This document shows, piece after piece, positions 1 to 64,000 of a stretch of 64,000 bases of DNA (the first letter of the stretch is position 1; each line of letters begins with the position of its first letter). The stretch covers positions 62,001-126,000 of the forward strand of contig NZ_NFLM01000002.1 in NCBI RefSeq assembly GCF_002160915.1, read 5' to 3'. The DNA comes from Faecalibacterium sp. An121 (GTDB taxonomy: Bacteria > Bacillota > Clostridia > Oscillospirales > Ruminococcaceae). Under the pieces are notes generated by a model. The model was not told the origin of the DNA. It did no database searches and was given only the letters and a program-made list of their open reading frames with translations. The translations under genes were made by a program, and so were the position numbers.

Positions 1-2
1 AG

Positions 3-701
<699 letters not shown>

Positions 702-773
702 AATATCCATCGCCCGCCGCCGCAGTGTGCCCCTGCCCTGCGGCGGCTTGTGCGTACCAAAGGAGGAAACAAG

Positions 774-2528
774 ATGGAACTGATCAGTCAGAAAATGCGC
801 ACCCTGGCCCCCGAGCTGGACCCGCTGCGGATCGGCACCGGGTGGGCCCCGGAGGACCTTGCAAAGCCCCAGGTCATCATCGAGAGCACCGCCGGGGACA
901 GCCATCCCGGCAGCGGCCACCTGCCCATCCTGGTGGAGGAGGTGCGCAAGGGGGTGGCCGAGGCCGGAGGCTATGGCGCCCGGTACGCCTGCACCGACAT
1001 CTGCGACGGCGAGAGCCAGGGCACCGACGGCATCAATTACAGCCTGGCCAGCCGGGAGATCATCGCCAACATGATCGAGATCCACGCGAACGCCACCCCC
1101 TTTGACGCCGGGGTCTACCTGGCCAGCTGCGACAAGGGGATGCCCGCGAACCTCATGGGCTGCCTGCGGGTGGACATCCCCTCGGTGGTGGTGCCCGGCG
1201 GCACCATGAACGCCGGCCCCGAGATGCTCACCCTCGAGCAGCTGGGGATGTACAGCGCCAAATTTGAGCGGGGCGAGATCGACCAGGACAGGCTCAACTG
1301 GGCCAAGCAGAACGCCTGTCCCAGCTGCGGGGCCTGCAGCTTCATCGGCACGGCTTCCACCATGCAGATCATGGCCGAGGCTTTGGGCCTGGCTTTGCCC
1401 GGCAGCGCCCTGATGCCCGCCACCAGCCCCGACCTGCTGGCCTATGCCCGGCAGGCCGGCCGCCGCGCCGTCGAGATGGCCGGCTGCGACGCCATGCGCC
1501 CCAGCCGCATCGTCACCATGGACAGCTTTGAGAACGCCATTCTGGTCCATGCCGCCATCTCCGGCTCCACCAACTGCCTGCTGCACCTGCCCGCCATCGC
1601 CCACGAACTGGGCATCGAGATCACCGGCGACACCTTCGACCGGCTGCACCGGGGCGCCCGGTACCTGCTGGACGTCCGCCCCGCCGGCCGCTGGCCCGCC
1701 GAGTGCTTCTACTACGCCGGCGGCGTGCCCGCCATCATGGAGGAGATCCGGGACCACCTGCACCTGGATGCGATGACCGTCACCGGCAAGACCCTGGGCG
1801 AGAACCTGGACGAACTGAAAGCCAATGGCTTCTACCAGCGCTGCCAGAAGTGGCTGGACCAGTTCAACGCGCGCTATGGCGTCCACATCACCCGGGAGGA
1901 CATCATCCGTCCCTACGACAAGGCCATCGGCACCGACGGCTCCATCGCCATCCTCAAGGGCAACCTCGCCCCCGAGGGCGCGGTCATCAAGCACACCGCC
2001 TGCCCGAAAGAGATGTATAAGGCCGTCCTGCGGGCCCGCCCCTTCGACAGCGAGGAGGAATGCCTGGCGGCCGTCCTCCACCACGAGGTGCAAAAGGGCG
2101 ACGCGGTGTTCATCCGCTACGAAGGCCCCAAGGGCAGCGGTATGCCCGAGATGTTCTACACCTCCGAGGCCATTTCCTCCGACAAGGAGCTGGGCCGCAG
2201 CATCGCCCTCATCACCGACGGGCGGTTCTCGGGCGCGTCCACCGGCCCGGTGATCGGCCATTGCAGCCCCGAGGCCGTGGACGGCGGCCCCATCGCCCTG
2301 GTGGAGCAGGACGACCTGATCGAGATCGACGTCTTTGCCCGCAAGCTGAACATCGTAGGCGTCCGCGGCGAGCGCAGGACCCCCGAGGAGATCGACGCCA
2401 TCCTGGCCCAGCGCCGCGCCAACTGGCAGCCCAAGCCCCGCAAGTACACCAAAGGCGTGCTGCGCCTGTTCAGCGAGCTGGCCGCCAGCCCCATGAAGGG
2501 CGCCTATCTGGACTACGACGCCCGCTGA
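774..2528 (+). CDS. IlvD/Edd family dehydratase (sugar-acid or dihydroxy-acid dehydratase)
   Basis: The 584-residue product belongs to the IlvD/Edd family of Fe-S dehydratases, which remove water from dihydroxy acids or aldonic acids. Cluster-ligand candidates are visible in SCDKG and CPSCGAC, followed by the family blocks GSTNCLLHLPAIAHELG, AGGVP, NLAPEGAVIKHTA and ITDGRFSGASTG. The wording of several blocks (SCDKGMPA, LLHLPAIAH, MTVTGKTLGENLD) is closer to sugar-acid dehydratases such as xylonate dehydratase than to classical IlvD, so a carbohydrate role next to the GH4 gene is more likely than branched-chain amino acid synthesis. The ATG at 774 is chosen because AAAGGAGG ends 8 bases before it; a GTG at 750 in the same frame lacks such a site. 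Confidence 0.85.
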   Translation: MELISQKMRTLAPELDPLRIGTGWAPEDLAKPQVIIESTAGDSHPGSGHLPILVEEVRKGVAEAGGYGARYACTDICDGESQGTDGINYSLASREIIANMIEIHANATPFDAGVYLASCDKGMPANLMGCLRVDIPSVVVPGGTMNAGPEMLTLEQLGMYSAKFERGEIDQDRLNWAKQNACPSCGACSFIGTASTMQIMAEALGLALPGSALMPATSPDLLAYARQAGRRAVEMAGCDAMRPSRIVTMDSFENAILVHAAISGSTNCLLHLPAIAHELGIEITGDTFDRLHRGARYLLDVRPAGRWPAECFYYAGGVPAIMEEIRDHLHLDAMTVTGKTLGENLDELKANGFYQRCQKWLDQFNARYGVHITREDIIRPYDKAIGTDGSIAILKGNLAPEGAVIKHTACPKEMYKAVLRARPFDSEEECLAAVLHHEVQKGDAVFIRYEGPKGSGMPEMFYTSEAISSDKELGRSIALITDGRFSGASTGPVIGHCSPEAVDGGPIALVEQDDLIEIDVFARKLNIVGVRGERRTPEEIDAILAQRRANWQPKPRKYTKGVLRLFSELAASPMKGAYLDYDAR

Positions 2529-2628
2529 ACCAAGCCCCACCAGCCCGCAGCCCGAAGGACGGCTTCTGCCGGAATCAAAAGCTGTGAGCTCATTTTTCCC
2601 CCGACATTCCCAAACTCCAGCCAAACAG

Positions 2629-2671
2629 CGGCAGGGACTTCCAACAAAAGGCCCTGCCGTTGTTTTATTAT
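2629..2671 (+). terminator. intrinsic terminator after the dehydratase gene
   Basis: CGGCAGGG (2629-2636) pairs perfectly with CCCTGCCG (2652-2659) and is followed by TTGTTTTATT. It ends the GH4/dehydratase transcript. Confidence 0.8.
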
Positions 2672-2897
2672 CTTTTGGATGCCAAAAACGTCCCTATCCA
2701 AAAGCTGCAAAGACAAAACAGGGCCCCGGAGACCCTGCTGTAAGATACCGGCCATGCTTCATAAAACGCTTGCGCATCGCAGAAGGCATTGCACGCATCA
2801 AAAGCAACGCTCCTGCCGGAACAAGGCGGCGCCTGCCTGCTGTGGCACAACGCCGGCGACACTTTGTTCTCTTGCCATCATCATCGCCTGCACCTCG

Positions 2898-3011
2898 GCC
2901 AAGCAGTTCGGCCTCAGCGAGCGCTCCCTGCGGGCGTGGGAAAGCGAGGAGAAGGTTATCAGTAAGAGGTGTTGGGAGAGGTATTTTCAGAAGCTGCTGG
3001 GGATACTATGA
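2898..3011 (+). pseudogene. possible remnant of a helix-turn-helix protein
   Basis: One frame reads AKQFGLSERSLRAWESEEK and then [19 protein letters not shown] before a stop. It resembles the recognition-helix region of small clostridial HTH proteins (pattern G-S-R-T/L-W-E-x-G-x-R). There is no start codon, ribosome binding site or N-terminal half, and the last 50 bases lie antisense to the 3' end of the SGNH hydrolase gene. I read it as a decayed fragment at a recombination junction; chance similarity is possible. Apart from this and the terminator at 2629, the stretch 2529-2958 shows nothing recognisable. Confidence 0.22.
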
Positions 3012-3537
3012 GCTCTTTCCAGATTCCCTCTGCAAAGGCCCAGTGGCCTTGTTCCGTAAAGTGCACGCCGTCGTACGCCAGGCCCACACCCCACGCTCCG
3101 GCGTCGGCAAAACGGACCCCCAATCGCTCCGCCAGCGCTCGATACTGCACGGCCAGCTCTGCCGAGGCATCGATCAGGCGCTGCTCCTGCACCCACGCGC
3201 CGAAAGCCACCGGCGGCGGCGCGATGAGCAAGATTTTATCATGTTCCACCGTCAACTCGGCAAGGAAACGCAGCATTCTTTGTGCTGTCTCTGACGGGGT
3301 ACGGCCCTGCAGCAGGTCATTGGTACCCAGCATTACCATCAATAAATCTGTGTCAGCCGGAAAGGCAGGCGCCTGTGACGGTATCGCCCGGCCATTCATC
3401 CCCCAATTCAGGATCTCCCAGCCGGTCCGCCGGGCAAGGATGTCCACCCATCGATTGTCCGCATCATATCGCCCGCCGAGCCAGCCACGCGGGTCGAAAC
3501 CATAGGTGTTGGAATCACCGTAGCAGATGACTTTCAC
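2959..3537 (-). CDS. SGNH/GDSL hydrolase family esterase
   Basis: This 192-residue protein is an SGNH-fold hydrolase. The four family blocks are in order: GDSN with the nucleophile Ser9, the Gly/Asn of GMNGR (Asn48), GTND (71-74), and the Asp/His pair in YDGVHF (Asp156, His159). Such enzymes deacylate esters of lipids, carbohydrates or nucleoside diphosphate-ribose adducts; the substrate is not evident. There is no signal peptide, so it acts in the cytoplasm. The GTG at 3537 is chosen because AAGGAGG precedes it by 7 bases and it overlaps the stop of the upstream ADP-ribosylglycohydrolase gene (GTGA), implying translational coupling. An O-acetyl-ADP-ribose-type substrate would suit that neighbour but is conjecture. 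The last residues after ELI look unlike the family and may be an acquired extension. Confidence 0.82.
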
Positions 3538-4901
3538 CGCTTTCCTCCTTGTATCAGTTTCTCCCACACTTCATGGTATACATCGGCCGTTCGGTCATCA
3601 AAGCAGGCGAACAGGACCGACATGCCGGCGTCCGGGTAAACCTTCATCCAGTCGGTGACCGCCTTGAGTGTGATCTCAGTCGCCGCCCGCAGCGGATAGC
3701 CATAAACACCGGTCGAAATGGCTGGAAACGCAATGCTGTGGATGCCATGCGCCCGGGCCAGCTCGAGGGAGTTCCAATAACAGCTTCGGAGCAATTTGGC
3801 GTCCTCGGCTGCGCCGCTGTACACCGGGCCGACGGTGTGGATGACGTACTTTGCCTTGAGACGGTAACCCCCTGTGATCTTTGCTTCGCCGGTTTTGCAG
3901 CCGTGCAGGGTGCGGCATTCTTTCAGCAGGTCAGGGCCGGCAGCCCGATGGATGGCTCCATCCACGCCGCCTCCACCCAGCAAACTATTGTTGGCGGCAT
4001 TGACGATGCACTCTACATCCGCCTGGGTAATGTCCATAGTGCGAATCACGATGTGGTTCTTCCCTGTCAAAGCCCGGAATGTATCGAACCGACGCAGAAC
4101 CGCTCTCAAGTCATCGGGCAGGTACTGCCGGCATTTTTCTTTCAGCGCATCGGGGACGCCATAAAAGCCTTCCGCTATGCTGCCAGCAATGGCAGTCAGA
4201 GTATCGCAGTCACCGCCCAGCGAGACGGCCGTGCGGATAACGTCCTCAAAACTCTCCCCTTCCAGAAATGCAGTGATGGCCTCGGGGACTGTTTCCATGC
4301 AGGACTCAACGTGATGATAAACCGGTCGTATCTCGTCACAGGTACGATCCAGCGCATAGCCGAACTGTTTCTTGATGTAATCGCGGATCTCTGCTTTGCT
4401 GTGCCCGGTCCGTGCCAGGAAAATGGCACTGGCGGTCGCCTCTGCGCCCTTGATCCCCTCAGGATGATTATGAGTGACCACAGCAGACAGGCGGGCTGCA
4501 CGACGCACCTCATCCAGCGCATCAAACAGCCATGCTGCCGAAGATACCCGCATGGCCGAACCATTGCCAAAACTGCCGTAGGGCCGTGGATCTTTCTCCC
4601 GCAGCCACTGTGAAAACCTGGCGCCATACCCGGCGTCAGGGTAGCGTGCGCCGTACTTTTGCATCGCATATACGACGTTTTCTTTCACCACCTCATCCGT
4701 GAGACCTGTACTGCCGGTTTGAGCAAAGTGCCTACCACAGGCTTCAACGGTATTCATCAGTGCCTCGGCGACAGCCAGGGTCATGACGCTGTCATCGGTG
4801 AAGGTGGAATCTTTGGAGAAAAGTGGAAAATTCTTCGTCTTTCCACCTTGGTCAAACTCATAGGGGCTGCCAATGATATCTCCTAAAATGGCGCCATACA
4901 T
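3534..4901 (-). CDS. ADP-ribosylglycohydrolase fused to a macrodomain
   Basis: A 455-residue fusion of two ADP-ribose-handling domains. Residues 1-275 are an ADP-ribosyl-[dinitrogen reductase] hydrolase (ARH/DraG) fold: [16 protein letters not shown] at the N-terminus, FTDDS with metal ligands Asp36/Asp37, and GGDCDT (Asp231/Asp233) near its end. Residues 285-455 are a macrodomain with [18 protein letters not shown] (from 301) and the ribose loop STGVYGYP. Both domains remove or bind ADP-ribose, so the protein probably reverses ADP-ribosylation in the cytoplasm. The ATG at 4901 has AAAGGAG 7 bases upstream; longer reading frames starting at 4946 lack a ribosome binding site. It is coupled to the SGNH hydrolase downstream. 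No ADP-ribosyltransferase is visible nearby, so the target is unknown; antiviral or self-protective roles are possible. Confidence 0.9.
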
Positions 4902-5038
4902 AAAATCGCTCCTTTTAACGATGTGTTTCATTGAGTGCTGTTCCACCTATTTCTCGATTGCTGTTTACAGAAATCGGTGTCTTATTCACAATTCATTTTA
5001 TACTCGGCTATAGGCAATTCGGTCGATCTCTATTGCTA

Positions 5039-7039
5039 TCATCTTTTTCGAATCCGATCGATCCAAGATTTTTTAAATGGAATGTCAAAAAACTCCCGTG
5101 CTTCCTCCAGGTTTATAACGATCCAATCGCGAGACTTATGAGGCTCCAACGTTTCCGGCAATTCTTTCAGGATGCGGTCTGCTTCCCAAGTAGCCCCAGC
5201 ATTGTAACGCAATTCATTGGCTCGTTCGGAAATTTCAAAGGAGGAACGGCTCGTCTGCCAGGCATTACGGATCGTTTCCATGACATAACGGCCGGTTACT
5301 TTCTCACTGAAATAATCTTCAAGCGTCAGAGGCCGCACATAAGCAGGAAGATCACTTCCCGCGCACTCAGAAAAAATATCCAGCAACACTTGGGAAGAAG
5401 CTGCCAGAATATCGGGAGCACTTTCTGATGCATCGTCCTTTATTTCTTCCAGCAAATCAGCTACAATTGTCATCATCCGACGAAGGTACTCCCGGTAGAA
5501 AGCAGTCCCGATTTCACGCTGTACAGTGCGCACCACACTGCTGCGCATCACTTCTGTGTTTGTCAATCCTGCCTGAACACGGCAAATCACCGTGCGTCGA
5601 ATCACTTCCGGTGCAACAGCTTTTACATCCTCATTGGCGCTGATCACAACAGCGGGATAATGCAGCAATCCTTCAGCTACGCCGAAATCATCATTTTTGA
5701 TGGTTTCGATAGCATGTTGATTAAAGCGCGAATTTGTAAGATCATCAACAATAATAGGTGCCCCCTTTACGGTATGTTTCAGCTTTTCAATACCGGAACG
5801 TGTAAAGTCAGGAGCTGAGAGTTTGGGCTTTTGCCCAATCATCATTTTAAGAAGTGTTTCCAAAAAACTGGTTTTCCCAGCTTTGCTTTGTCCGTAAACC
5901 AGGCCGAATACCGGATAAGGAAGCAGATTTTGATTGTAACGGACCGCCATATCACGCATACAAGCCATAAACGGGGAACAGAAAAACCAGTTGGCAAACT
6001 CAAAATAACGCCGCTGCATACCAACAACATCACCATGAAATTTTTCATAGCCTGCCATATAGCTTAAAAAGAGTTGCACATCTTTGGCGACTTCTTCCTG
6101 TTCTGGATGTAAATCCAAATCGGTTCCATTGAGCCGAGCTACCGACTCATCCGGAAAAACTTCCAGTTCTGGATATTCGCTTTGGAGTTCTTTTTCTTTG
6201 GTTTTATTCACGGCAACTTGGCGACGGATCGTCTTTATTTTTTCTGGAGAAAGCAAAAGTTTTCCCTTTTTGTCTGGCTTTGGCACAGAAGGCGCCAGCT
6301 TGGCGGTCAGATTTTTAACATCCAACGCAAAGCGCACCTCTTCCCTTGCTTCTTCCAGCGGTTGAAGTACCAACGCTTTTTTGATTTGAACCGTTTTTGC
6401 AATAGGAAGCTTTTCCAGATTTTCTCCATCATCGGCAAAAAGCAAGGATTCTTTGGCTATTTGGTCCGTACTCTCATCCCGTAGCTGACAGTAACACTCC
6501 CAATACCAGTTATAAGCATCTTCATCATCCATATAACAAATATTTTCCCGCTGGCGGCCACCAAAAGCCGCATAAGACAAATTTGCGGAACCCATAATCA
6601 CACGTTTTCTGCCATCCGCCGCAGAAAGAAGATAAATTTTTTCATGCGATAGCACACTATGCGCCACATAGAGACGCAGTGTTCCCTGATCAATGCGGGA
6701 AACCAGATTAAGCTTTGTCTTACTTGCAGTTTCTCTTATACGTTCTACCATCTTGCATTGGTATGCCATTACCTCCTGCAAGGAGTAGGAAATCACCTCA
6801 TCACAGCCGAAAATGATCTCTGCCTCCACAAACAGATCCAAAAGGCGGTAGACAAAATCAATTCCAGAGGAGTATGTAATAGCATACAGTGTATCAAAGC
6901 CAGAAAAGAGATCTTGCCACGACATCGTCTCAACGCCAGAAAATTTCATCTTCACGACATCGAGGTTTCCGCTCTGTGACACTTCCATCTGCGCTTGTGC
7001 ATCTTCCATCATGCCGAACATAGATAGGTTTTCCATCAT
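5039..7039 (-). CDS. PLD-type nuclease domain fused to an SF3-like P-loop ATPase (candidate defence protein)
   Basis: A 666-residue protein I cannot assign to a named family. The N-terminal part has one phospholipase D-type motif: HEK at 132-134 with GSAN at 150-153, the pattern of PLD-superfamily nucleases that act as dimers. The C-terminal half has a P-loop GQSKAGKT (383-390), a Walker B-like PIIVDD (428-433), a sensor segment VVISAN with Asn469 and a pair of arginines at 481-482; this order resembles superfamily-3 (phage primase-type) helicases. No transmembrane segment. It lies downstream of hsdR in the same direction but 380 bp away and is markedly AT-richer than the chromosome, suggesting horizontal acquisition. 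A DNA-targeting defence effector linked to the type I system is the most economical reading. The ATG at 7039 follows a weak AAGGCGGG. Confidence 0.6.
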   Translation of the reverse strand: MMENLSMFGMMEDAQAQMEVSQSGNLDVVKMKFSGVETMSWQDLFSGFDTLYAITYSSGIDFVYRLLDLFVEAEIIFGCDEVISYSLQEVMAYQCKMVERIRETASKTKLNLVSRIDQGTLRLYVAHSVLSHEKIYLLSAADGRKRVIMGSANLSYAAFGGRQRENICYMDDEDAYNWYWECYCQLRDESTDQIAKESLLFADDGENLEKLPIAKTVQIKKALVLQPLEEAREEVRFALDVKNLTAKLAPSVPKPDKKGKLLLSPEKIKTIRRQVAVNKTKEKELQSEYPELEVFPDESVARLNGTDLDLHPEQEEVAKDVQLFLSYMAGYEKFHGDVVGMQRRYFEFANWFFCSPFMACMRDMAVRYNQNLLPYPVFGLVYGQSKAGKTSFLETLLKMMIGQKPKLSAPDFTRSGIEKLKHTVKGAPIIVDDLTNSRFNQHAIETIKNDDFGVAEGLLHYPAVVISANEDVKAVAPEVIRRTVICRVQAGLTNTEVMRSSVVRTVQREIGTAFYREYLRRMMTIVADLLEEIKDDASESAPDILAASSQVLLDIFSECAGSDLPAYVRPLTLEDYFSEKVTGRYVMETIRNAWQTSRSSFEISERANELRYNAGATWEADRILKELPETLEPHKSRDWIVINLEEAREFFDIPFKKSWIDRIRKR

Positions 7040-7179
7040 TTCCCGCCTTTCCGTTGATTTTTTATTTTTAGAGATAGGTAAAGCAAATTGAGCAAATCGT
7101 CCTTACCTGGGTCAGTTCAGCGTTCCGCAGGAACGCGCAGCCGCAGAAAGAACTTCTGCGTTCAACTGGGGTTTGGGGC

Positions 7180-7290
7180 ATTCTCTTGCGCTTAGCCGGT
7201 TTTTGCTGCGGGTCTTTCGACCTTGCAAAAACCGGAGCGCGGCGCCAGCGACAGCTCGCTGTTTCGTCCGCAGGACGCGCTTCGCTGTCG
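7180..7290 (-). repeat. structured intergenic repeat, copy A (inverted relative to copy B)
   Basis: On the minus strand this segment aligns with 14841-14954 on the plus strand. Shared blocks are CGCGTCC-N3-GGACGAAACAG, GCGCTCC, TTTTTGCAA, CGCAGCAAAAA and AAGCGCAAGAG. It folds into GACAGC...GCTGTC enclosing GCGTCC/GGACG, then GCGCT...AGCGC enclosing CCGGTTTTTGC...GCAAAAACCGG, capped by GGTC-GAAA-GACC. Several stems differ between the copies by compensatory changes, which points to selection on RNA (or single-stranded DNA) structure. A further hairpin GCTTGCTGG/CCAGCAAGC lies at 7337-7364. The rest of the 380-bp gap 7040-7419 holds no supported gene. Confidence 0.5.
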
Positions 7291-7419
7291 CTGCTCCAAC
7301 AAGTATCGTCTGGCAAAGTGGATAGCCAGGCGAATTGCTTGCTGGAACTTTGGTACCAGCAAGCACTGCTTGCCGCGTCACCTGAATCTATATGGCATTC
7401 ATTTCTATCGATCGATCTT

Positions 7420-10400
7420 TCATGACTCCTCCGCAATAGGCTCACCCGGATCAAGCAAACCAAAGTATTTTTCAAAGAAAGTTTTCAGCTTTTCAATAAC
7501 AGTTTGTTTCTTCTTATCTCGTGGACTCCCGCCGCCAAAACGTGAGACCGGAGGCATCATTTGATCTATATCTGTTCCAGTCGTTTTTAATACACCGTCA
7601 CGGAACGCATTGGACATAAACTTACAGGTTTCTTTCGGTTTAAGTTTTTCTTCTTGGATGAGGGTCTGGATATCTTTCTGCCGCTGCTGGCGGACAAACT
7701 TCTGCCAGTCTGCGCTGACATTGGTACTGGCATTGATCGTCTCCAGGAACTGCTCGATCAATTCTTTCTTGGAGCGCAGCTGCAGACTGGAACGGATGGC
7801 CTTATCAATGGCCACCAGAATTTCCTTATCCTTGCAGTTGTCCTTTCGATACTTCTCCACCAGCACCAGAATGTAGTCAATGTTGACCTCCACCTGCTTG
7901 ACCAGTTCCATCTCAAAAACAACATCATCCATGATACTGTCTTTGTCGCCGGGCTTGGGCTTGATCTCCTCGTATACGTCGTGGTATGTACCGGTATAGT
8001 CCTGAAAATCGATCTCGGACAGAATCTCATGCCCCACAAAACGATCAAACGCAGACAAGATATTCCGTAGCCGCAGAATGTTGCCGAACAGAACGATGAA
8101 ATCCTTTTTGTTTTGCTCTCCCAGAATGGGCTGTCCCAGCGGGAAGCGCTCCATCAGCTCCTCGATTCGCTGCTTATACCCCTTCTGTTCCTTGCCCTTG
8201 TCGTCGGTGTAGCCATAATAGTAATCTTCATAGGACTTCAGCAGGACGATGCCGCCCGCATCCTTATTGCCAAACAGCGCGATGGCATCATTGGTTTCTT
8301 TTTCCAGATCCCGGAAACAGACAATATTGCCGAAGGTTTTGACCGAATTCAGAATACGGTTGGTCCGGGAAAATGCTTGGATCAGGCCATGCATCTTCAG
8401 ATTTTTGTCTACCCAAAGGGTATTCAAGGTGGTGGCGTCAAAGCCAGTCAGGAACATATTGACCACGAGCAGAAGATCCACTTCCCGCTTTTTCACCCGG
8501 TTGGAGAGATCTTTGTAATAATCCTGGAATCCCCTACTGGAGCTGTCATAATTGGTCTTGAAGATTTTGTTATAGTCGCCAATGGCCATGTCCAGGAAAT
8601 CTCTGGAACTCTGATCCAGCAGATCTGTTTCAAAGCCTTCCTCGGCCAGCATACCGTCTGCAGGATCTTCTTCGTTGGCCGCATAGGAGAAAATGGTGGC
8701 AATGGTCAGGTCCCGATGCCGCTGAGCGATCTGCTTTTTCAGTTCCAGATAATACTTTTTGCAGACAGGAATGGAACTGACTGCAAAGATGGAATTAAAT
8801 CCATTCACCCGCTGACCTTTCAAGCTGTACCAGGAATTCCGCATGGTCTTTTGATCAAAGTGATCCAGAATATATGTTACCACTTCTGAGATACGCTCCG
8901 GTGAGGACAACGCTTCCTCGGTGTCGATGGCGGTCACCTGCTTATCCCGGCCGGTATCCTTCTGTTTCATGGTGTTGATGTAATCAATGCGGAAGGGCAG
9001 CACATTGCCATCGTTGATAGCATCCACGATGGTATAGGTGTGCAGTTTCTCTCCAAATGCTTGGGCAGTGGTTTTCAAATGGGGGTTGCCGCCGCTGGCA
9101 GCATTCTTGGACATGATGGGCGTGCCGGTAAAGCCAAAAATATGGTAGTTTCTGAAATACCGGTCCACCTTGATGTTCCTGCCGCCCTTTTTGATGACGC
9201 CCCCTACGATGCGGGTGTGCATATCGCCAAACTGGCTGCGGTGGCACTCATCGAATACCAAAACAATGTGCTTATCCCGGACGGGATGGTTCGGGTTCTT
9301 AGTGATGAACACATCCAGCTTCTGGATGGTGGTGACAATGATGCGGTAAGGGTGGAAATTGCCCTTTTCGTCCCGATCCTCCAGCTGGCGCTGCAGCACC
9401 GCAGTGCTGCGGTTGCCGTTGGCCGCGCCCTTCTCGAACCGGTCGTATTCCTTGATGGTCTGGTAGTCCAGGTCCTTGCGGTCTACCACAAACAGCACCT
9501 TGTCAATGTAGGGCAGGGCCGTGGCAAGCTGCGCCGTCTTGAAGGAAGTCAGGGTTTTGCCGCTGCCTGTGGTGTGCCAGATGTAGCCGCCGGCCTCCAG
9601 GGTGCCGGTTTTCTTATAGTTGGTGGATACTTCGATCCGGTTCAAGATCCGCTCGGTGGCTACAATCTGATAGGGCCGCATCACCAGCAGAAGATTTTCC
9701 GAAGTGAACACGCAATACCGGGTCAGGATGTTCAGCAGCGTATGCCGGGCAAAAAAGGTCTTGGTGAAGTCCACCAGATCCGGGATGGTTTGATTGTTGG
9801 CGTCCGCCCAATAAGAAGTAAATTCAAAGCTGTTGGAGGTCTTTTTGCTGCGGTTCCGGGCAGATTTGTCCTGCTCCCGGATGTGGCTGTCCCGGGTTGT
9901 ATTGGAATAGTACTTGGTGTGGGTGCCGTTGGAAATGACGAAGATATGCACATACTCATACAGCCCGCAGCCAGCCCAGAAGCTGTCCCGCTGGTACCGG
10001 TTGATCTGGTTGAAGGCTTCTTTGAGAGCCACGCCCCGGCGTTTCAGCTCCACATGGACCAGAGGCAGACCATTCACCAGAATGGTCACATCGTACCGGG
10101 TATCGTGGCTGCCGCCGCTCTCCTCATACTGGTTGATGACCTGCAAGAAGTTATTGTGGATGTTCTTCTTGTCGATGAGGGAAACATTCATAGTTGTGCC
10201 GTCCTCGCGGGTGAGGTTCTGCACAAAATCTTCCTGGATCATCCGGGTCTTTTCCACGATGCCATCGTTGGCGTTGGCCAGCTTGGTCTTGAAAAAGCCG
10301 TCCCATTCCCGGTCGGTAAAGCTGAAATGATTGAGCCTTTCCAGCTGACGGCGGAGATTAGCCACCAGGTCCGCCTCGCTGTGGATGGTCACATATTCGT

Positions 10401-10542
10401 AACCCTGCTCCCCCAGCATCTTGATGAAGGCCGCTTCCAGCGCCGCCTCACTCTGGTAGGCATCGGAGCGCTTGGTCTGGGGTTCGTATTCTGTTACTAC
10501 AGTACTTTCGCTGGAGGACAGTACAAGGTTATAGGTGCTCAC
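7420..10542 (-). CDS. hsdR: type I restriction endonuclease subunit R
   Basis: The 1040-residue motor and nuclease subunit of a type I restriction-modification enzyme, which translocates DNA and cuts it far from the recognition site when the site is unmethylated. The N-terminal PD-(D/E)xK nuclease shows Asp151 in RYDVTILVNG and Glu165/Lys167 in HVELKRRG. The helicase has Walker A HTTGSGKT (323-330) and DECH in VFDECHRSQFGD, with later SF2 motifs such as FTGTP and QAFSRTNR. Length is normal. The GTG at 10542 is preceded by AAAGGAGG and lies 15 bp after the hsdS' segment, so it is the last gene of the hsdM-hsdS-hsdS'-hsdR operon. All catalytic residues are present. Confidence 0.96.
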   Translation of the reverse strand: MSTYNLVLSSSESTVVTEYEPQTKRSDAYQSEAALEAAFIKMLGEQGYEYVTIHSEADLVANLRRQLERLNHFSFTDREWDGFFKTKLANANDGIVEKTRMIQEDFVQNLTREDGTTMNVSLIDKKNIHNNFLQVINQYEESGGSHDTRYDVTILVNGLPLVHVELKRRGVALKEAFNQINRYQRDSFWAGCGLYEYVHIFVISNGTHTKYYSNTTRDSHIREQDKSARNRSKKTSNSFEFTSYWADANNQTIPDLVDFTKTFFARHTLLNILTRYCVFTSENLLLVMRPYQIVATERILNRIEVSTNYKKTGTLEAGGYIWHTTGSGKTLTSFKTAQLATALPYIDKVLFVVDRKDLDYQTIKEYDRFEKGAANGNRSTAVLQRQLEDRDEKGNFHPYRIIVTTIQKLDVFITKNPNHPVRDKHIVLVFDECHRSQFGDMHTRIVGGVIKKGGRNIKVDRYFRNYHIFGFTGTPIMSKNAASGGNPHLKTTAQAFGEKLHTYTIVDAINDGNVLPFRIDYINTMKQKDTGRDKQVTAIDTEEALSSPERISEVVTYILDHFDQKTMRNSWYSLKGQRVNGFNSIFAVSSIPVCKKYYLELKKQIAQRHRDLTIATIFSYAANEEDPADGMLAEEGFETDLLDQSSRDFLDMAIGDYNKIFKTNYDSSSRGFQDYYKDLSNRVKKREVDLLLVVNMFLTGFDATTLNTLWVDKNLKMHGLIQAFSRTNRILNSVKTFGNIVCFRDLEKETNDAIALFGNKDAGGIVLLKSYEDYYYGYTDDKGKEQKGYKQRIEELMERFPLGQPILGEQNKKDFIVLFGNILRLRNILSAFDRFVGHEILSEIDFQDYTGTYHDVYEEIKPKPGDKDSIMDDVVFEMELVKQVEVNIDYILVLVEKYRKDNCKDKEILVAIDKAIRSSLQLRSKKELIEQFLETINASTNVSADWQKFVRQQRQKDIQTLIQEEKLKPKETCKFMSNAFRDGVLKTTGTDIDQMMPPVSRFGGGSPRDKKKQTVIEKLKTFFEKYFGLLDPGEPIAEES

Positions 10543-10557
10543 AGGCTCCTCCTTTCG

Positions 10558-11157
10558 TCAGGTTAAAGGCTTAAAAGTCAATAGCTTGTCCCGGTAGTAT
10601 TCATATTGTTTTTTCCGGGCTTCAATCTCAGCGGGCAGGCCACTGGTCAAATCGTTGCAAAGGTTATCAAAGCGGTCAAGCATTTCAACTATTTCCTGCT
10701 GTTTTTGAAGTGCAGGAAGCGGAATGATTGTATTTAATATCAAAGATGAGTTTAAGTCTCCTCGCGCTCCTTGCTTCTTGGTGAGCAATTCATCATAACT
10801 TCGGCATACACAATAATAAATATAGCGATATGAAGCTACTCTATCATCAATTTCAAGATTCAAGCAATGCTGATTTGTTGTTGCCCGGATCTTATTAATT
10901 GCACACCTACCGGCAGATGCTCCTGAGATGGCAATTATTACACAGTTTTCAGGAATCCACTTTGCGGCTGTTTCAATAACTGCTTTCTCAGTAATATAGC
11001 TATCAACCTCTGTAATCTCATTAAATTTTACATCTTGTGTCCTAATCCATGGAATCCTGCCACCTTCATAATAATTCCGGTTGGATTTGCTCGGTGTGGC
11101 ACCAGAACTTCTGTGAGCAACAACCTCAGCTAATTCAACATAAACAACCCCAAACAC
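10558..11157 (-). CDS. hsdS: third HsdS target-recognition segment, currently out of frame with hsdS
   Basis: A 199-residue half-HsdS: one target-recognition domain (LAEVVAHRSSGATPSK to TIIPLPALQKQQ) followed by a conserved coiled-coil spacer ending EIEARKKQYEYYRDKLLTF. The same spacer ends both halves of the hsdS gene just upstream. The only initiator here is a GTG at 11157 without a convincing ribosome binding site, but the frame is open upstream through the whole TCTG repeat. It is therefore probably expressed mainly as a fusion to hsdS when the repeat number changes: adding one 4-bp unit, or losing two, puts the two frames together. As an independent polypeptide it could also act as a half-subunit that dimerises, as known for truncated HsdS proteins. 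Confidence 0.85.
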   Translation of the reverse strand: MFGVVYVELAEVVAHRSSGATPSKSNRNYYEGGRIPWIRTQDVKFNEITEVDSYITEKAVIETAAKWIPENCVIIAISGASAGRCAINKIRATTNQHCLNLEIDDRVASYRYIYYCVCRSYDELLTKKQGARGDLNSSLILNTIIPLPALQKQQEIVEMLDRFDNLCNDLTSGLPAEIEARKKQYEYYRDKLLTFKPLT

Positions 11158-11174
11158 ATACTGAATGAGCTTAA

Positions 11175-12485
<1,311 letters not shown>

Positions 12486-12493
12486 ACCCACAC

Positions 12494-14056
12494 TCACCCT
12501 TCGATCTCCCCGATGATCTTTGCAATCTCATCCCGCAGCACCTGCTCTCGGGCCACGATCTGTTCGATCTCGGCGTTGAGCTTGACGATGTCGATGACCT
12601 CCCGGGTGTCTTCCGGCTGCACATAAGTGCTGACCGAGAGGTTATATTCGTTCTGGGCGATCTCCTCGTAGGGGACGCAGCGAGCAAAATGGTCTACATC
12701 TGCCCGGGAGACAAACTCGTCCACGATGCGGCGGATGTTCTCCTCGGTCAGCTTGTTGTTATTGGTCACCTTGATGCACTCCGCCGAAGCGTCAATAAAA
12801 AGGGTGCGGTTGTCCGCCTTGCTCTTTTTCAGCACTATGATGCAGGTGGCAATGGAGGTGCCGTAGAACAGGTTGCTGGGCAGCTGGATAATGCAGTCAA
12901 TGAAGTTGTTGTCGATCAGGTACTGGCGGATTTTCTTTTCCGCACCGCCACGGTACATGATTCCGGGGAAACAGACAATGGCAGCCGTGCCATTGGTAGC
13001 CAGCCAGGCCAGGGAGTGCATGATAAAGGCCAAATCCGCCTTGGACTTGGGTGCAAGGACGCCGGCTGGCGAGAATCGTGGGTCGTTGATCAAAACCGGG
13101 TTGCCGTCCCCCTCCCATTTGATGGAATAGGGAGGATTGGAGACGATGACCTCAAAGGGTTCATCGTCCCAGTGCTGGGGATTGACAAGGGTATCCTCGT
13201 GGGCGATATCGAACTTGTCGTAGTCGATATCATGCAGGAACATATTGATCCGACAAAGGTTATAGGTAGTCAGATTGATTTCCTGGCCGAAAAAGCCTTG
13301 GCGGACGTTATCCTTACCAAGGATTTTGGCCGCTTTCAGCAGCAGTGACCCTGAACCGCAGGCAGGGTCATAGACCTTATTGACCTCGGTTTTGCCTGCA
13401 ACTGCCATCCGGGTAAGCAGTTCAGAAACCTCCTGCGGTGTAAAAAATTCACCACCGCTTTTACCAGCATTGGATGCGTACATACCCATCAGGTACTCGT
13501 AGGCATCGCCGAACGCGTCGATGGAGTTGTCCTTGTAATCCCCCAGTTTCATATCTGCAATGCCGTTCATCAGCTTAACAAGATTGGCATTTCGCTTGGC
13601 CACTGTAGCTCCAAGTTTGTTGCTGTTAACATCAAGGTCATCAAACAGTCCGGCAAAATTGTCCTCACTGGGACTGCCTTTGGCCGATTCCTCAATATGG
13701 CGGAAGGCTGCTTCCAGGGTCATGTTCAGGTTTTCATCTTTTCCTGCCCGTGCTCTCACATTGCAGAACAACTCCGAAGGAACCATGAAAAATCCTTTTG
13801 TGTTAATCATGTCCTTGCGGGCCTGTTCAGCATCCTCATCCGACAACTGCGTATAATCGAATCCGTCGTTGCCTGCCTCCCATTCTCCCTCGTTGATATA
13901 GTTGGTCAAGTTCTCAGAAATATAGCGGTAAAACATCATGCCTAGTACATAGGCCTTAAAATCCCAACCGTCCACACTACCCCGTAGTGCATCGGCAATG
14001 GCCCAGATGGCGCGGTGCAGTTCGTCCCTTTCTTGTTCCTTCTTCATATCGACCAT
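12494..14056 (-). CDS. hsdM: type I restriction-modification DNA methyltransferase subunit
   Basis: The 520-residue N6-adenine methyltransferase subunit, which with two recognition half-sites of HsdS methylates host DNA. The S-adenosylmethionine motif DPACGSG is at 230-236 and the catalytic NPPY at 307-310; the N-terminal helical domain ([15 protein letters not shown]) and the C-terminal segment typical of HsdM are present. The ATG at 14056 has AAGGAG 10 bases upstream. It is the first gene of the operon; a plausible promoter lies at 14378-14406, leaving a 320-base leader. Confidence 0.96.
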
Positions 14057-14220
14057 TTCTTAGATTCTCCTTCGTTAATCTCCATCTGCATCGTCCATGT
14101 CTGATCCCAAAAATCCTCAAATTGCAAACCGCTCTCCATTACCCACAGGTCGGGAAAACGCACATCATTTTTTACGTTGTGTGCAGTTTTGTACACAACG
14201 TTTTCCTCTTGCCCTTTCAT
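14044..14220 (-). CDS. small unknown ORF overlapping the start of hsdM
   Basis: A 58-codon frame starting [19 protein letters not shown] and ending ESKKWSI; its stop lies 13 bases inside hsdM. The composition ([26 protein letters not shown]) looks protein-like rather than random, but I recognise no family and the ribosome binding site is poor. It could be a leader peptide coupled to hsdM or the 3' end of a decayed gene. Confidence 0.28.
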
Positions 14221-14232
14221 CCGTACGCCCCG

Positions 14233-14292
14233 TGCCCCATCAAACCAGCGGGAGTGCCGGTAATGTCTCCCAAAAATGGCGCCATGCAAATG
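14233..14292 (-). pseudogene. remnant resembling an ADP-ribosylglycohydrolase N-terminus
   Basis: Minus-strand translation gives MHGAIFG and then, after a one-base frame shift, GDITGTPAGL. This parallels [16 protein letters not shown] at the start of the intact gene at 4901, and the DNA around GGCGCCAT matches as well (ATGTCTCCCAAAAATGGCGC against ATATCTCCTAAAATGGCGC). Nothing else of that gene follows. I read it as a leftover at the upstream border of the restriction island. Confidence 0.3.
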
Positions 14293-14377
14293 GATACTCC
14301 TTTTTTGAATAGAATAACGCAGTTTCTATACTATAAAACGGACTTTTGTACACAAATGGGCAGATGGTTTTTTCTTT

Positions 14378-14406
14378 ATTATACACAACCGAGCGAAGTA
14401 CTTCAA
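14378..14406 (-). promoter_or_regulatory. sigma-A-type promoter for the hsd operon
   Basis: On the minus strand TTGAAG (14406-14401), a 17-bp spacer and TATAAT (14383-14378). It is the best promoter match upstream of hsdM. Two copies of TTTTGTACACAA at about 14187 and 14344 flank the leader and could be operator half-sites. Confidence 0.5.
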
Positions 14407-14509
14407 TTCCGACAACCCTTTTCCTGGGCAGAAGGGTTCTTTCATAGACCAGGCTATCCCTACATCGCCCCTCAAAAGGTGTACTATCAGTACCCCCTAA
14501 AGCGCAAAA

Positions 14510-14730
14510 AAGGGTACTCCCAGTCACTCCCCCAACATCAGAAACTGTGGTATCCTATTTACAAGCTCCTGTCAGGGTTGTCTACGAGACAACCTAAGGC
14601 TCTCTACGAGACACTCCCGGAACCCCAAAAAACATGGTATCCTAATCATAGCATCCCCCTTCAACCGCCCAGGTGGTACTAAGAGACACGGTAACCGGTA
14701 CTACGAGACACTCCCGTCAGGGCAAATTCC
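14510..14730. repeat. degenerate short repeats upstream of the restriction island
   Basis: The 16-mer CTACGAGACACTCCCG occurs exactly at 14604-14619 and 14701-14716, with related TACGAGACA at 14583 and TACTAAGAGACAC at 14677. TGGTATCCTA occurs at 14549 and 14635. Spacing is irregular. The remainder of 14293-14840 shows no supported gene. Confidence 0.35.
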
Positions 14731-14840
14731 CTGGTAAACTTGAATCAAACTCTCAGAACCTTGAAAAGTGAACATGCAGCCCTTTGGTACTTCCAGATCA
14801 TGATACTTCCGTAACACGCGGCCCGGCCAAGAGAAGGCAC

Positions 14841-14954
14841 GAACGGCGACCGCGTCCAGTGGACGAAACAGGGAGCCGTGAGTGGCGCAGCGCTCCAATT
14901 TTTGCAAATGGACTCTAATCCACGCAGCAAAAATTGGACAAGCGCAAGAGGAAT
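14841..14954 (+). repeat. structured intergenic repeat, copy B
   Basis: Plus-strand partner of the repeat at 7180-7290, in opposite orientation. Stems are ACGGC/GCCGT around GCGTCC/GGACG, and GCGCT/AGCGC around CCAATTTTTGC/GCAAAAATTGG, capped by TGGA-CTCTAA-TCCA. Relative to copy A the changes GG/CC to AA/TT and CAGC/GCTG to CGGC/GCCG preserve pairing. It ends 165 bp before the ParB-like gene. Function unknown; a structured non-coding RNA or a mobile-element end are both possible. Confidence 0.5.
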
Positions 14955-15119
14955 CAACAAGATTATGGAGCGGTGCAAATCCGCCGCCAAAGGGTTCCCA
15001 CTCTCAGGGATGCCGGGGGGCAAATATGAGAGAACCGTCCCATTGGGGCCGTATAGGCCCTACAAACCATTCCGCATCCAGTCAAACCGTAAACCACAAA
15101 TGTGAAAGGAGGCCGTTCT

Positions 15120-16058
15120 ATGTTGAAAAAATTAAAAATCGACCCCGAGTTTCAGAGCAAGATCCCGCCCTTGACCTTCCATGAACGCAACCAGCTTGAA
15201 ACCAACATCCTGGAGGAAGGCCGCATCCTGCATCCCTTGATCGTCTGGAACGGCCTCATCGTGGACGGTCACACTCGCTACGCTATTTTAAGGCAGCACC
15301 CCGAAATCCAATACACCATTCTGGAAAAGGACTTTGCAAACCGCCATGAGGCGATCATCTGGATCTGCAAAAAACAACTGGGCCGCCGCAACCTGACGCC
15401 AGAGCAGCGCAATTATGTCCTGGGCAAACAGTATGAGGCCGAAAAACTCTCCCGCGGCGGCGCACACCCGCGCAGCGTTGCCCCGCCGTCAGAACCACCA
15501 ATTGCTCAATTGAAAGGGACTGGCAGCGCCACTTGCGACCGCATTGCAGCGGAGTATGGCGTGAGCAGAAGCACGGTGCTCCGTGCAGAAACCTTTGCCA
15601 AAAGTGTGGATGTCGCAGAGAAGGCTGTTCCCGGAACACGGCAGGCCATCCTCTCCGGCAAGCTCAAAACCACCGACAAAGCTATTTCTGCCATTGCCAA
15701 GGCTCCGCAGGAGGAACGGCCCGCTCTGGTCCAGCAGCTTTATCAGCCAAAGCCGGACAAGCCCATGCGCCGCACTCCCAAAGGCGCCGCGGCCGCCCAG
15801 TACAAGGCCATCGAAGAAATATCCGCCAAGATGGAGCAGCCCGCTGGCCCCCTTGAACAAAACGATATTCTGGCCGAGTTGGAAGATGCCCTTCGCCTCA
15901 TGATATCCCGCTGGAACACCTGTCTGGCGCACAACCCGGATCATCGTTCTGCCTGCCAAGCAGGCATCCGCCGCCTGGCCGAAGAGGGGGTCCATTACCT
16001 CCAGACCATGGCACAAGATGACGCCGGGCCGTCATATCAGACAGGCATTCCGCAATAA
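15120..16058 (+). CDS. ParB-like nuclease/partition domain protein
   Basis: A 312-residue protein with an N-terminal ParB/sulfiredoxin-type domain: LTFHERNQLETNILEEG, then IVDGHTRYAIL, the glycine/arginine box that binds CTP in ParB proteins. A helix-turn-helix follows at about 140-165 (CDRIAAEYGVSRSTVLRAETFA). The C-terminal 100 residues are uncharacterised. There is no ParA ATPase or chromosomal-origin context, so it is probably an accessory-element regulator or partition factor rather than the chromosomal ParB. The ATG at 15120 follows GAAAGGAGG. The small gene after it starts 35 bp later, consistent with an operon. Confidence 0.75.
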   Translation: MLKKLKIDPEFQSKIPPLTFHERNQLETNILEEGRILHPLIVWNGLIVDGHTRYAILRQHPEIQYTILEKDFANRHEAIIWICKKQLGRRNLTPEQRNYVLGKQYEAEKLSRGGAHPRSVAPPSEPPIAQLKGTGSATCDRIAAEYGVSRSTVLRAETFAKSVDVAEKAVPGTRQAILSGKLKTTDKAISAIAKAPQEERPALVQQLYQPKPDKPMRRTPKGAAAAQYKAIEEISAKMEQPAGPLEQNDILAELEDALRLMISRWNTCLAHNPDHRSACQAGIRRLAEEGVHYLQTMAQDDAGPSYQTGIPQ

Positions 16059-16092
16059 ATTGCAGCAAACAGACATACCAGGAGGTGACCCG

Positions 16093-16317
16093 GTGAGGAA
16101 AACGCCCCCCATCAAAATCATTGTACACTATCCCCAGACCCAGCAGGGCATGCAGGAGCTGGCGCAGCGCCTGGCCGATGTCCACGCTGATGCCGTAGTT
16201 TCGGCCATCAACAAGCTGGACTGCCCCCTCAAGCAAAAGCTGGACCTGCTGCAAGCCGTGATCGACACCACCAGGGGGACCTATCAGCCCAAAAAGTCTG
16301 CCGAAGCAGAGCGTTAA
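16093..16317 (+). CDS. small protein of unknown function
   Basis: A 74-residue hypothetical protein beginning (GTG) VRKTPPIKIIVHYPQ, helical in the remainder (GMQELAQRLADVHADAVVSAI). GGAGG ends 8 bases before the GTG at 16093. It sits between the ParB-like gene and the AbrB-like gene in the same direction. I do not recognise the family; the short beta-strand followed by helices gives no function. Confidence 0.55.
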   Translation: MRKTPPIKIIVHYPQTQQGMQELAQRLADVHADAVVSAINKLDCPLKQKLDLLQAVIDTTRGTYQPKKSAEAER

Positions 16318-16444
16318 AACCATGCGTCCCAGAGAGAAAACTCTTCGGGACAATTCCATAAATACGCAAATAAATCAAAACCAGAGAGCAAAGCCATTGC
16401 CTTATTGGTGTCCAATGGATATAATAAGTGCAGAGGTGATATCC

Positions 16445-16993
16445 ATGAGCATCCAGGAGCGCAAGGCGCGCATCCTCATCAACAAGGCGGGCGGGAACGC
16501 CGGACCTGAAGGAAAAACTTACCGAGTCGCCCTGCCCGCGGCATGGGTCAAGCAACTGGGCGTCACCAGCGCTGACCGGGAGGTACTTTTGCAGTTTGAC
16601 GGCGAGAGCATCACCATCCGCCGGGCCGCGGCCGCCGGCTACGACGGCTTTCTCGCACAGGCACGAAAGCACGGGCATGACCTTTTGATCTTATATTTTT
16701 ACGACGGGGACACCCTCTGCACCAAGATCTGCGCCGACCGGACAAGCCGGCAGCTCGCCGTCGAAAACCTGACAGACGACCCGCTTGCCACTGCCTTTGG
16801 CGTCAACTTTTCCCCCAACTGGGAGGACCTGCGCATCTTTTTGGAGAGCCGCTGCGTCCCGTGCCAGCGGGACGGGTTGTCCCACTACCTGGCGGAACTG
16901 GGGCTGGACCGCTACGACCCGCTGGAGATCATCCGCAAGACGGCAGGGCGGATGGCGGAGGATCACTTTTGGATCAAGATTTTGGAGGGCTGA
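16445..16993 (+). CDS. AbrB/SpoVT-type protein paired with a HipA-like kinase (putative antitoxin)
   Basis: 182 residues. The N-terminal part (about 9-60) has the swapped-hairpin AbrB pattern GKTYRVALPAAWVKQLGV...REVLLQFDGESITIRR seen in MazE/AbrB-type DNA-binding antitoxins. The C-terminal part ends with RDGLSHYLAELGLDRYDPLEIIRKTAGRMAEDHFWIKI, a block that from memory accompanies HipA-like genes in Firmicutes. The ATG at 16445 follows AGAGGTGA; longer frames lack a site. The next gene starts 3 bp after the stop, so the two are co-translated. An antitoxin/autorepressor role is inferred from this arrangement. Confidence 0.65.
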   Translation: MSIQERKARILINKAGGNAGPEGKTYRVALPAAWVKQLGVTSADREVLLQFDGESITIRRAAAAGYDGFLAQARKHGHDLLILYFYDGDTLCTKICADRTSRQLAVENLTDDPLATAFGVNFSPNWEDLRIFLESRCVPCQRDGLSHYLAELGLDRYDPLEIIRKTAGRMAEDHFWIKILEG

Positions 16994-16995
16994 CC

Positions 16996-17808
16996 ATGTC
17001 GATCAAGTTGACCACCGGGGACCGCATCGCGGAGACCTCGTCCAAGGGCAATCAGGAAAAATGGCGGGAAAAGGGCCGCTGGTACAAACTGGACCTGTTC
17101 GGGTACGAGGGGATGGCCGAGACAGTCATCTCCACTCTGTTGGGGCAGACCAACGTGGAGGCGTTGGGGTTCCGGTATGTTCCCTACCGCATGGAGCGTC
17201 TGGAAGTCCATCGGCGGGTCCGCAACGGCTGTTCCAGCCCCGACTTTTTGCAGCCCAGCGAGAGCATCCTGACCCTTGCCGATCTCTTTCGCAAGGGAGT
17301 CGGCCCTGACTGGCAGGCCACGGTGGCCCGCCAGCCTAACTTTGCTGGCAAGGTGCGCTGGATGGTCGAGCAGACCGTCCGGCTCACCGGCCTGCAGCGG
17401 TTTGGCGCTTATCTGACCCTGTTGTTCGAAGCGGACATGCTGTTCGGCAACGAGGACCGGCATCTCAACAACATCGCCGTCCTCCGCCGGGGCGATGGAT
17501 TCGACTACTGTCCCCTCTTTGATTTCGGGGCCGGGCTGCTCTCCAACATCCGGGACTACCCGCTGGACATCGACCCCAAGGCCCACGTCCGGCTGCTCCG
17601 GGCCCGCCCGCTGGATACCACCTTCACGCGGCAGGTCCATGCGGCACAGTCTCTTTACGGCCCGCAGCTTGCGTGGCATTTTACTCCCGCCGATCTTGCA
17701 AACGCCCTGGCTGAGGCCCTGACGTTCTACGCCCAGCGGGACGCCGCTTACATCGCCGAGCGGGCGGCTGTTTGTGTCGAAATGCAGCAGAAAAAGATGA
17801 AGCAGTAG
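16996..17808 (+). CDS. HipA-like kinase domain protein (putative toxin)
   Basis: A 270-residue protein with the catalytic signature of HipA/PI3K-like kinases: GNEDRHLNNIAV (151-162; Asp154, His156, Asn159) followed by PLFDFGAG (Asp176 as metal ligand). It is shorter than E. coli HipA (about 440 residues) and lacks an obvious HipA N-terminal domain, though the preceding gene seems to carry a related segment. HipA kinases phosphorylate aminoacyl-tRNA synthetases or other proteins to induce dormancy; the target here is unknown. The ATG at 16996 is 3 bp from the upstream stop. Confidence 0.72.
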   Translation: MSIKLTTGDRIAETSSKGNQEKWREKGRWYKLDLFGYEGMAETVISTLLGQTNVEALGFRYVPYRMERLEVHRRVRNGCSSPDFLQPSESILTLADLFRKGVGPDWQATVARQPNFAGKVRWMVEQTVRLTGLQRFGAYLTLLFEADMLFGNEDRHLNNIAVLRRGDGFDYCPLFDFGAGLLSNIRDYPLDIDPKAHVRLLRARPLDTTFTRQVHAAQSLYGPQLAWHFTPADLANALAEALTFYAQRDAAYIAERAAVCVEMQQKKMKQ

Positions 17809-17971
17809 GTTTGTGCTTCCCAAGCAAAATGCACCATCGTGTGTTTTAGGACGAAAATCCTTATTTGTTCTTCCGCACTCCGGCCAGGTCTCTCCCCCTG
17901 CAAAACTGCCTCCTTATTCTCATAAGATGAAAGAGGATGCGTTCCGCTCTGTGCACAAGGAGGCTTTTGGT

Positions 17972-18652
17972 ATGTTGTTGGCTCTGCTTCACTTTTTCTC
18001 CGCCCAGTTTCTGTATCTTGCCCTGCATCTCGAATCCGGCAGCTTTCCCCGTCCCATGACCCCCCGGGAGGAAGCCGCGGCCTTTCAGGCCCTGCGCGGC
18101 GGCGACCCCGACGCCCGGGAGAAGATCATCCGCCACAACCTTCGTCTTGTGGCCCACATCGCAAAAAAGTACTATTCCCTGCCCGGCGACCAGGATGACC
18201 TCATCAGCATCGGCACCATCGGCCTGATCAAAGCGGTCAATACCTTCGACTGTTCCCGCCAGGCCCGCTTTTCCACGTATGCCAGCAGGTGCATTGAAAA
18301 CGAGCTCCGCATGCAGTTCCGGCGCGAGAAAAAGACCGGGCCATCCATCTCGCTCCAAGAGGCCCTGGACACCGGCAAGGATGACTCGGCGCTGACTTTG
18401 TCGGATCTGCTGCAGGACACTGCCTGCATGGAGGAGAACTGCGAGAAAAAGGACGAGGCCGCCCGGCTGCGCGGCCTGATCTGCGCTCTGCCCCAGCGGG
18501 AACAGCAGCTCATCCGGCTGCGGTACGGCCTGGATGGCAGGCCCCCTCTCACCCAGCTGGAGACGGCGCGGCTGATGGGTATCAGCCGCAGCTATGTGTC
18601 CCGTTTGGAAACGCACGCCCTCAAGCTGCTGCGCCAGAACTGGCAGGCCTGA
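17972..18652 (+). CDS. sigK: sporulation-type sigma factor (sigma-K/sigma-E like)
   Basis: A 226-residue sigma-70 family factor. It opens with a hydrophobic pro-sequence (MLLALLHFFSAQFLYLAL), as in pro-sigma-K. Region 2 is clear: NLRLVAHIAKKYYSLPGDQDDLISIGTIGLIKAVNTFD, and region 4 ends with a helix-turn-helix TARLMGISRSYVSRLETHALK. In spore formers SigK directs late mother-cell genes after cleavage of the pro-sequence by SpoIVFB. Here the gene is intact, without a skin-type insertion. The ATG at 17972 is set by AAGGAGG 9 bases upstream. No other sporulation gene is visible, so whether the organism sporulates cannot be said. Confidence 0.85.
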   Translation: MLLALLHFFSAQFLYLALHLESGSFPRPMTPREEAAAFQALRGGDPDAREKIIRHNLRLVAHIAKKYYSLPGDQDDLISIGTIGLIKAVNTFDCSRQARFSTYASRCIENELRMQFRREKKTGPSISLQEALDTGKDDSALTLSDLLQDTACMEENCEKKDEAARLRGLICALPQREQQLIRLRYGLDGRPPLTQLETARLMGISRSYVSRLETHALKLLRQNWQA

Positions 18653-18700
18653 ACCCGGACTGCAAATCGGGCGGAGCCGCCTGGCCCCGCCCTTGCTTGT

Positions 18701-19015
18701 TTATTTCACCACGTCATACGGCCAGGTCATGATCCCGCCGAACTCGTAAACGTCCGTGTACCCCAGCTCGGCCAGCGCCTTGGCCGCCCTCTTGCTGCGG
18801 CTGCCGCTGCGGCAGTAAACCAGCACGGTATCGTCCTTTTCCGGGATCGCTTCGGCGGCGCTCTCCCCGTCGATGGCGCCCAGCGGCAGCAGTACCGCGC
18901 CGGGGATATGGCCGCTGTCGTACTCCTCCTGCTCCCGCACATCGAGGACGATGACGTCCCCGGCCTCCATCCTCTCCCTGGCTTCTTCCTGGCTGATCTT
19001 CTGATCATGTTCCAT
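18701..19015 (-). CDS. rhodanese-like sulfurtransferase
   Basis: A single-domain rhodanese of 104 residues. The active-site loop is CRSGSRS with Cys68; DVREQEEYDSGHIPGA is the usual CH2A-type block. Such proteins transfer sulfane sulfur in the cytoplasm; the partner is unknown. The ATG at 19015 follows TTGGAGGG. A possible 23-residue leader ORF (19076-19005) ends 11 bases inside this gene. Confidence 0.88.
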   Translation of the reverse strand: MEHDQKISQEEARERMEAGDVIVLDVREQEEYDSGHIPGAVLLPLGAIDGESAAEAIPEKDDTVLVYCRSGSRSKRAAKALAELGYTDVYEFGGIMTWPYDVVK

Positions 19016-19076
19016 GGTTTTTCCCTCCAAATCTTAAAAGTAAAGCAGTGAACCGTGTTGACACGATCCGTTTCAT
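19005..19076 (-). CDS. possible leader peptide upstream of the rhodanese gene
   Basis: A 23-codon frame, MKRIVSTRFTALLLRFGGK then NHGT, begins at an ATG with AAAGGAG 8 bases upstream and ends with TGA inside the rhodanese gene (overlap 11 bases). Translational coupling is possible. I recognise no known leader, and short frames with a good site also arise by chance. Confidence 0.25.
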   Translation of the reverse strand: MKRIVSTRFTALLLRFGGKNHGT

Positions 19077-19318
19077 TTTGCAAACTCCTTTGCGATCTCT
19101 GTCCCTGTTTTATTCTATACAATAAGGCCCTTTGATCCCATTCCGCCGCTCCGCCTGCCTTGTAGTCTCCCTGCCCCGGTGCTATCCTATGGCTGTATGT
19201 GGGGCGCAAAGCAGGCGTTTCCGTACCGGAACGCTTCCCTCCCATCCTTAAATTTGTCTAAAATCATACTCTTAAATTCGGCAGTCTGCCAAAACTTTCT
19301 GCATTGTGCGGAAAATGA

Positions 19319-19347
19319 TTGACAAGATTCGGACGACATGGTATTGT
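19319..19347 (+). promoter_or_regulatory. sigma-A promoter of licT
   Basis: TTGACA (19319-19324), 17-bp spacer, TATTGT (19342-19347). Transcription would start near 19355, just before a small hairpin (AAGCCTGC/GCAGGCTT) and the RAT element. Between the leader ORF at 19076 and this promoter I see nothing else. Confidence 0.75.
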
Positions 19348-19394
19348 AGAACCGAACATAAAAGAAGGCAAGCCTGCACAGCAGGCTTTTGGTT

Positions 19395-19486
19395 GGATTG
19401 TTACCGGTCGTGCGGGCTAGACCAACTCCGTGGATGCTCTTGGCTTTGGATAAAGAGTGTTTGAGGGGTTTGGTCTTTTCTTTTTG
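19395..19486 (+). promoter_or_regulatory. RAT antiterminator and overlapping terminator in the licT leader
   Basis: GGATTGTTACCGGTC...GCGGGCTAGACC (19395-19423) matches the ribonucleic antiterminator bound by LicT/SacT/BglG proteins. Its 3' end lies within AGACCAACTCC, which can instead pair with GGGGTTTGGTCT (19465-19476) to form a terminator followed by TTTCTTTTT. LicT would thus control its own synthesis. Confidence 0.8.
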
Positions 19487-19513
19487 CCTGGCGGTGCAAA
19501 GGGAGGCAGCGGG

Positions 19514-20380
19514 GTGCGCATCAAAAAGGTCATCAACAACAACATCCTATGCGTCATCGACGAAAAAGGCATCGAGAGCATCGTCACAGGCCGGGGACTG
19601 GGCTTTGGCCGCAAGGTCGGGCAGTTTGTGGACCCCGAGGCGGTGGAAAAGGTCTACCGGATGGAGGACAAGACCGTTCAGCACCGTCTGCGGGAGCTGG
19701 TGGAGCAGATCCCCCTGGAACATCTGCGCCTGACCGAGAGCCTGATCGAGGAGATCCGGGCCGCCGTTCGCCAGCCGCTGAACGAATCCCTGCTGATCAC
19801 CCTGGCCGATCACATCAGCTTCGCCATCCAGCGCAAGGCTCAGGGCATCGAGTTCAAGAACCCGCTGGCCGGCAGTATCTTCTGTTATTACCCCACCGAA
19901 TACCATCTCGGGCAGAAATGCCTGGACATGATCCGCGACACCTGCGGTGTGGAGCTCAACCCCGACGAGGCTGCCTTCATCGCGCTGCACATCGTCAACG
20001 CCGAGCTGAACACCGACATGAGCGAGATGTACGACATCACCCGGCTCATCGACGGCGCGGTGGAGGTGGTGGAATACTTCTATCGCGACCGGGGCGTGTT
20101 CGACCGGGAATCTCTGGATTTCAGCCGCTTTGTGGTGCATCTGCGCTACTTTGCCCAGCGGCTGTTCCAGGACAAGATGATCCCCGACAGCTCCAGCGAG
20201 GAGGACGCGGCCTTCCGGGCCACCATCGCCCGCAGCTGCGCCGAGCACTATAAATGTGCCCAGTGCATTGCGGCCTACATCCAAAACACCTGGCACAAGG
20301 ACCTCTCCCAGGAGGAACTTGTCTATTTGACCATCCATCTCAAACGGGTGGCCGGGGGCCTGCGGCCAGCCACCCCGTAA
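19514..20380 (+). CDS. licT: BglG/LicT family transcription antiterminator
   Basis: A 288-residue antiterminator. Residues 1-55 are the RNA-binding CAT domain (VRIKKVINNNILCVID...VTGRGLGFGRK). Two PTS regulation domains follow, with conserved histidines in LADHIS and ALHIVNAE (PRD1) and in FVVHLRYFAQR and LTIHLKRV (PRD2). Phosphorylation of these by HPr and EII reports sugar availability. The GTG at 19514 is preceded by AAAGGGAGG and gives the exact family N-terminus. It is followed by a second RAT and the PTS gene, its evident target. Confidence 0.95.
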   Translation: MRIKKVINNNILCVIDEKGIESIVTGRGLGFGRKVGQFVDPEAVEKVYRMEDKTVQHRLRELVEQIPLEHLRLTESLIEEIRAAVRQPLNESLLITLADHISFAIQRKAQGIEFKNPLAGSIFCYYPTEYHLGQKCLDMIRDTCGVELNPDEAAFIALHIVNAELNTDMSEMYDITRLIDGAVEVVEYFYRDRGVFDRESLDFSRFVVHLRYFAQRLFQDKMIPDSSSEEDAAFRATIARSCAEHYKCAQCIAAYIQNTWHKDLSQEELVYLTIHLKRVAGGLRPATP

Positions 20381-20388
20381 AGCCACAC

Positions 20389-20486
20389 AGGATAGTGACT
20401 GCATCGATCGTTATGTAGGCTAGACCTGTACATTTTGCCGCGGCAGTGCGCCCTGCCGGCGCCGGCAATGTGTACAGGTCTTTTTT
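20389..20486 (+). promoter_or_regulatory. RAT antiterminator and terminator upstream of the PTS gene
   Basis: AGGATAGTGACTGCAT...TAGGCTAGACCT (20389-20427) is a second RAT. The alternative hairpin pairs AGACCTGTACA (20422-20432) with TGTACAGGTCT (20471-20481), followed by six T. LicT bound to the RAT would block this terminator and allow PTS expression. Confidence 0.9.
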
Positions 20487-20513
20487 ATACCGACAGACCA
20501 AAGGAGGATTTTC

Positions 20514-22655
20514 ATGAAAGACAAGATCTTTGGCGTATTGCAGCGTGTCGGCCGCTCCTTCATGCTGCCCATCGCCCTGCTGCCAGTGGCGGGCCTGCTG
20601 CTGGGCATCGGCAGCTCGTTCACCAACGAGACCATGCTGGAGGCCTATGGCCTGACCGGCGTCATCCACCCCGGCACCATCCCCTATACGGTGCTGGATA
20701 TCATGAACCAGTGCGGCAGCGTGGTCTTCAACAACCTCGCGCTGCTGTTCGCCATGGGCGTGGCCATCGGCATGGCCAAAAAGGAGAAGGAAGTGGCCGC
20801 CCTCTCCGGCGCCATCGCCTACCTGGTCATGAACACGGCCATCTGCGCCATGATCAACGCCAGCGGCGGCGTGGAAGCCATGGCGGCCAACACCACCACC
20901 TCGGTGCTGGGCATCACCTCTTTGCAGATGGGCGTGTTCGGCGGCATCATCGTGGGCCTGGGCGTGGCGGCTCTGCACAACCGCTTTTATAAGACGCAGC
21001 TGCCCCAGGTGCTCTCCTTCTTCGGAGGCACCCGCTTTGTGCCCATCGTCTGTACTGCGGTCTACCTGCTGGTGGGCATCGCCATGTTCTATGTCTGGCC
21101 GGTGGTGCAGCACGGCATCGGCCTGCTGGGCAACCTGGTCATCAGCTCGGGCTACGCGGGCACCTTCATCTACGGCCTGATCGAGCGTGCCCTGATCCCC
21201 TTCGGCCTGCACCACGTCTTCTATATGCCCTTCTGGCAGACTGCCGTGGGCGGCACCGCCGTCATCGACGGGGTCACCGTCCAGGGCGCGCAGAACATCT
21301 TCTTTGCCGAGCTGGCTTCCAAGACGGTCACCGAGTTCTCGGTGGACGCCACCCGCTTTATGGCCGGCAAGTTCCCCCTGATGATCTTTGGCCTGCCCGG
21401 CGCAGCTCTGGCCATGTACCGCACCGCCCGTCCCCAAAAGCGCAAGGTCGTCTTTGGCCTGCTGCTGTCGGCTGCCCTGACCTCCATGGTCACCGGCATC
21501 ACCGAGCCGCTGGAATTCACCTTCCTCTTTGTGGCCCCCCTGATGTACGCGGTCCACTGCGTGTATGCCGGTCTGGCCTATATGCTGATGCACATTCTCA
21601 ACGTCTGCGTGGGCATGACCTTCTCGGGCGGCCTGATCGACCTGACCCTCTTTGGCATCCTGCAGGGCAACGCCAAGACCCACTGGATCTGGGTCGTGAT
21701 CGTGGGTGTGGGCTACTTTGTGCTGTACTACATCACCTTCACCCTGATGATCTGCCTGATGGACCTCAAGACCCCCGGCCGTGAGCCGGACGACGAGGAG
21801 CCCAAGCTCTACACCCGCAGTGACATGAAGGAGAACGCCGGCCCCGGCGCTGCTCCCGCCGGCGACAACGTCTCGGCCACCATCCTGCGGGGCCTGGGCG
21901 GCAAGGCCAACATCTCGGATGTGGACTGCTGCGCCACCCGTCTGCGCGTGACGGTGGTGGACTCCAACAAGGTCAGCGACGGCCTGCTCAAGCAGAGCGG
22001 CGCTTCGGGCGTGGTCCACAAGGGCAACGGCATCCAGGTCATCTATGGCCCCCAGGTGGCGGTGATCAAATCCAATCTGGTGGACTTCATGGAGACTCCC
22101 GCCGCCGACAAGCTGGAGGCCGCCCCCGACTACGCCGCAGCTCCCGCTCCGGCGCCGGCGCCTGCCAAGGCCGCCCCTGCCAAGGCCGCCCCTGCCAAAG
22201 CCGCGCCGGCCACTCTGGGCGCACATATGGCCGGCACCGTGGTGCCCATGAACGAGGTGCAGGACGAGGCCTTTGCCTCCTGCGCTTTGGGCGAGGGCGT
22301 GGCCATCGAGCCCAGCGAGGGCAAGCTCTACGCCCCCGCCGACGCCCTGGTGGACAACCTCTTTGACACCCATCACGCCGTCAGTCTTGTGACCTCCACC
22401 GGCGCAGAGATCCTGCTGCACGTGGGCATCGACACCGTCAAGCTGAATGGGCAGTATTTCACCCCCCATGTCCAAAACGGACAGAAGGTCAAGAAGGGCG
22501 ATCTGCTGATCAGCTTCGACCAGCAGGCCATCAAGGCCGCAGGCTATCTGTGCACCACCCCCATGATCGTCTGCAACACCGACGACTACGCCGCCGTCAA
22601 AGTCCTGACCAGCGGCGCCGTCCAGCCGGGCCAGGACCTTGTGCATCTCGAGTAA
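20514..22655 (+). CDS. PTS transporter EIICBA, glucose/maltose family
   Basis: A 713-residue three-domain sugar permease that imports and phosphorylates a sugar. EIIC occupies about 1-425 with many membrane helices (MLPIALLPVAGLLLGIGSS at the start). EIIB (about 455-540) has the phospho-cysteine in ISDVDCCATRLRV. An Ala/Pro linker of APAPAPAKAAPAK repeats leads to EIIA (about 570-713), with the His in LLHVGIDTVKLNG. The ATG at 20514 follows AAAGGAGG. Expression is controlled by the upstream RAT and LicT. With the GH4 6-phospho-alpha-glucosidase in the same window, a maltose-type or other alpha-glucoside substrate is plausible, but glucose cannot be excluded. Confidence 0.93.
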   Translation: MKDKIFGVLQRVGRSFMLPIALLPVAGLLLGIGSSFTNETMLEAYGLTGVIHPGTIPYTVLDIMNQCGSVVFNNLALLFAMGVAIGMAKKEKEVAALSGAIAYLVMNTAICAMINASGGVEAMAANTTTSVLGITSLQMGVFGGIIVGLGVAALHNRFYKTQLPQVLSFFGGTRFVPIVCTAVYLLVGIAMFYVWPVVQHGIGLLGNLVISSGYAGTFIYGLIERALIPFGLHHVFYMPFWQTAVGGTAVIDGVTVQGAQNIFFAELASKTVTEFSVDATRFMAGKFPLMIFGLPGAALAMYRTARPQKRKVVFGLLLSAALTSMVTGITEPLEFTFLFVAPLMYAVHCVYAGLAYMLMHILNVCVGMTFSGGLIDLTLFGILQGNAKTHWIWVVIVGVGYFVLYYITFTLMICLMDLKTPGREPDDEEPKLYTRSDMKENAGPGAAPAGDNVSATILRGLGGKANISDVDCCATRLRVTVVDSNKVSDGLLKQSGASGVVHKGNGIQVIYGPQVAVIKSNLVDFMETPAADKLEAAPDYAAAPAPAPAPAKAAPAKAAPAKAAPATLGAHMAGTVVPMNEVQDEAFASCALGEGVAIEPSEGKLYAPADALVDNLFDTHHAVSLVTSTGAEILLHVGIDTVKLNGQYFTPHVQNGQKVKKGDLLISFDQQAIKAAGYLCTTPMIVCNTDDYAAVKVLTSGAVQPGQDLVHLE

Positions 22656-22681
22656 CCCCTTCCGTTACACCCTGAAACCAG

Positions 22682-22720
22682 AAACCGGGCTTCCCTTTTA
22701 CAGGGAGGCCCGGTCTTTTG
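22682..22720 (+). terminator. intrinsic terminator after the PTS gene
   Basis: ACCGGGC and GGCCCGGT enclose CCCT/AGGG and are followed by CTTTTGTTT. It lies between the convergent PTS and pepC genes. Confidence 0.8.
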
Positions 22721-22735
22721 TTTCCGGTTTTGGTT

Positions 22736-24064
22736 TTATGCCAGAGAGCCCATGGGGTCCCAGGGGGCCAGCTCGATGGGCTCGCCTTCCAGGGCCTGGC
22801 GCTGGGCATCGCTCAAAAAGCGCTTGTGGATCACGGCCTGGTAAACGAACTGGTCGAACCACTTGTCGCTGGCCACAAAGTAGCCCTTCCGGCCGGCGGT
22901 CTCACCCCAGCTGTTCTCGATCTTCCAGCGGTCGGGCCGGCCGGCTGCGTCCAGGTTGACGCCGCAGAGCACCATGGCGTGGTTCATGGCGCTGTCACGG
23001 TAGTCCAGGCGCTCGGCCTTGGTGAGGCTCAGGTCCAGCCCGCCCAGCAGTTCGCCGTACAAAAAGCTGTCGGGGTCCCAGATGCCGTCGTCGCGGCTGC
23101 CAAACTTGCCGCAGTCGCTGCCAAACCACACCGGCTCGCCCGCCTTCAGCTGGGCCACCGCCAGGGCTTTCATCTCCTCCATGGGCAGGTTGAGATGGCG
23201 CACTCGGCCTTCCACCACATTGCCCAGGTATTTGACGGTGTAGGTCTTGCCAAAGGGCTTGTCCTGGGTGGGGGCGTGGATGACGCTGACGTAGTCCTCC
23301 AGCTCCAGCCCGATGTACTTTTCATAGAAGTCCACCGGCGTCAGATCCCGGTCCACATGGTAGACGCCCTCCTTGTCGGTGTAGGCAAAGTCGAAACGGT
23401 CCACCGGGCGTCCAAAGCAGATGCACAGGGCCTTGAACAGCTCGGCCAGCATCTCGTCCTTGCGGGCGGCCGTGTCGCCGCCGGCGGCAGCCAGGGCCCG
23501 CAGCTCGATGGCGTCCTTGCGCAGCTTGGTGTTGAGCAGGCGCATCAGCTCGGCCGTGCCGCAGGACTGCGCCGTCTCGGGCATGACGCTGGCCGGCACG
23601 ATGCCATACTTCCTGACGATGCTGACCATCATATCCCACTGGCCGCCGTCGCTGATGCCGTTCAGCACCCAGTCGAGGGTCCGGTCCGCCACCGGCCGTT
23701 CGGCGCAGTCCAGCACGCTCTCCAGAAAGAAGTTGATCTTCTCAAACTTGTCCCAGAAGCCCAGCCAGTTGCCCGACAGCTCGAACTTGTCCAGGCCGCA
23801 CTTTTCCGCCACGATCTCCCGCATCACGTTCATGGATGCGAACAGCCAGCAGCGGCCGCTCTTTTGCTGCGCGGTGATGCCCCGGGTCTTGACCTCGACC
23901 GAAAAGCTGTCCTCCAGTTTGGCGGCCGCCATGGGATCCATGGCCGCCTTGCCCAGCGGACTGTGGGTGACGGCTGCCGTCAGCACCCGGGCCTCCCTGT
24001 CTGCGTCATAGTCTGCCTTGAAAGCGGCGATCATGGCAGGAGTGATCGATCTTGCGTGTTCCAT
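22736..24064 (-). CDS. pepC: aminopeptidase C (bleomycin hydrolase family, C1B)
   Basis: A 442-residue cytoplasmic cysteine aminopeptidase, usually a hexamer. The catalytic Cys72 lies in SGRCWLFASMNVMR; the His is in SAMNHAMVLCGVN and the Asn in WKIENSWGETAG. Length and blocks fit PepC of Firmicutes. It releases N-terminal residues from peptides. The ATG at 24064 has a modest GAGGT site. It is a single gene, convergent with the PTS gene. Confidence 0.95.
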   Translation of the reverse strand: MEHARSITPAMIAAFKADYDADREARVLTAAVTHSPLGKAAMDPMAAAKLEDSFSVEVKTRGITAQQKSGRCWLFASMNVMREIVAEKCGLDKFELSGNWLGFWDKFEKINFFLESVLDCAERPVADRTLDWVLNGISDGGQWDMMVSIVRKYGIVPASVMPETAQSCGTAELMRLLNTKLRKDAIELRALAAAGGDTAARKDEMLAELFKALCICFGRPVDRFDFAYTDKEGVYHVDRDLTPVDFYEKYIGLELEDYVSVIHAPTQDKPFGKTYTVKYLGNVVEGRVRHLNLPMEEMKALAVAQLKAGEPVWFGSDCGKFGSRDDGIWDPDSFLYGELLGGLDLSLTKAERLDYRDSAMNHAMVLCGVNLDAAGRPDRWKIENSWGETAGRKGYFVASDKWFDQFVYQAVIHKRFLSDAQRQALEGEPIELAPWDPMGSLA

Positions 24065-24180
24065 TGCTTTTTACCTCATTTGTTTTTTCATCCGCAGCCG
24101 GCAGAGCGCCGGCGTGCTTTTTTGTTCCAAACCGGATCGGCTGCGGTCCATCGTAATACTATAACGTCCCGCCGGGCTTG

Positions 24181-25197
24181 TCAATCTTTTTTGGCCAAAG
24201 TCGCCCCAAAGGCCCTGCGCAGCGCATCGGCGCGGCGTGCGATCTGCACCCGGGCCGCCGGCGAATCCCGGAAGAAATCGAAACCGTGGAAGGTGCCTTC
24301 CACCTTTTCCAGCTGCACCCTGGCGCCGGCGCGGGCCAGGGCCGCGGCATAGGCGATCCCCTCGTCCCGCAGGCAGTCGAACTGCTCCACCTCCACATAG
24401 GCGTCGGGCAGCCCTGCAAAGCTGTCCGCCTCCATGGGCGAGGCGTAAGCCCGGCGGCTGCCCCAGCCGTTGCGCAGGTACAGCCGCCACATCCTCCGGT
24501 TCAGACGGGCGTTCCAGCAGGGACTGTCGGTGAACTGCCGGATGGAAAGGGTCTGCATCCGGGCGTCCGTCACCGGGTAGACCAGCAGCTGGAAGCAGAG
24601 CCGGACCTCCCCCGTATCCCGCGCCCAGAGGGCACAGGCCGCGGCTAGGTCTCCCCCGGCGCTGTCGCCTCCCACCGCGATGCGGTCCCGGCAGACCCCC
24701 AGCCGGCTGCTGTGTTCCCAGACGAACTGCATTGCGTCGCAGCAGTCCTCAAAGGCCGCCGGGAAAGCGGCCTGTTCGCTGGTGCGGTAGTGCACAAGTA
24801 CCACCTTGCACCCTGCGCCCAGGCTGTAATCCATGACGTTCTGGTGGATGTAGCCCGCGTCGGCAAAGCAGAACCCGCCGCCGTGGAAGTAGACCAGACA
24901 GGGCAGCTCCCCCTGCGCCCCCACCGGCTCATAGACCGTCAGGGGCACTTTCCGTCCGTCCCGGCCGCGCGCTGTCTGCCTGGTCCGCCGCAGGCCGGGT
25001 CCCACCGGCGGCAGGGGCATCCGGGCCAGTACCCGGTTGCCCAGGGCCGCCGTCCGAGGCCCCACCAGCACACCCGGCACTACAAACAGGTGCAAAGGCG
25101 GGCAGCCCCTGGCCAGAGGATATTTGCGGTCCCGGCAGAATTTCCAGGCGGCCGCCCCCAGTGTCAGGGCCGCCGCCCATCGGATCTTTTGATGCAT
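24181..25197 (-). CDS. alpha/beta hydrolase, hormone-sensitive-lipase family
   Basis: A 338-residue esterase-like protein. The oxyanion-hole HGGG is in YFHGGGFCFAD, the nucleophile in GGDSAGGDLAAA, the acid in VEQFDCLRDEG and the histidine in GTFHGFDFF, so the triad is complete. The first 20 residues (WAAALTLGAAAWKF) are hydrophobic and could anchor it to the membrane. The ATG at 25197 follows GAAGGGAGG, and a TATAAT stands about 30 bp upstream on the same strand. Substrate unknown; short-chain esters are typical of the family. Confidence 0.88.
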   Translation of the reverse strand: MHQKIRWAAALTLGAAAWKFCRDRKYPLARGCPPLHLFVVPGVLVGPRTAALGNRVLARMPLPPVGPGLRRTRQTARGRDGRKVPLTVYEPVGAQGELPCLVYFHGGGFCFADAGYIHQNVMDYSLGAGCKVVLVHYRTSEQAAFPAAFEDCCDAMQFVWEHSSRLGVCRDRIAVGGDSAGGDLAAACALWARDTGEVRLCFQLLVYPVTDARMQTLSIRQFTDSPCWNARLNRRMWRLYLRNGWGSRRAYASPMEADSFAGLPDAYVEVEQFDCLRDEGIAYAAALARAGARVQLEKVEGTFHGFDFFRDSPAARVQIARRADALRRAFGATLAKKD

Positions 25198-25373
25198 GAC
25201 AGTTCCTCCCTTCGCTGTTTCCATTATAGCAGTCCGGGCCGCATCTGAAAAGACGCAGTGTTTCGGCGCGCCGGGGATGGCGCTTTGCGGCAAAGCGTGA
25301 TACAATACAGAAAAAGGACACCGCCGCGCCTGCGGGTACGGCCCTGCACAACACCAGGAAAGGAAATCGAGCT

Positions 25374-25784
25374 ATGAAAATCGCAGTTCCCTATGAAAAC
25401 GGCAATATCTTCCCTCATTTCGGCCGCACGGTCCAGTTCAAGCTGTACGAGGTGGAAAACGGCCAGGTGACCGCCACCCGGGTGCTGGGCACCCACGGCC
25501 AGGGCCACGGCGCTCTGGCCGGCCTGCTGGAGCAGACGGGCGTTGACGTGCTGATCTGCGGCGGCATCGGAGGCGGAGCGCAGACCGCCCTGTCCACCGT
25601 GGGCATCCGGCTGTACGGCGGCGTGTCCGGCCCGGCCGACCAGGCGGTCCAGAACCTGCTGGCGGGCACCCTGGCCTATGACCCCGCCGTCCATTGCGAC
25701 CATCACGGCCAGGAGCACGGCCAGCACAACTGCCACAGCGAGGAAAAGCACGGCTGCGCCGGCAACGGCGGCTGCGGCCGCTGA
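25374..25784 (+). CDS. NifX/NifB-type iron-molybdenum cofactor-binding domain protein
   Basis: A 136-residue protein with the dinitrogenase Fe-Mo cofactor biosynthesis fold (MKIAVPYENGNIFPHFGR...ICGGIGGGAQTAL). In non-nitrogen-fixing anaerobes such small proteins are orphan metal-cluster carriers. The last 35 residues are His/Cys-rich (HCDHHGQEHGQHNCHSEEK, GGCGR), probably a metal-binding tail. The ATG at 25374 follows AGGAAAG. It starts 34 bp before the TetR gene, so they may share a transcript. Confidence 0.85.
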   Translation: MKIAVPYENGNIFPHFGRTVQFKLYEVENGQVTATRVLGTHGQGHGALAGLLEQTGVDVLICGGIGGGAQTALSTVGIRLYGGVSGPADQAVQNLLAGTLAYDPAVHCDHHGQEHGQHNCHSEEKHGCAGNGGCGR

Positions 25785-25818
25785 CCCGCTATCCAGCCCG
25801 GGCTGCAAGGAGGAGGCT

Positions 25819-26382
25819 ATGTCCAATATCACCAAAAAAGCGCTGGAGGCATCCCTGAAAAAGATGATGCTGAAAAAGCCACTGGCCAAGATCACCATAC
25901 GGGACATCACCGACGACTGCGGCATCAGCCGCATGACCTTTTACTACCACTTCCAGGACATCTACGACCTGATCGAATGGTCCTGCATCGAGGACGCTAC
26001 CCAGGCATTGCAGGGCAAAAAGACCTATGACACCTGGAGCGAGGGCCTGCTGCAGGTCTTTGAGGCCGTGCTGGAAAACAAGCCCTTTGTGATGAACGCC
26101 TACCGCTGCATCAGCCGGGAGCAGATGGAGAATTTCCTGTTCCGGATGACCTATGACCTGATCCGCGGCGTGGTGGACGAAAAGAGCCAGGGCGTCCCCA
26201 TCACCGAGGAGCAGAAAGCCTTCATCGCCGGCTTTTACAAGTACAGCTTTGTGGGCCTGATGCTGGACTGGATCAAGCGCGGCATGACCCAGGACTACCG
26301 CCTCCTGGTCCAGGATATCACCCTGACGGTCCAGGGCAGCGTCTCCCTTGCCATCCAGAATTTCGCCCAGGCCGGCCGCTGA
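25819..26382 (+). CDS. TetR family regulator (DhaS-like)
   Basis: A 187-residue TetR-type repressor. The N-terminal helix-turn-helix is ITIRDITDDCGISRMTFYYHFQDIYDLIEW; the C-terminal ligand domain (about 70-185) resembles that of DhaS-like proteins. The ATG at 25819 follows AAGGAGGAGG. It lies directly upstream of the oleate hydratase gene in the same direction, and TetR regulators are often found beside oleate hydratase genes, so fatty-acid-responsive control of that gene is likely. Confidence 0.88.
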   Translation: MSNITKKALEASLKKMMLKKPLAKITIRDITDDCGISRMTFYYHFQDIYDLIEWSCIEDATQALQGKKTYDTWSEGLLQVFEAVLENKPFVMNAYRCISREQMENFLFRMTYDLIRGVVDEKSQGVPITEEQKAFIAGFYKYSFVGLMLDWIKRGMTQDYRLLVQDITLTVQGSVSLAIQNFAQAGR

Positions 26383-26523
26383 CGGCCCGTCTGCCCCCTT
26401 ACAAACCCGCCCCGGTGTGCAGTTTTTGCGCACCGGGGCTTTTCTGCCCATACCACCCCGCCGTCCTTTTATGCTACCATTCAGGCAACACCTACACATC
26501 ACCCGGAAAGGACGGTCTATCTT

Positions 26524-28497
26524 ATGTCGAACCATTTCTCCAAGCTCACCGCAGCCGCAGCCCTGGGGGCCGCCGGAGCCGGTACCGCCGTGCTGCTGCG
26601 CCGGAAATACCAACAGCAGCAGCGGGCCTGCGCAGTCCGCCAGGCCCGGCAGCTGGCCGGCTACCGCAACACCGAACGGGGCAAACAGCACAAAAATGCC
26701 AAAGGCATCTACTACACCAGCGGCAACTACGAGGCCTTTGCACGGCCCGAAAAGCCCGCCGGGGTGGAGGACAAGCAGGCCTGGATCGTGGGCAGCGGCC
26801 TGGCCGCCCTGGCCGCCGCCTGCTTCCTGGTGCGGGACGGCCAGATGCCGGGGGACCACATCCACATCCTGGAGGCCATGGACGTGGCCGGCGGGGCCTG
26901 CGACGGCATATTCGACCCCACCCGGGGCTACATCATGCGGGGCGGCCGGGAGATGGAGGACCACTTCGAGTGCCTGTGGGACCTGTTCCGCTCCATCCCC
27001 TCCCTCGAGAAGCCGGGGGCCTCGGTTCTGGACGAATTCTACTGGCTGAACAAGCACGACCCCAACTACTCCCTCTGCCGGGCCACCGTCCGCCGGGGGC
27101 AGGACGCCCACACCGACGGCCGGTTCAACCTGAGCCAGAAGGGCTGCATGGAGATCGTCAAACTGTTCATGACCCCCGACCAGGACCTCTACGACAAGAC
27201 CATCGAGGACGTCTTTGACGACGAGGTGTTCCAGTCCACCTTCTGGCTGTACTGGCGCACCATGTTCGCCTTTGAGAACTGGCACAGCGCCCTGGAAATG
27301 AAGCTCTATTTCCAGCGGTTCATCCACCACATCGCCGGTCTGCCCGATTTCAGCGCCCTCAAATTCACCCGCTACAACCAGTACGAGTCCCTGATCCTCC
27401 CCATGCAGAAATACCTGGAGGACGCCGGGGTGGACTTCCGCTTTGGGGTGGAGGTGACCAACGTGCTGTTTGAGCACCGGGACGGCAAAAAGACAGCCAC
27501 CGCCCTGGAATGCCGCTGCGGCGGCAAGGAACAGGGGATCCCTCTGACCGAGAACGACCTGGTCTTTGTCACCAATGGCAGCTGCACCGAGGGCACCATC
27601 TACGGCGACCAGGACCACGCCCCCAACGGGGACGCCGAGGTGCGCACCAGCGGCTGCTGGAGCCTGTGGAAAAACATCGCCCGGCAGGACCCCGCCTTTG
27701 GCCATCCCGAGAAATTCTGCTCCGACATCTCCAAGACCAACTGGGAGTCGGCCACCATCACCACCCTGGACGGCCGCATCCTGCCCTACATCGAGGCCAT
27801 CTGCCAGCGGGACCCCCGCTCGGGCCGTGTGGTCACCGGCGGCATCGTCAGCTGCCAGGACTCCAGCTGGCTGCTCAGCTGGACCATCAACCGCCAGGGC
27901 CAGTTCAAAGAGCAGGACCCCGGCAAGGTCTGCGTCTGGGTCTACGGCCTGTTCACCGACGTGCCCGGGGACTACATCAAAAAGCCCATGAAGGACTGCA
28001 CCGGCTGTGAGATCACCCAGGAGTGGCTCTACCACATCGGGGTGCCGGTGGACCAGATCCCCCAGCTGGCCGCCCACAGCGCCGTCTGCGTCCCCACCAT
28101 GATGCCCTATATCACCGCTTTCTTTATGCCCCGCGCCAAGGGGGACCGCCCCGACGTCATTCCCGACGGCTGCGTCAACTTTGCCTTCCTGGGCCAGTTT
28201 GCCGACACCCCCCGGGATACGGTGTTCACCACCGAATACTCAGTGCGCACCGCCATGGAGGCCGTCTACGGCCTGCTGGGAGTGGACCGCGGCGTGCCCG
28301 AGGTCTGGGGCAGCGTCTACGACATCCGCACCCTGCTGGAGAGCACCGTCTGTCTGATGGACGGGCGCAGCCCGCTGGACGCCCTGCCCGGGCCGGTCCA
28401 GATGGCCGCAAAGCCTCTGCTGCGTCTGGTGCAGGGTACCGTGGCCGAACAGCTGCTGCGCCGCTACAACATCCTGCGGCCCGGCATGATGGAATAA
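26524..28497 (+). CDS. ohyA: oleate hydratase
   Basis: A 657-residue FAD-dependent fatty acid hydratase (MCRA family), converting oleate to 10-hydroxystearate and thereby detoxifying unsaturated fatty acids. After a hydrophobic N-terminal segment (about 9-25), the FAD-binding pattern WIVGSGLAALAAACFL starts at 87 and HILEAMDVAGGACDG follows. The active-site region GGREMEDHFECLWDLF (140-155) contains the conserved glutamate. FLGQFADTPRDTVFTTEYSVR is another family block. The length is usual for Firmicute homologues. ATG at 26524 follows a GGAAAGG site. Host-association role is known for the family. Confidence 0.95.
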   Translation: MSNHFSKLTAAAALGAAGAGTAVLLRRKYQQQQRACAVRQARQLAGYRNTERGKQHKNAKGIYYTSGNYEAFARPEKPAGVEDKQAWIVGSGLAALAAACFLVRDGQMPGDHIHILEAMDVAGGACDGIFDPTRGYIMRGGREMEDHFECLWDLFRSIPSLEKPGASVLDEFYWLNKHDPNYSLCRATVRRGQDAHTDGRFNLSQKGCMEIVKLFMTPDQDLYDKTIEDVFDDEVFQSTFWLYWRTMFAFENWHSALEMKLYFQRFIHHIAGLPDFSALKFTRYNQYESLILPMQKYLEDAGVDFRFGVEVTNVLFEHRDGKKTATALECRCGGKEQGIPLTENDLVFVTNGSCTEGTIYGDQDHAPNGDAEVRTSGCWSLWKNIARQDPAFGHPEKFCSDISKTNWESATITTLDGRILPYIEAICQRDPRSGRVVTGGIVSCQDSSWLLSWTINRQGQFKEQDPGKVCVWVYGLFTDVPGDYIKKPMKDCTGCEITQEWLYHIGVPVDQIPQLAAHSAVCVPTMMPYITAFFMPRAKGDRPDVIPDGCVNFAFLGQFADTPRDTVFTTEYSVRTAMEAVYGLLGVDRGVPEVWGSVYDIRTLLESTVCLMDGRSPLDALPGPVQMAAKPLLRLVQGTVAEQLLRRYNILRPGMME

Positions 28498-28503
28498 GCC
28501 ACG

Positions 28504-28541
28504 CAAAAAGCCCCCCGGCCGCGGTCAGGCCGAGGGGCTGT
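28504..28541 (-). terminator. intrinsic terminator of the sulfotransferase gene
   Basis: AGCCCCTCGGCC and GGCCGGGGGGCT pair around a 7-base loop on the minus strand, followed by TTTTTGCG. It lies between two convergent genes. Confidence 0.75.
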
Positions 28542-28560
28542 CCTGTACCAGGGCCGGTCC

Positions 28561-30345
28561 TTACTGGAACCAGAAGCCCTTATAATCGTACTTGAAGGTG
28601 CGGTAGCCCTGCATGGTGCACTCGTAGGCATACTGGCGGATCAAATTGCCCTGGCTGTCGTATTCGCCATACACCATGGCCACGCCGCTGTTGACCGCCC
28701 AGTGCCCGGTGTCCGGGTCGAGGGTAGCGTTGGACACGATGCTGGAATAGGGCACCGGGAAGGAGTCCACCAGCTCCACCGTGCCTGCGTTTTCGTCGAT
28801 GCGGTAGGTGTAGCTGTAACTGGCGTCCCCGTTCCCGCCGTACATCTCGGTGCTGACCGTGTCGGGCAGGTCGGGCTGGTAGCCGTCGCTGCGGGAGGAC
28901 AGGGCCCAATAGTTGTTGTTGAACATCCGCAGGTAGCACACCCCTTCTTCTTCCGCGGGGGCGTATTCGACGCTGTGCTGGCCGTACTGCCATGTAAAGT
29001 CGTTCACCGGTTCCAGGCAGTATTCTTCATAGCCGGTGCCCTCCCAGAAGGCGGGATCGCCGCAGAACCAGTCGATGGCCGCCTGGCCATGGACGTCCCC
29101 CACCTTGATGGCGGTGGAGGTCTCCCGGGAGGAGACCACCAGGCTGTCGCTGTCGGGCAGGTACTGGATGGTGTTCAGGTGGATCCAGTCCTGCTCCCCT
29201 GCCTGCCAGAAGAAGGGATCGGTGGCGCCGATGGGCCGGGTCTGGCTGTGGTAGTCCGCCATCAAGTCCTTGAAATCCAGCAGCAGATCCACCTCGCCGC
29301 TGGCCAGGTCCACTTCCACCACCAGGTCTTCCACATCCACCGCGCCGGTCTGCTCCACCAGAGCCACCACCGTGCCGTCCCGGCCATAGTTGATGTCGTG
29401 ATGCAGTTCATACTCGCCCAGAGGGTACACCTGTTCCACCTCGCCCAGCCCGTTGATCCGGGCCAGCTTGTTGGCCGACACGCAGGTGACGATCTCATCC
29501 CCATAGGTCAGGATGCGGTCCATGCCAAAGCCTTCCAGCACCATCTCATAGCGCATGACGCCGGCGTTGTCGAACAGGAACCCGTATCCCAGATGGCCGT
29601 TGGTGCGCATCATGGTGAACAGGCCCTCGTCCAGCGGCTCGGTGCTCGTCCCGTCGGTCACCTCCAGGACGGTGTCGTAGCCGGAATAGGGCTCGGGCAT
29701 CTCGATGGTGAAGCGGACGGTCTGCCGGACGTTGCCCCAGCTGCCCCGCAGTGTCATGGTGACCTCGTTCACCTCACCGGGCACCAGGCCGATCATCTGG
29801 AACTCATGCCGGGTGGAATACTCCCGGCCCGAGCTGTCGGCGGCGACGGCGGTGAAATCCGGGATGCGCTCATCCTCCACCCGGATGGTGTACTCCACCT
29901 GGGTGGGGAAATCCGTCTCAAAATACAGATACAGACCATTGGCCCCGGTGCCGAAGGGATTCAGCACCGCCAGAGGGGTCTCTGCGGTCCAGTTGAGGTT
30001 CTGGGTGGTCTGGCCCTTGTCCAGCACAGCCCGGATCCGCTGCTGGACGGCAGTGTCATAATAAGTAAAGCCTTCCTGGTCGATGTCGGTGGGGACCAGC
30101 TGCAGCACCGTGATGCTGGCATCCGCCGAGGCGGTGCGGATCTCGATCTGGTGTTCTTCCTCCACGCCGATCAGATCTCCCACATCCACGGCCCAGCCGT
30201 CCCGTATGGCAGTCTCCTGGGAGGTGAACCACTTGCCCACGGCCGGCGCCACGACGGGAACCAGGGCCGCTATGGCCAGCAGCACCGCCAGCACTACCAC
30301 AATGGGTATCCAAATGCGCCTTTTCTTTTTTGGTTTTGTATTCAT
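28561..30345 (-). CDS. membrane-anchored arylsulfate sulfotransferase (ASST)
   Basis: A 594-residue protein of the bacterial PAPS-independent arylsulfate sulfotransferase family, which moves sulfate between phenolic compounds. A positively charged start (KPKKKRR) and one membrane helix (about 11-36) place the rest outside the cell. Family blocks are ELHHDINYGRDGTVVAL, DWIHLNTIQYLP...LVVSSRE and YGQHSVEY; the last probably holds the sulfated histidine. The ATG at 30345 is 9 bases after AAAGGA; another ATG at 30351 is too close to that site. In gut anaerobes such enzymes act on phenolic drugs and metabolites. Confidence 0.85.
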   Translation of the reverse strand: MNTKPKKKRRIWIPIVVVLAVLLAIAALVPVVAPAVGKWFTSQETAIRDGWAVDVGDLIGVEEEHQIEIRTASADASITVLQLVPTDIDQEGFTYYDTAVQQRIRAVLDKGQTTQNLNWTAETPLAVLNPFGTGANGLYLYFETDFPTQVEYTIRVEDERIPDFTAVAADSSGREYSTRHEFQMIGLVPGEVNEVTMTLRGSWGNVRQTVRFTIEMPEPYSGYDTVLEVTDGTSTEPLDEGLFTMMRTNGHLGYGFLFDNAGVMRYEMVLEGFGMDRILTYGDEIVTCVSANKLARINGLGEVEQVYPLGEYELHHDINYGRDGTVVALVEQTGAVDVEDLVVEVDLASGEVDLLLDFKDLMADYHSQTRPIGATDPFFWQAGEQDWIHLNTIQYLPDSDSLVVSSRETSTAIKVGDVHGQAAIDWFCGDPAFWEGTGYEEYCLEPVNDFTWQYGQHSVEYAPAEEEGVCYLRMFNNNYWALSSRSDGYQPDLPDTVSTEMYGGNGDASYSYTYRIDENAGTVELVDSFPVPYSSIVSNATLDPDTGHWAVNSGVAMVYGEYDSQGNLIRQYAYECTMQGYRTFKYDYKGFWFQ

Positions 30346-30557
30346 CTGCATCTATCCTTTCTGGATCGCCAAATCTTTCAGAAACCGGCGCCCCGCGCTG
30401 CCGCCGGGCGCCCAAAACCATCCTAAGTATAGCACTCCATTTTTGCAACGGTATGGCCAAAACCTATATTTTACGTTGCCCATGCCACCAAAGACCGGAA
30501 AATCTTCCCAAAGCTCCCTTTTGATCCTGGCGGGCCGTTTTTGGGGACAGACAGGGT

Positions 30558-30586
30558 TTGACTTCCCCCGCAGAGCGTGTTATGAT
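30558..30586 (+). promoter_or_regulatory. sigma-A promoter of the chromate transporter operon
   Basis: TTGACT, 17-bp spacer, TATGAT (30581-30586), 38 bp before the start codon. Confidence 0.65.
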
Positions 30587-30624
30587 TCCTCTGGCACATT
30601 CGCCTTTGCAGGGAGGGTTACGCA

Positions 30625-31197
30625 TTGAATGATAAAAAAACGGTATTGACCAGGCTCTTTTTCTCTACGCTGTATCTCAGCGCCTTCACATTTGGGGGCG
30701 GCTATGTGATCGTCACCTTGCTCAAGAAAAAATTTGTGGACGAATACCACTGGATCGGCGAGGACGAGATGCTGGATCTGGTGGCCATCGCCCAATCCGC
30801 CCCGGGCGCCATCGCGGTGAACGGGGCCATCGTGGTGGGCTACAAGCTGGCAGGGATGCTGGGGGCCGTGGTGGCCATCGTGGCCACCATCATCCCGCCT
30901 TTCCTCATCATCTCGGTGATCTCGGTCTTTTATGAGGCCTTCCGGCACAACTTCATCGTCAGCCAGATGCTGGCGGGGATGCAGGCCGGGGTGGGGGCCG
31001 TCATCGCCTCGGTGGTGTGGGAGATGGGGGCGGACGTGGTCCACAGCAAAAGCGCCTCCTCCATGGCCATCATGGCGGGGGCCTTTGCGGCCACCTGCTT
31101 CCTGGGGGTCAATGTGGTGGCGGTGGTGCTGGTGTGCGCCGGCATCGGCGTGCTGCGGGTCCTGCTGGCCCGCCGGAAAGGGGGCGCAGGGCAATGA
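30625..31197 (+). CDS. chromate transporter, first half (ChrA/CHR family)
   Basis: A 190-residue membrane protein of the short, two-gene CHR type. FTFGGGYVIVTLLKKKFV and APGAIAVNGAIVVGYKLAG are the family motifs; about five to six membrane helices are visible. CHR proteins export chromate or related oxyanions, though the gut substrate is uncertain. The TTG start at 30625 has GGGAGG 8 bases upstream. Its stop overlaps the start of the second half (ATGA), and both polypeptides are thought to form the antiporter together. Confidence 0.9.
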   Translation: MNDKKTVLTRLFFSTLYLSAFTFGGGYVIVTLLKKKFVDEYHWIGEDEMLDLVAIAQSAPGAIAVNGAIVVGYKLAGMLGAVVAIVATIIPPFLIISVISVFYEAFRHNFIVSQMLAGMQAGVGAVIASVVWEMGADVVHSKSASSMAIMAGAFAATCFLGVNVVAVVLVCAGIGVLRVLLARRKGGAGQ

Positions 31198-31757
31198 TCT
31201 ACCTTCAGCTGTTTCTGAGCTTTTTGCAGATCGGGCTGTTCAGCTTTGGGGGCGGCTATGCGGCCATTCCCCTGATCCAGGGCCAGATCGTGGACCAGCA
31301 CGGCTGGCTGAGCATGGCCGAATTCACCGACCTGATCACCATTTCCCAGATGACCCCCGGCCCCATCGCCATCAACTCGGCTACCTTTGTGGGCATCAAG
31401 ATCGCGGGGCTGCCGGGGGCGGCCGTAGCCACCCTCGGGTGCATCCTGCCTTCCTGCGTCATCGTCACCCTCATCGCCAAACTCTACCTCAAGTATCGCA
31501 ATCTGGCAGTTCTACAAGGTGTATTGGGTTCTCTGCGGCCTGCGGTGGTGGCCATGATCGCCTCGGCGGGCATTTCCATCCTGGTCACCGCCTTTTGGGG
31601 CTCCTCGGCCATCTCCCTTGCCTCCACCCAGTGGGTGATGGCAGCCATCTTCGCGCTGTGCGTTTTCCTGCTCATGAAGTGCAAGCTGGACCCCATCCTT
31701 GTCATGGTGCTGGCGGGAGTGCTCAAGCTGGTTACGGCGGCTCTGGGCCTCTCCTGA
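31194..31757 (+). CDS. chromate transporter, second half (ChrA/CHR family)
   Basis: A 187-residue partner of the preceding protein, with the same duplicated signature: FSFGGGYAAIPLIQGQIVD and TPGPIAINSATFVGIKIAG. It overlaps the first gene by 4 bp. A bidirectional terminator follows about 100 bp later. Confidence 0.9.
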   Translation: MIYLQLFLSFLQIGLFSFGGGYAAIPLIQGQIVDQHGWLSMAEFTDLITISQMTPGPIAINSATFVGIKIAGLPGAAVATLGCILPSCVIVTLIAKLYLKYRNLAVLQGVLGSLRPAVVAMIASAGISILVTAFWGSSAISLASTQWVMAAIFALCVFLLMKCKLDPILVMVLAGVLKLVTAALGLS

Positions 31758-31854
31758 CCGCTTTCCGGAGCGCGGGGCCTCCCATTTTTATACAAACAGC
31801 ATTACGTCATACAGCATACAACCATTCGTATAGCATCATTTTACGATTTCCTGC

Positions 31855-31913
31855 AAAAAAGGACCGCTGCACAACGGCTTTCGTTCTGCAACGGTCCCTT
31901 TCTTTTTATTTTT
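31855..31913. terminator. bidirectional terminator
   Basis: GGACCG (31861) and CGGTCC (31892-31897) form an interrupted hairpin, with CTTTCTTTTTATTTTT on the plus side and TTTTTTG on the minus side. It ends both the chromate transporter operon and the four-gene operon coming from the right. Confidence 0.8.
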
Positions 31914-33138
31914 CCAGCACGCCGGCAGCCAGGTATACCTCCCGCAGCTGGTCGTAGGCTTTTTTGGAGCTGCTGCGGCGGGCCTGGCCGATCTTATACC
32001 GCTCCTGTGCCACGATCCGGACGGCCCGGACGGCCCAGTAAGCGGGCAGCAGCCAGGGCGCCTTTTCCAGGCGGGGGTACCGCTTATGCAGCACCTCGGC
32101 GGAGGGGAAGCACTGGCGCAGCACCTCCCGGGGCATATTGTGCAGGTAGGTGCCCTGGCCTCTCTGCTGTACCTGCAGGGCCCGCTGTACCTCCCGGTTC
32201 CCGTGTACCCCTGCGCTGACGAGGTAGTCCACCACCAGGGCGGCGTCCCGGTCCAGGGCGGGAGTACCCGTCCCATCAAAGCAGGCGTTGGCGATCCGCT
32301 CCATCTGGCGGGCGAAGGCGGTCATGTGCACCGCTTCCAGCTGGCTGCGGATGCGGGCGGCATCCAGGGGCAGCCGCTGCTGACGGAACACATAGATATC
32401 CGCCAGAAAGCGGATGCCCACCCCCGAGCCGGTGAAGTGCTTGCGGAAGTGCAGCAGGCTGTGGACATAAAAGTCCTCCATCCCCATGCGGTAGATGTGC
32501 TTTTTGCCCGGCAGCAGGTTCTCCGGGTCCCACAGCCCCTGTTCCTTCTGCTCGACCCAGGCGGCCTCGTCCGCCGGCAGGCTGCGCCGGTCGGTGGCGC
32601 ACTGGTGCAGCTCCACATACATGAAGGGCAGCTTCCAGTATCCATCGTGGAATCCCTTTTCGGTGTCGTCGTAGACATAATCCCGGGCTTCCATCCAGGT
32701 CCGCATCCGTCCGCTGTCCATCTGCCGGATCACCACATCCAGGTCCGCCATGCTGCGCATCAGCGGGTCGGGATAAAAAGTGCGCGTGATCCAGCCCTTT
32801 ATGGGCATACAGTCGACGCCCTCCTGCTCAAAGCTGTCCAGCAGGGCCTGGATCTCATATTCCTGCATGACCCCCAGCTGGATCATCTTTTCATAGGGAC
32901 GCTTCATGCTCTGCTGCAAAGGCGCCCAGGCCGCGCCCTTCTGGTTTTTGAGCACCGGGTAGATCATGCTCACCAGGCTCTGCCGCAAGATCAGATCCTC
33001 CAGCTTCTGGGTGCTGCACCCTGCGGGCCAAGGCAGCTGCGCCTGCCAGTCCTGGTGCAGGGCAGCCCGCATCAGAGCCAGCAGCAGTCCCGTTTCATTG
33101 AGATGCTTCAAATCCTCCTCGTTCCTTTCATACCTCAT
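31906..33138 (-). CDS. nucleotidyltransferase family protein (NTP_transf_5)
   Basis: A 410-residue protein of the uncharacterised nucleotidyltransferase family often found in polysaccharide and lasso/other RiPP loci. The core block is MPIKGWITRTFYPDPLMRSMADLDVVIR, with DLDV supplying the metal-binding acids. C-terminal helices follow. It is the last gene of the c-di-GMP riboswitch operon and overlaps the stop of the Wzz/kinase gene (ATGA). What it nucleotidylates is unknown. A link with the neighbouring peptide cluster, which has an HprK-like kinase (another frequent companion of this family), is inferred. Confidence 0.75.
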   Translation of the reverse strand: MRYERNEEDLKHLNETGLLLALMRAALHQDWQAQLPWPAGCSTQKLEDLILRQSLVSMIYPVLKNQKGAAWAPLQQSMKRPYEKMIQLGVMQEYEIQALLDSFEQEGVDCMPIKGWITRTFYPDPLMRSMADLDVVIRQMDSGRMRTWMEARDYVYDDTEKGFHDGYWKLPFMYVELHQCATDRRSLPADEAAWVEQKEQGLWDPENLLPGKKHIYRMGMEDFYVHSLLHFRKHFTGSGVGIRFLADIYVFRQQRLPLDAARIRSQLEAVHMTAFARQMERIANACFDGTGTPALDRDAALVVDYLVSAGVHGNREVQRALQVQQRGQGTYLHNMPREVLRQCFPSAEVLHKRYPRLEKAPWLLPAYWAVRAVRIVAQERYKIGQARRSSSKKAYDQLREVYLAAGVLEK

Positions 33139-35000
33139 CCGTGCTTCGGCTTGCTCTTGCCGCCGGCTTTCCGGCCGGTCTTTTTGGTGCCGTTCAGCTT
33201 TTCCAGCAGGGCGTTCTTCCGCTCGGCCCGCCGGGCTTCCTCGTCCGGCTCGGGGGCGGGCTGGGGCGCGGCAGGCGGGGCCTGTTCCGGCTCGGGGGCA
33301 GCGCCCACGGTCTGGTACACCTGCTGTTCCTCCTTCACCTCGGGCTCCTGCACCGGGGCGGCTTCGGGCTGCTCTTGGGGACGGTCGGCCGGTTCCGGTT
33401 CATCCTGTGCCGGAGCGTCCTCCTGGGACTGTTTCCAGCTGCCCTCGGCGCCCATCTGGAGCAGCGCGTCGATGGCCTCGTCGTCCGACAGCACCTTATC
33501 CTTGCCGTCCTGGTCGCCGATCAGCTCATCCAGCACACTGCGGGGCTCCTCCGGAGCCTGGCCGGGGGTGGACCAGCCCGCGTCGCTCTGCTGGGGAATG
33601 GCCGGGCGCTGCTCGTCGGCCTCCATGGCCGTATCCGCCGGGGGCGGAGGCGGGGGCGACTGCCACGAGCGGAAGCCCCGCATCTGCTTGGAGGCGTTGA
33701 CGATGCAGCCCAGGATCCGGATGCCCGACTTATCCAGCTTGTCGATGGCCTCCTGGATGGCGGGCATGGGCACCGTGTCGTAGCGGATGACCATCAGCGC
33801 CGCCTCGGCGATCTCGTTCAGACGCAGCACGTCCGAGGACTGGCCGATGGAGGGCGTATCGACGATGATGTACTCATAATGGGGGATCATCTGTTTGAGG
33901 AACTCGAACAGGGCGCCGTCCAGGTTGACCGCGTTGCGCTCCAGCACGGCGGGCAGCAGATCCAGATACCCCGTCAGGGACACCACCGCATCCTGTACGG
34001 TGGCCTCCCCTTTATACAGCGCGTTCAGGGTGCGGTTGTAGTCCACCGTCTGGAGGAACATCCCGCCCAGGCTGGGATTGCGCAGGTTGAGGTCCACCAG
34101 CAGCACATGGCGCTCCAGGTTGGAGATCTGTACCGCCAGGTTGGCCGCAACGGTGCTCTTGCCCTCACCATCCTCCGCGGAGGTAATGTAGAAGCAGTGG
34201 TTCTTGTTTTTGCCGCTGAGGCGGTTGCAGAGGATGTAAGCCGCGGCGGCAAAGTTCTGTTCGATGGAAGAGTTGCCCGTGGGCTCGCTGCTCAGCAGCT
34301 CCTTGGTGCTCTGGAAATAGGGCACATCCCGGGGGATGATGCCCAGCATCTCCAGTCCCAGGGTATCCTCCACGCTTTTGGGATCCATCAGGGTGGGCCG
34401 CACCAGGAACTCGATGCCCACGATGCCCAGGCCCAGCACCAGGCCGATCAGGCCGGTGATCCACCACCGGATGCTGACGTATCCGCCGCCGCCCGGGGTG
34501 AAGTAGGCCGCGGGCGCGTCGATCTCCATCAGGGAGCCCTGCATCAGGGTCAGGGGCATCATCCGGCGTGTGACGTTCAGGATGGAATTCATCAGTTCCA
34601 CACCGGCGTCGGCGTTGGTCCACCAGAGGGTCATCTCCAGGATCTGGGTGTCGTTGTAGCGCCGGATGCTCAGGTTGCTGGCCACATCCTGGGGCGTCAC
34701 CGAGATCACCTCGGCCTCGTCGATGGCGGCGCTCAGCACCCGGTAGCTGGTCATCAGATAGGCGGTGGCCTCGGTCATATCCTCGGCCAGGTTGAAATCG
34801 TGGCCGCCGGTGGTGGCGTCCTCTGAGGTCACAGCCACCGAACAGTAGATCTCATAGCTGGTGTAATTGCCCCGCACAAAGGAGATGCTGTTCAGCACAA
34901 AGCCGATGGCAAATCCCAGCACCGTCAGTCCCACCAGCAGTTTCCACCGCTTGAGGAGGGTACTCAGCAGATCCCCGATCCGGATCTCGTCTTGATTCAT
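33135..35000 (-). CDS. Wzz-type chain-length protein fused to a BY-kinase/CpsD-like ATPase
   Basis: A 621-residue protein. Residues 1-200 are a Wzz-like module with two membrane helices (about 20-40 and 180-200). Residues 210-450 are a bacterial tyrosine-kinase-type ATPase: Walker A SAEDGEGKST (274-283), Walker A' VLLVDLNLRNPS (299-310), and YIIVDTPSIG. Residues 455-621 are a low-complexity Pro/Glu/Gln tail ending in basic residues; it contains only one tyrosine, so the autophosphorylated tyrosine cluster of Wzc/CpsD is missing. Normally such proteins control exopolysaccharide polymerisation and export, but no glycosyltransferases are nearby. ATG at 35000. It lies 28 bp from the Cna-B-like gene. 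Confidence 0.82.
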   Translation of the reverse strand: MNQDEIRIGDLLSTLLKRWKLLVGLTVLGFAIGFVLNSISFVRGNYTSYEIYCSVAVTSEDATTGGHDFNLAEDMTEATAYLMTSYRVLSAAIDEAEVISVTPQDVASNLSIRRYNDTQILEMTLWWTNADAGVELMNSILNVTRRMMPLTLMQGSLMEIDAPAAYFTPGGGGYVSIRWWITGLIGLVLGLGIVGIEFLVRPTLMDPKSVEDTLGLEMLGIIPRDVPYFQSTKELLSSEPTGNSSIEQNFAAAAYILCNRLSGKNKNHCFYITSAEDGEGKSTVAANLAVQISNLERHVLLVDLNLRNPSLGGMFLQTVDYNRTLNALYKGEATVQDAVVSLTGYLDLLPAVLERNAVNLDGALFEFLKQMIPHYEYIIVDTPSIGQSSDVLRLNEIAEAALMVIRYDTVPMPAIQEAIDKLDKSGIRILGCIVNASKQMRGFRSWQSPPPPPPADTAMEADEQRPAIPQQSDAGWSTPGQAPEEPRSVLDELIGDQDGKDKVLSDDEAIDALLQMGAEGSWKQSQEDAPAQDEPEPADRPQEQPEAAPVQEPEVKEEQQVYQTVGAAPEPEQAPPAAPQPAPEPDEEARRAERKNALLEKLNGTKKTGRKAGGKSKPKHG

Positions 35001-35028
35001 ATCCGTTCACCTCCGTCCTTTCTGCCTG

Positions 35029-36720
35029 TCAATGCTTGGGCGCAGGGGGTGTTTCCTTCTCCTGCTTTTCCTTGGGGGGTTCCTCCTGCTTTTTCCTGCG
35101 GGCCTCCTCGTGTTTGCGGGCGGCCAGCCGGATCAGGAACACCATCAGGCCGATGACTCCCACCGTCAGCAGGGCCGCCAGCACCAGAGCCACGACGCTG
35201 CGCAGGGTGAACAGCGAGATGGTCCAGGTCTGCACGCTGGCCGTATCGGTCACGCGGAAGGTGTATCTCTGCTCCGCATCGCCGTTGTGCAGGATGTAGT
35301 AATCCCCCTCGGGCAGGTCGGTCAGCACCAGGTCCTGACCGTCGGAAGTCCAGGATTCCAGCATATTGTCCTGGCTGTCGTACAGGGCAAACTGCTGGTC
35401 CAGGGTGTTGGTGCGCAGCACCGCGTCCACCGGGTGGATCACCACCCGCAGCACACGGTTGGTGATCTCCAGCTGAGCGCTGCTCTCGCCGTTGACCCGG
35501 CCGTCCGCCGTCACCACCATTTCATAGGTGTCGCTGTCCGGCCGGTAGTCCCCCACCGTCTGGCTCTGCTGGATGGTGTAGGTGACGCCTTTTTCCAGGT
35601 TGGTCAGCACGGCGTTGCCGGCGCTGTCGGTGGTCAGCTGCTGGGTGAGGCCGGTGCGCTGGTTGGTGACGGTGAAGCGCGCTCCGCCGATGTTCTGGTC
35701 GGCGTACAGCTCATCCGCCACGTGCAGCACGATCTGGGTCTTTTCGGCCTCCACCTCGTGCACCTCGGGCAGCGCGCCGGTCCTTTGCTCCACCTCGGCG
35801 GTGAAGGTCTCGGTCATCGAGGCGTAGTACTCGGGCGCTCCTACCTGCTGCACCGTATAGGCGCCCAGGTACAGCTCGTCGCTCTCCCCGTAGCCCTCCT
35901 CGTCGCAGTAGATGGTATCCACCACCTGGCCGGTGGTGTAGCGCACCGTGCCGTCCATGGTGATGATGTTCTCCGCCGCGATCACCCAGAAGGTGCCGCC
36001 GCCCACCGGCAGCTGGGTGTCGGCGTCGTTCATCTGGATCCGGATGATGTTTTTGGCCGGGGACAGGCGGATCTGCACCACATAGGGCTCGGGCCAGTCG
36101 AACAGCTCATTGACATCAAAGTAGGTATCCGCCGCCAGGTCATAGCCTTCCGGCGCGTTCAGTTCGTGGAAATAATAGTTCCCCTGCCAGATCTTTTCGG
36201 GCAGATAGAAGGTGCCGTCCTCCCGGGTGGCGTACAGCCGGTAAGAGACCTTTTCGGGGTAATAGGTGTTCAGGATCTGGAGGGAGCCCTCCTGCAGGTG
36301 GGTGATGTCGGTGCGGTACAGCTCAAAGCGGATGTTTTCCTCCTGGATGGGGCGGTCGGTCTCCGCGTCCACCAGTTCCACATACACCGCCGACTTGACC
36401 CCTTCGTCGGGGTAGGCTCCTCCGCCGCCGGCGACGATCTCCTCCTCGTCGTCATCGCCACCGCCGCCGTCCCAGTCATCCCAGTTCCAGCCGCCGTCCC
36501 AGTCGTCCCAGCTGTCGCCCTCCCATTCGTCCCCGTTGGGGTAGCTGGAAGCGCCGCTGGAGGCGCCGTAGTCCTCCAGATAACCGGTGTAGTCGCTGAG
36601 GATGTACAGGCCCAGCAGTGCGATGACCAGGATCAGCACGAATACCAGGCCGCTCATCATATCGGTAGCGGGCTGCCAGAAATTGTATCTGGAATCTCCC
36701 CGTCTCTTTCTGGGCCTCAT
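35029..36720 (-). CDS. MotB/ExbD-like membrane protein with Cna-B-like extracellular domains
   Basis: A 563-residue protein. The N-terminus (RYNFWQPATDMMSGLVFVLILVIALLGLYIL) has the single helix and the acidic residue (Asp20) placed as in the proton-conducting helix of MotB/ExbD/ZorB. Next is an Asp/Trp/Gly-rich linker (about 60-95), then three or four Cna-B/prealbumin-like beta modules (about 110-490), and a second membrane helix near 505-535 with a basic/Glu tail. There is no OmpA-like peptidoglycan-binding domain and no LPXTG. The start overlaps the stop of the MotA/EAL gene (ATGA), so the two products are probably made together as a stator-like pair. I know of no described protein with this arrangement. 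Confidence 0.7.
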   Translation of the reverse strand: MRPRKRRGDSRYNFWQPATDMMSGLVFVLILVIALLGLYILSDYTGYLEDYGASSGASSYPNGDEWEGDSWDDWDGGWNWDDWDGGGGDDDEEEIVAGGGGAYPDEGVKSAVYVELVDAETDRPIQEENIRFELYRTDITHLQEGSLQILNTYYPEKVSYRLYATREDGTFYLPEKIWQGNYYFHELNAPEGYDLAADTYFDVNELFDWPEPYVVQIRLSPAKNIIRIQMNDADTQLPVGGGTFWVIAAENIITMDGTVRYTTGQVVDTIYCDEEGYGESDELYLGAYTVQQVGAPEYYASMTETFTAEVEQRTGALPEVHEVEAEKTQIVLHVADELYADQNIGGARFTVTNQRTGLTQQLTTDSAGNAVLTNLEKGVTYTIQQSQTVGDYRPDSDTYEMVVTADGRVNGESSAQLEITNRVLRVVIHPVDAVLRTNTLDQQFALYDSQDNMLESWTSDGQDLVLTDLPEGDYYILHNGDAEQRYTFRVTDTASVQTWTISLFTLRSVVALVLAALLTVGVIGLMVFLIRLAARKHEEARRKKQEEPPKEKQEKETPPAPKH

Positions 36721-38270
36721 CGATTCTGCCCCACTTTCAGCATCTTCTCAAACTCCTGCACCGACAAAGGCTGGGAGAAGAAGTACCCCTGGCCCTCGGT
36801 GCAGCCGCACTTGCGCAGCATGGTCAGCTGCTCCATGCTCTCGATCCCTTCAGCCAGAAGGTTCAGATGCAGGGTCTTGGCCTGTTCAAACACCGGGGGC
36901 AGGGCCTCGGGCTTGCCGTCCAGCCCTTCGCTGCGCAGGTCCAGCTTGAGCTGGTCGGTGCTCATCTGCCCCACGCTGCTCAGCTTGATGTAATCCCCGT
37001 TGAAGCCGTCCAGAATGACCCGGAAGCCCGCCTGCTGCAGCCGGGCCACCACGTCGGTCAGCACGCCGTAGGCTTCCAGATAGGCGTGCTCCGAGATATC
37101 GATCTCCAGGTATTTGGGCGGGATGCGGTACTTTTTGAGCATATCCAAAAAGAAGTCCGCCACATCCATGGCCAGCACGTCGGTCTTGGTGACGTTCACC
37201 GACACCGGCACCGGATGCAGCCCGCCGTTGATCCAGATGCGCACCTGCTGGCACACCTTTTCCCATATGTACTGGTCCAGCTTGGTGATGTAGCCGTTGC
37301 CCTCCAGCACAGGGATGAACACCGCCGGCGAGATCACGCCCAGAGCGGGGTGGTTCCAGCGCACCAAAGCCTCCGCCCCGATCACCTTGCGGGTGTTCAG
37401 CTCATACCGGGGCTGGAGGAAGAATACGAACTCGTTGCGCTTCAGGCCGTCCAGGATCTGGGGCATCAGGATCTGCTCGTTGCCCGACGGGCGGCCCGCC
37501 GCCGCTCCGACCATGGTGCTGCGCTTGGGCAGCCGCTCCAGCAGCTCCACGATCTGCCGGGACTCCCGCCGGTCGCTGTAACGGCTCTGTTCCTCGGTGG
37601 TGGGGATGATGGTCTTGTGGAACTCCTCCAGGAACAGGGACATCTCCCGGTTCATGACATTGCGCAGGATATTGTTGGCGATGTTGAACAGGATGGACAG
37701 GATGACGCCGGCGATGGAGGTATAGAAGGCGGTATTGATGCCCGAAAGGATGTTCTCCACGCTGTTCAAAGCCGCGTCCACCGTGGTGAAACTGACCCCC
37801 TGCAGGCCCATCAGCAGGCCGATGAAGGTGCCCAAGATGCCCAGGCCGGTCATAACGCCGGGGATCTGGGCCGCCACGCTCTGCCAGCTGTACAGCCCCA
37901 GCACGTCCTCGTTCATACTGTCATCCAGGTCGCTGACGATCAGGCCGCTGTCCCGCTGCTGGCGCACCTTTTCGCGGTATTCCTGGAACAGCAGGTCCAG
38001 CCGCTTCTGGCGGAAGAACCGGTCGATCTGGAACGCCGCGATCCAGGCGGAGTTGCCCTCCGAACTGGCCGCCTGGGCGATGTTCTCCTGCCCGTTGCGC
38101 AGGCCGTTGGTGAATGAGATCACCGGCGCCAGGCAATAGATGCTGCCCAAAACGGAAATGATGCACATTCCCCCGACGACGATCAAGGACAGCAGATCGG
38201 GGGAATAACCCGCCAGCAGCAGACTGCTGACGATGATCACAACAATGAACAAATACGAAAGTCGTCTCAC
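36717..38270 (-). CDS. MotA/TolQ/ExbB-like channel fused to a degenerate EAL domain
   Basis: A 517-residue protein. Two membrane helices (about 5-25 and 30-50) are followed by a cytoplasmic loop and the MotA/TolQ signature IPGVMTGLGILGTFIGLLMGL (from 136) and another helix (180-200). Residues 270-517 form an EAL domain: EAL itself at 300-302, SVNVT, LEID, and AEGIES are present, but the usual DDFG reads DGFN (421-424), so a metal ligand is lost and it may bind rather than cleave c-di-GMP. The GTG at 38270 is chosen by AGGAGG 11 bases before it; an ATG at 38294 has no such site. It is the first gene after a c-di-GMP-I riboswitch. Confidence 0.75.
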   Translation of the reverse strand: MRRLSYLFIVVIIVSSLLLAGYSPDLLSLIVVGGMCIISVLGSIYCLAPVISFTNGLRNGQENIAQAASSEGNSAWIAAFQIDRFFRQKRLDLLFQEYREKVRQQRDSGLIVSDLDDSMNEDVLGLYSWQSVAAQIPGVMTGLGILGTFIGLLMGLQGVSFTTVDAALNSVENILSGINTAFYTSIAGVILSILFNIANNILRNVMNREMSLFLEEFHKTIIPTTEEQSRYSDRRESRQIVELLERLPKRSTMVGAAAGRPSGNEQILMPQILDGLKRNEFVFFLQPRYELNTRKVIGAEALVRWNHPALGVISPAVFIPVLEGNGYITKLDQYIWEKVCQQVRIWINGGLHPVPVSVNVTKTDVLAMDVADFFLDMLKKYRIPPKYLEIDISEHAYLEAYGVLTDVVARLQQAGFRVILDGFNGDYIKLSSVGQMSTDQLKLDLRSEGLDGKPEALPPVFEQAKTLHLNLLAEGIESMEQLTMLRKCGCTEGQGYFFSQPLSVQEFEKMLKVGQNR

Positions 38271-38321
38271 GACGTCGTCCACCTCCTGCAACATACCCCG
38301 GCCCTGGCGGGCAAGGCCTTT

Positions 38322-38465
38322 CACCAAAAAACAAAACGGCCGCAATCCAGACAAGAATTGCGGCCGAACCACCTTTCGCCGCATCTCCAGTCCCGCTTGA
38401 TCTGCGTCGTTTAAGGCTTCCAACTTTGCGTCCCCACATTTCTATGGGTTTGCCAAAACGATATC
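38322..38465 (-). promoter_or_regulatory. c-di-GMP-I (GEMM-I) riboswitch with terminator, upstream of the MotA/EAL operon
   Basis: Minus strand. GGCAAACC begins near 38454, followed by a GAAA-capped stem (CCCATA-GAAA-TGTGGG) and GGACGCAAAG, the conserved core of GEMM-I aptamers. A second stem with the tetraloop-receptor region runs to about 38367. The expression platform is an intrinsic terminator: GGCCGCAAT pairs with ATTGCGGCC and is followed by GTTTTGTTTTTT (38327-38366). It lies 50-60 bases upstream of the first gene, so c-di-GMP should control transcription; the sign (on or off) is not evident from the sequence alone. Confidence 0.9.
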
Positions 38466-38503
38466 CAATTTATGGGTGCACCATTGTGCTTATTCCTGAA
38501 AAC

Positions 38504-38532
38504 ATTTTATAATGTCATTTCTTTTTTGTCAA
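38504..38532 (-). promoter_or_regulatory. promoter of the riboswitch/MotA-EAL operon
   Basis: Minus strand TTGACA (38532-38527), 17-bp spacer, TAAAAT (38509-38504). Both hexamers and the spacing are identical to the promoter of the peptide operon at 43868-43896. Confidence 0.8.
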
Positions 38533-38587
38533 GCGGTTGGAAGCGTTTCCTGCATCTCATTTCAGAAATATACATTTTCCGAGAACT

Positions 38588-40321
38588 TTATGCATGGTTC
38601 CGGCCCTCGGGGGCCATCTCCACCTGCCGGTCGCAGATGGACAGGGCCGCAGGCCGGTGGGTGATGATCAGCACGGTCTTTTGGGTCATCCGGCGCAGGT
38701 TGGTCAGCAGCTTCTGTTCGGTGTCCTCGTCCAACGAGCTGGTGCACTCATCCAGGATCAAAATGGGACGCTCCGAAAACACCGCACGGGCAATGGCGAT
38801 CCGCTGCATCTGCCCTTCGGACAGGCCGCTGCCGTGTTCGCCCAGGGCGGTGTCCAGGCCGTGTTCCAGCTCCCGTACAAAGCCGTCGGCGCAGGCCACC
38901 TCCAAAGCACGCCACAGCCGCTGTTCCTGGCGCATGGCGGCCGGCTCCCCAAAGGCCACGATCTCCCGGATGGTGCCGCTCATCAGCTGATTGCCCTGGG
39001 GCACATAGGCAAACAGCCCCCGCCACGCCGCTGTCAGCGGGTACTCCGCCGGGCCGGCGGCGGTCCTGGCCTTGAGGTAGCGCTGCCCTTTATCCAGGGG
39101 ATACAGGCACATGAGCAGCTTGAGCAGGGTGCTCTTGCCGCAGCCGGAATGGCCGGTAAAGGCCACATACTCCCCCTTGCGCACCTCCAGGTCCAGCCCG
39201 TCGATGACGGCCAGCCGCTCCGAGACGTGGCTTTCCCCCTCAAAAGTGCGGTAGGAGAAGCTGGCGCCCCGCACGCCCAGGCTCTCAAAGGATTCCCGAT
39301 AGAAGCGGGCGATCTCCCGGGCGGGGACCGGCGCCTCTCCGCCGTCATCGGGGTAAGCTTCAGCCTCCATCAGCCGCTCGGCGCTGGCGGTCATGGCATA
39401 GTATTGGGGCACCACTCCGGTGATGCCCGCCACCGGGGACTGCACTTGTCCCACCAGCTGCAGCACCGCCGCAAAGGTGCCGTACGAGATGGTCCCCTGC
39501 ATGATCCCATAGCCGCAGTAGACCGCCGCCAGCAGATACCCGCCGTTGACGATCCCTCCAAAGCCGAAATAGCACAGATTGGAAAAATGGTTGCGCCGCA
39601 GCCGGGCGGCCTTGTGGGCCTCCATCTTTTGGGCGGCCTGCCGGCCGGTGCGCTCCTCCATGGCAAAAACATGGACGATCATCATACTTTCCAGCCGCTC
39701 CTGCAGGAAGGACAGTACCGCCCCGCTGGCCTCCTGGATCTGCTTGTGCAGCCGCTTGAGGACCTTTCGCAGCAGGGTGGTCACCGCCAGCACCGCCAGC
39801 CCGGCCGGCAGCACGACATAGACAAAGGCGGGCTGCAGGTACAGCAGCATCCCCAGCGCCCCCGCCAGCCGGGCCAGCATCCCTGCCAGCCCCGGCAGGA
39901 TGTTCACCAGATCGTTTGCCACCACCACCGTATCCGATGTCAGCCGGGACACCCACTCCCCCGAGTGCTTGGCCTTTACGGTGGCAAAGTCCTTGTGCAG
40001 CAGGCAGTCGAACAGCCGGCTTTTCAGCCGGTTTTCCACGGTAGCCCGGGTCCACTCGGCCAGCAGGCTTACCAGTGCGTCCAGGATCATCTGCGCCAAA
40101 GTCAGCCCGGCCAGCAGCACGGCCGCCCACACGAAGGTGCGCATCCGCCCTGCCGCCGCCCCGTCGATCATCTCCCGAAACAGCATGGCATAGGCCACCC
40201 CGCTGGCCCCCAGGGCCGCTTCCATCAGCATCAGGCCCGCAACACAGCCTCTGTATTTTCCGGCCACCCGCCACAGCCACCGTGCAGCCCCCTGGCTGCG
40301 CCTGTTGTGGTTTTGCTCCAT
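38588..40321 (-). CDS. ABC exporter (membrane domain fused to ATPase)
   Basis: A 577-residue half-transporter that probably works as a homodimer. The membrane domain (about 15-310) has six helices; the ATPase shows Walker A GHSGCGKST, signature LSEGQMQRIAIARA and Walker B LILDECTSSLDE. There is no N-terminal C39 peptidase, so leader removal must be done by another protein, such as the S26-type peptidase of this cluster. ATG at 40321, 18 bp after the radical SAM gene; it is the last gene of the peptide operon. Export of the modified peptide is the likely role. Confidence 0.88.
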   Translation of the reverse strand: MEQNHNRRSQGAARWLWRVAGKYRGCVAGLMLMEAALGASGVAYAMLFREMIDGAAAGRMRTFVWAAVLLAGLTLAQMILDALVSLLAEWTRATVENRLKSRLFDCLLHKDFATVKAKHSGEWVSRLTSDTVVVANDLVNILPGLAGMLARLAGALGMLLYLQPAFVYVVLPAGLAVLAVTTLLRKVLKRLHKQIQEASGAVLSFLQERLESMMIVHVFAMEERTGRQAAQKMEAHKAARLRRNHFSNLCYFGFGGIVNGGYLLAAVYCGYGIMQGTISYGTFAAVLQLVGQVQSPVAGITGVVPQYYAMTASAERLMEAEAYPDDGGEAPVPAREIARFYRESFESLGVRGASFSYRTFEGESHVSERLAVIDGLDLEVRKGEYVAFTGHSGCGKSTLLKLLMCLYPLDKGQRYLKARTAAGPAEYPLTAAWRGLFAYVPQGNQLMSGTIREIVAFGEPAAMRQEQRLWRALEVACADGFVRELEHGLDTALGEHGSGLSEGQMQRIAIARAVFSERPILILDECTSSLDEDTEQKLLTNLRRMTQKTVLIITHRPAALSICDRQVEMAPEGRNHA

Positions 40322-40339
40322 GCCCCGTCCCCTACCTTA

Positions 40340-41752
40340 TTATAATGTGTTCTGTGCAGCGCCGTATTTGGCTTCGGCCTCGTCCGCCACTTGCCGGATA
40401 CGGTCCACATAGCCGCCTTTCCACAGCAGGCACATCGTACGGTCGCAGCCCATGAGCTGGCGGTTTCCGTCCAATAATGCCGTTGCCCGGCACCCGCCGC
40501 CGCACTTATAGCGATACTGGCAGGCGTTGCACTCTGCATTTTCTGCAAGAAGGTCCCTGATGCGCCCGTTCACAAACTGCATATAATAGCTGTCGCTCAG
40601 GCCCTGTTTCAGACCAATGTCCTGCACCAGCGGGAATTTTTCCTGCTGGGGACTGGCTGTCATGGGCATACAGGGCAGCAGTCTGCCCTCTGGGGTGATA
40701 TAACAGGACATCCGGGCCGCACCGCACATATAGCAGTTCAAACATTTTTCAGTTCCATCATGAGGTTCTGCAACAATTTTATAGGGCCTATTCCGACCAA
40801 GGTCTGCCACATTGCATAGAACCAAACGCTCGATAGGTTGTCCTGCTTGATAATACCAGGTGATATAAGGAATCATCGCTTCGACAAATTCTTGGTCTGT
40901 CATGGCATTGCCATCACAGTTGCGGCACCAAAGGTCTGTCATTGCAACATTGCCCACTTTTACATTTTGGACATCGCTTTTTTTCAGTGCTTCGATCGTC
41001 TGTGGCAAGGTATCCACATTGCCACGATGAATGCATATTTCAACATCGGTATAAAATCCTCGCTGGCTGCATAAGCGCAGTGCACGCAGCGCCGCCTCCT
41101 CTGCACCGGGAACACCCCGCATCCAGTCATGCCAGCCTACCCCATCAAAACTGATGGAAAAAGCAGGTTTTATCCCGCGCTGCTCAAATGCATCCAGAAT
41201 CGCTTCATGCAACAGCCAGCCGTTTGTATAAATCTTTCCTATTACCATCCCATAGGAACGGATCCGGTCCACCAGCTGCCAGAAATCCTTCCGCACAAAG
41301 GGCTCGCCGCCCGTGATATCGACCTGCAGCACACCGCATTCCGCCATCTGGTCAATGAGGTCAAAAGCCTGCTGGGTGGACAGCTCCCCCAGCGCTCCCT
41401 CCGGCGCATCCATAAAGCAGTGACGGCAGCGATAGTTGCATTTTCCTGTGATGGACCAGAAGATGCTTCGTACATACCGGTTATGGTAATATTTGTAATA
41501 CTGTCGTTTTTCTATTGGCTGCGGCTCTTCGCAAGATTCCACAACGCCGTTTTCCTCATACTGTTTCAGCGCCTTTTCCATTGCGTCATCCAACAGGCCG
41601 CCAGGCAGCTCTGTTTCTCCATCGCAGAGCAGCAGGGTCTGAAATGCTTCTTGTGACAGCTGATCGACCTGATTTTCGGGCTGTTTGACCAGCACCCAGG
41701 CCATTCCCTCCCAGCCACGCAGCGCATAGGGGGATTTTAGTCTATAAAACAT
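40340..41752 (-). CDS. radical SAM/SPASM peptide maturase
   Basis: A 470-residue enzyme. The radical SAM cluster motif CNYRCRHC is at 105-112 (Cys105, Cys109, Cys112), with the GGEP motif in DITGGEPFVRKD. The C-terminal SPASM domain carries cysteines in CLNCYMCGAARMSCYITPEGR, CNACQYRYKCGGGC and CDRTMC for auxiliary clusters. An N-terminal PqqD-like winged helix is suggested by residues 1-75, and a separate PqqD protein is also encoded. Such enzymes introduce thioether or C-C links into ribosomal peptides; two conserved Cys in the precursor suggest thioethers. The ATG at 41752 follows AAAGGA. Confidence 0.92.
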   Translation of the reverse strand: MFYRLKSPYALRGWEGMAWVLVKQPENQVDQLSQEAFQTLLLCDGETELPGGLLDDAMEKALKQYEENGVVESCEEPQPIEKRQYYKYYHNRYVRSIFWSITGKCNYRCRHCFMDAPEGALGELSTQQAFDLIDQMAECGVLQVDITGGEPFVRKDFWQLVDRIRSYGMVIGKIYTNGWLLHEAILDAFEQRGIKPAFSISFDGVGWHDWMRGVPGAEEAALRALRLCSQRGFYTDVEICIHRGNVDTLPQTIEALKKSDVQNVKVGNVAMTDLWCRNCDGNAMTDQEFVEAMIPYITWYYQAGQPIERLVLCNVADLGRNRPYKIVAEPHDGTEKCLNCYMCGAARMSCYITPEGRLLPCMPMTASPQQEKFPLVQDIGLKQGLSDSYYMQFVNGRIRDLLAENAECNACQYRYKCGGGCRATALLDGNRQLMGCDRTMCLLWKGGYVDRIRQVADEAEAKYGAAQNTL

Positions 41753-41779
41753 AGGTCGTTCCTTTCGTAAATGCAGTTT

Positions 41780-41820
41780 ACAAAAATCGGCAAACAGATC
41801 AAAAATCTGTTTGCCGATTC
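41780..41820 (-). terminator. attenuator hairpin between precursor and maturase genes
   Basis: AATCGGCAAACAGAT pairs with ATCTGTTTGCCGATT over 15 bp and is followed by TTTGT on the minus strand. A partial terminator here would make more precursor mRNA than enzyme mRNA, as in many peptide operons. Confidence 0.75.
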
Positions 41821-41836
41821 ATTTATTTGTTTGTTT

Positions 41837-42001
41837 TTATGATGCTGTCAAACCATAATAACAAGACACGCCATTCTGGTTAGACCATGTTAAGCAACCG
41901 CCATTTTCACCATCCGAGGTCACCACTACATCATTGTTATCAAATAACACCAATTCAGCAGTGGCCGGCTCATATTGCGTATAACCCTTTTTCGAATCCA
42001 T
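41837..42001 (-). CDS. RiPP precursor peptide (54 residues)
   Basis: ATG at 42001 with AAGGAGG 7 bases upstream. The peptide starts MDSKKGYTQYEPATAELVLF, continues DNNDVVVTSDGENGG and ends CLTWSNQNGVSCYYGLTAS. The acidic/hydrophobic N-terminal half would be the leader recognised by the PqqD protein; the core after GG has two Cys (36 and 47) plus aromatic and Ser/Asn residues. It lies immediately upstream of the radical SAM gene and is paralogous to the broken copy at 42071. The mature structure is unknown. I recognise no characterised peptide. Confidence 0.85.
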   Translation of the reverse strand: MDSKKGYTQYEPATAELVLFDNNDVVVTSDGENGGCLTWSNQNGVSCYYGLTAS

Positions 42002-42070
42002 TACAATTCCTCCTTACTCATCGAAATAGAATCATCCAAAGCATTGTATTGTGTCAGCAGCATGTCATTT

Positions 42071-42231
42071 TTAGTGTTGCCCGTACTGGTTTCCCACTGC
42101 ATTGTTGCACATACCATTGCTCTGTCCATGTGTGCAACCGCCATTTTCACCATCCGAGGTCACCACCACATCGCTATTGTCAAACAGGATCAGCTCGGCA
42201 GCCGCTTTGCGGTATTCCTTTTCTTATCTAT
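42071..42231 (-). pseudogene. second precursor peptide, apparently inactivated
   Basis: The frame from 42223 down reads EKEYRKAAAELILFDNSD, then DVVVTSDGENGGC and THGQSNGMCNNAVGNQYGQH, clearly a paralogue of the 54-residue precursor. However, the position of the start codon is ATA (42231-42229), and one base is missing in an A-run right after it (A4 where A5 is expected), so no start codon is in frame. A GAAGGAGGGG site is still present. Restoring one A and the ATG would give a 53-residue peptide. Either a real pseudogene or two sequence errors. Confidence 0.7.
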
Positions 42232-42686
42232 ATGCCTTCACCCCTCCTTCGGTTGACAATGCGTTGCAGTTTTCTATAAACACGTCCCGGAAAGGCCCGC
42301 AGCCACAAGGCCGTATAGCGCAAAGGGACGGTTTTGACATATTTCCGATAAGCCGGGCTGTCGCAGCTGGTGTATGTATCCCGTTCATCCTGATAGAAGC
42401 CGGTCATCACGCCGATCACCCAGCCGGCAGGCACCTTCTCGGACCGATAACAGTTGTCGCCCCGGATGCGGTAAGCGCCGTCCAATACCTTGACGATGCG
42501 GTGCAGCACATACTCCCCCGCCGGGCGGCGGTAGAGCACCACATCTCCCCGCTTGAGCGGCCCTTTGGGAGGTTCCAGCACCACGGTGCTCTTGCGGGCG
42601 TGGAGCAACGGCTCCATGCTCACCCCTACCGTCCAGGACAGGGCACGGTCTCCGGCAGCCAGCTGCTGTTCAATGGTCCGCTCCAT
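42228..42686 (-). CDS. S24/S26-type peptidase (signal-peptidase-like) of the peptide cluster
   Basis: A 152-residue protease of the S26 type. The nucleophile Ser23 is in TVGVSMEPLL; GDVVLYRRPAGEYVLHRIVKV follows, with His62 where the bacterial type I enzyme has Lys, as in SipW/archaeal signal peptidases. RGDNCYRSEKV is the third box. No convincing membrane helix is visible, so it may be cytoplasmic and cleave the leader of the precursor. ATG at 42686 overlaps the PqqD gene; the stop overlaps the remains of precursor 2. Confidence 0.78.
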   Translation of the reverse strand: MERTIEQQLAAGDRALSWTVGVSMEPLLHARKSTVVLEPPKGPLKRGDVVLYRRPAGEYVLHRIVKVLDGAYRIRGDNCYRSEKVPAGWVIGVMTGFYQDERDTYTSCDSPAYRKYVKTVPLRYTALWLRAFPGRVYRKLQRIVNRRRGEGI

Positions 42687-42951
42687 CGCTCTCCAGTGCC
42701 ACCTCAATGCTCTCCAGGAACGCCTGCACGTCCCGGCGGGCCGTTTCTGCGTCCACGCCCTCGTAGCGCTCCAGGGTCTTGGCTACAAGCTCCTCGGGGG
42801 TGGCGCCCTGCTCCAGCTCCTTCCAGTAGAAAGCGCCGGTCTCATTCAGCCGAATCATCCCGTTGAAGCTCTTGCTGGCCTCGCCGATGGCCACCACCAT
42901 GGCCTCATCCCCCAGATGACGCAGCAAAAACCCCTTTTTGGTTTTCAGCAT
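42670..42951 (-). CDS. PqqD family peptide chaperone (RiPP recognition element)
   Basis: A 93-residue PqqD-like winged-helix protein: LLRHLGDEAMVVAIGEASKSFNGMIRLNETGAFYWKELEQG is the typical beta-rich front with the LNETGAFIW block, followed by helices (ETARRDVQAFLESIE). Such proteins bind the leader and present it to the radical SAM enzyme. ATG at 42951; it overlaps both the HprK-like gene and the peptidase gene, so translation of the three is coupled. Confidence 0.9.
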   Translation of the reverse strand: MLKTKKGFLLRHLGDEAMVVAIGEASKSFNGMIRLNETGAFYWKELEQGATPEELVAKTLERYEGVDAETARRDVQAFLESIEVALESDGADH

Positions 42952-43654
42952 CTTGTTTCCTCCTCATCGTCTCATAAGAAAGCTGTGCAGCTGCCGGTTC
43001 ACGGTTGCATTGCAGCAGGTAAAAGTCCACGGTCGTCATCATACGCTCCAGCAAGGTCCAGAAGCAATCGAAGCAAGGCTCCTTTTTTGGGATCAGCACC
43101 TGCTGGAAAATACGCCTGCCCGCCTCTGACATGGTCAGCCTGCGGATGCTGTTTTGGGGACTTTGCTCCAGAAAGCAAACGCCCCGCACTGGCAGCATGA
43201 TGTTGCAGCCCAGCCTTTCTTTTCCCTGCCAGGGGGTGCCGCACGCATAGACCCCCTCTTTCTCCACACGGATCAACGGCTTATCGCCATTGACCACCTG
43301 GGCGCGGTCACCAAACAGATCCAGCCAAAGCCGGATGTGGGTCGTCTTGCCTGTACCACTGGGTGCAGCAAAAATATATGCCTCGCCGTCCACAGCCACC
43401 ACCGCTGCGTGCATCAGAAATGCGCCATACTGCGGCATCCGGCAGCAAATGGCCCGGTAGATGCAGAGGCTTTCACAGTATCCCAGCGAAGCCGCCGGCA
43501 TGGAAGCACGCTCCGTTTCGATCTCGTCCGCACTGGCACATACGGCAAAAGCCGGAGCTTCTTCTACACGATATCCCTCGCACATCTGCCAAATGTAGGA
43601 ATACCTGCACCGGATCTCCACCACAACGCCCGCCAGCTTGATACAGAACTTCAA
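42905..43654 (-). CDS. HprK-like kinase of a RiPP cluster
   Basis: A 249-residue protein with an HPr-kinase-like P-loop: FAAPSGTGKTTHIRLWLDLF (Walker A about 97-105) and a following NGDKPLIR block. It is shorter than true HprK and lacks the HPr-binding part; such relatives are found next to PqqD and nucleotidyltransferase genes in peptide clusters, some phosphorylating the peptide. The TTG at 43654 gives the family-like N-terminus LKFCIKLAGVVVEIRCRYSY and is preceded by GGAAGTGGAG; a GTG at 43687 in frame has no ribosome binding site. First gene after the c-di-GMP riboswitch. Confidence 0.8.
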   Translation of the reverse strand: MKFCIKLAGVVVEIRCRYSYIWQMCEGYRVEEAPAFAVCASADEIETERASMPAASLGYCESLCIYRAICCRMPQYGAFLMHAAVVAVDGEAYIFAAPSGTGKTTHIRLWLDLFGDRAQVVNGDKPLIRVEKEGVYACGTPWQGKERLGCNIMLPVRGVCFLEQSPQNSIRRLTMSEAGRRIFQQVLIPKKEPCFDCFWTLLERMMTTVDFYLLQCNREPAAAQLSYETMRRKQDAENQKGVFAASSGG

Positions 43655-43699
43655 AAACCCACACGCTCCACTTCCTGGCCGGCGCACATGGCCCGGCGG

Positions 43700-43833
43700 A
43701 TGAAAAAAGGCTGCAATGGCACCCGGATAACCAGGTCATTGCAGCCGAACCACCTTGCGCCGCAGCCAGCTGCAGACACGTCAGGCTTCATGCTTTGCGC
43801 CCCTGCATTTCTACAGGTTTGCCAAACAGATAT
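43700..43833 (-). promoter_or_regulatory. c-di-GMP-I (GEMM-I) riboswitch with terminator, upstream of the peptide cluster
   Basis: Minus strand. GGCAAACC (about 43826-43819), stem CCTGTA-GAAA-TGCAGG, then GGGGCGCAAAGC, followed by the second stem to about 43747. The core differs from the usual GGGACGCAAAGC by A to G at one position. The expression platform is GGCTGCAATG/CATTGCAGCC followed by TTTTTT (43702-43746). The sequence GCAAGGTGGTTCGGC just before the terminator is nearly identical to that of the first riboswitch, showing a common origin. Confidence 0.88.
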
Positions 43834-43867
43834 TCTTTTTACAGAAGTATGTCACTTCTTTGTATCC

Positions 43868-43896
43868 ATTTTAATCTTTCCCTGGCCGGTTGTCAA
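43868..43896 (-). promoter_or_regulatory. promoter of the riboswitch/peptide operon
   Basis: Minus strand TTGACA (43896-43891), 17-bp spacer, TAAAAT (43873-43868), the same hexamers and spacing as at 38504-38532. Confidence 0.8.
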
Positions 43897-43916
43897 GGGC
43901 AAACGCCACTTTTGCG

Positions 43917-43956
43917 CCAAAAAGCCCCGAAGGTTCCTACCTTCGAGGCTTTTTGC
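43917..43956 (-). terminator. terminator of the tRNA-Thr gene
   Basis: GCCTCGAAGGT pairs with ACCTTCGGGGC on the minus strand, followed by TTTTTGG. It separates the tRNA from the peptide operon promoter. Confidence 0.85.
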
Positions 43957-43964
43957 ACTGCATA

Positions 43965-44040
<76 letters not shown>

Positions 44041-44093
44041 ACAGCTGCGAGGTGTATTATAGCACACCGGGCGCAGCTTTGCAAGAGGGAATT

Positions 44094-45389
44094 TCAAGAT
44101 TTTCTGGTTTTTTCCCGTTTTTCCCGCTCCGGGGTCTGGGGCAGCGGGGGCGCGCCGTCGGGAGCCACCTCCAGAGCGGCCTTGGCCCGCTGATCCCTGC
44201 GGTAGTGGGTGGGGGTCTGGCCGGTGGCACTCTTGAACATCTTGGTAAAGTAGTTCACATCCAGGATGCCCACCTTTTCGGCCACCACGGCCACCCGGGC
44301 GTTGGTGGTCAGCAGCAGGCGGGCGGCCCGCTCCATCCGGCGGCTGCTGATGTAGTCGGTCAGGGTCTGGCCTGTCTCCTGCTTGAACACGTTGGACAGG
44401 TAACTGGGGCTGATGTAGCACTGGGCCGCCAGGCTCTTGAGGGAAAGGCTGGAGTCCATGTGCAGGTTGACCTCGTTGATCACCTTCTGGATCAGGGGGC
44501 TGTACTGCTGCAGGGAGTATTTCTTTACATACAGGCAGTATTCCTTCACCATCCGCATCCGCAGCCGTTCCCCTTCCTCCAGGCTGGCCAGTGCCTCGAT
44601 CTCAATGGCGAACCGGGACGAGATCCGGTCGATGTAATACGGGTGGACGCTGGCCTGCTCGATGGCCTTGCGCAGCAGGCTGTTCAGGATGATGGAAAAG
44701 TTCTTGAAGTCCCGCAGGGGGCTGTGCAGGCGCGGCGTCAGCTGGAACCGCCGGAAATTCTCATAGGCGGCCATGGCCTCCTCGTTGTCGCCTTTGGTCA
44801 CCGCCTGCAGCATCCGGTTCTCACTGGCATAACGCTCGGCGATCAGTTCGGCGGGCAGCTGTTCGGTGAAGGACGTGTCGCTGAAACTTTCGATGCTGAG
44901 CCGAAAATGCAGGGGCATAAACTCCCGCCACTCCTCGGTGCGCAGCTCCCCCTCGGGAAAAAGCAGAGAGATGATGGCAAACAGGAGCGTCTTGATGGCG
45001 TTGTCGTCGATCTGCCGCACCCGGTTGTGGTATTCCTCCACCACCTTCTGGGCCTTTTCGTCCAGGTAAGCGCTGCACCAGGCGATGGATTCCTTGCTGC
45101 GCGGCCCCGAGGCCCAGGGCCCAATGCAGTACAGGGTATTCTTTTCGTCCGGCGAAAGGAAAAACGCGAACCGCAGCTCGAACACGCCCCGCACAAAAAC
45201 CAGCCGTTTTTCGGGCACCTGATGGAGCATCATGTCCCCGAAGCCCGGCCAGTCGAACTCTGCATCCAGGGCCCGGCGCAGGCCGTAATCAAAATTCTCG
45301 ATCCCCTCGAAGGGCGGGGTCATCCTGGTCAAGCCCACATTCTGCGCGCCAGTCAGCTTTTCCAGCACGCGGCTGATCTCGACCTTCAT
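44094..45389 (-). CDS. AraC family transcriptional regulator
   Basis: A 431-residue regulator. The C-terminal AraC domain has two helix-turn-helix units: LSLKSLAAQCYISPSYLSNVFKQETGQTLTDYI and VAVVAEKVGILDVNYFTKMFKSATGQTPTHYR, followed by a Pro/Lys-rich tail. The N-terminal 300 residues are a helical sensor domain of the type seen in long clostridial AraC proteins. The ATG at 45389 follows GGAAGGTG. It is divergent from the GH3 gene and probably regulates the nearby glycosidases. Confidence 0.9.
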   Translation of the reverse strand: MKVEISRVLEKLTGAQNVGLTRMTPPFEGIENFDYGLRRALDAEFDWPGFGDMMLHQVPEKRLVFVRGVFELRFAFFLSPDEKNTLYCIGPWASGPRSKESIAWCSAYLDEKAQKVVEEYHNRVRQIDDNAIKTLLFAIISLLFPEGELRTEEWREFMPLHFRLSIESFSDTSFTEQLPAELIAERYASENRMLQAVTKGDNEEAMAAYENFRRFQLTPRLHSPLRDFKNFSIILNSLLRKAIEQASVHPYYIDRISSRFAIEIEALASLEEGERLRMRMVKEYCLYVKKYSLQQYSPLIQKVINEVNLHMDSSLSLKSLAAQCYISPSYLSNVFKQETGQTLTDYISSRRMERAARLLLTTNARVAVVAEKVGILDVNYFTKMFKSATGQTPTHYRRDQRAKAALEVAPDGAPPLPQTPEREKREKTRKS

Positions 45390-45757
45390 CCAATCACCTT
45401 CCGTTTCCTCAGTCTTTGATCTCGATGCTTTTCCGTATTGCCCCTTCCGCCGCGGAAGTTGTTCTCTCAAGTTTCTGTAAATACGGCCCTATTATAGCAC
45501 AAAAGTTCATTTGAGAAAAGACAGGCGGCTTTGCGTGCGGGCATTTTTCACACTTCAAAGGCCCGAATTTGTTCTGAAGTATACGATTTCTTTGCCCAAA
45601 AGCCGGTAAAATCGGGCAGAATGAAAAAATTATACGGATTCCCCCAAAAATAATCCTTTCCTTTTGGGCTTCTTTTGTGCCATAATAGGAATAGTGATAT
45701 ATCGCCCGCCGCCGGCTGTGTCCGGCCGGCCCATACCCCCAGAAGGAGGAACGCTTC
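45390..45757. promoter_or_regulatory. divergent promoter region araC-type regulator / GH3
   Basis: 368 bp without a gene. On the minus strand TTTTCT, 17 bp, TATAAT (45496-45491) could serve the regulator. On the plus strand CATAAT near 45680 lies about 80 bp before the GH3 start. AAAATCGGGCAGAATG and neighbouring AT-rich stretches could hold operator sites, but no clear repeat was found. Confidence 0.4.
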
Positions 45758-48007
45758 ATGGCAAAAAAAGCATCCGACAACCTTACATATTACCACAATC
45801 CCAACGGCCCTACCATCGGCACGGTGTCCCGCCGGGTCATCGAGCAGGACGGCCTCACCTTTAAGGATATCGACGGCACCGGCCAGCTGACAGCCGTCAA
45901 CGACTGGCGTCTGGACCCCGCCGACCGCGCCGCCGCCTATGTCAAGACCCTGACGGTGGACGAGAAGATCGCCCAGCTGTTCATCTCGGACTGGCGGATG
46001 GGCCCCGCCTGCCCCGCACCCGGCGCCGGCCACACGGTGGTCCCCGATGAGTCCGGTGTTCTGGATGACGCCGAGTTCAACGGCAAGACCATCTTTGGCG
46101 AACAGCACCTGCCCGGCACCACCACCCTGATCAAGGATTGGTTCAACCGCCATCTGATCCTCCGGGCCAACCCCACCCCCTCCTACATGGCCGACTGGCT
46201 CAACCAGCTGCACGCCGTGGCCGAGGAGTGCGAGCACTTCGTTCCCGTGCAGGTGGTCTCCAACTCCCGCAACGAAAACGGCGAGGTGGTCTTTGGCATG
46301 AACGACGCTTCGGGCGTCTTTGCCACCTGGCCCGGCACCATGGGCATTGCCGCCGCCGTCCGGGGCGAGGACGGCGACATGGCCATCATCGACAAGTTCG
46401 CAGACTGCGTCCGGCGCGAGTGGTCCGCCTGCGGCCTGCGCAAGGGTTATATGTACATGGCCGACTGCGTCAGCGACCCCCGCTGGCAGCGCACCTTCGG
46501 CACCTTCGGCGAGGACCCCGAGCTGATCGAAAAGATCTTCGAGCACCTGATCCCCGGCATCCAGGGCAGCACCGACGGCGTCACCAAGGACGGCGTGTCC
46601 ATGACCGTCAAGCACTTCCCCGGCGGCGGCGCCCGCGAAAACGGCTTTGACCCCCACTATGCCGCCGGCCAGTGGAACGTCTACGCCACCGAAGGCTCTT
46701 TGCAGAAATACCACATCCCCGCCTTCCGTCCCGCCATCCAGTACCATGCGGCTTCCATCATGCCCTATTACTCCAAGCCGGCAGCCGCCAAGAGCGGCCC
46801 CCAGACCGACTGCGAAGGCAACGCCCTGCGGATGGACCCCTACGGCTTCGCCTACAATAAGGTGTTCATCGACGGTATCCTGCGCCATCAGATGGGCTTT
46901 GCGGGCTACATCAACTCGGATACCGGCATCACCCACAACATGAGCTGGGGCGTGGAGGCCCTGGATGTGCCCGAGCGGATCGGCTTTGCCGTCACGCAGT
47001 CGGGCGTGGACCTGATCAGCGGCCTGTTCGACAACGCCGAGGGCCGTGAAGCCTACGACCGCGCCACCAACGGCTACTACGACACCCACCCGGTGCCCGA
47101 AGGATTCCGCAAAGAGGACCTGGTCCTCACCGACGAGAGCCTGGACCGCGCCGTCACCCGCACCCTGACTGAGCTGTTCCAGCAGGGTATGTTCGAGAAC
47201 CCCTACGCCGATCCCAAGCACGCCGCCGAAGTGGTGGCCAACGAGGAAGACTGGAACGAGGCTTCCCTGGTGCACCGTGAGAGCGTCGTCCTGCTGAAAA
47301 ACCAGGATCACACCCTGCCCCTGACCAGCGACAAGCTGTCGGGCGCCAAGATCTACGCCGAAGCCTTTGCCAAGGAGGCCGAAAAGGGCGAGGCTGCCAC
47401 CAAGGCCCTGCGCGAGATGCTGGCCCACTACCACCTCACCGACGATCCCGCCCAGGCCGACTACGCCATCCTGATGGTCAGCCCCTCCTCTGGCGCTTAC
47501 TTCAACGCCACCCCCGGCTATCTGGAGCTGGACATCTGCGAGGACAAGACCGTCTGCGACGTCGGCCCCGACGGCAAGCCTCTGGCTCAGACCCACGTCG
47601 AGACCACCCTGTCCGGCGCCAAGTGGATCCCCGCCATCGCCGCGGCGGTCCATGCCCACGGCGGCAAGGTGATCACCAACATCAACTTCCCTCTGGCCTG
47701 GATGGTGGGCAACGTGGAGCCCTACGCCGACGCCCTCACCGCCGGCTTCGACACCTACCCCTCCGCCACCCTGGATGTCATCTTCGGCCGCTTTGAGCCC
47801 ATCGGCCGGCTGCCCATCACCCTGCCCCGCGGGGACGAAGTCCTGGCGGTCAATGCCGACGGCATCTGCGCCAGCCCCAACGATGTGCCCGGCTACGACA
47901 AAGACCAGTACATGGCCGATTCCCTCAAGGACGAGAACGGCAAGGCTTACGCCTACCGCGACGCCGCCGGGAATTACTACGAGCTGAACTTCGGCCTGCG
48001 TTATTGA
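45758..48007 (+). CDS. GH3 family glycosidase (beta-glucosidase-like)
   Basis: A 749-residue intracellular GH3 enzyme. The N-terminal barrel has KHFPGGG (His286) and the nucleophile Asp388 in AGYINSDTG; the second, alpha/beta domain follows (SVVLLKNQDHTLPL) and the protein ends with GRLPITLPRG and YELNFGLRY. There is no signal peptide. Activity on beta-glucosides or beta-xylosides is usual for the family; the motif around the nucleophile (NSDTG rather than SDW) marks a less common subfamily. ATG at 45758 follows AAGGAGG. Likely controlled by the divergent AraC regulator. Confidence 0.9.
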   Translation: MAKKASDNLTYYHNPNGPTIGTVSRRVIEQDGLTFKDIDGTGQLTAVNDWRLDPADRAAAYVKTLTVDEKIAQLFISDWRMGPACPAPGAGHTVVPDESGVLDDAEFNGKTIFGEQHLPGTTTLIKDWFNRHLILRANPTPSYMADWLNQLHAVAEECEHFVPVQVVSNSRNENGEVVFGMNDASGVFATWPGTMGIAAAVRGEDGDMAIIDKFADCVRREWSACGLRKGYMYMADCVSDPRWQRTFGTFGEDPELIEKIFEHLIPGIQGSTDGVTKDGVSMTVKHFPGGGARENGFDPHYAAGQWNVYATEGSLQKYHIPAFRPAIQYHAASIMPYYSKPAAAKSGPQTDCEGNALRMDPYGFAYNKVFIDGILRHQMGFAGYINSDTGITHNMSWGVEALDVPERIGFAVTQSGVDLISGLFDNAEGREAYDRATNGYYDTHPVPEGFRKEDLVLTDESLDRAVTRTLTELFQQGMFENPYADPKHAAEVVANEEDWNEASLVHRESVVLLKNQDHTLPLTSDKLSGAKIYAEAFAKEAEKGEAATKALREMLAHYHLTDDPAQADYAILMVSPSSGAYFNATPGYLELDICEDKTVCDVGPDGKPLAQTHVETTLSGAKWIPAIAAAVHAHGGKVITNINFPLAWMVGNVEPYADALTAGFDTYPSATLDVIFGRFEPIGRLPITLPRGDEVLAVNADGICASPNDVPGYDKDQYMADSLKDENGKAYAYRDAAGNYYELNFGLRY

Positions 48008-48037
48008 TTTCTTTCTCTGCGGATTCCCTTCCGTATA

Positions 48038-48080
48038 CCTGCCCGGCCGGCGCCCTCCGCTGGCCGGGCAGGGCTTTTTC
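48038..48080 (+). terminator. terminator after the GH3 gene
   Basis: CTGCCCGGCC pairs with GGCCGGGCAG, followed by GGCTTTTTC. Confidence 0.8.
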
Positions 48081-48093
48081 GGCGCGCACCCGC

Positions 48094-48145
48094 AAAAAGC
48101 GGCCCCTGTCTCTGCCTGTACAGAGCCGGGGGCCGCTTCGTTTTG
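48094..48145 (+). terminator. second terminator-like hairpin
   Basis: AAGCGGCCCC pairs with GGGGCCGCTT, followed by CGTTTTG; AAAAAG precedes it, so it could work in either direction. Confidence 0.6.
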
Positions 48146-48207
48146 GGTGTTTGGGAAGGTATACCTTTCCGGTTTGCGGACCAATCGTCCCGTTTGCGGC
48201 AAAACGC

Positions 48208-48236
48208 TTGATTGGCGGCGCTTTTTCCTGTATACT
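48208..48236 (+). promoter_or_regulatory. promoter of the leucine-rich lipoprotein gene
   Basis: TTGATT, 17-bp spacer, TATACT (48231-48236), 68 bp before the start codon. Confidence 0.7.
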
Positions 48237-48303
48237 AAATTTGTAAAAAACAGTAAATCCAATCTTTCATTTTGTATACTTTTTTGTACACAGGAGGCAA
48301 ATC

Positions 48304-49761
48304 ATGCGTTTGAAACGGCCTATTGCGTTCATCCTGTCGGCGGCGGTGGCGGCAAGCGCCCTCACCGGCTGTGACAGTTTCTCGGGCCACGCGGCGGCTG
48401 CGGCCAACAGTGCCCAGGTGCAGCAGCTGATCGAATTCATCGCGGACCTCGGTCTGGAGCGGGACCTGCGGCAGGCTTTGCAGAGCGGCGGCGACCTGCG
48501 CCGGGCTTTGCTCACCCTGCTGGGGCTGGAAAGCGCGGTCAACTTCAATGTGGACGGTCTGGCCGGCGCCCGGCCCGGCCAGCACGCGGTGCAGGTGTGG
48601 GAGGTGACCGCCCAGAGCGCCGAGGACGCCGCAGCCCTGGCGGCCTCCCAGATCCGCGCGGTGCTGGAGCAGCTGAAATCCAATGGCGTGACCGCAGGCC
48701 GCATCGGCATGGTGGAAGTAGACGGCAAATACTACGTCGTGGTGGACGTGGAAGTGACCGAGGAGAATACCTTTGAGCCGATAAAGCCCGTGAGTGATGA
48801 CGATGATGGCGGGGAAGAAAACAGCGGCAGTCAGGACAAAACAATCATAGATGGCGTGACCGAAAATGCAAGCGGCTTGCTTACCATTGATGTGGCAAAG
48901 CTGGGGCTGAATGAAGATGATATAAATGCTGCGGCTATCATAGAAGAAATCAATACGCAGGCCGAAACACAATACAATTACAATCATATCGTCGAGCTTG
49001 ATTTGAGCGGCTGCCAAAACTTGACCATTGACAACGGTGCATTTTTGGGCTGCACCAGCCTGCAAACCGTCAAGATGGGCAATGTAAACACCATCGAGCA
49101 GGGTGCATTTTCTAGCTGCACCGGCCTGCAAACCGTCAAGATGGGCAATGTAAACACCATCGGGCAGGGTGCATTTTCTGACTGCGACAACCTGCAAACC
49201 GTCAAGATAGACAATGTAAACACCATCGGGCAGGGTGCATTTTCTTACTGCGACAACCTGCGAACCGTCACCATGGGCAATGTGGACACCATCGGCGACT
49301 CCGCATTCCGGAACTGCATTACCCTGCAAACCGTCACCATGGGCAATTTGGACACCATTGAGCCCTATGCGTTCAGTGATCTCCGGGAGCTGCAAACCGT
49401 CACCATGGGCGATGTGAACACCATCGGGCGGGGTGCATTCAGTCACTGCTCTAAACTGCAAACTGTCAAAATGGGCAATGTAGACCTATTTTTCAATTAT
49501 GCGTTCGCTGACTGCATCAGCCTCACAAACATTCGCTTCAAAATCAGTAATTTTTCAAGGATAGACCCTAATGCATTTTATAGTGCCGGCTCCAGTCCTA
49601 AAGTAACCAAGGTCAACATTTACAGCAACATAAGTGAAAATGATAAGGAAGCTGTTAGAAGCTGGTTTGATTCAGACGTTCAAGACAAAGTTGAATTTCA
49701 CTCCTACGATGCGTGGGACCCCTCTCTCCTGAACATCCCCGCCCTGCCAAGCCTGTTGTGA
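48304..49761 (+). CDS. BspA-like leucine-rich repeat lipoprotein
   Basis: A 485-residue surface lipoprotein. The signal peptide ends in a lipobox SALTGC with Cys23. Residues 30-165 form an Ala-rich domain of unknown fold, then an acidic linker (SDDDDGGEENSG). Residues 230-430 are LRR_5/BspA-type repeats with consensus LQTVKMGNVNTIGQGAFSDC of 22 residues, seven in register and nearly identical at the DNA level. BspA-like repeats mediate adhesion to host or other bacteria. The ATG at 48304 follows GGAGG. The GC content drops in the repeat part, which suggests that it was acquired or expanded separately from the N-terminal half. Confidence 0.88.
   Translation: MRLKRPIAFILSAAVAASALTGCDSFSGHAAAAANSAQVQQLIEFIADLGLERDLRQALQSGGDLRRALLTLLGLESAVNFNVDGLAGARPGQHAVQVWEVTAQSAEDAAALAASQIRAVLEQLKSNGVTAGRIGMVEVDGKYYVVVDVEVTEENTFEPIKPVSDDDDGGEENSGSQDKTIIDGVTENASGLLTIDVAKLGLNEDDINAAAIIEEINTQAETQYNYNHIVELDLSGCQNLTIDNGAFLGCTSLQTVKMGNVNTIEQGAFSSCTGLQTVKMGNVNTIGQGAFSDCDNLQTVKIDNVNTIGQGAFSYCDNLRTVTMGNVDTIGDSAFRNCITLQTVTMGNLDTIEPYAFSDLRELQTVTMGDVNTIGRGAFSHCSKLQTVKMGNVDLFFNYAFADCISLTNIRFKISNFSRIDPNAFYSAGSSPKVTKVNIYSNISENDKEAVRSWFDSDVQDKVEFHSYDAWDPSLLNIPALPSLL
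49060..49521. repeat. seven 66-bp tandem repeats inside the lipoprotein gene
   Basis: Units begin at CTG of 49060, 49126, 49192, 49258, 49324, 49390 and 49456 and each encodes LQTV.MGNV.TI...AFS.C. (22 residues). Units 1-3 differ by few bases, so unit number can change by recombination without frame loss. Confidence 0.9.
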
Positions 49762-49766
49762 CACAT

Positions 49767-49807
49767 ACCCCCGGCTCCCGCTTGAAAGCCGGGGGCTTTT
49801 GTTTTTG
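49767..49807 (+). terminator. terminator after the lipoprotein gene
   Basis: CCCCCGGCT pairs with AGCCGGGGG, followed by CTTTTGTTTTTG. Confidence 0.85.
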
Positions 49808-50009
49808 AATTTTTTATGAACATCATCCAGAATTTCACACCTTGTAAGCAAAGATTATACAGAATTTTCCTAAAATTTTCCTACCTTCCCGCCGCCCAAA
49901 GTGATATACTTGTTGCAGCAAAAGTACACACGCTGTCTGGGGGCGGGGCCTTCCCGCTCCCTTCTGTTTCACCGCTTGACACCGCTCAAAGCTGAAAGGA
50001 GCATCCCTC

Positions 50010-52241
50010 ATGCGCACTACCACTCTGCTCACCTGTGCACGCTTTGCCAAGGAGGGCGAAGCCTTCGCCCCCGTCTCCCTCCCCCATACCTGGAACGCCA
50101 AAGACGGCCAGGACGGCGGCAACGACTATTGGCGGGGCGTAGGCACCTACCAGATCGATCTGCCCGACCCCACCGACGGCAAGCGCCAGTTCATTGAGTT
50201 CAAGGGCGCCAATCATGTGGCCACCGTCTACTGCAACGGCCGTCTGCTGGGCCAGCACAAGGGCGGCTTTTCCACCTTCCGCTTTGACCTGACCGCCGCC
50301 ATGCGGCCCACCGGCAACGTGCTGCGGGTGGACGTGTCCAACGCGCCCTCCGACATCTACCCCCAGACCGCCGACTTCACCTTCTTTGGCGGCCTCTACC
50401 GCGAGGTCAGCTTCATCGAGACCGCCCCCGCCCACTTCGACCTGCTCAAGACCGGCACCAGCGCCGTTTTTGTCACCCCCATGGTATCGGGTACCACCCG
50501 CCTGGACCTGTTCCCGGTGGACGCCGATGGCTGCACCGTCTCGGTGGACCTGAAAGACGCCTCCGGCGCCGTGGTGGCCTCCGCCTCCGCCCCCGCCGAG
50601 GCCCATACCGTCCTGACCCTTTCGGTCAAGGCGCCCCATCTGTGGAACGGCATGGCCGACCCCTACTGCTATACCGCCGAGGCTTCCCTTCTGCGGGGGG
50701 ATGAAGTGCTGGACACCGTAGCGGTGGATTACGGTTACCGCTCCTTCCATGTGGACCCCAACACCGGCTTCTGGCTCAATGGCAAAAACACCCCGCTGCA
50801 CGGCGTGGCCCGCCATCAGGACCGCCTGGACAAGGGCTGGGCCATCAGCCGCGCCGACCACGAGGAGGATATCGCCCTCATCAAGGAGGTGGGCGCCAAC
50901 ACCGTCCGTCTGGCCCACTACCAGCACGACCAATATTTCTACGACCTGTGCGACCATACCGGCTTTGTGGTCTGGGCCGAGATCCCCTTCATCAGCCGCT
51001 TTATCCCCGGCCAGGAGGCCCACGACAACACCCTCAGCCAGATGACCGAGCTGGTGGCCCAGAACTACAACCACCCCTCCATCTTCTTCTGGGGCATCTC
51101 CAATGAGATCCTCATCGGCAAAGACCGCGAGGACCTGCGCCAGAACCTCCGCGAGGTCAACGCCCTGGCCAAGCGCCTGGACCCCAGCCGCATGACCACC
51201 ATGGCCCAGGTCACCATGACCCCCATGGAGAGCGAGCACAACATCATCACCGACGTCGAAAGCTACAACCACTATTTCGGCTGGTACTTCGGTGAGGCCG
51301 CCGACAACGGCCCCTGGCTGGATCAGTTCCACGCCATGTATCCCGACCGCTGCCTGGGCGTCTCCGAGTACGGCGCCGAGGCCATCCTCAAGTGGCACTC
51401 CGCCTACCCCGAAAACCACGACTATACCGAGGAGTACGCCTGCGAGTACCACCACGACATGCTCAAGACCTTCGCCACACGTCCCTATCTGTGGGCCACC
51501 CATCTGTGGAATATGTTCGACTTTGCCGCCGACGGCCGTGACGAGGGCGGCGTCCAGGGCCGCAACAACAAGGGCCTTGTCACCTACGACCGCAAGACCA
51601 AAAAGGACGCCTTCTACCTCTACAAAGCCTATTGGACCACCGAGCCCATGCTCCATGTCTGCGGTGTCCGCTTTGTGGACCGCGCCCCCGGCGAGCGCAA
51701 TGTCACCGTCTACACCAACTGCCCCTCGGTCACCCTGATCCTCAACGGCGCCGAGGTGGCCACCCTGGAGGCCGTGGACCACGCCGCCGTCTTTAAGGAC
51801 GTGCCCCTGAAGGACGGTCCCAATACCGTCAGCGCCCGGTGCGGCGACGTCGCTTCCAATACCATCATCCTCAACGGCGTGGCCGAGCACAACTACGCTT
51901 ACGACCTGCCCGAGGGCAACGACGCCGCCAACTGGTTCGATGACCCCAAGGCCCGCGAGGCCCGCAAGCCCCTCAACTATCCCGAGGGCTTCTACTCCAT
52001 CAAGGATAAGGTCACCGACCTGCTGGCCAACAGCGAAACGGCTGCCATCATTCACGACGCCATGGAGGTCTTTTCCAAGAGCAGCATGATGAGCATGATG
52101 GGCAGCAGCAAGGAGGACGGCGCCGGCGGCATCATGGGCACCATGCGCCTGACCGATATGATGAAGATGGCGGGCAAGTCCTTCTCCGCCGACGTCAAGC
52201 GCCAGATCAACGACGCCCTCACCAAGATCCGGAAAGGCTGA
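50010..52241 (+). CDS. GH2 family glycosidase (beta-galactosidase-like)
   Basis: A 743-residue intracellular GH2 enzyme: jelly-roll domain (about 20-165; FPHTW-type start LPHTWNAKDGQDGG), immunoglobulin-like domain, and TIM barrel with acid/base Glu366 in GISNEIL and nucleophile Glu453 in GVSEYGAE. The C-terminal extension (about 590-743) is unlike LacZ and contains a Met-rich stretch (SSMMSMMGSS). Activity could be beta-galactosidase or beta-glucuronidase-like; the motifs alone do not decide. ATG at 50010 follows AAAGGAG; TATACT at about 49905 may be its -10 element. Confidence 0.9.
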   Translation: MRTTTLLTCARFAKEGEAFAPVSLPHTWNAKDGQDGGNDYWRGVGTYQIDLPDPTDGKRQFIEFKGANHVATVYCNGRLLGQHKGGFSTFRFDLTAAMRPTGNVLRVDVSNAPSDIYPQTADFTFFGGLYREVSFIETAPAHFDLLKTGTSAVFVTPMVSGTTRLDLFPVDADGCTVSVDLKDASGAVVASASAPAEAHTVLTLSVKAPHLWNGMADPYCYTAEASLLRGDEVLDTVAVDYGYRSFHVDPNTGFWLNGKNTPLHGVARHQDRLDKGWAISRADHEEDIALIKEVGANTVRLAHYQHDQYFYDLCDHTGFVVWAEIPFISRFIPGQEAHDNTLSQMTELVAQNYNHPSIFFWGISNEILIGKDREDLRQNLREVNALAKRLDPSRMTTMAQVTMTPMESEHNIITDVESYNHYFGWYFGEAADNGPWLDQFHAMYPDRCLGVSEYGAEAILKWHSAYPENHDYTEEYACEYHHDMLKTFATRPYLWATHLWNMFDFAADGRDEGGVQGRNNKGLVTYDRKTKKDAFYLYKAYWTTEPMLHVCGVRFVDRAPGERNVTVYTNCPSVTLILNGAEVATLEAVDHAAVFKDVPLKDGPNTVSARCGDVASNTIILNGVAEHNYAYDLPEGNDAANWFDDPKAREARKPLNYPEGFYSIKDKVTDLLANSETAAIIHDAMEVFSKSSMMSMMGSSKEDGAGGIMGTMRLTDMMKMAGKSFSADVKRQINDALTKIRKG

Positions 52242-52298
52242 CCCTTCCCTTCTGATTTCCTCTCCATTTTCACATTCCTTTCTTTTCCAACCCTCGCG

Positions 52299-52334
52299 AA
52301 AAGGGGCGCACCCGCAAAGGTGCGCCCCTTTTCA
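52299..52334. terminator. bidirectional terminator between GH2 and the phage block
   Basis: AAAAGGGGCGCACC pairs with GGTGCGCCCCTTTT around a CGCAAA loop; both flanks provide T-runs. Confidence 0.85.
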
Positions 52335-52402
52335 GTATGCCGCAAAACGGCCGCGTTCCTGCACACGCGGCCGGAAATCCCTTCCCCCGGCTGCGCTGCC
52401 TC

Positions 52403-53671
52403 TCACCGGTTCTGCCGCATCACGTCGAACATCTCCTTGATCTCGCTGATGGTATACCCGCGCTCCCGCATGGTCCGTGCAAAGTCGGTGTAATCCATGT
52501 CGCTGCCTGCGGTGGGCAGGACGGTGCTCTGGGAGCCGCTGCTCTTGCCGGCGCTCTGGCTGCGGCTGCCCGTGCCCTTTGTGCCGCTGCTGCGGCTGGC
52601 CGCCCGCATACTGGCTGCGGCCGCCTCCTGCTGCGCCTGGGACCGCTTGAACGCCCATTCCTCCTGGGCCAGGGCCAGCTTCTGGCTCGTGATGTCGTTG
52701 TCGAACCGCTGCTGGGCCAAAGCGTCCTGATACTGCCGCTCGGCGCTCTGGGATTCGTAGGCCTGCTGGGCCAGACCGTCCTGGCGCAGCTGCTCCTGCA
52801 TCTGCCGCTCCCACGCAGCGTCGGCCTGGGCCGCCTCGTAATCCCGGTTGTCGGCGTACATGCTGTACCCGGTCTGTGCCAGCCCGCTCAGCAGCGAACC
52901 CAGACCCGTGGTGCCGCTGATGGCCAGCTGCGCGATGTTGCCGATCAGCCCCAGCACGCTCATCACATTGTTGAATCCCTGCTGCTTGCGCGCTGCCTGC
53001 TCCTGCTCCTCCTGGCTGTAATAGCCGTACAGGGTGTCCAGGCTGGACAGGTAATCGTTGTAGCGGGCGTAGTCCTGGGCCTGGGCGGATTCGTAGGCGT
53101 CCTGCTTTTGCTCCAGCTGGGTGTAGTAGTCGTCCAGCTGCCGCTGGTACAGATCCTGCGCGTTCTGTTCCTGCTGGTTCAGGGCGTCCAGCTGATCCAT
53201 CAGCAGATCCCCTTCGCTGGTATAACTGTCCAGCGCCAGGTTGTACAGGGTGGGGATGATGCTGTTCAGCCCGTTCATCTGCTGCTGGTAGGCCTGCTGG
53301 GCGGCGCTGGTGGCGTAGCTGGAGCCATAGCCCCCGGTCAGGGCGGCCGCCTGGGCCGCGGCGTCCGTGCTGGCGTCGTGGGCATTCTGGCGGTAGCTCT
53401 GGGCGTACTGGCGGTAAATGGGGTCGGCCGCGTGGTCGTAGCTGAAGGTTTTCTGGCTCAGCGCCTTGTCCAGCAGCCCGTCGATCTGCCCCTGGTACTG
53501 GCTCTGGTAGGCCCCGGGCCGGCTGGACTGCCACTGCTCCAGGGCGTCGGCGGCCTGGGTCACCGTCTCGCTGGGACGGTACTGGGCTGCGGCCAGGGCG
53601 TTCTGCACCGCGTCCTTGCTGTTCAGGCCGCTGGTGCTGTATTGGATGGTGGTTTTCTTTTTGGTCGCCAT
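52403..53671 (-). CDS. phage virion protein, Gln-rich coiled coil (putative internal/ejection protein)
   Basis: A 422-residue protein rich in Gln, Ala and Tyr with long coiled-coil stretches (EQQAYQQQMNGL, QLEQKQDAYESAQAQ) and a central glycine/hydrophobic segment (VMSVLGLIGNIAQLAISGTTGLGSLLSGL, about 235-265) that could insert into membranes. It is the last gene of the phage block, a position where podoviruses encode ejection proteins. I know no characterised homologue. ATG at 53671 after AAAGGAGG. Confidence 0.6.
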   Translation of the reverse strand: MATKKKTTIQYSTSGLNSKDAVQNALAAAQYRPSETVTQAADALEQWQSSRPGAYQSQYQGQIDGLLDKALSQKTFSYDHAADPIYRQYAQSYRQNAHDASTDAAAQAAALTGGYGSSYATSAAQQAYQQQMNGLNSIIPTLYNLALDSYTSEGDLLMDQLDALNQQEQNAQDLYQRQLDDYYTQLEQKQDAYESAQAQDYARYNDYLSSLDTLYGYYSQEEQEQAARKQQGFNNVMSVLGLIGNIAQLAISGTTGLGSLLSGLAQTGYSMYADNRDYEAAQADAAWERQMQEQLRQDGLAQQAYESQSAERQYQDALAQQRFDNDITSQKLALAQEEWAFKRSQAQQEAAAASMRAASRSSGTKGTGSRSQSAGKSSGSQSTVLPTAGSDMDYTDFARTMRERGYTISEIKEMFDVMRQNR

Positions 53672-53686
53672 CGGGCTCCTCCTTTC

Positions 53687-53887
53687 TCATTCGGCGCCGG
53701 CGTCCGTCCCCTCCAGGCGGCTGCGCAGCCCCTCCGAAAGGTTCTCGGTGTCGATGTTGCTCAATACGTACTGCAGCTGTTCCTGCATCTGATACAAATA
53801 GTTTCGTATCACCCGGGCGTCCTCCGGGTCCATCCGGCTGCTCAGCCGGGGCAGGCCCAGTTTGCTCAGCCCTGCAATGCTTGCCAT
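53687..53887 (-). CDS. small phage protein
   Basis: A 66-residue protein (MASIAGLSKLGLPRLSSRMD..., helical middle VIRNYLYQMQEQLQYVLSNI). AAAGGAGG precedes the ATG at 53887. It lies between two virion genes; function unknown, possibly a chaperone or connector component. Confidence 0.6.
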   Translation of the reverse strand: MASIAGLSKLGLPRLSSRMDPEDARVIRNYLYQMQEQLQYVLSNIDTENLSEGLRSRLEGTDAGAE

Positions 53888-53904
53888 GGCTTTCCTCCTT
53901 TCTC

Positions 53905-55776
53905 TCACAGGCCGCCCCTGGCCGCGGCAAAGGTGCGGCTGGCGCTGCGCAGGGTCAGCTGACCGGCGCCGGTCAGCCGCAGGCGCATCGTGTCATGCCG
54001 CCGGGGCGTCAGGGGGATGTACAGCTTTTCCTTGGCGGTGCGGGCAGCCGCGCTGGCCAGCTTTTCCCAGGGGCCGCCGTCGCAGCTGGCCCACACCGTC
54101 AGCGTGGAACCGGGCTGCGCGTCCAGCCGCAGGGTCAGCCTGCACAGGTACTGGTCCTCGTTTTCCTCCAGGCCGATGTCCCCTGTCTCCAGGGCGAAGG
54201 GGATGCTCTCCTCGGCCTCTCCCGCCCCGCCCGCCAGGACGGCGTCCTCCTCCCGGGCCGGACCGGCCGCCCACAGGGACTGCCCGTCCCAGAGATACAG
54301 CTGCCGCCCGCTGGACAGCAGCTCCAGCTGGCCGCTGGGTCCGGGGTCCTCCTGGTGCCACAGCCCCTTTTCGGTGTCGTACACCAGCAGCCGGGCGCCG
54401 CTGTCCCGGGCCAGGTAGAGATAATACCGCCCGTCCAGCCAGCCGCCGGCGGCCCGCTGGGCGCCCGCCAGACCGCTGGGGTCCAGCATCCCCGACACCT
54501 TCACCGGCAGGCTGCCGTCCCAGGCCATCACCCCTTCCGGGGAGAGATAGTACAGCGTCTCGTTGATGACGCACAGGCTCTCGGCTGCGTATTTGGCCAC
54601 GCCCCGGCACCGCAGGGAGCTGAGCTGGAAATCGGAGGGCTTGGAGCCGCACAGCTTGTGCAGGGTGTTCTCCTTGAAGAACAGCACCGAGCCCATACAG
54701 GTGGCCGCGCCGGTAAAGCTGCCGTCGCTGCCCACCGTCACCGCATAGCTGTCGGCGGCGGTGTTCCGGTAGGAAAACCAGTTGGTGGGGTCCCCCAGCT
54801 TGCAGGCATAGATCACATTTTCGCCGCTGCTGCAGCCCCACACCCGGTTGTCGCACTCGGTCAGATAGTCCAGGTCGGGCACCCGCCGGGTGCAGCTCAC
54901 TGCCTGCTCCGCCGTATAGGTCAGGGTGCTTTTGCCGTCCAGACTGCTCCAGGAGGCCGACTGCCCGGTCTGGACGATGCGGCCATAGAAGTGCTCCCCG
55001 CCCGGGGTGATCCGCACCATCAGCCAGTCCTCTCCCGCATCGTAGAGCACCTTTTCCCCGTCCAGGTCATCGCACAGGCCCGCCGCAGCGGCCGCCGTCC
55101 CCTGTATCGTCACGGTGTCCCACACGGCAAACGCTTCACCGATGCCGTCGGAGCGGATCTTGCAGTGATCCAGGGTCACCGCCGTCCACCGCTCCAGCGA
55201 GCTGCTGTATACTTCCAGGGTGCCGTCGGCGTTCCACGGGCTGGACTGGCTCACCACCTTCAGGAACACTTCTCCGTCCTGGGGGTCTTCGGGTTCCTGG
55301 GTGCCCCAGCTGCCCACCGTGTAGGTGTTGCCCTCTCCGTCGCAGGGCACCATCTCCACCGACGCCCCGCCGCCGCTCCAGGCCGCGCCCAGGGGCTTCA
55401 GGGTGCCGCCGGCTGTGTCAAAGGCCGCCTTGTCCGGGAAGATCAGCACCCGGGTGCCAAGACCCACCAGGGTCTTTTTCCCCTCCGACAGCACCCCGGT
55501 CAAGACGGTGGGTTCCTCCCCGCTGTCGGGGATGTAGGTCAGGCCGCCGCCGCTCACCAGCACAAAGCCATTCAGATGGTACATCCCGTCCACGTTGGCC
55601 AGGGTCCGCAGCTTCCGCCGGGGCGTCCGGGTGGACAGAGCCGGAAAGTCCCGGCTGGAGAAGTTCTCCCCCGCCGCGTATTCCGCCTCGCTGCACCCGA
55701 AAGTTTCGTTCAGCCCACCGAACACCCGCAGCTGCCGGCGGCTGTTTTTGAGGTCGGGCAATTCGGGCAGATACAT
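53905..55776 (-). CDS. phage tail/neck protein with beta-propeller-like repeats
   Basis: A 623-residue beta-rich protein starting MYLPELPDLKNSRRQLRVFGGLNETF. Repeated beta segments (GMYHLNGFVLVSGGGLTYIP, RVLIFPD, VLFFKENTLHKLCG) suggest a propeller or solenoid. In position and N-terminal style it resembles the P22 gp10-type DNA-stabilisation/tail hub proteins of podoviruses, from memory only. ATG at 55776 after GAGGTGAGAGG. Confidence 0.6.
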   Translation of the reverse strand: MYLPELPDLKNSRRQLRVFGGLNETFGCSEAEYAAGENFSSRDFPALSTRTPRRKLRTLANVDGMYHLNGFVLVSGGGLTYIPDSGEEPTVLTGVLSEGKKTLVGLGTRVLIFPDKAAFDTAGGTLKPLGAAWSGGGASVEMVPCDGEGNTYTVGSWGTQEPEDPQDGEVFLKVVSQSSPWNADGTLEVYSSSLERWTAVTLDHCKIRSDGIGEAFAVWDTVTIQGTAAAAAGLCDDLDGEKVLYDAGEDWLMVRITPGGEHFYGRIVQTGQSASWSSLDGKSTLTYTAEQAVSCTRRVPDLDYLTECDNRVWGCSSGENVIYACKLGDPTNWFSYRNTAADSYAVTVGSDGSFTGAATCMGSVLFFKENTLHKLCGSKPSDFQLSSLRCRGVAKYAAESLCVINETLYYLSPEGVMAWDGSLPVKVSGMLDPSGLAGAQRAAGGWLDGRYYLYLARDSGARLLVYDTEKGLWHQEDPGPSGQLELLSSGRQLYLWDGQSLWAAGPAREEDAVLAGGAGEAEESIPFALETGDIGLEENEDQYLCRLTLRLDAQPGSTLTVWASCDGGPWEKLASAAARTAKEKLYIPLTPRRHDTMRLRLTGAGQLTLRSASRTFAAARGGL

Positions 55777-55788
55777 CCTCTCACCTCC

Positions 55789-56169
55789 TCACCAGCGCAT
55801 CCGCCGCACCGGGGGCGGACAGCTGCGCCGCAGCCACGCCGCAAACTCCCCCAGGATCGCGTTGCACCGGGTCATCGCACCCGCATAGCGGTCGTTTTCC
55901 CCCAAAGCCGCGTCGATCATGGCGCACAGGTAGTGGGGATACATCCCGTCAAAAGGGAAGGGCACCAGCAGTACGGCGCTGTCCTCAAGCCCTTCTGCCC
56001 ACAGCTTGTCTGCGCCCACTTCCCCGTAGTCCGCCGCGCCGCCGGGCTCCACCACCCGCGCCCGGATCTCTCCATCCTGCCGGCGCAGCCATTCCTTCAT
56101 CTCGTTTTCGCCCACGCTGCAGCCGGGGCGCAGGGCCCTGGCCCGGGCCACCGCTTCGCCTGCTGTCAT
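55789..56169 (-). CDS. phage head-tail connector-like protein
   Basis: A 126-residue mostly helical protein (MTAGEAVARARALRPGCSVGENEMKEWLRRQDGEI...). Its place between the capsid-side genes and the tail protein and its size fit a head completion/adaptor protein. AAAGGAGG precedes the ATG at 56169. Confidence 0.6.
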   Translation of the reverse strand: MTAGEAVARARALRPGCSVGENEMKEWLRRQDGEIRARVVEPGGAADYGEVGADKLWAEGLEDSAVLLVPFPFDGMYPHYLCAMIDAALGENDRYAGAMTRCNAILGEFAAWLRRSCPPPVRRMRW

Positions 56170-56234
56170 CTGCAAGCCTCCTTTCTCTGTCACAAAAGGC
56201 CCGGCGCTCAGGCTGCTGAACGCCGGGCCGCCGG

Positions 56235-56450
56235 TCACTTGCCCGCTGCGCCCTCAGCCGCCGCGATGCGGGCCGCAGTCAGGTCGTCCTGCTGCTGGCT
56301 GTGCTCCAGCACCTCGGCCACCGAGCGGGGCACTTCCACCTCCACGCCCCTGCGGATCTTGTAATTGACGCCGTTCACGCTGACAAACAGATCGCTTTTG
56401 TAGCGCCCGTTGTCCTTGAACAGCCGGATACGGACCTTTTCTTCTTCCAT
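56235..56450 (-). CDS. small phage protein downstream of the capsid
   Basis: A 71-residue protein with a small beta domain (VRIRLFKDNGRYKSDLFVSVNGVNYKI) and an Ala/Gln tail. Such proteins are common after N4-gp56-type capsid genes; function unknown. AAAGGAG upstream of ATG 56450. Confidence 0.6.
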   Translation of the reverse strand: MEEEKVRIRLFKDNGRYKSDLFVSVNGVNYKIRRGVEVEVPRSVAEVLEHSQQQDDLTAARIAAAEGAAGK

Positions 56451-56465
56451 CTTCCTGCTCCTTTC

Positions 56466-57512
56466 TCAGTTGGCTGCGGCCGAGGCCGAGTAGCTCGACA
56501 GGCTCTCGATCCGCACCATGTACTGCTCCACCAGCCGCTCGGCGGCGCGCATTCCCTTCCAGCCCACGCTGGCGCGCTGGTTCAGGGGGTCGTCGCCATA
56601 GCCCAGCTGCTTGACGATGTGCTCCAGGCCCCCGCCCTCCAGCTCGGTAACGCCGTAGGCATGGGCGCCCAGCACCAGGGTGCCAAACACCGCATAGTAG
56701 CCGTCGCCGTTGGCCGGGCAGGTCTCGTCCTTCCAGATCTTGGCCTCGCTGGTCTCAATGAAGCGGATGTTGCCCAATTTGCCGATCTCGCCCCGGTACA
56801 TGGCCTCGGGGTCGGCGTACTTGTGCACCTCGATCCACTCCTTGCAGGTCTTGAGGTCATAGGCGGCGTAGGGGTGGATGATGGCCACATAGCTGTCCCC
56901 CAGGGTGTCGGCGTTCATGGCGCCCAGCTGAGCTGCCGCCTGGAAAAACAGTTTGGGGGTCAGCTTGCAGTCAAGGGTCAGGGCGGTGCGGCTGGTCACC
57001 GCCGTCTCGGCGCCGTCCGCACCCACCTTGGGCGCATAGATCACGTTGGTGCCGCCCGCCAGCACGTCCCGGGTCAGGGAGTCCAGGGTGCGGCCCGCCT
57101 GGCTGGCCAGGATACGGGTGGCCTGCACCACGTTGTTGTCGATGGCGGTCATCTGCAGCACGTCGGTCAGGGGGGTCCAGCCGCCGTACTGGTGCAGATC
57201 CGCCGTGATGGTGGAGACGGTCAGGGCCTGGCCGTCGGGGGTCACGCCCTCCTGCAGGGGGACGGTGGCCTTGGGCAGGCTGTCGTACTTGCGGAACTCA
57301 ATGGTCTTGCCGCCGCCCACCGGCATGGGGTAGTAGTCCGCAAACTGGTCGTGTACCAGCCGGGGCTCGGCCTGGTCGATGAGGCGCTTCTCATAAAAGA
57401 CCTTCATCTCGTTGGTCATGGTGCCGGTGGTGTTCAGCAGTTTGCTGTCCGTGCCCGAAGCGCCGTCCTCCGCAAACAGCTGCAAGTCAAAGATGGCCTT
57501 GTAATCTTTCAT
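56466..57512 (-). CDS. major capsid protein, N4-gp56 family
   Basis: A 348-residue capsid protein. Blocks typical of the N4-gp56 family are MTNEMKVFYEKRLIDQAEP at the front, PVGGGKTIEFRKYDSLPKATVPLQEGVTPDG and the HK97-like core with YVAIIHPYAAYDLK. Members are found in podoviruses of Firmicutes. ATG at 57512 after AAAGGA; a longer frame to 57575 has no site. It follows the protease/scaffold gene, as usual. Confidence 0.85.
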   Translation of the reverse strand: MKDYKAIFDLQLFAEDGASGTDSKLLNTTGTMTNEMKVFYEKRLIDQAEPRLVHDQFADYYPMPVGGGKTIEFRKYDSLPKATVPLQEGVTPDGQALTVSTITADLHQYGGWTPLTDVLQMTAIDNNVVQATRILASQAGRTLDSLTRDVLAGGTNVIYAPKVGADGAETAVTSRTALTLDCKLTPKLFFQAAAQLGAMNADTLGDSYVAIIHPYAAYDLKTCKEWIEVHKYADPEAMYRGEIGKLGNIRFIETSEAKIWKDETCPANGDGYYAVFGTLVLGAHAYGVTELEGGGLEHIVKQLGYGDDPLNQRASVGWKGMRAAERLVEQYMVRIESLSSYSASAAAN

Positions 57513-57571
57513 CTGTCCTGTTCCTTTCTCTTGTGTATGTGGTTCCAGCCCGCAGGCCGGCCGTACCTTGT

Positions 57572-58492
57572 TCACAGCCGGATCTTGGCGCCCCGCATCA
57601 CTTCCCGCTCGATGGCTTCCCGCTGGGCCCGGCTCATCCGGCTGACATCGGGACTGGTGGTGGCCGCGCCGGTGGGGCGCAGGCCGTTTTCGGCCGGACG
57701 GACGCCCCGCTCCCGGACCCGGTTCACGACGCCCCGTTCCACGGCCCGGGCGGTGCTCTCCATCAGCCGGTCGTAGTTGGCTGCCCGGTAGGCGTCCCGC
57801 ATCCGCATCCCCGGCATCCGCATCATCCGGCGCATATCGGGGCTTTTCAGCGCCTCCCGGAAGGAATACCCCGGGTCATACCGGCGCATCTCCGCCTCCT
57901 CCCGGGCCCATCTGCGGTGCAGCTCGTGGATCATCCGCAAAAAGGCGCCTGCCTCCCCGATGCCCAGCATGGAAGCGGGCCGCGGCTCCGGGGCCTCCTG
58001 TTTTTCTTTTGCCCCGGCAGGCTCCGGAGCCGCAGGTTCCGGGCTGCGCCGCCCGCGGCGTCCCATGGTCCCTTCCGCCATCGCCTGGCGCTTCTGCTCC
58101 CGGCTCAGGGCGGGGCCCTGCCCGAACATCTGCAGATCCACCATGCAGGCTTCGCCCTCCCGGCTGGTGTCCGCATAGCGCAGGTTGTCGGGGTAGCGCT
58201 CGGCCAGCAGGGCCAGGCCCGCCTTGACCAGGGCAAAGCCCCCTGCCACTTCCGGTCCCTCGGCCCCGGGGCCGGCTGTCACCGACACCCGCGGCCCGTC
58301 CGGCCCGTCGGACGCGGCGCTCTCCACACCGGCCCGGTCCGCCGTCATCCACACCAGGGCCTGCATCAGGATGCTGGCGCCGGCGCAGACAATGTCCTGC
58401 CCTGCGGGGGCGTAGTTGGCGTGGCCCTTCACGCTCAGCCGGCGGGTCACGCCGTCCGGGCCTTCCAGCTCACTGTAAACTGCTTTGATCAT
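57572..58492 (-). CDS. Prp-type cysteine protease fused to a scaffold-like domain
   Basis: A 306-residue protein. Residues 1-115 match the ribosomal-processing cysteine protease Prp: VKGHANYAPAGQDIVCAGASILMQAL contains the catalytic His24 and Cys36. Cellular Prp trims ribosomal protein L27 and, in Staphylococcus, also phage scaffold and capsid proteins. Residues 130-306 are charged and helical (ARMRRYDP..., EAEMRRYD, AIEREVMRG), like a scaffold. Located between portal and capsid, where phages keep the prohead protease and scaffold. It overlaps the portal stop (ATGA). The fusion is inferred from sequence only. Confidence 0.75.
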   Translation of the reverse strand: MIKAVYSELEGPDGVTRRLSVKGHANYAPAGQDIVCAGASILMQALVWMTADRAGVESAASDGPDGPRVSVTAGPGAEGPEVAGGFALVKAGLALLAERYPDNLRYADTSREGEACMVDLQMFGQGPALSREQKRQAMAEGTMGRRGRRSPEPAAPEPAGAKEKQEAPEPRPASMLGIGEAGAFLRMIHELHRRWAREEAEMRRYDPGYSFREALKSPDMRRMMRMPGMRMRDAYRAANYDRLMESTARAVERGVVNRVRERGVRPAENGLRPTGAATTSPDVSRMSRAQREAIEREVMRGAKIRL

Positions 58493-60276
58493 ACTTGCTG
58501 CCTCCTTGTGTTGGTGTTCATGGCCCGGCGTGCCGCGGCGTCGGGAGCGGCGGGCCTTGCAGCCCGCACCGGCTCCGGCAGGCCCTTCCGGGCCTTCACC
58601 AGCTGCGCCAAACGGGTCAGCTGCTGCTGGGCCGCCTGCAGCTGCCTGGCGAGGGTGCCGTTCTGCCGCACCCGCTGGCGCACCTTCTCGATCCCTTCAA
58701 AGTCCATCATCTCCAGAGCCGCCAGGGCGGCGTCCGCGTTGGCGGGGTTGAAGAAGCCCAGCTGATAGCACTCCTTGGCCGTCTCGTTCTGGGTCAAGCG
58801 GCTGAAGGTGGATTTTTTGGCCGCCGAGATGGTGATGTCGAACACCGGCTCCCGGCTGCCCAGTTCCACCCCGGCCAGGTCTTTCACCGGCACAGGCCGC
58901 AGCATGGCGGCGCTGAAGGGCAGGTAGACATTCTGCCCTCTCTCCCCCGTGATCCGGAAGACCCGCTCCTCATCGTAGAACTGCCGCATCAGGTCGATGA
59001 CCAGGTAACACTCCTGGGCAAAGGCCCGGTAGGCGCTCTTGATCATATCCCGGCTCAGCTTGCTGCCCGCCTCCTGCAGGGCCGCGATGGCCGAAGCCGC
59101 CGTCACGCCCCCCGAAGTGCCGCCCTGGCTGATGTCCCGGTTGCCGCTGATCTCCTTCAGCTCGTCCACACGGCTGTTGCGGTAGGTGATGGAGCTGGGC
59201 TGCAGCCCGGCGGTCTGCAGCTGGTGGAAACTGTCGTCGCTCAGCCGCCCCGACACATGGATGATGTCCCTGCTCAGGTCGGCCAGCTCTTCCTCGTTCA
59301 CCCCCGCCCCGTCGCTGAGGACATACCGCTGCTTGGAAGCCAGCAGCACGTTCTCGTCCATGGCCTGGTTGATCCGGTCGATGGAGTTCTGGCAGTCCTT
59401 CATCACGTCGATGTACCCGAACCCCGCCGGGCTGTCCTCCTCCTGGAACAGCACGTCGAACACAAAGGGATACTTGCCGTGGTCATAAAAGCCGCGCCGG
59501 GCCAGCCGGGGATCGTTCTCGCTGGCGTACAGGGGCACCCCGTTGCAGAACTTGCAGTAGTGCACCAGCATCCGGCCGCCCGGCCCCGGCTTTTTGTAAT
59601 ACCAGTCCACCACCACGCTCTTGTGGGTGGTGTCGATGCTGTCGTCGTGGATGTACCGCGCCGCGTCGATGGTGCCGCCGGTGCGTCCTTTCAGCTGGGG
59701 CCAGCGCTGGGCCAGCTGGTCCGAGTCCTCCAGGCTCAGGCTGAAAAAGTGGGGGCTGTCCTGGATGTCCATGACGCCCGGCTCCCAGTACAGCATCAGG
59801 ATGTTCATCGAGCGGATGGCGATCTCTCCCAGGCCCCCCTGGGCCGAGGGGTCCCAGAAGATCCCCTTGACCCCCGTGCCCTGCTTGAGCTTGCGCCACC
59901 AGCTGTCCGAATAGACCTGCTCGTAGCCCGCCTGCTCCAGCACCACCGGCAGCACGCTGGACAGGGTGCGCGCGGCGGTCTCATCGTCGGCGGCCCGGGG
60001 CATCACATTGGGCTCGGGGTAGTTGTCCATGGCGTCGGCGTGCTTGCTGGCGATGGAGTTGAACAGCCACCCGCTGGAGGGCTGGGGCTTTGCCTCCATC
60101 ATCCGGTTTTTGTACTGCTTCCAGTGCGCCATCCTGAACCACAGCTCATTGTCGATCAGCCGCCGGTCCAAAGCGGCCTTGCCCGCCTTGTAGCGGTGCA
60201 GCGTGCGCTCGGCCTGGGCCACCTGTTCCGTCCCGATGACCGGCGCCGGCTGCAAAATATCTTCCTGTTCGCGCAT
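58489..60276 (-). CDS. phage portal protein
   Basis: A 595-residue portal of podovirus type. The N-terminal half has HWKQYKNRMMEAKPQPSSGWLFNSIASKHADAMDNYPEP, followed by WWRKLKQGTGVKGIFWDPSAQGG; the C-terminal part is a long helical region (ETAKECYQLGFFNPANADAALAAL). It forms the DNA entry ring. ATG at 60276 after GAGGTGAAAG; coupled to the protease/scaffold gene. Confidence 0.85.
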   Translation of the reverse strand: MREQEDILQPAPVIGTEQVAQAERTLHRYKAGKAALDRRLIDNELWFRMAHWKQYKNRMMEAKPQPSSGWLFNSIASKHADAMDNYPEPNVMPRAADDETAARTLSSVLPVVLEQAGYEQVYSDSWWRKLKQGTGVKGIFWDPSAQGGLGEIAIRSMNILMLYWEPGVMDIQDSPHFFSLSLEDSDQLAQRWPQLKGRTGGTIDAARYIHDDSIDTTHKSVVVDWYYKKPGPGGRMLVHYCKFCNGVPLYASENDPRLARRGFYDHGKYPFVFDVLFQEEDSPAGFGYIDVMKDCQNSIDRINQAMDENVLLASKQRYVLSDGAGVNEEELADLSRDIIHVSGRLSDDSFHQLQTAGLQPSSITYRNSRVDELKEISGNRDISQGGTSGGVTAASAIAALQEAGSKLSRDMIKSAYRAFAQECYLVIDLMRQFYDEERVFRITGERGQNVYLPFSAAMLRPVPVKDLAGVELGSREPVFDITISAAKKSTFSRLTQNETAKECYQLGFFNPANADAALAALEMMDFEGIEKVRQRVRQNGTLARQLQAAQQQLTRLAQLVKARKGLPEPVRAARPAAPDAAARRAMNTNTRRQQV

Positions 60277-60287
60277 TTTCTTTCACC

Positions 60288-61736
60288 TCAGATCCTGTAA
60301 AATACCGCTTTCCTGCCGGGCCGCAGGTCCAGCGGGTCGTCGGGCGCCGCCGCCGGGCAGGGCCGCGCCGGCGGCGTGATGGGGTTTTCCATCAGGACAT
60401 ACCGGCACTCGTCGTAGATGTGATCCTCCTGCCGGGTATCCACGTCCTCCACATTGCTTTCGTCGTACACCAGCGCCGGGATGGTCCGCACAAAGTGCTT
60501 GCAGGTGCGGAACACCTGGAACATGGGCCGGCCCTCCCCGTCGAAGGCCAGGCGGTAATGCAGCTGCATCTTGCCGGCCAGGCGGGTGTTGTCCGCCGCC
60601 GTCCAGTGCAGGCGGCCGGGGCTGCGGGCCATCATGTCCGCGATGCTCTCCCCCCGGCTCTCGTCAAAGATGGCCGGGTCCGCCACCCCGCGGATCACCC
60701 GTCCCCGCAGCTGGGGGTCGTTCTGCTCCGCCTCCCGGATCCGCCGGGCCTGCTCCACCGGGTCCAGACGCAGCCCTTCGTTGGGCCTGCCGGTGCTGCC
60801 GTACAGCTCCTTGATCCGGTAGATCCGCCCTTCCTCGTCCACCGCGTACCACCCCACCGAGAAGGGCCTGGAAAACCCGAAGTCGTAGCCGCGCCAGATC
60901 CGCCAGTGGGCCGGGATGGCAAAGGGTTCGATCACATGGGTCCAGCGCTGGTCCCGGTAGTGTTCGGGGTCGTTGCGCCACTCGGTGAACACCTGCCCCG
61001 AAAAGCTGTCCCAGCTGCCATACAGCAGCGCCTGCTTTTCCGCTTCGGGCAGGGCCGCCAGGTTGGCCAGATAGTCCGGGTCGTTGGCCAGCAGGGCCGG
61101 GTTATCGAACACGGTGGACTGGATGAACACCCTGGCCCGGGTGTAGGTGCGCTGGGTGCCGTCCGGCATCCTCACCTTATATTCCTCCAGGATGGGGGTG
61201 CCCGGCGGGGCCGGCGTGATGAACCGCTCCTTCACCCAGCCGTGCCCCACCCCGCCGGGGTTGGTGGTGGCGCGCAGGTAGACCCGGGTGCCGGGTCCTG
61301 TGGGACGGTTGCGGCTCATCATATAGCTGTACTCCTCCCACGCAAAGTGGGTCAGCTCGTCAAAGCCGATGAAGTCGAAGGCTTTGCCCTGGTAGTTGGT
61401 GCGGTCCTTGGTGTACTGCATGGCGCCAAAGTAGATCTTGGCCCCGCTGGGGAACACCCACACATGGGCGGTGGCGTTGTACTGCGCCCCCGGGAAGGCC
61501 CGCGGATAATAGTTCATGCTCTTGTCCACCAGGTCCGTCAGCTGGGGGAAGGTCTTGCGCAGGATCAGCCCCCGGTAATGGGGGATGTGGGCCTGCCGCA
61601 GCGCCTCCACCACCAGTGCATCGCTCTTGCCGCCCCCCGCCGCGCCTCCATACAGGGCTTCGGGTTCGCTGCGGGCCATGAAAGCCCTCTGCCGGGGCTG
61701 GGGCTTCCAGATCACCGGTGCGTGCCGGTCTGTCAA
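60288..61736 (-). CDS. terL: phage terminase large subunit
   Basis: A 482-residue DNA-packaging motor. Walker A-like YGGAAGGGKSDA (29-40), Walker B in FDFIGFDELTHF, coupling motif LRATTNPGG, and a C-terminal nuclease region (GYDFGFSRPFSVGWYAVD with the metal-binding Asp, later GVADPAIFDE). The TTG at 61736 is chosen because AAAGGAGG ends 7 bases before it; it overlaps the stop of the preceding small gene (TTGA). Confidence 0.92.
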   Translation of the reverse strand: MTDRHAPVIWKPQPRQRAFMARSEPEALYGGAAGGGKSDALVVEALRQAHIPHYRGLILRKTFPQLTDLVDKSMNYYPRAFPGAQYNATAHVWVFPSGAKIYFGAMQYTKDRTNYQGKAFDFIGFDELTHFAWEEYSYMMSRNRPTGPGTRVYLRATTNPGGVGHGWVKERFITPAPPGTPILEEYKVRMPDGTQRTYTRARVFIQSTVFDNPALLANDPDYLANLAALPEAEKQALLYGSWDSFSGQVFTEWRNDPEHYRDQRWTHVIEPFAIPAHWRIWRGYDFGFSRPFSVGWYAVDEEGRIYRIKELYGSTGRPNEGLRLDPVEQARRIREAEQNDPQLRGRVIRGVADPAIFDESRGESIADMMARSPGRLHWTAADNTRLAGKMQLHYRLAFDGEGRPMFQVFRTCKHFVRTIPALVYDESNVEDVDTRQEDHIYDECRYVLMENPITPPARPCPAAAPDDPLDLRPGRKAVFYRI

Positions 61737-62002
61737 TCCGATTCCTCCTTTCCTGCGCAGGCTTCGGGCAAAAGCACGACGCCGCATTCTTTCCGGCCCT
61801 CCTCCGGGCTCTGTTCGCCCAGGCTCCTGGCCACGGCTGCCAGATCTTTCAGCACGGCGGTGATCTCCTTCAGGGCCTTGATGTCGCCGCCCTGCGTCTT
61901 GCGCCGGCCGGCCAGGTCTTTTGCCTCCTGGGCCACAAGGCCGCTCAAAAGGTCGGTGGCCCGCTGCAATTCCGCCAGGCCGCCGCTTTTCTTCCTCGCC
62001 AT
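61733..62002 (-). CDS. small phage protein, putative terminase small subunit
   Basis: An 89-residue helical protein (MARKKSGGLAELQRATDLLSGLVAQEAKDLAGRRK...) directly upstream of terL with overlapping stop/start. Position suggests a small terminase; there is no clear helix-turn-helix. AAAGGAGG precedes ATG 62002. It is the first gene of the phage block; no strong promoter is visible upstream. Confidence 0.55.
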   Translation of the reverse strand: MARKKSGGLAELQRATDLLSGLVAQEAKDLAGRRKTQGGDIKALKEITAVLKDLAAVARSLGEQSPEEGRKECGVVLLPEACAGKEESD

Positions 62003-62221
62003 CCCTTTCCTCCTTTCTGCCGTTTCCCGGCTGCCTGGCCACAGGATACCATCTTTTGGCGGCCGGGCACAGTGTGTCCTTTCGGGGCTTTTTCTCTGCG
62101 CCAAAAACCACCCTTTTCTTTTCCAAAAGCACAGATCCCGCCCCCACTTTCCTCTTTGGCTCTGTTGTGCTACAATAGATTCAAAGCACCCCCACCTTTT
62201 TTGATAAGGAGGACCCTTTCC

Positions 62222-62396
62222 ATGTCCCATCGCGAACGCAGGCTCACCCCTGTTGGCCGAGATCATGATCCTGGGCGGCGGGGGCGATTTTCTCATCCTT
62301 CTCCAGCTGCTCCGCTACCGTCCCGCTTCCCCCGACGTCCTCTGCCTGGACCATCCCTACGAATGCGGCTTTGTCGCCTTTGAAAAGGCCGTCTGA
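62222..62396 (+). pseudogene. frameshifted small ORF upstream of the phosphatase gene
   Basis: An ATG at 62222 with AAGGAGG upstream begins MSHRERRLTP. The protein-like sequence then continues one frame over: LLAEIMILGGGGDFLILLQL and RYRPASPDVLCLDHPYECGF, ending at 62396. A single base change in length near 62252 would join them to about 58 residues. It lies 21 bp before the phosphatase gene. Unknown function; the break may be real or a sequence error. Confidence 0.35.
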
Positions 62397-62417
62397 TCAT
62401 CCTGGAGGTATACCGCT

Positions 62418-63158
62418 ATGAAACTGCTCATCATCCGCCACGGCGAACCCGATTACGTCCACGACACCCTCACCGAAAAAGGCTGGCGGGAAGTCCGTCT
62501 GCTGGCCCGGCGCATCGCCCCCATGGACGTCAAACAGTATTACGTCTCCCCTCTGGGCCGCGCCCAGGACACCGCCCGCCCCACCCTGGAGCTGGCGGGC
62601 CGCACCGCCATCACCTGCGACTGGCTGCGGGAGTTCACCGGCAAGGTGGAAAAGCCCAACCTTCCCGGCCAGCAATCCATCGCCTGGGACTGGCTGCCCC
62701 AGGACTGGACCCGGGACGAGCGCTTTTTCTCGGACACCGCCTGGCTGGACAACGAGGTGATGGCCGCCGGCAACGTCCGGCAGGCCTACGAGAACGTCAT
62801 CACCCACTTCGATGACCTGCTGGCGCAGCACGGCTACGTCCGGCAGGGCCGCCTCTACCGCGCCGTCCGCCCCAACAACGACACATTGGTGTTCTTCTGC
62901 CACTTCGCCCTGGAATGCGTGCTGCTCAGCCGCCTGCTCAACGCCTCTCCCATGGTGCTGTGGCACGGTTTGTGCGCCGCCCCCTCCTCGGTGACCACCG
63001 TGGTGACCGAGGAACGCCGCCCCGGCATCGCCTGTTTCCGGATGCTGCAATTCGGGGATGTGTCCCATCTCCTGGCCCACGGCGAACAGCCTTCCTTCAT
63101 GGCCCGCTTCTGTGAGTGCTATGGCAATGAGGGCGAGATCTCCGACGACAACGACTGA
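62418..63158 (+). CDS. histidine phosphatase family protein
   Basis: A 246-residue member of the phosphoglycerate-mutase-like histidine phosphatases. RHGEP at 7-11 holds the phosphorylated His8; SPLGRAQDTA and the second histidine in VFFCHFALECV complete the site. The inserted region (about 65-130) is larger than in classical members. Substrate unknown. ATG at 62418 after CTGGAGG. Confidence 0.9.
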   Translation: MKLLIIRHGEPDYVHDTLTEKGWREVRLLARRIAPMDVKQYYVSPLGRAQDTARPTLELAGRTAITCDWLREFTGKVEKPNLPGQQSIAWDWLPQDWTRDERFFSDTAWLDNEVMAAGNVRQAYENVITHFDDLLAQHGYVRQGRLYRAVRPNNDTLVFFCHFALECVLLSRLLNASPMVLWHGLCAAPSSVTTVVTEERRPGIACFRMLQFGDVSHLLAHGEQPSFMARFCECYGNEGEISDDND

Positions 63159-63169
63159 CTGTACAGCAG

Positions 63170-63215
63170 CAAAAAACCGCCGCGCCAGAAAGCTCTGACG
63201 CGGCGGTCTTTCTAT
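63170..63215. terminator. bidirectional terminator
   Basis: AAAAAACCGCCGCG pairs with CGCGGCGGTCTTTCT; it separates the phosphatase gene from the convergent secreted-protein gene. Confidence 0.85.
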
Positions 63216-63248
63216 TTCTTTATTTCCGTTTCATGCCGGATGCAGCTG

Positions 63249-63803
63249 TCACTGCTGCACCATCCGGATGACAGCGGCGCCGTCCTGCATGTTCACATCG
63301 ATGCGGGCCCAGTCCTCGCTGCCGTAGGGCTCGATCTCGGTCTCGGTGCCGTCGCTGTTGATGAGGTACAGGTCATATCCGGCGATGTCCTCCCGGGGGA
63401 GCATGACGCTGGCCGTGACCCCCTTCATGGCAGAGACGCCGCTGCTGATGCAGGAGACGGTCATCACCTTCACCCCGTTGTCCAGGGTGCCCATGTGGAC
63501 ATAGGTGTCACTGAAGTTGGAGGAGGTGTCGTCCAGCTCGGTCAGACCGCTCTCCCCGTTCACATCTCCGCACTCGGCGCAGATCACATAGTCCTTGGTC
63601 TCGCCGTAGGGGCTGGTGAACCGCACCGTCATCTGGGCGTCGTCGCTGCCCCCGCAGTCGCTGTCCATATGGTCCAGCACCTGGGCGGTGTAGCGGGACG
63701 TGCCGTCGGTCCCGGCGGCAAAGCTGGACAGGGCGCCTCCCGCCAGCATACAGGCGGACAGGCTGAGCATAGCGGCGGTCTTGATCCAATTCGATTTCAT
63801 CAT
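63249..63803 (-). CDS. secreted protein of unknown function
   Basis: A 184-residue protein with a Sec signal peptide (KSNWIKTAAMLSLSACMLAGGALSSFAAG, cut after AFA/SFA-A near residue 30). The mature part is beta-rich and acidic, with a Cys pair CAECGD and another in DSDCGG. No family recognised. Start at 63803 after AAAGGTGAG; a second ATG directly follows. Confidence 0.7.
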   Translation of the reverse strand: MMKSNWIKTAAMLSLSACMLAGGALSSFAAGTDGTSRYTAQVLDHMDSDCGGSDDAQMTVRFTSPYGETKDYVICAECGDVNGESGLTELDDTSSNFSDTYVHMGTLDNGVKVMTVSCISSGVSAMKGVTASVMLPREDIAGYDLYLINSDGTETEIEPYGSEDWARIDVNMQDGAAVIRMVQQ

Positions 63804-63962
63804 AATTCTCACCTTTCTCCCTTTTGGGGTCGTAATACGAACGTTGTTTGTGATGTTGGGTGTCTTTATCTCCAGAGGCATCGCCTCCTTGGGGCTTGCT
63901 GCAAGGATACCATCTCCAGCTTGAGCCAGCCTTGACGGCGCCTTGATTTTTCCTGGAACTTT

Positions 63963-64000
63963 TCAGTCCTTTTTCACCGCCACCAGCACCCGCACCTTGC
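63963..64000 (-). CDS. 3' end of a gene entering from the right
   Basis: Minus strand frame ends KVRVLVAVKKD followed by TGA at 63965-63963. Too short to assign; the ending resembles the last strand of methyltransferase-like folds, which is only a guess. Between 63804 and 63962 nothing else is evident. Confidence 0.35.
   Translation of the reverse strand, partial: KVRVLVAVKKD

Follow-up and report, generated by a model that had tools for sequence, protein, structure and literature searches.

Ion-driven motors of the 5:2 class are known from flagella, gliding, type 9 secretion, Ton/Tol and phage defence. In the literature found on them, no such motor is described for polysaccharide export, nor one whose channel subunit is fused to a c-di-GMP receptor (PMC9389320, PMC12505986). 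In the flagellar stator MotAB, the motor is braked with c-di-GMP by YcgR, which acts as a separate protein (PMC12713396). Like that system, the locus described here would combine an ion-motor core with c-di-GMP control exerted at the motor, but its receptor, an EAL and not a PilZ domain, is part of the channel subunit itself, and its MotB-type protein has no peptidoglycan anchor. A role as flagellar stator was rejected on the lack of an OmpA-type wall anchor and on the gene count, since the genome holds a single MotA_ExbB gene.

The window, a 64,000-nucleotide stretch of Faecalibacterium sp. An121, was analysed computationally. Its minus strand, on which all features given below lie, carries every part that an earlier note on this DNA had named. 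Three genes, motA-EAL, motB-CnaB and wzz-BYK, are the conserved unit and are called the trio below. It seems probable, though far from settled, that the trio forms a 5:2 ion motor, gated by c-di-GMP, that in turn powers or gates the assembly of surface polysaccharide. It is an even call whether gut Clostridia have here a new class of rotary machine that is driven by ions and assembles surface polysaccharide, one in which a second messenger throttles the motor in cis and a ZorA/MotA-type motor is combined with a c-di-GMP receptor on each channel subunit, a pilin-like rod and a Wzz/ATPase partner. The author of the earlier note had seen no description of the arrangement, and a literature search, in which subscription papers were mostly not covered, turned up neither a MotA-EAL fusion nor an ExbB-type motor acting in exopolysaccharide export.

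If the proposal is true, it shows how Gram-positive bacteria can put the force of an ion gradient to work on surface polymers, and how a motor can be gated by c-di-GMP directly. Little is known of the c-di-GMP outputs of Faecalibacterium and Blautia, which are common in the human gut, and the trio would offer a handle on biofilm or capsule control in both.

The channel protein and its rod-bearing partner

The first gene (36717..38270) encodes a fusion of a four-helix MotA/ZorA-type channel (residues 1-246), a short flexible linker (247-263) and a degenerate EAL domain (264-517). Its start is likely the GTG at 38270, which follows an AGGAGG (38282-38287), gives a protein of 517 aa and matches the position at which homologues begin; the starts of the longer reading frame, TTG 38423 and ATG 38384, were rejected on that same ground and because they lie inside the riboswitch. 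One reading frame thus holds both MotA_ExbB (PF01618, Pfam E 4.6e-10, above cut-off) and EAL (PF00563, E 1.5e-49), which is the fusion that had been proposed, and the AlphaFold model (pLDDT 87) shows four channel helices plus the EAL domain.

A profile search against the PDB related MotA-EAL to the solved ZorA structure 8vvn (E 5.8e-16), and among known families the channel part is nearest to ZorA. A lack of kinship with MotA/MotB-type families would have refuted the original proposal, and the kinship stands. It rests on profiles, not on fold search, and the whole-model fold search was uninformative on the channel because EAL domains filled the match list. Two threonines that align with ZorA threonine positions are kept, T148 in 70/70 and T184 in 69/70 MotA-EAL proteins. 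The protein thereby has what is expected of a 5:2 A subunit, a MotA_ExbB core with conserved polar residues that would face the B helix.

The second gene (35029..36720) overlaps the first by 4 bp (36717-36720), as had been stated. MotB-CnaB has a cytoplasmic N-terminus, a first membrane helix, a Gly/Asp-rich linker (44-107), a SpaA/Cna-B-like rod (112-503), a second membrane helix (506-546) and a cytoplasmic tail. The first helix was claimed to be MotB/ExbD-like with an acidic residue, and it is ZorB-like: it matches ZorB chain 8vvn_B in the PDB profile search (E 0.0017) and, weakly but in register, the PADLOC model ZorB1. Asp20 (codon 36661..36663), the predicted ion-carrying residue, is invariant in the 64 MotB partners compared and falls inside the predicted helix 15-43 of the AlphaFold model, so that the topology which could have undone the claim supports it. 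Its position corresponds to Asp24/Asp21 of ZorB (PMC11890865). An N-terminal helix with such an Asp, encoded next to the A subunit, is what marks a 5:2 B subunit, and MotB-CnaB has both.

The model of MotB-CnaB (pLDDT 85.6) is helix-rod-helix, and the rod has fold matches to pilin/TIE structures as well as SpaA/Cna-B repeats (PF17802, Pfam E 3.2e-25). The Cna-B modules outside the cell were thus read correctly beforehand, as was the lack of an OmpA or peptidoglycan-binding domain, which a Pfam search of the window protein did not find; the C-terminal membrane helix and cytoplasmic tail have to be added to that description.

By inference from the MotAB/ZorAB/ExbBD class, five MotA-EAL subunits would assemble around two MotB-CnaB helices, and protons or sodium ions passing by way of Asp20 would turn or shift the A part relative to the B part. 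Outside the cell, the MotB subunits would carry the Cna-B/SpaA rod, which the second helix would tie to the membrane, not to peptidoglycan. An ion-driven envelope machine with a cytoplasmic c-di-GMP sensor was the central claim of the earlier note; the ZorA and ZorB profile matches and the invariant Asp20 support it, without binding or transport data.

The same parts could instead form an inside-out relay without sustained rotation, in which c-di-GMP binding to the EAL domains changes how MotA and MotB sit together and thereby moves the Cna-B rod or the Wzz domain, much as in LapD, and ion flow is minor or absent. The degenerate EAL domain resembles the LapD/FimX receptors in fold (PMC3032553), and the second MotB membrane helix could block free rotation of an axle. 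The trio is like LapD and FimX in having an EAL fold with a broken catalytic site and a largely retained pocket, and like LapD in linking cytoplasmic sensing to an extracytoplasmic output, but it has no GGDEF domain, and its EAL domain is carried by an ion channel instead of a HAMP-periplasmic module. A mere scaffold, moreover, would not need the channel Asp and both threonines, which are invariant or nearly so. The relay is considered unlikely, though not negligible.

The third gene and the polysaccharide neighbourhood

The third gene (33135..35000) encodes a fusion of a Wzz-like membrane domain and a BY-kinase-like ATPase, with matches to TIGR03029/TIGR01007 and to CapAB/Wzc in the PDB. It completes the trio in every locus whose contig extends to it, except L110. 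Like the co-polymerases Wzz/Wzc and CapA-CapB, the protein has a Wzz-like membrane part and a P-loop ATPase, and in most species it is encoded near Wzy, Wzx and glycosyltransferase genes. It differs from them in being encoded with a motor pair and in mostly lacking the tyrosine cluster: the P-loop kinase domain is related to CapB/Wzc, but a C-terminal cluster, counted as at least 3 Tyr within 25 residues after position 470, is present in only 4/59 homologues, and the window protein has a single Tyr in its tail. A strict Walker-A pattern matched 17 of the 59 homologues, a low count that reflects an overly narrow pattern, since the alignment retains EGK[ST].

A survey of neighbourhood conservation had been suggested as a check on the original proposal. 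The trio occurs in 69 loci from clostridial species and is complete in 61 of them (seven of the eight incomplete loci are cut by contig ends), and the MotB gene adjoins the MotA gene in 66. Such recurrence marks it as more than a chance grouping. Exopolysaccharide genes flank it in 46 of the 52 loci with enough flank to test, compared with 0/11 control loci. The flanking genes belong to the families Wzy_C, VanZ, Polysacc_synt, glycosyltransferases and Bac_transf; in L113 and loci closely related to it, Bac_transf occurs as a fusion with an HD domain. From this setting the polysaccharide coupling is inferred: the Wzz-like co-polymerase and its P-loop ATPase would link the motor to surface-polysaccharide assembly, and the motor would give the force, or the gate, for chain extension or release. 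A surface-polymer role was absent from what had been proposed before.

In the window genome itself the trio is not beside polysaccharide genes, an observation that counts against the motor reading; the Wzy gene of this genome sits on another contig with its own Wzz and BYK genes. The neighbours are instead a nucleotidyltransferase, an ABC transporter and a radical SAM gene. The nucleotidyltransferase (31906..33138; PF14907, Pfam E 4.9e-34) overlaps the Wzz gene by 4 bp. Both downstream genes that had been named are therefore present, but only the Wzz/BY-kinase belongs to the conserved unit; the nucleotidyltransferase was rejected as a machine part for not being conserved with the trio. It probably belongs to the neighbouring RiPP cluster, and in L049 a homologue adjoins a RiPP-type ABC gene.

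These neighbours raise the possibility that the Faecalibacterium trio serves the radical-SAM peptide cluster, in peptide export or display, and not a polysaccharide. The cluster, which has a c-di-GMP-I riboswitch of its own, lies directly upstream of the window trio, and several species of the genus have its ABC and peptidase-like genes next to the trio. Many other species, however, pair the trio with polysaccharide genes, as the count above shows, and F. longum has polysaccharide genes downstream of it, while no homologue of the peptide cluster turned up in the stretch compared. A peptide role is considered quite improbable.

The EAL domain and the riboswitch

The EAL part of the MotA-EAL model matches 3n3t in fold (VIA Z 29.7). 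Retention of pocket residues among homologues is high (EAL Glu 59/70, Asn 60/70, Gln of the QGY motif 55/70), and the second catalytic Asp, of the DDFG motif, is absent in 70/70 proteins, which have Gly, Asn or Ser instead. The domain is probably a degenerate receptor rather than a phosphodiesterase, because that Asp is lost throughout while most binding residues are kept; as far as fold matches and alignments can tell, it has the EAL fold and pocket of a receptor with a broken catalytic site, and c-di-GMP binding is inferred. The sensing role proposed for it thus survives, amended to that of a catalytically degenerate receptor.

There is little to recommend an active phosphodiesterase at the membrane that MotAB merely localises. 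The window protein does retain the EAL Glu, Asn, first Asp, Lys, Glu474 and Gln, but the complete metal-binding site that activity would require, DDFG included, is missing in every protein, and the same Asp pair is Asn-Asn in 4rnf, the MorA "mutant phosphodiesterase" structure. This reading is held to be very unlikely.

In the motor reading, each channel subunit has a catalytically dead EAL domain, which would bind c-di-GMP inside the cell and release or brake the motor, the direction of this gate being inferred. Two observations do not favour that picture. Glu replaces the pocket Gln in 16/70 homologues, about a quarter, and one lineage has no EAL domain with the remainder of the trio retained, so that the core can do without c-di-GMP sensing. 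In favour of the motor reading, the window genome encodes GGDEF proteins and has just one MotA_ExbB gene.

The riboswitch claimed ahead of the operon was found just upstream of the trio, as a c-di-GMP-I aptamer at 38356..38464 (Rfam RF01051, 43.2 bits, above the gathering score of 35 bits). A terminator hairpin with a T run, identified from the sequence and hairpin energies, follows at 38326..38365, and its 5' half shares bases with the 3' end of the aptamer, an overlap also present in related leaders. Because of this overlap the ligand should prevent termination, and the leader is inferred, from its sequence, to be an ON switch. As the same messenger would then probably turn on transcription, c-di-GMP may both make the machine and activate it.

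A c-di-GMP-I riboswitch precedes the trio in eight genomes of Faecalibacterium, Blautia and other Clostridia: besides the window, it lies in front of the trio in L045, L052, L092, L101, L103 and L091, and in L087 about 1.1 kb upstream. It was detected in only a minority of trio loci, which also speaks against the motor reading. The count made with the RNA model R1 is a lower bound, because this model contains just 8 base pairs and derives from Rfam matches.

Comparison with Zorya

A Zorya-like phage-defence motor, with the EAL domain in place of the ZorA signalling tail, is highly improbable despite the channel's nearness to ZorA and a patchy distribution (7/31 within a genus), since the trio has polysaccharide genes around it instead of defence genes, no ZorC/ZorD/ZorE-like neighbour and no OmpA, falls short of the ZorA cut-offs, and groups in a single clade separate from Zorya, including a true Zorya of the same class. 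Membership in Zorya was rejected on the same grounds: the best ZorA model gave 59.8 bits for MotA-EAL, where the cut-off is 100, ZorC, ZorD and ZorE are absent beside the pair and the two downstream genes had no PADLOC match, and OmpA, found in ZorB of the true Zorya L163, is absent in the window MotB-CnaB. The likeness is in the motor pair, where Zorya gives the closest sequence match to the channel, the two genes are adjacent in both systems, and ZorB and the first helix of MotB-CnaB have an FW...D motif in common. In place of OmpA, the long helical A-subunit tail and ZorC/D/E of Zorya, the trio has EAL and Cna-B domains and a polysaccharide neighbourhood.

The predicted channel and axle proteins

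The operon is encoded on the minus strand, with a c-di-GMP-I riboswitch (38356-38464) ahead of it. Its first two genes, motA-EAL (36717-38270) and motB-CnaB (35029-36720), overlap by 4 bp, as do the third and fourth, wzz-BYK (33135-35000; Wzz-like and BY-kinase-like) and a PF14907 nucleotidyltransferase (31906-33138). For motA-EAL, the start codons of the longer frame fall within the riboswitch; GTG 38270 is the likely start, because AGGAGG lies ahead of it and homologues begin at the same place.

The earlier note described the first product as a MotA/TolQ-type channel joined to an EAL domain, and Pfam places both in the single protein (MotA_ExbB, 4.6e-10; EAL, 1.5e-49). The curated families closest to its first half are ZorA models, matched below threshold (59.8 bits vs a cut-off of 100; PADLOC ZorA1, 6e-19), and a profile from seven relatives reached the solved ZorA chains 8vvn (5.8e-16) and 8qyy (6.3e-11). 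In the predicted structure (mean pLDDT 87), four channel helices (2-21, 26-69, 130-156 and 164-220) are followed by a flexible linker (pLDDT <50 at 247-261) and an EAL barrel starting at 264. T148 and T184, kept in 70/70 and 69/70 aligned homologues, align with Thr positions of ZorA, whose Ser/Thr ring encircles the ZorB Asp (PMC11890865).

The second product was said to have a MotB/ExbD-like helix with an acidic residue, and Cna-B-like modules in place of a peptidoglycan-binding domain; both descriptions hold. The ZorB-like first helix has FWQPATDMMS, as in ZorB, and its Asp is invariant in 64/64 MotB partners compared, while Pfam gives four SpaA stretches and no OmpA domain was found in the protein. 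In the model (mean pLDDT 86), a disordered Gly/Asp-rich linker leads to a rod of chained beta domains (112-503, pLDDT >95 over most of its length; top fold matches pilins and the TIE adhesin), followed by a second helix at 506-546. Whereas MotB and ZorB grip peptidoglycan, MotB-CnaB has this second helix instead, as does every full-length Cna-B type partner among those listed. In one locus (L117, 3324-4945) motB-CnaB is broken into two overlapping frames (218 and 323 aa), through either a frameshift or an error in assembly.

Conservation and polysaccharide neighbours

A single scan across 84,980 species genomes found 69 loci carrying this type of channel, a lower bound since the scan was pattern-based. 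The first three genes form a complete trio in 61; seven of the other eight are truncated by contig ends, and the last (L110) has a short MotB-like gene. Hosts include Faecalibacterium, Blautia, Brotaphodocola, Lachnoclostridium, Ruminococcus and many rumen and gut Clostridia. The spread is patchy (7/31 Faecalibacterium species, and few of the 391 species sampled from the class); the named Faecalibacterium species with the window's locus include F. longum and F. gallinarum.

In a tree of the channel part, all trio channels form one clade (98/92), apart from OmpA-bearing Lachnospiraceae pairs and a true Zorya (L163) that served as outgroup. The two members without EAL are a single group nested inside the clade, so the EAL fusion was probably there from the start, with a single later loss. 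Faecalibacterium trios fall into two separate lineages, which suggests movement by transfer. L163 (90-7511) is a Zorya type I locus (ZorA, ZorB, ZorC-like, ZorD) from a genome of the same class, beside ATP-synthase-like genes. L121-L131, from Lachnospiraceae and Clostridiaceae, are a distinct family with a ZorA-like channel and a ~250-residue OmpA-bearing MotB, without polysaccharide neighbours.

In 52 loci the contig runs on for 1.5 kb or more beyond the third gene, and 46 of these have polysaccharide-type neighbours (VanZ, Wzy_C, Wzx-type Polysacc_synt, glycosyltransferases, ABC exporters and, immediately upstream, a Bac_transf sugar transferase); homologues of such neighbours occur in 0/11 loci of the OmpA-bearing outgroup. 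In F. longum (L052) the order is trio, Wzy, VanZ, glycosyltransferase, Wzx. In L113 (6633-7943) and its relatives L119, L095, L097 and L112, the Bac_transf protein, an initiating sugar transferase, is fused to an HD domain (HD-GYP-like) directly ahead of motA-EAL, possibly a second point of contact with c-di-GMP, at the step that starts polysaccharide synthesis. In the window genome, polysaccharide genes do not adjoin the trio; a different contig carries a standard polysaccharide locus, which has a separate Wzz and BYK. This weakens the argument for a polysaccharide role in this species, not in the trio family. Downstream of the operon, past a chromate-transporter gene pair on the opposite strand, is an arylsulfotransferase (28561-30351, minus strand; PF05935, 4.6e-65).

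The simplest account is a 5:2-class ion motor for surface polymers, its complex and c-di-GMP binding both being inferred. The channel subunit would bear its own c-di-GMP receptor, the outer part would be a pilin-like rod, and the motor would act with the Wzz-ATPase on surface polymers. Ion flow is favoured by the invariant Asp; the axle's second membrane helix speaks for restricted rotation or for tethering, and is compatible with a non-turning relay. No such machine was named in the papers found, with incomplete literature coverage.

Probable c-di-GMP receptor, and the riboswitch

The EAL part of the proposed motor matches solved EAL folds (VIA Z 29.7 to 3n3t, rmsd 2.2 over 249 residues), the receptors FimX and LapD among them. 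Across 70 homologues several EAL residues are mostly retained: the EAL Glu in 59, Asn in 60, the QGY Gln in 55, the first Asp of DDFG in 54, Lys in 51 and the late Glu in 49. The second Asp of DDFG is absent in 70/70 (Gly 54, Asn 13, Ser 3); the pair is Asn-Asn in the MorA structure 4rnf, titled a mutant phosphodiesterase. From these residues the domain is inferred to be a receptor, not an enzyme; c-di-GMP binding is likewise inferred, without binding data. The pocket Gln is replaced by Glu in 16/70, so the ligand may be lost in some lineages. The natural trios without EAL (L116, 7199-7969; L161, 6618-7433) are a ready control for its role.

Riboswitches also precede the trio in L045, L052/L046, L092/L049, L101, L103 and L091, and one lies 1.1 kb upstream of it in L087. 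In most leaders the aptamer's last bases are shared with a terminator hairpin, so ligand binding should block termination, and the riboswitch is inferred from sequence to be an ON switch. With five GGDEF matches in the window genome as well as the riboswitch and EAL domain, c-di-GMP probably both makes the machine and tunes it by way of the EAL domain.

The nucleotidyltransferase and the upstream peptide cluster

The nucleotidyltransferase that the earlier note placed after the Wzz/BY-kinase is present in the window's operon but is not conserved with the trio. A nucleotidyltransferase homologue, PsmN, is presumably of the same PF14907 kind. In the lasso peptide pseudomycoidin, the C-terminal Ser is the target of PsmN and the kinase PsmK (PMC9266682). 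Upstream of the trio, also on the minus strand, is a RiPP-type cluster (38588-43833) headed by its own c-di-GMP-I riboswitch (43737-43833). It holds a gene for an HPr-kinase-like P-loop protein (recognised by eye, without a Pfam match), PqqD (42670-42951, 1.7e-16), an S26-peptidase-like gene (weak match), a small precursor-like ORF ending in Ser (41837-42001) with a second related stretch at ~42070-42240, and genes for a radical-SAM/SPASM protein and an ABC transporter. By its predicted content this is a c-di-GMP-controlled peptide cluster. Given the lack of conservation with the trio, the PsmN/PsmK precedent, and the kinase-like gene and Ser-ending ORF upstream, the nucleotidyltransferase is inferred to belong to it. 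The cluster's ABC and S26-like genes adjoin the trio in several Faecalibacterium.

Follow-up and report, generated by a model that had tools for sequence, protein, structure and literature searches.

The modules of gene transfer agents (GTAs) are commonly organised as fixed, unlinked chromosomal operons. FpGTA, described in January 2026 (PMC12946183), is the first GTA reported from the gut; in F. prausnitzii ATCC 27766 it forms particles of about 40 nm which contain about 9 kb of DNA, and the packaged DNA, from species other than that of the strain analysed here, is reported as 8.4–8.9 kb. Particle proteins from FpGTA operons I and II were reported for a related species, and operon II of ATCC 27766 includes a holin and an endolysin. 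In seven strains of that study operon II went undetected, and the paper does not make lysis genes in this operon a condition. RcGTA and CcGTA (PMC11150451, PMC6363796) resemble the Faecalibacterium system in combining a domesticated phage head-tail cluster with scattered accessory genes and dedicated activators; unlike them, the Faecalibacterium GTA stems from another phage lineage and has a short tail.

Within the window, i.e. the whole stretch of 64,000 nucleotides from Faecalibacterium sp. An121, a gut bacterium from chickens, an earlier note had described an intact, tightly packed morphogenesis block at 52403–62002. The block is found precisely there, on the minus strand, its end coordinate matching that of the small terminase gene (61733–62002), but it comprises ten genes instead of the nine counted, the 66-aa gene at 53687–53887 being the easiest to miss. 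Genes and gene order are the same as in FpGTA operon I with its ten ORFs (PMC12946183), and in two strains of the FpGTA study, ATCC 27768 (L115) and APC923/51-1 (L114), all ten genes align in order. Both systems are further characterized by a short TerS without detectable DNA-binding domain, by genus-wide presence and by an operon II with baseplate/fibre genes on the same chromosome; particles have been published for ATCC 27766 only. We consider it highly probable that the block is FpGTA I, the head-and-tail operon of a genus-wide domesticated short-tailed phage acting as a gene transfer agent.

The operon is 9.6 kb long, lies entirely on the minus strand and begins with a TerS-like protein of 89 aa (61733–62002), in which no DNA-binding domain was detected. 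Profile matching with the 187-aa open frame as query assigned it to no family, and the short form is kept in 30 genus rows. The large terminase TerL (60288–61736; phrog_979, 2.9e-62; Terminase_6N, 7e-16) likely starts at a TTG codon and overlaps the TerS stop; homologues align from residues 1–8 of the TTG version. It is followed by a P22-like portal (58489–60276; phrog_156, 1.1e-75; P22_portal, 2.7e-28) and by a 306-aa fusion of a Prp-type cysteine protease and a scaffold-like part (57572–58492), in which the Peptidase_Prp domain (7.1e-12) covers residues 9–104 and phrog_13908 residues 192–305. In one genome (G028) the latter gene is split. The major capsid protein (56466–57512; phrog_1357, 2.2e-84; Phage_capsid_4) shows a weak match to solved phage capsids and precedes a conserved head protein of 71 aa (56235–56450; phrog_15239, 1.5e-23). 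The 126-aa product of 55789–56169 is predicted to fold like the head-tail adaptors P22 gp4 and Sf6 gp7 (pLDDT 88), with Z-scores of 9–10 to the adaptors of P22 (gp4), Sf6 (gp7), N4 and SU10. For the 623-aa tail nozzle (53905–55776), a beta-rich fold similar to P22 gp10 is predicted (pLDDT 89), and its Foldseek top 20 consist entirely of nozzles and tails of short-tailed phages (best 1.4e-17). The 66-aa protein matches the N-terminus of a 248–251 aa protein of basal lineages. The last gene (52403–53671) encodes a 422-aa protein, which profile matching assigned to no family and which is regarded as ejection-like due to similarity and orthologous position across the genus. Occurrence of the same gene order in other Faecalibacterium loci (tblastn) places the arrangement far beyond chance.

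Host-type genes border the operon on both sides, as had been noted before, the terms glycosidase and phosphatase being labels given by eye. Around the block no att-like repeats stood out, and only short imperfect repeats were observed. Genes for integrase, repressor, replication, lysis or fibre functions occur neither in the block nor beside it; however, fibre, lysis and repressor genes are located unlinked elsewhere in the genome. The modules for which the earlier note had envisaged a second locus within the same prophage are indeed present away from the block, yet they form unlinked operons fixed in the chromosome, in the manner of a GTA.

Comparison with related genomes, including the dN/dS analysis which the earlier note had proposed, revealed that the block is conserved and that purifying selection acts on each of its ten genes. 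The portal is present in all 31 genomes of the genus, compared with 24 of 297 sampled across the family. Over 94 gene-pair comparisons dN/dS ranges from 0.00 to 0.39 with a median of 0.10, and the 71-aa gene does not exceed 0.05. In 22 genomes each of the ten genes was called as a single open frame, contig ends truncating most of the remainder, and the GTA tree has 13 of 17 splits in common with the host tree (shuffled mean 0.14). Genes of G020 (L152) were read with their own codon model, the partial contigs of G004, G009 and G025 contributed only those genes which they contain, and a 6.2 kb fragment of ambiguous type (G024) was excluded from the trees. A single genus-wide site for operon I was considered and rejected, since the flanks agree only within subclades. 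Judged from sequence, the block displays the hallmarks of a GTA, namely a structural cluster without integrase and replication genes, fixation, vertical inheritance and purifying selection.

Complete sister temperate prophages exist in G011 (L151 and L157) and G015 (L149 and L158). They share the order of head and tail genes and the late promoter type with the GTA, and TerL, portal and capsid are 65–76% identical. In contrast to the GTA, the prophages possess a TerS of 233–236 aa, with a weak N-terminal HTH match in G011, a scaffold of 450–472 aa, and a protein of 3006–3506 aa together with further early genes, which are absent from the GTA. Since homology between the 89-aa TerS and the prophage TerS could not be detected (hhalign probability 0.1), the former is described as short and showing no HTH, not as having lost it. 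The rooted tree places the prophages between the crown GTAs and the basal ones (support 0.86), which leaves a single domestication unproven.

Upstream of TerS, at 62043–62082 on the minus strand, a promoter-like element of the form AAAGGACACACTG-N21-TATCCT is located, which recurs in An121 at FpGTA II and at the lysis locus. Within the genus it precedes TerS at 26 of 29 loci. The exact pattern matches the 2.71 Mb An121 genome twice, both times at GTA operons, and a fixed pattern with up to 3 mismatches yields exactly three matches, all at GTA loci (I, II and lysis), while the control yields 0. The third of these is situated 38 bp upstream of the endolysin gene and has an atypical −10 sequence (GAAAAT). 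Among six lysis loci adjoining a LysR gene, one (G025) is without the element. The strict pattern is matched in no more than 21 of the 31 genus genomes; of its 46 matches within the genus, 13 lie elsewhere. In G003, G004 and G016 an AAA_25 protein of 432–472 aa is positioned under the element; its membership in the core regulon was rejected, as the best An121 match to this protein reaches 40% over part of its length and no element match is found there.

The baseplate-like gene of FpGTA II in An121 (C21: 25480–26142) is located beside the glg operon and followed by a DUF6273/Hoc-like gene. These two genes are all that operon II contains before the contig end, about 1 kb past the second gene. 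Adjacency to glg genes holds for 20 of 20 fetched loci, An121 included, and operon II was thereby detected, next to the glg operon, in species beyond the strains for which it had been reported (PMC12946183). Lysis genes were found neither in operon II of An121 nor in that of G016 and G023, whose contigs extend further at this point. The endolysin/holin cassette of An121 occupies a third locus (C16), which was also found independently by protein search. In this respect An121 differs from ATCC 27766, which carries its lysis genes in operon II (PMC12946183); their location outside operon II is treated as variation within FpGTA and not as exclusion from it. In G007 and G014, operon I with its element is present and so is the activator, yet these genomes yielded neither a baseplate or lysin match nor a repressor.

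A candidate switch is found at C8, where an S24 repressor gene is divergent from a homologue of the phage late activator. In the sister prophages the element precedes both TerS and the baseplate gene, and the activator gene is situated just before TerS. Of the 31 genomes, 28 contain a diverged homologue of the prophage activator. Among 20 loci fetched, 19 lie at one host site, and 17 have a divergent S24 repressor. For the An121 activator no Pfam match was obtained and the PHROG match is marginal (0.029). A dyad located in this control region has its strict form at 10 of 17 loci, An121 not being among them. Variants were allowed in the promoter patterns for the repressor and activator sides, and LexA-type boxes (GAAC-N4-GTTC) were not found in the C8 control region. 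RcGTA and CcGTA are controlled by GafA and GafYZ (PMC11150451, PMC6363796), whereas here a candidate S24 repressor and a late-activator homologue would take this part, a comparison of function and not of sequence.

In the proposed mechanism, the CI-like S24 repressor at its separate C8 locus would silence the phage-derived late activator until this repressor is inactivated, possibly by cleavage, in response to stress (most likely DNA damage). The activator would then switch on the shared element at the unlinked operons I, II (C21) and III (C16). Subsequently the terminase, with its small subunit devoid of a detectable DNA-binding domain, would package host DNA without selection into a small capsid, and lysis of the cell would release particles which may deliver this DNA to a recipient. 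On balance, we lean towards a four-locus regulon, in which three unlinked operons for particle, fibre and lysis, one phage-derived element, a domesticated late activator and an autocleavable CI-like repressor would couple DNA damage to release of random host DNA; basal species would have an undivided cluster, and a similar self-contained block in genus g105 of the same family may be an undescribed GTA. It is conceivable, if rather doubtful, that the element of such a GTA is read by a host sigma factor or regulator instead of the C8 activator, because an element which overlies the −35 position at 21 bp from the −10 sequence could suit an alternative sigma factor too. However, the prophage homologue of the activator is encoded directly before TerS, where the prophage has the same element. 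Moreover, genomes without an activator match (G019, G020 and G026) also lack the element, and in G018, the GTA of which has no element, the activator match lies inside a prophage.

The nature of the particle itself allows for other readings. PBSX of Bacillus subtilis is a Gram-positive defective-phage particle which contains host DNA and injects none. A comparable particle, kept for killing relatives or for shedding DNA that is never delivered, with packaging of host DNA incidental, appears unlikely. This reading was raised by the authors of the FpGTA study themselves, delivery of DNA being unproven in their system as well (PMC12946183), and is in line with the baseplate/fibre locus being the part most variable between clades, as targeting proteins should be. 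However, purifying selection acts on terminase, portal, protease, adaptor and nozzle, and a pure killer needs no packaging genes. Very improbable, despite the complete sister prophages and the fibre, lysis and repressor genes elsewhere in An121, is a working prophage or phage satellite which mobilises itself by means of modules at other loci. The parts are dispersed over chromosomal sites (glg operon, MATE/LysR, trmO) which are conserved between species, An121 has a single portal, and in the tree the operons of the crown GTAs group together, separately from the prophages. In addition, operon I alone, with the rest unlinked, exceeds with its 9.6 kb the 8.4–8.9 kb reported to be packaged in other species (PMC12946183). 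The satellite suggested in the earlier note is rejected: satellites are characterized by an integrase and hijacking of helper capsids, whereas here capsid, terminase and portal are the block's own and neither an integrase nor a gene for hijacking was seen. The least probable reading is a decayed prophage remnant being lost, to which the absence of integrase, replication and repressor genes nearby and the split Prp-scaffold gene of G028 might point; it is refuted by conservation, with presence in 31 of 31 genomes and low dN/dS values, and further opposed by the intact frames of 22 genomes, the conserved promoter and the agreement between GTA and host trees. Accordingly, the gene-transfer-agent-like particle is the one of the three readings offered before that is supported.

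Judging from a literature search and the text of PMC12946183 without its supplements, the shared promoter, the third locus and the switch are apparently not in print, and the consulted sections of that paper do not describe the sister prophages; that same text, supplements apart, contains none of the words promoter, motif and chicken. The sister prophages provide a rare before-and-after picture of the conversion of a short-tailed phage into a GTA, in which the terminase small subunit and the scaffold became shorter, the giant protein disappeared and the operons were scattered. IMG/VR catalogues operon I of An121 among the viruses (L031), so that it may be scored as phage in viromes. Bacteria of the genus Faecalibacterium rank among the most common in the human gut. 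If the proposed switch holds true, the trigger of a gut GTA would become directly testable on a single promoter with a single activator and repressor.

The block at 52403–62002 on the minus strand (C12:114403–124002 of the 2.71 Mb genome, which comprises 62 contigs) is a nearly gapless array of intact phage genes, as the earlier note had described, but it contains ten genes rather than nine. In order of transcription, family and fold searches identify a short TerS (89 aa, without a family match), TerL, a P22-like portal, a Prp cysteine protease fused to a scaffold-like region, the major capsid protein, a 71-aa protein, a P22 gp4-type adaptor, the tail nozzle, a 66-aa protein and a Gln/Ala-rich ejection-like protein. 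Whereas PHROGs labels the nozzle an 'internal virion protein', the 20 best structural hits all come from nozzles or tails of short-tailed phages. The closest named relatives of the portal are from Faecalibacterium, with chicken-type lineages first, e.g. An122 at 86% (the 'chicken' label is taken from the record titles of several relatives). IMG/VR lists the operon as a viral contig (L031, IMGVR_UViG_2788500445_000001, 9438 bp, portal 100% identical), and nine GenBank 'Bacteriophage sp.' faecal records match the portal at 42–77%. Elsewhere in the window, the region 7420–14056 is of low GC (about 45–51%) and carries two large genes which by eye resemble type I restriction subunits.

The block belongs to a system that is already known and was published recently. 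The published account (PMC12946183, Nat Commun, January 2026) describes FpGTA I as a ten-ORF operon of 10.5 kb that has the same gene content and is present in 12 of 12 Faecalibacterium genomes. For ATCC 27766 it reports particles of ~40 nm, DNA of ~9 kb and, by proteomics, proteins of operon I and of a second operon II, which comprises baseplate, fibre, receptor-binding protein, holin and endolysin and was undetected in seven strains; DNA delivery stands there as unproven (PMC12946183). All ten genes align in order with those of the published strains ATCC 27768 and APC923/51-1.

The earlier note had considered a decayed prophage, and comparison with relatives, for which it had called, revealed conservation throughout the genus. 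The portal was found in all 31 species genomes of Faecalibacterium, and in 24 of 297 genomes sampled across the family, five of them Faecalibacterium. Each of the ten genes is called as a single open frame in 22 genomes, most other gene sets being cut by contig ends; the complete genome G028 has its Prp-scaffold gene broken into two frames (L144, 7390–8477). Over the 94 gene-pair comparisons in which dS exceeds 0.05, pairwise dN/dS ranges from 0.00 to 0.39 (median 0.10). Moreover, a tree of six GTA proteins shares 13 of 17 splits with a tree built on five host proteins encoded at the glg locus (20 genomes) and recovers 12 of the 13 well-supported host splits, compared to 0.14 shared splits on average, and 2 at maximum, with shuffled labels. 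Genus-wide presence, open frames, low dN/dS and descent with the host thus reject decay.

The absence of fibre and lysis genes, also remarked upon in the earlier note, holds for the block itself but not for the genome, where such genes are present on contigs C21 and C16. With the baseplate gene of a sister prophage (see below) as query, matches were obtained in 25 of 31 genus genomes, here at C21:25480–26142. FpGTA II is thus a fixed site: in each of the 20 loci fetched, the baseplate gene has glg genes and a gene with a G5/3D domain as neighbours. Its cargo varies: chicken-type species carry a baseplate-like gene and a DUF6273/Hoc-like protein, the prausnitzii group additionally fibre, M15 endolysin and holin, and F. 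longum CLA-AA-H243 only baseplate and holin. In contrast to the published arrangement, the same ten-gene operon is accompanied here by a lysis cassette at a separate locus, C16, consisting of an endolysin, a 76-aa protein and an SPP1-type holin. By eye it lies between MATE-like and LysR-like genes, as in G003, G004, G006 and G010; it was not found at this type of site in G016, G021, G022, G023 and G009. In G007 and G014 no baseplate gene, lysin or repressor was found, though operon I (omega 0.06–0.32), the promoter-like element and the activator described below are kept.

The element, AAAGgaCaCACTG-N21-TATcCT (48-nt consensus), is present at 26 of 29 genus loci, where it ends 28–42 nt before the start of TerS; the other three loci are basal. 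It also stands ahead of the baseplate gene at 14 of 20 FpGTA II loci. In the window genome the strict pattern matches twice, at operons I and II, and fixed spacing with up to three mismatches adds only C16:20535–20574, 38 bp before the endolysin, whose position was found independently by protein search; a reversed control pattern gave zero matches. Across the genus, 46 strict matches (7 in the control) fall at operon I (18), operon II (10), lysis loci (2), before an AAA_25 ATPase gene (three) and elsewhere (13, six of which are one conserved 39-nt sequence). The ATPase genes (L276 4823–6154, L279 1278–2576, L281 2245–3663; family tested on L281) occupy differing chromosomal sites in three chicken-type species. 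In L278 (G004:C173) a GTA-type element lies upstream of the start of a putative phage antirepressor, judged from the 14 residues that precede the contig end.

A candidate switch is located on C8. Immediately ahead of TerS, a sister prophage has a gene for an 89-aa protein that weakly matches DUF1492 and PHROG 248 'transcriptional activator'; diverged homologues occur in 28 of 31 genus genomes, that on C8 with 36–41% identity. In 19 of 20 fetched loci the activator gene shares its operon with a small HTH gene and has trmO and a FeoB-associated gene as neighbours, and 17 of these 19 carry a divergent XRE-S24 repressor (window genome: HTH_3 7.7e-12, Peptidase_S24 1.1e-26), which is absent beside the HTH and activator genes of G014 (L368) and G007 (L379). 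The remaining locus, in G018, adjoins a phage-type TerS. Two facing sigma-70-like promoters occupy the repressor-activator intergenic region in 17 of 17 loci; in 10 of these 17 the activator-side -35 is overlain by a strict GTTGATT-N4-GTCAAC dyad, of which the control region of the window genome has no strict copy. The three genomes without an activator match (G019, G020, G026) also lack the element. A DNA-damage signal might free the activator, which would then read the shared element.

In addition to their GTA, G011 (L151, L157) and G015 (L149, L158) harbor prophages that belong to its lineage and look complete, with a TerS of 233–236 aa (weak HTH matches in the G011 protein), a scaffold of 450–472 aa, two ejection proteins, a giant protein of 3006–3506 aa, a baseplate-like gene, an M15-like endolysin, a holin-like gene and many small early genes upstream. 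Since the same kind of element precedes their TerS and baseplate genes (one of four sites being weak), phage late promoters are the probable ancestors of the GTA promoters. When 65 loci are placed in a rooted tree, crown GTAs (0.99), prophages (1.00) and four basal Faecalibacterium GTAs (1.00) form three clades; as prophages and crown GTAs group with a support of 0.86, one or two domestications are possible. Basal lineages lack the element and can be undivided: in G026 and G019 the cluster runs on into a tail protein, an ejection protein, an endolysin and a holin-like gene (DUF859 tail protein and GH25 endolysin in G026), while in G020 tail and ejection genes are followed by host genes. G026, G018 and G019 have an XRE-type regulator upstream of the cluster.

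Sister to the Faecalibacterium clade in this tree are elements of about 14 kb in another genus, g16 (L237, L238), with XRE and ImmA/IrrE-like genes (by eye), structural genes and holin- and lysin-like genes; no integrase or replication gene was seen in them. In a further genus of the same family as Faecalibacterium, g105, all three genomes (G134, L226; G272, L227; G214, L228) contain a self-contained block of about 9–10 kb with a short TerS-like gene (77–84 aa), TerL, portal, scaffold, capsid, tail, holin-like gene and lysin (Peptidase_M23 in G134), and without a visible integrase. RluD-like and DUF554-like genes adjoin it on one side in all three; on the opposite side, G134 and G214 have RpoD-like and DnaG-like genes, host-gene and holin labels being given by eye. 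This block may be a second, undescribed GTA. To the published system of Faecalibacterium, the present analysis adds, as sequence predictions, a third locus, a common promoter, a candidate switch, sister phages and an undivided basal form.
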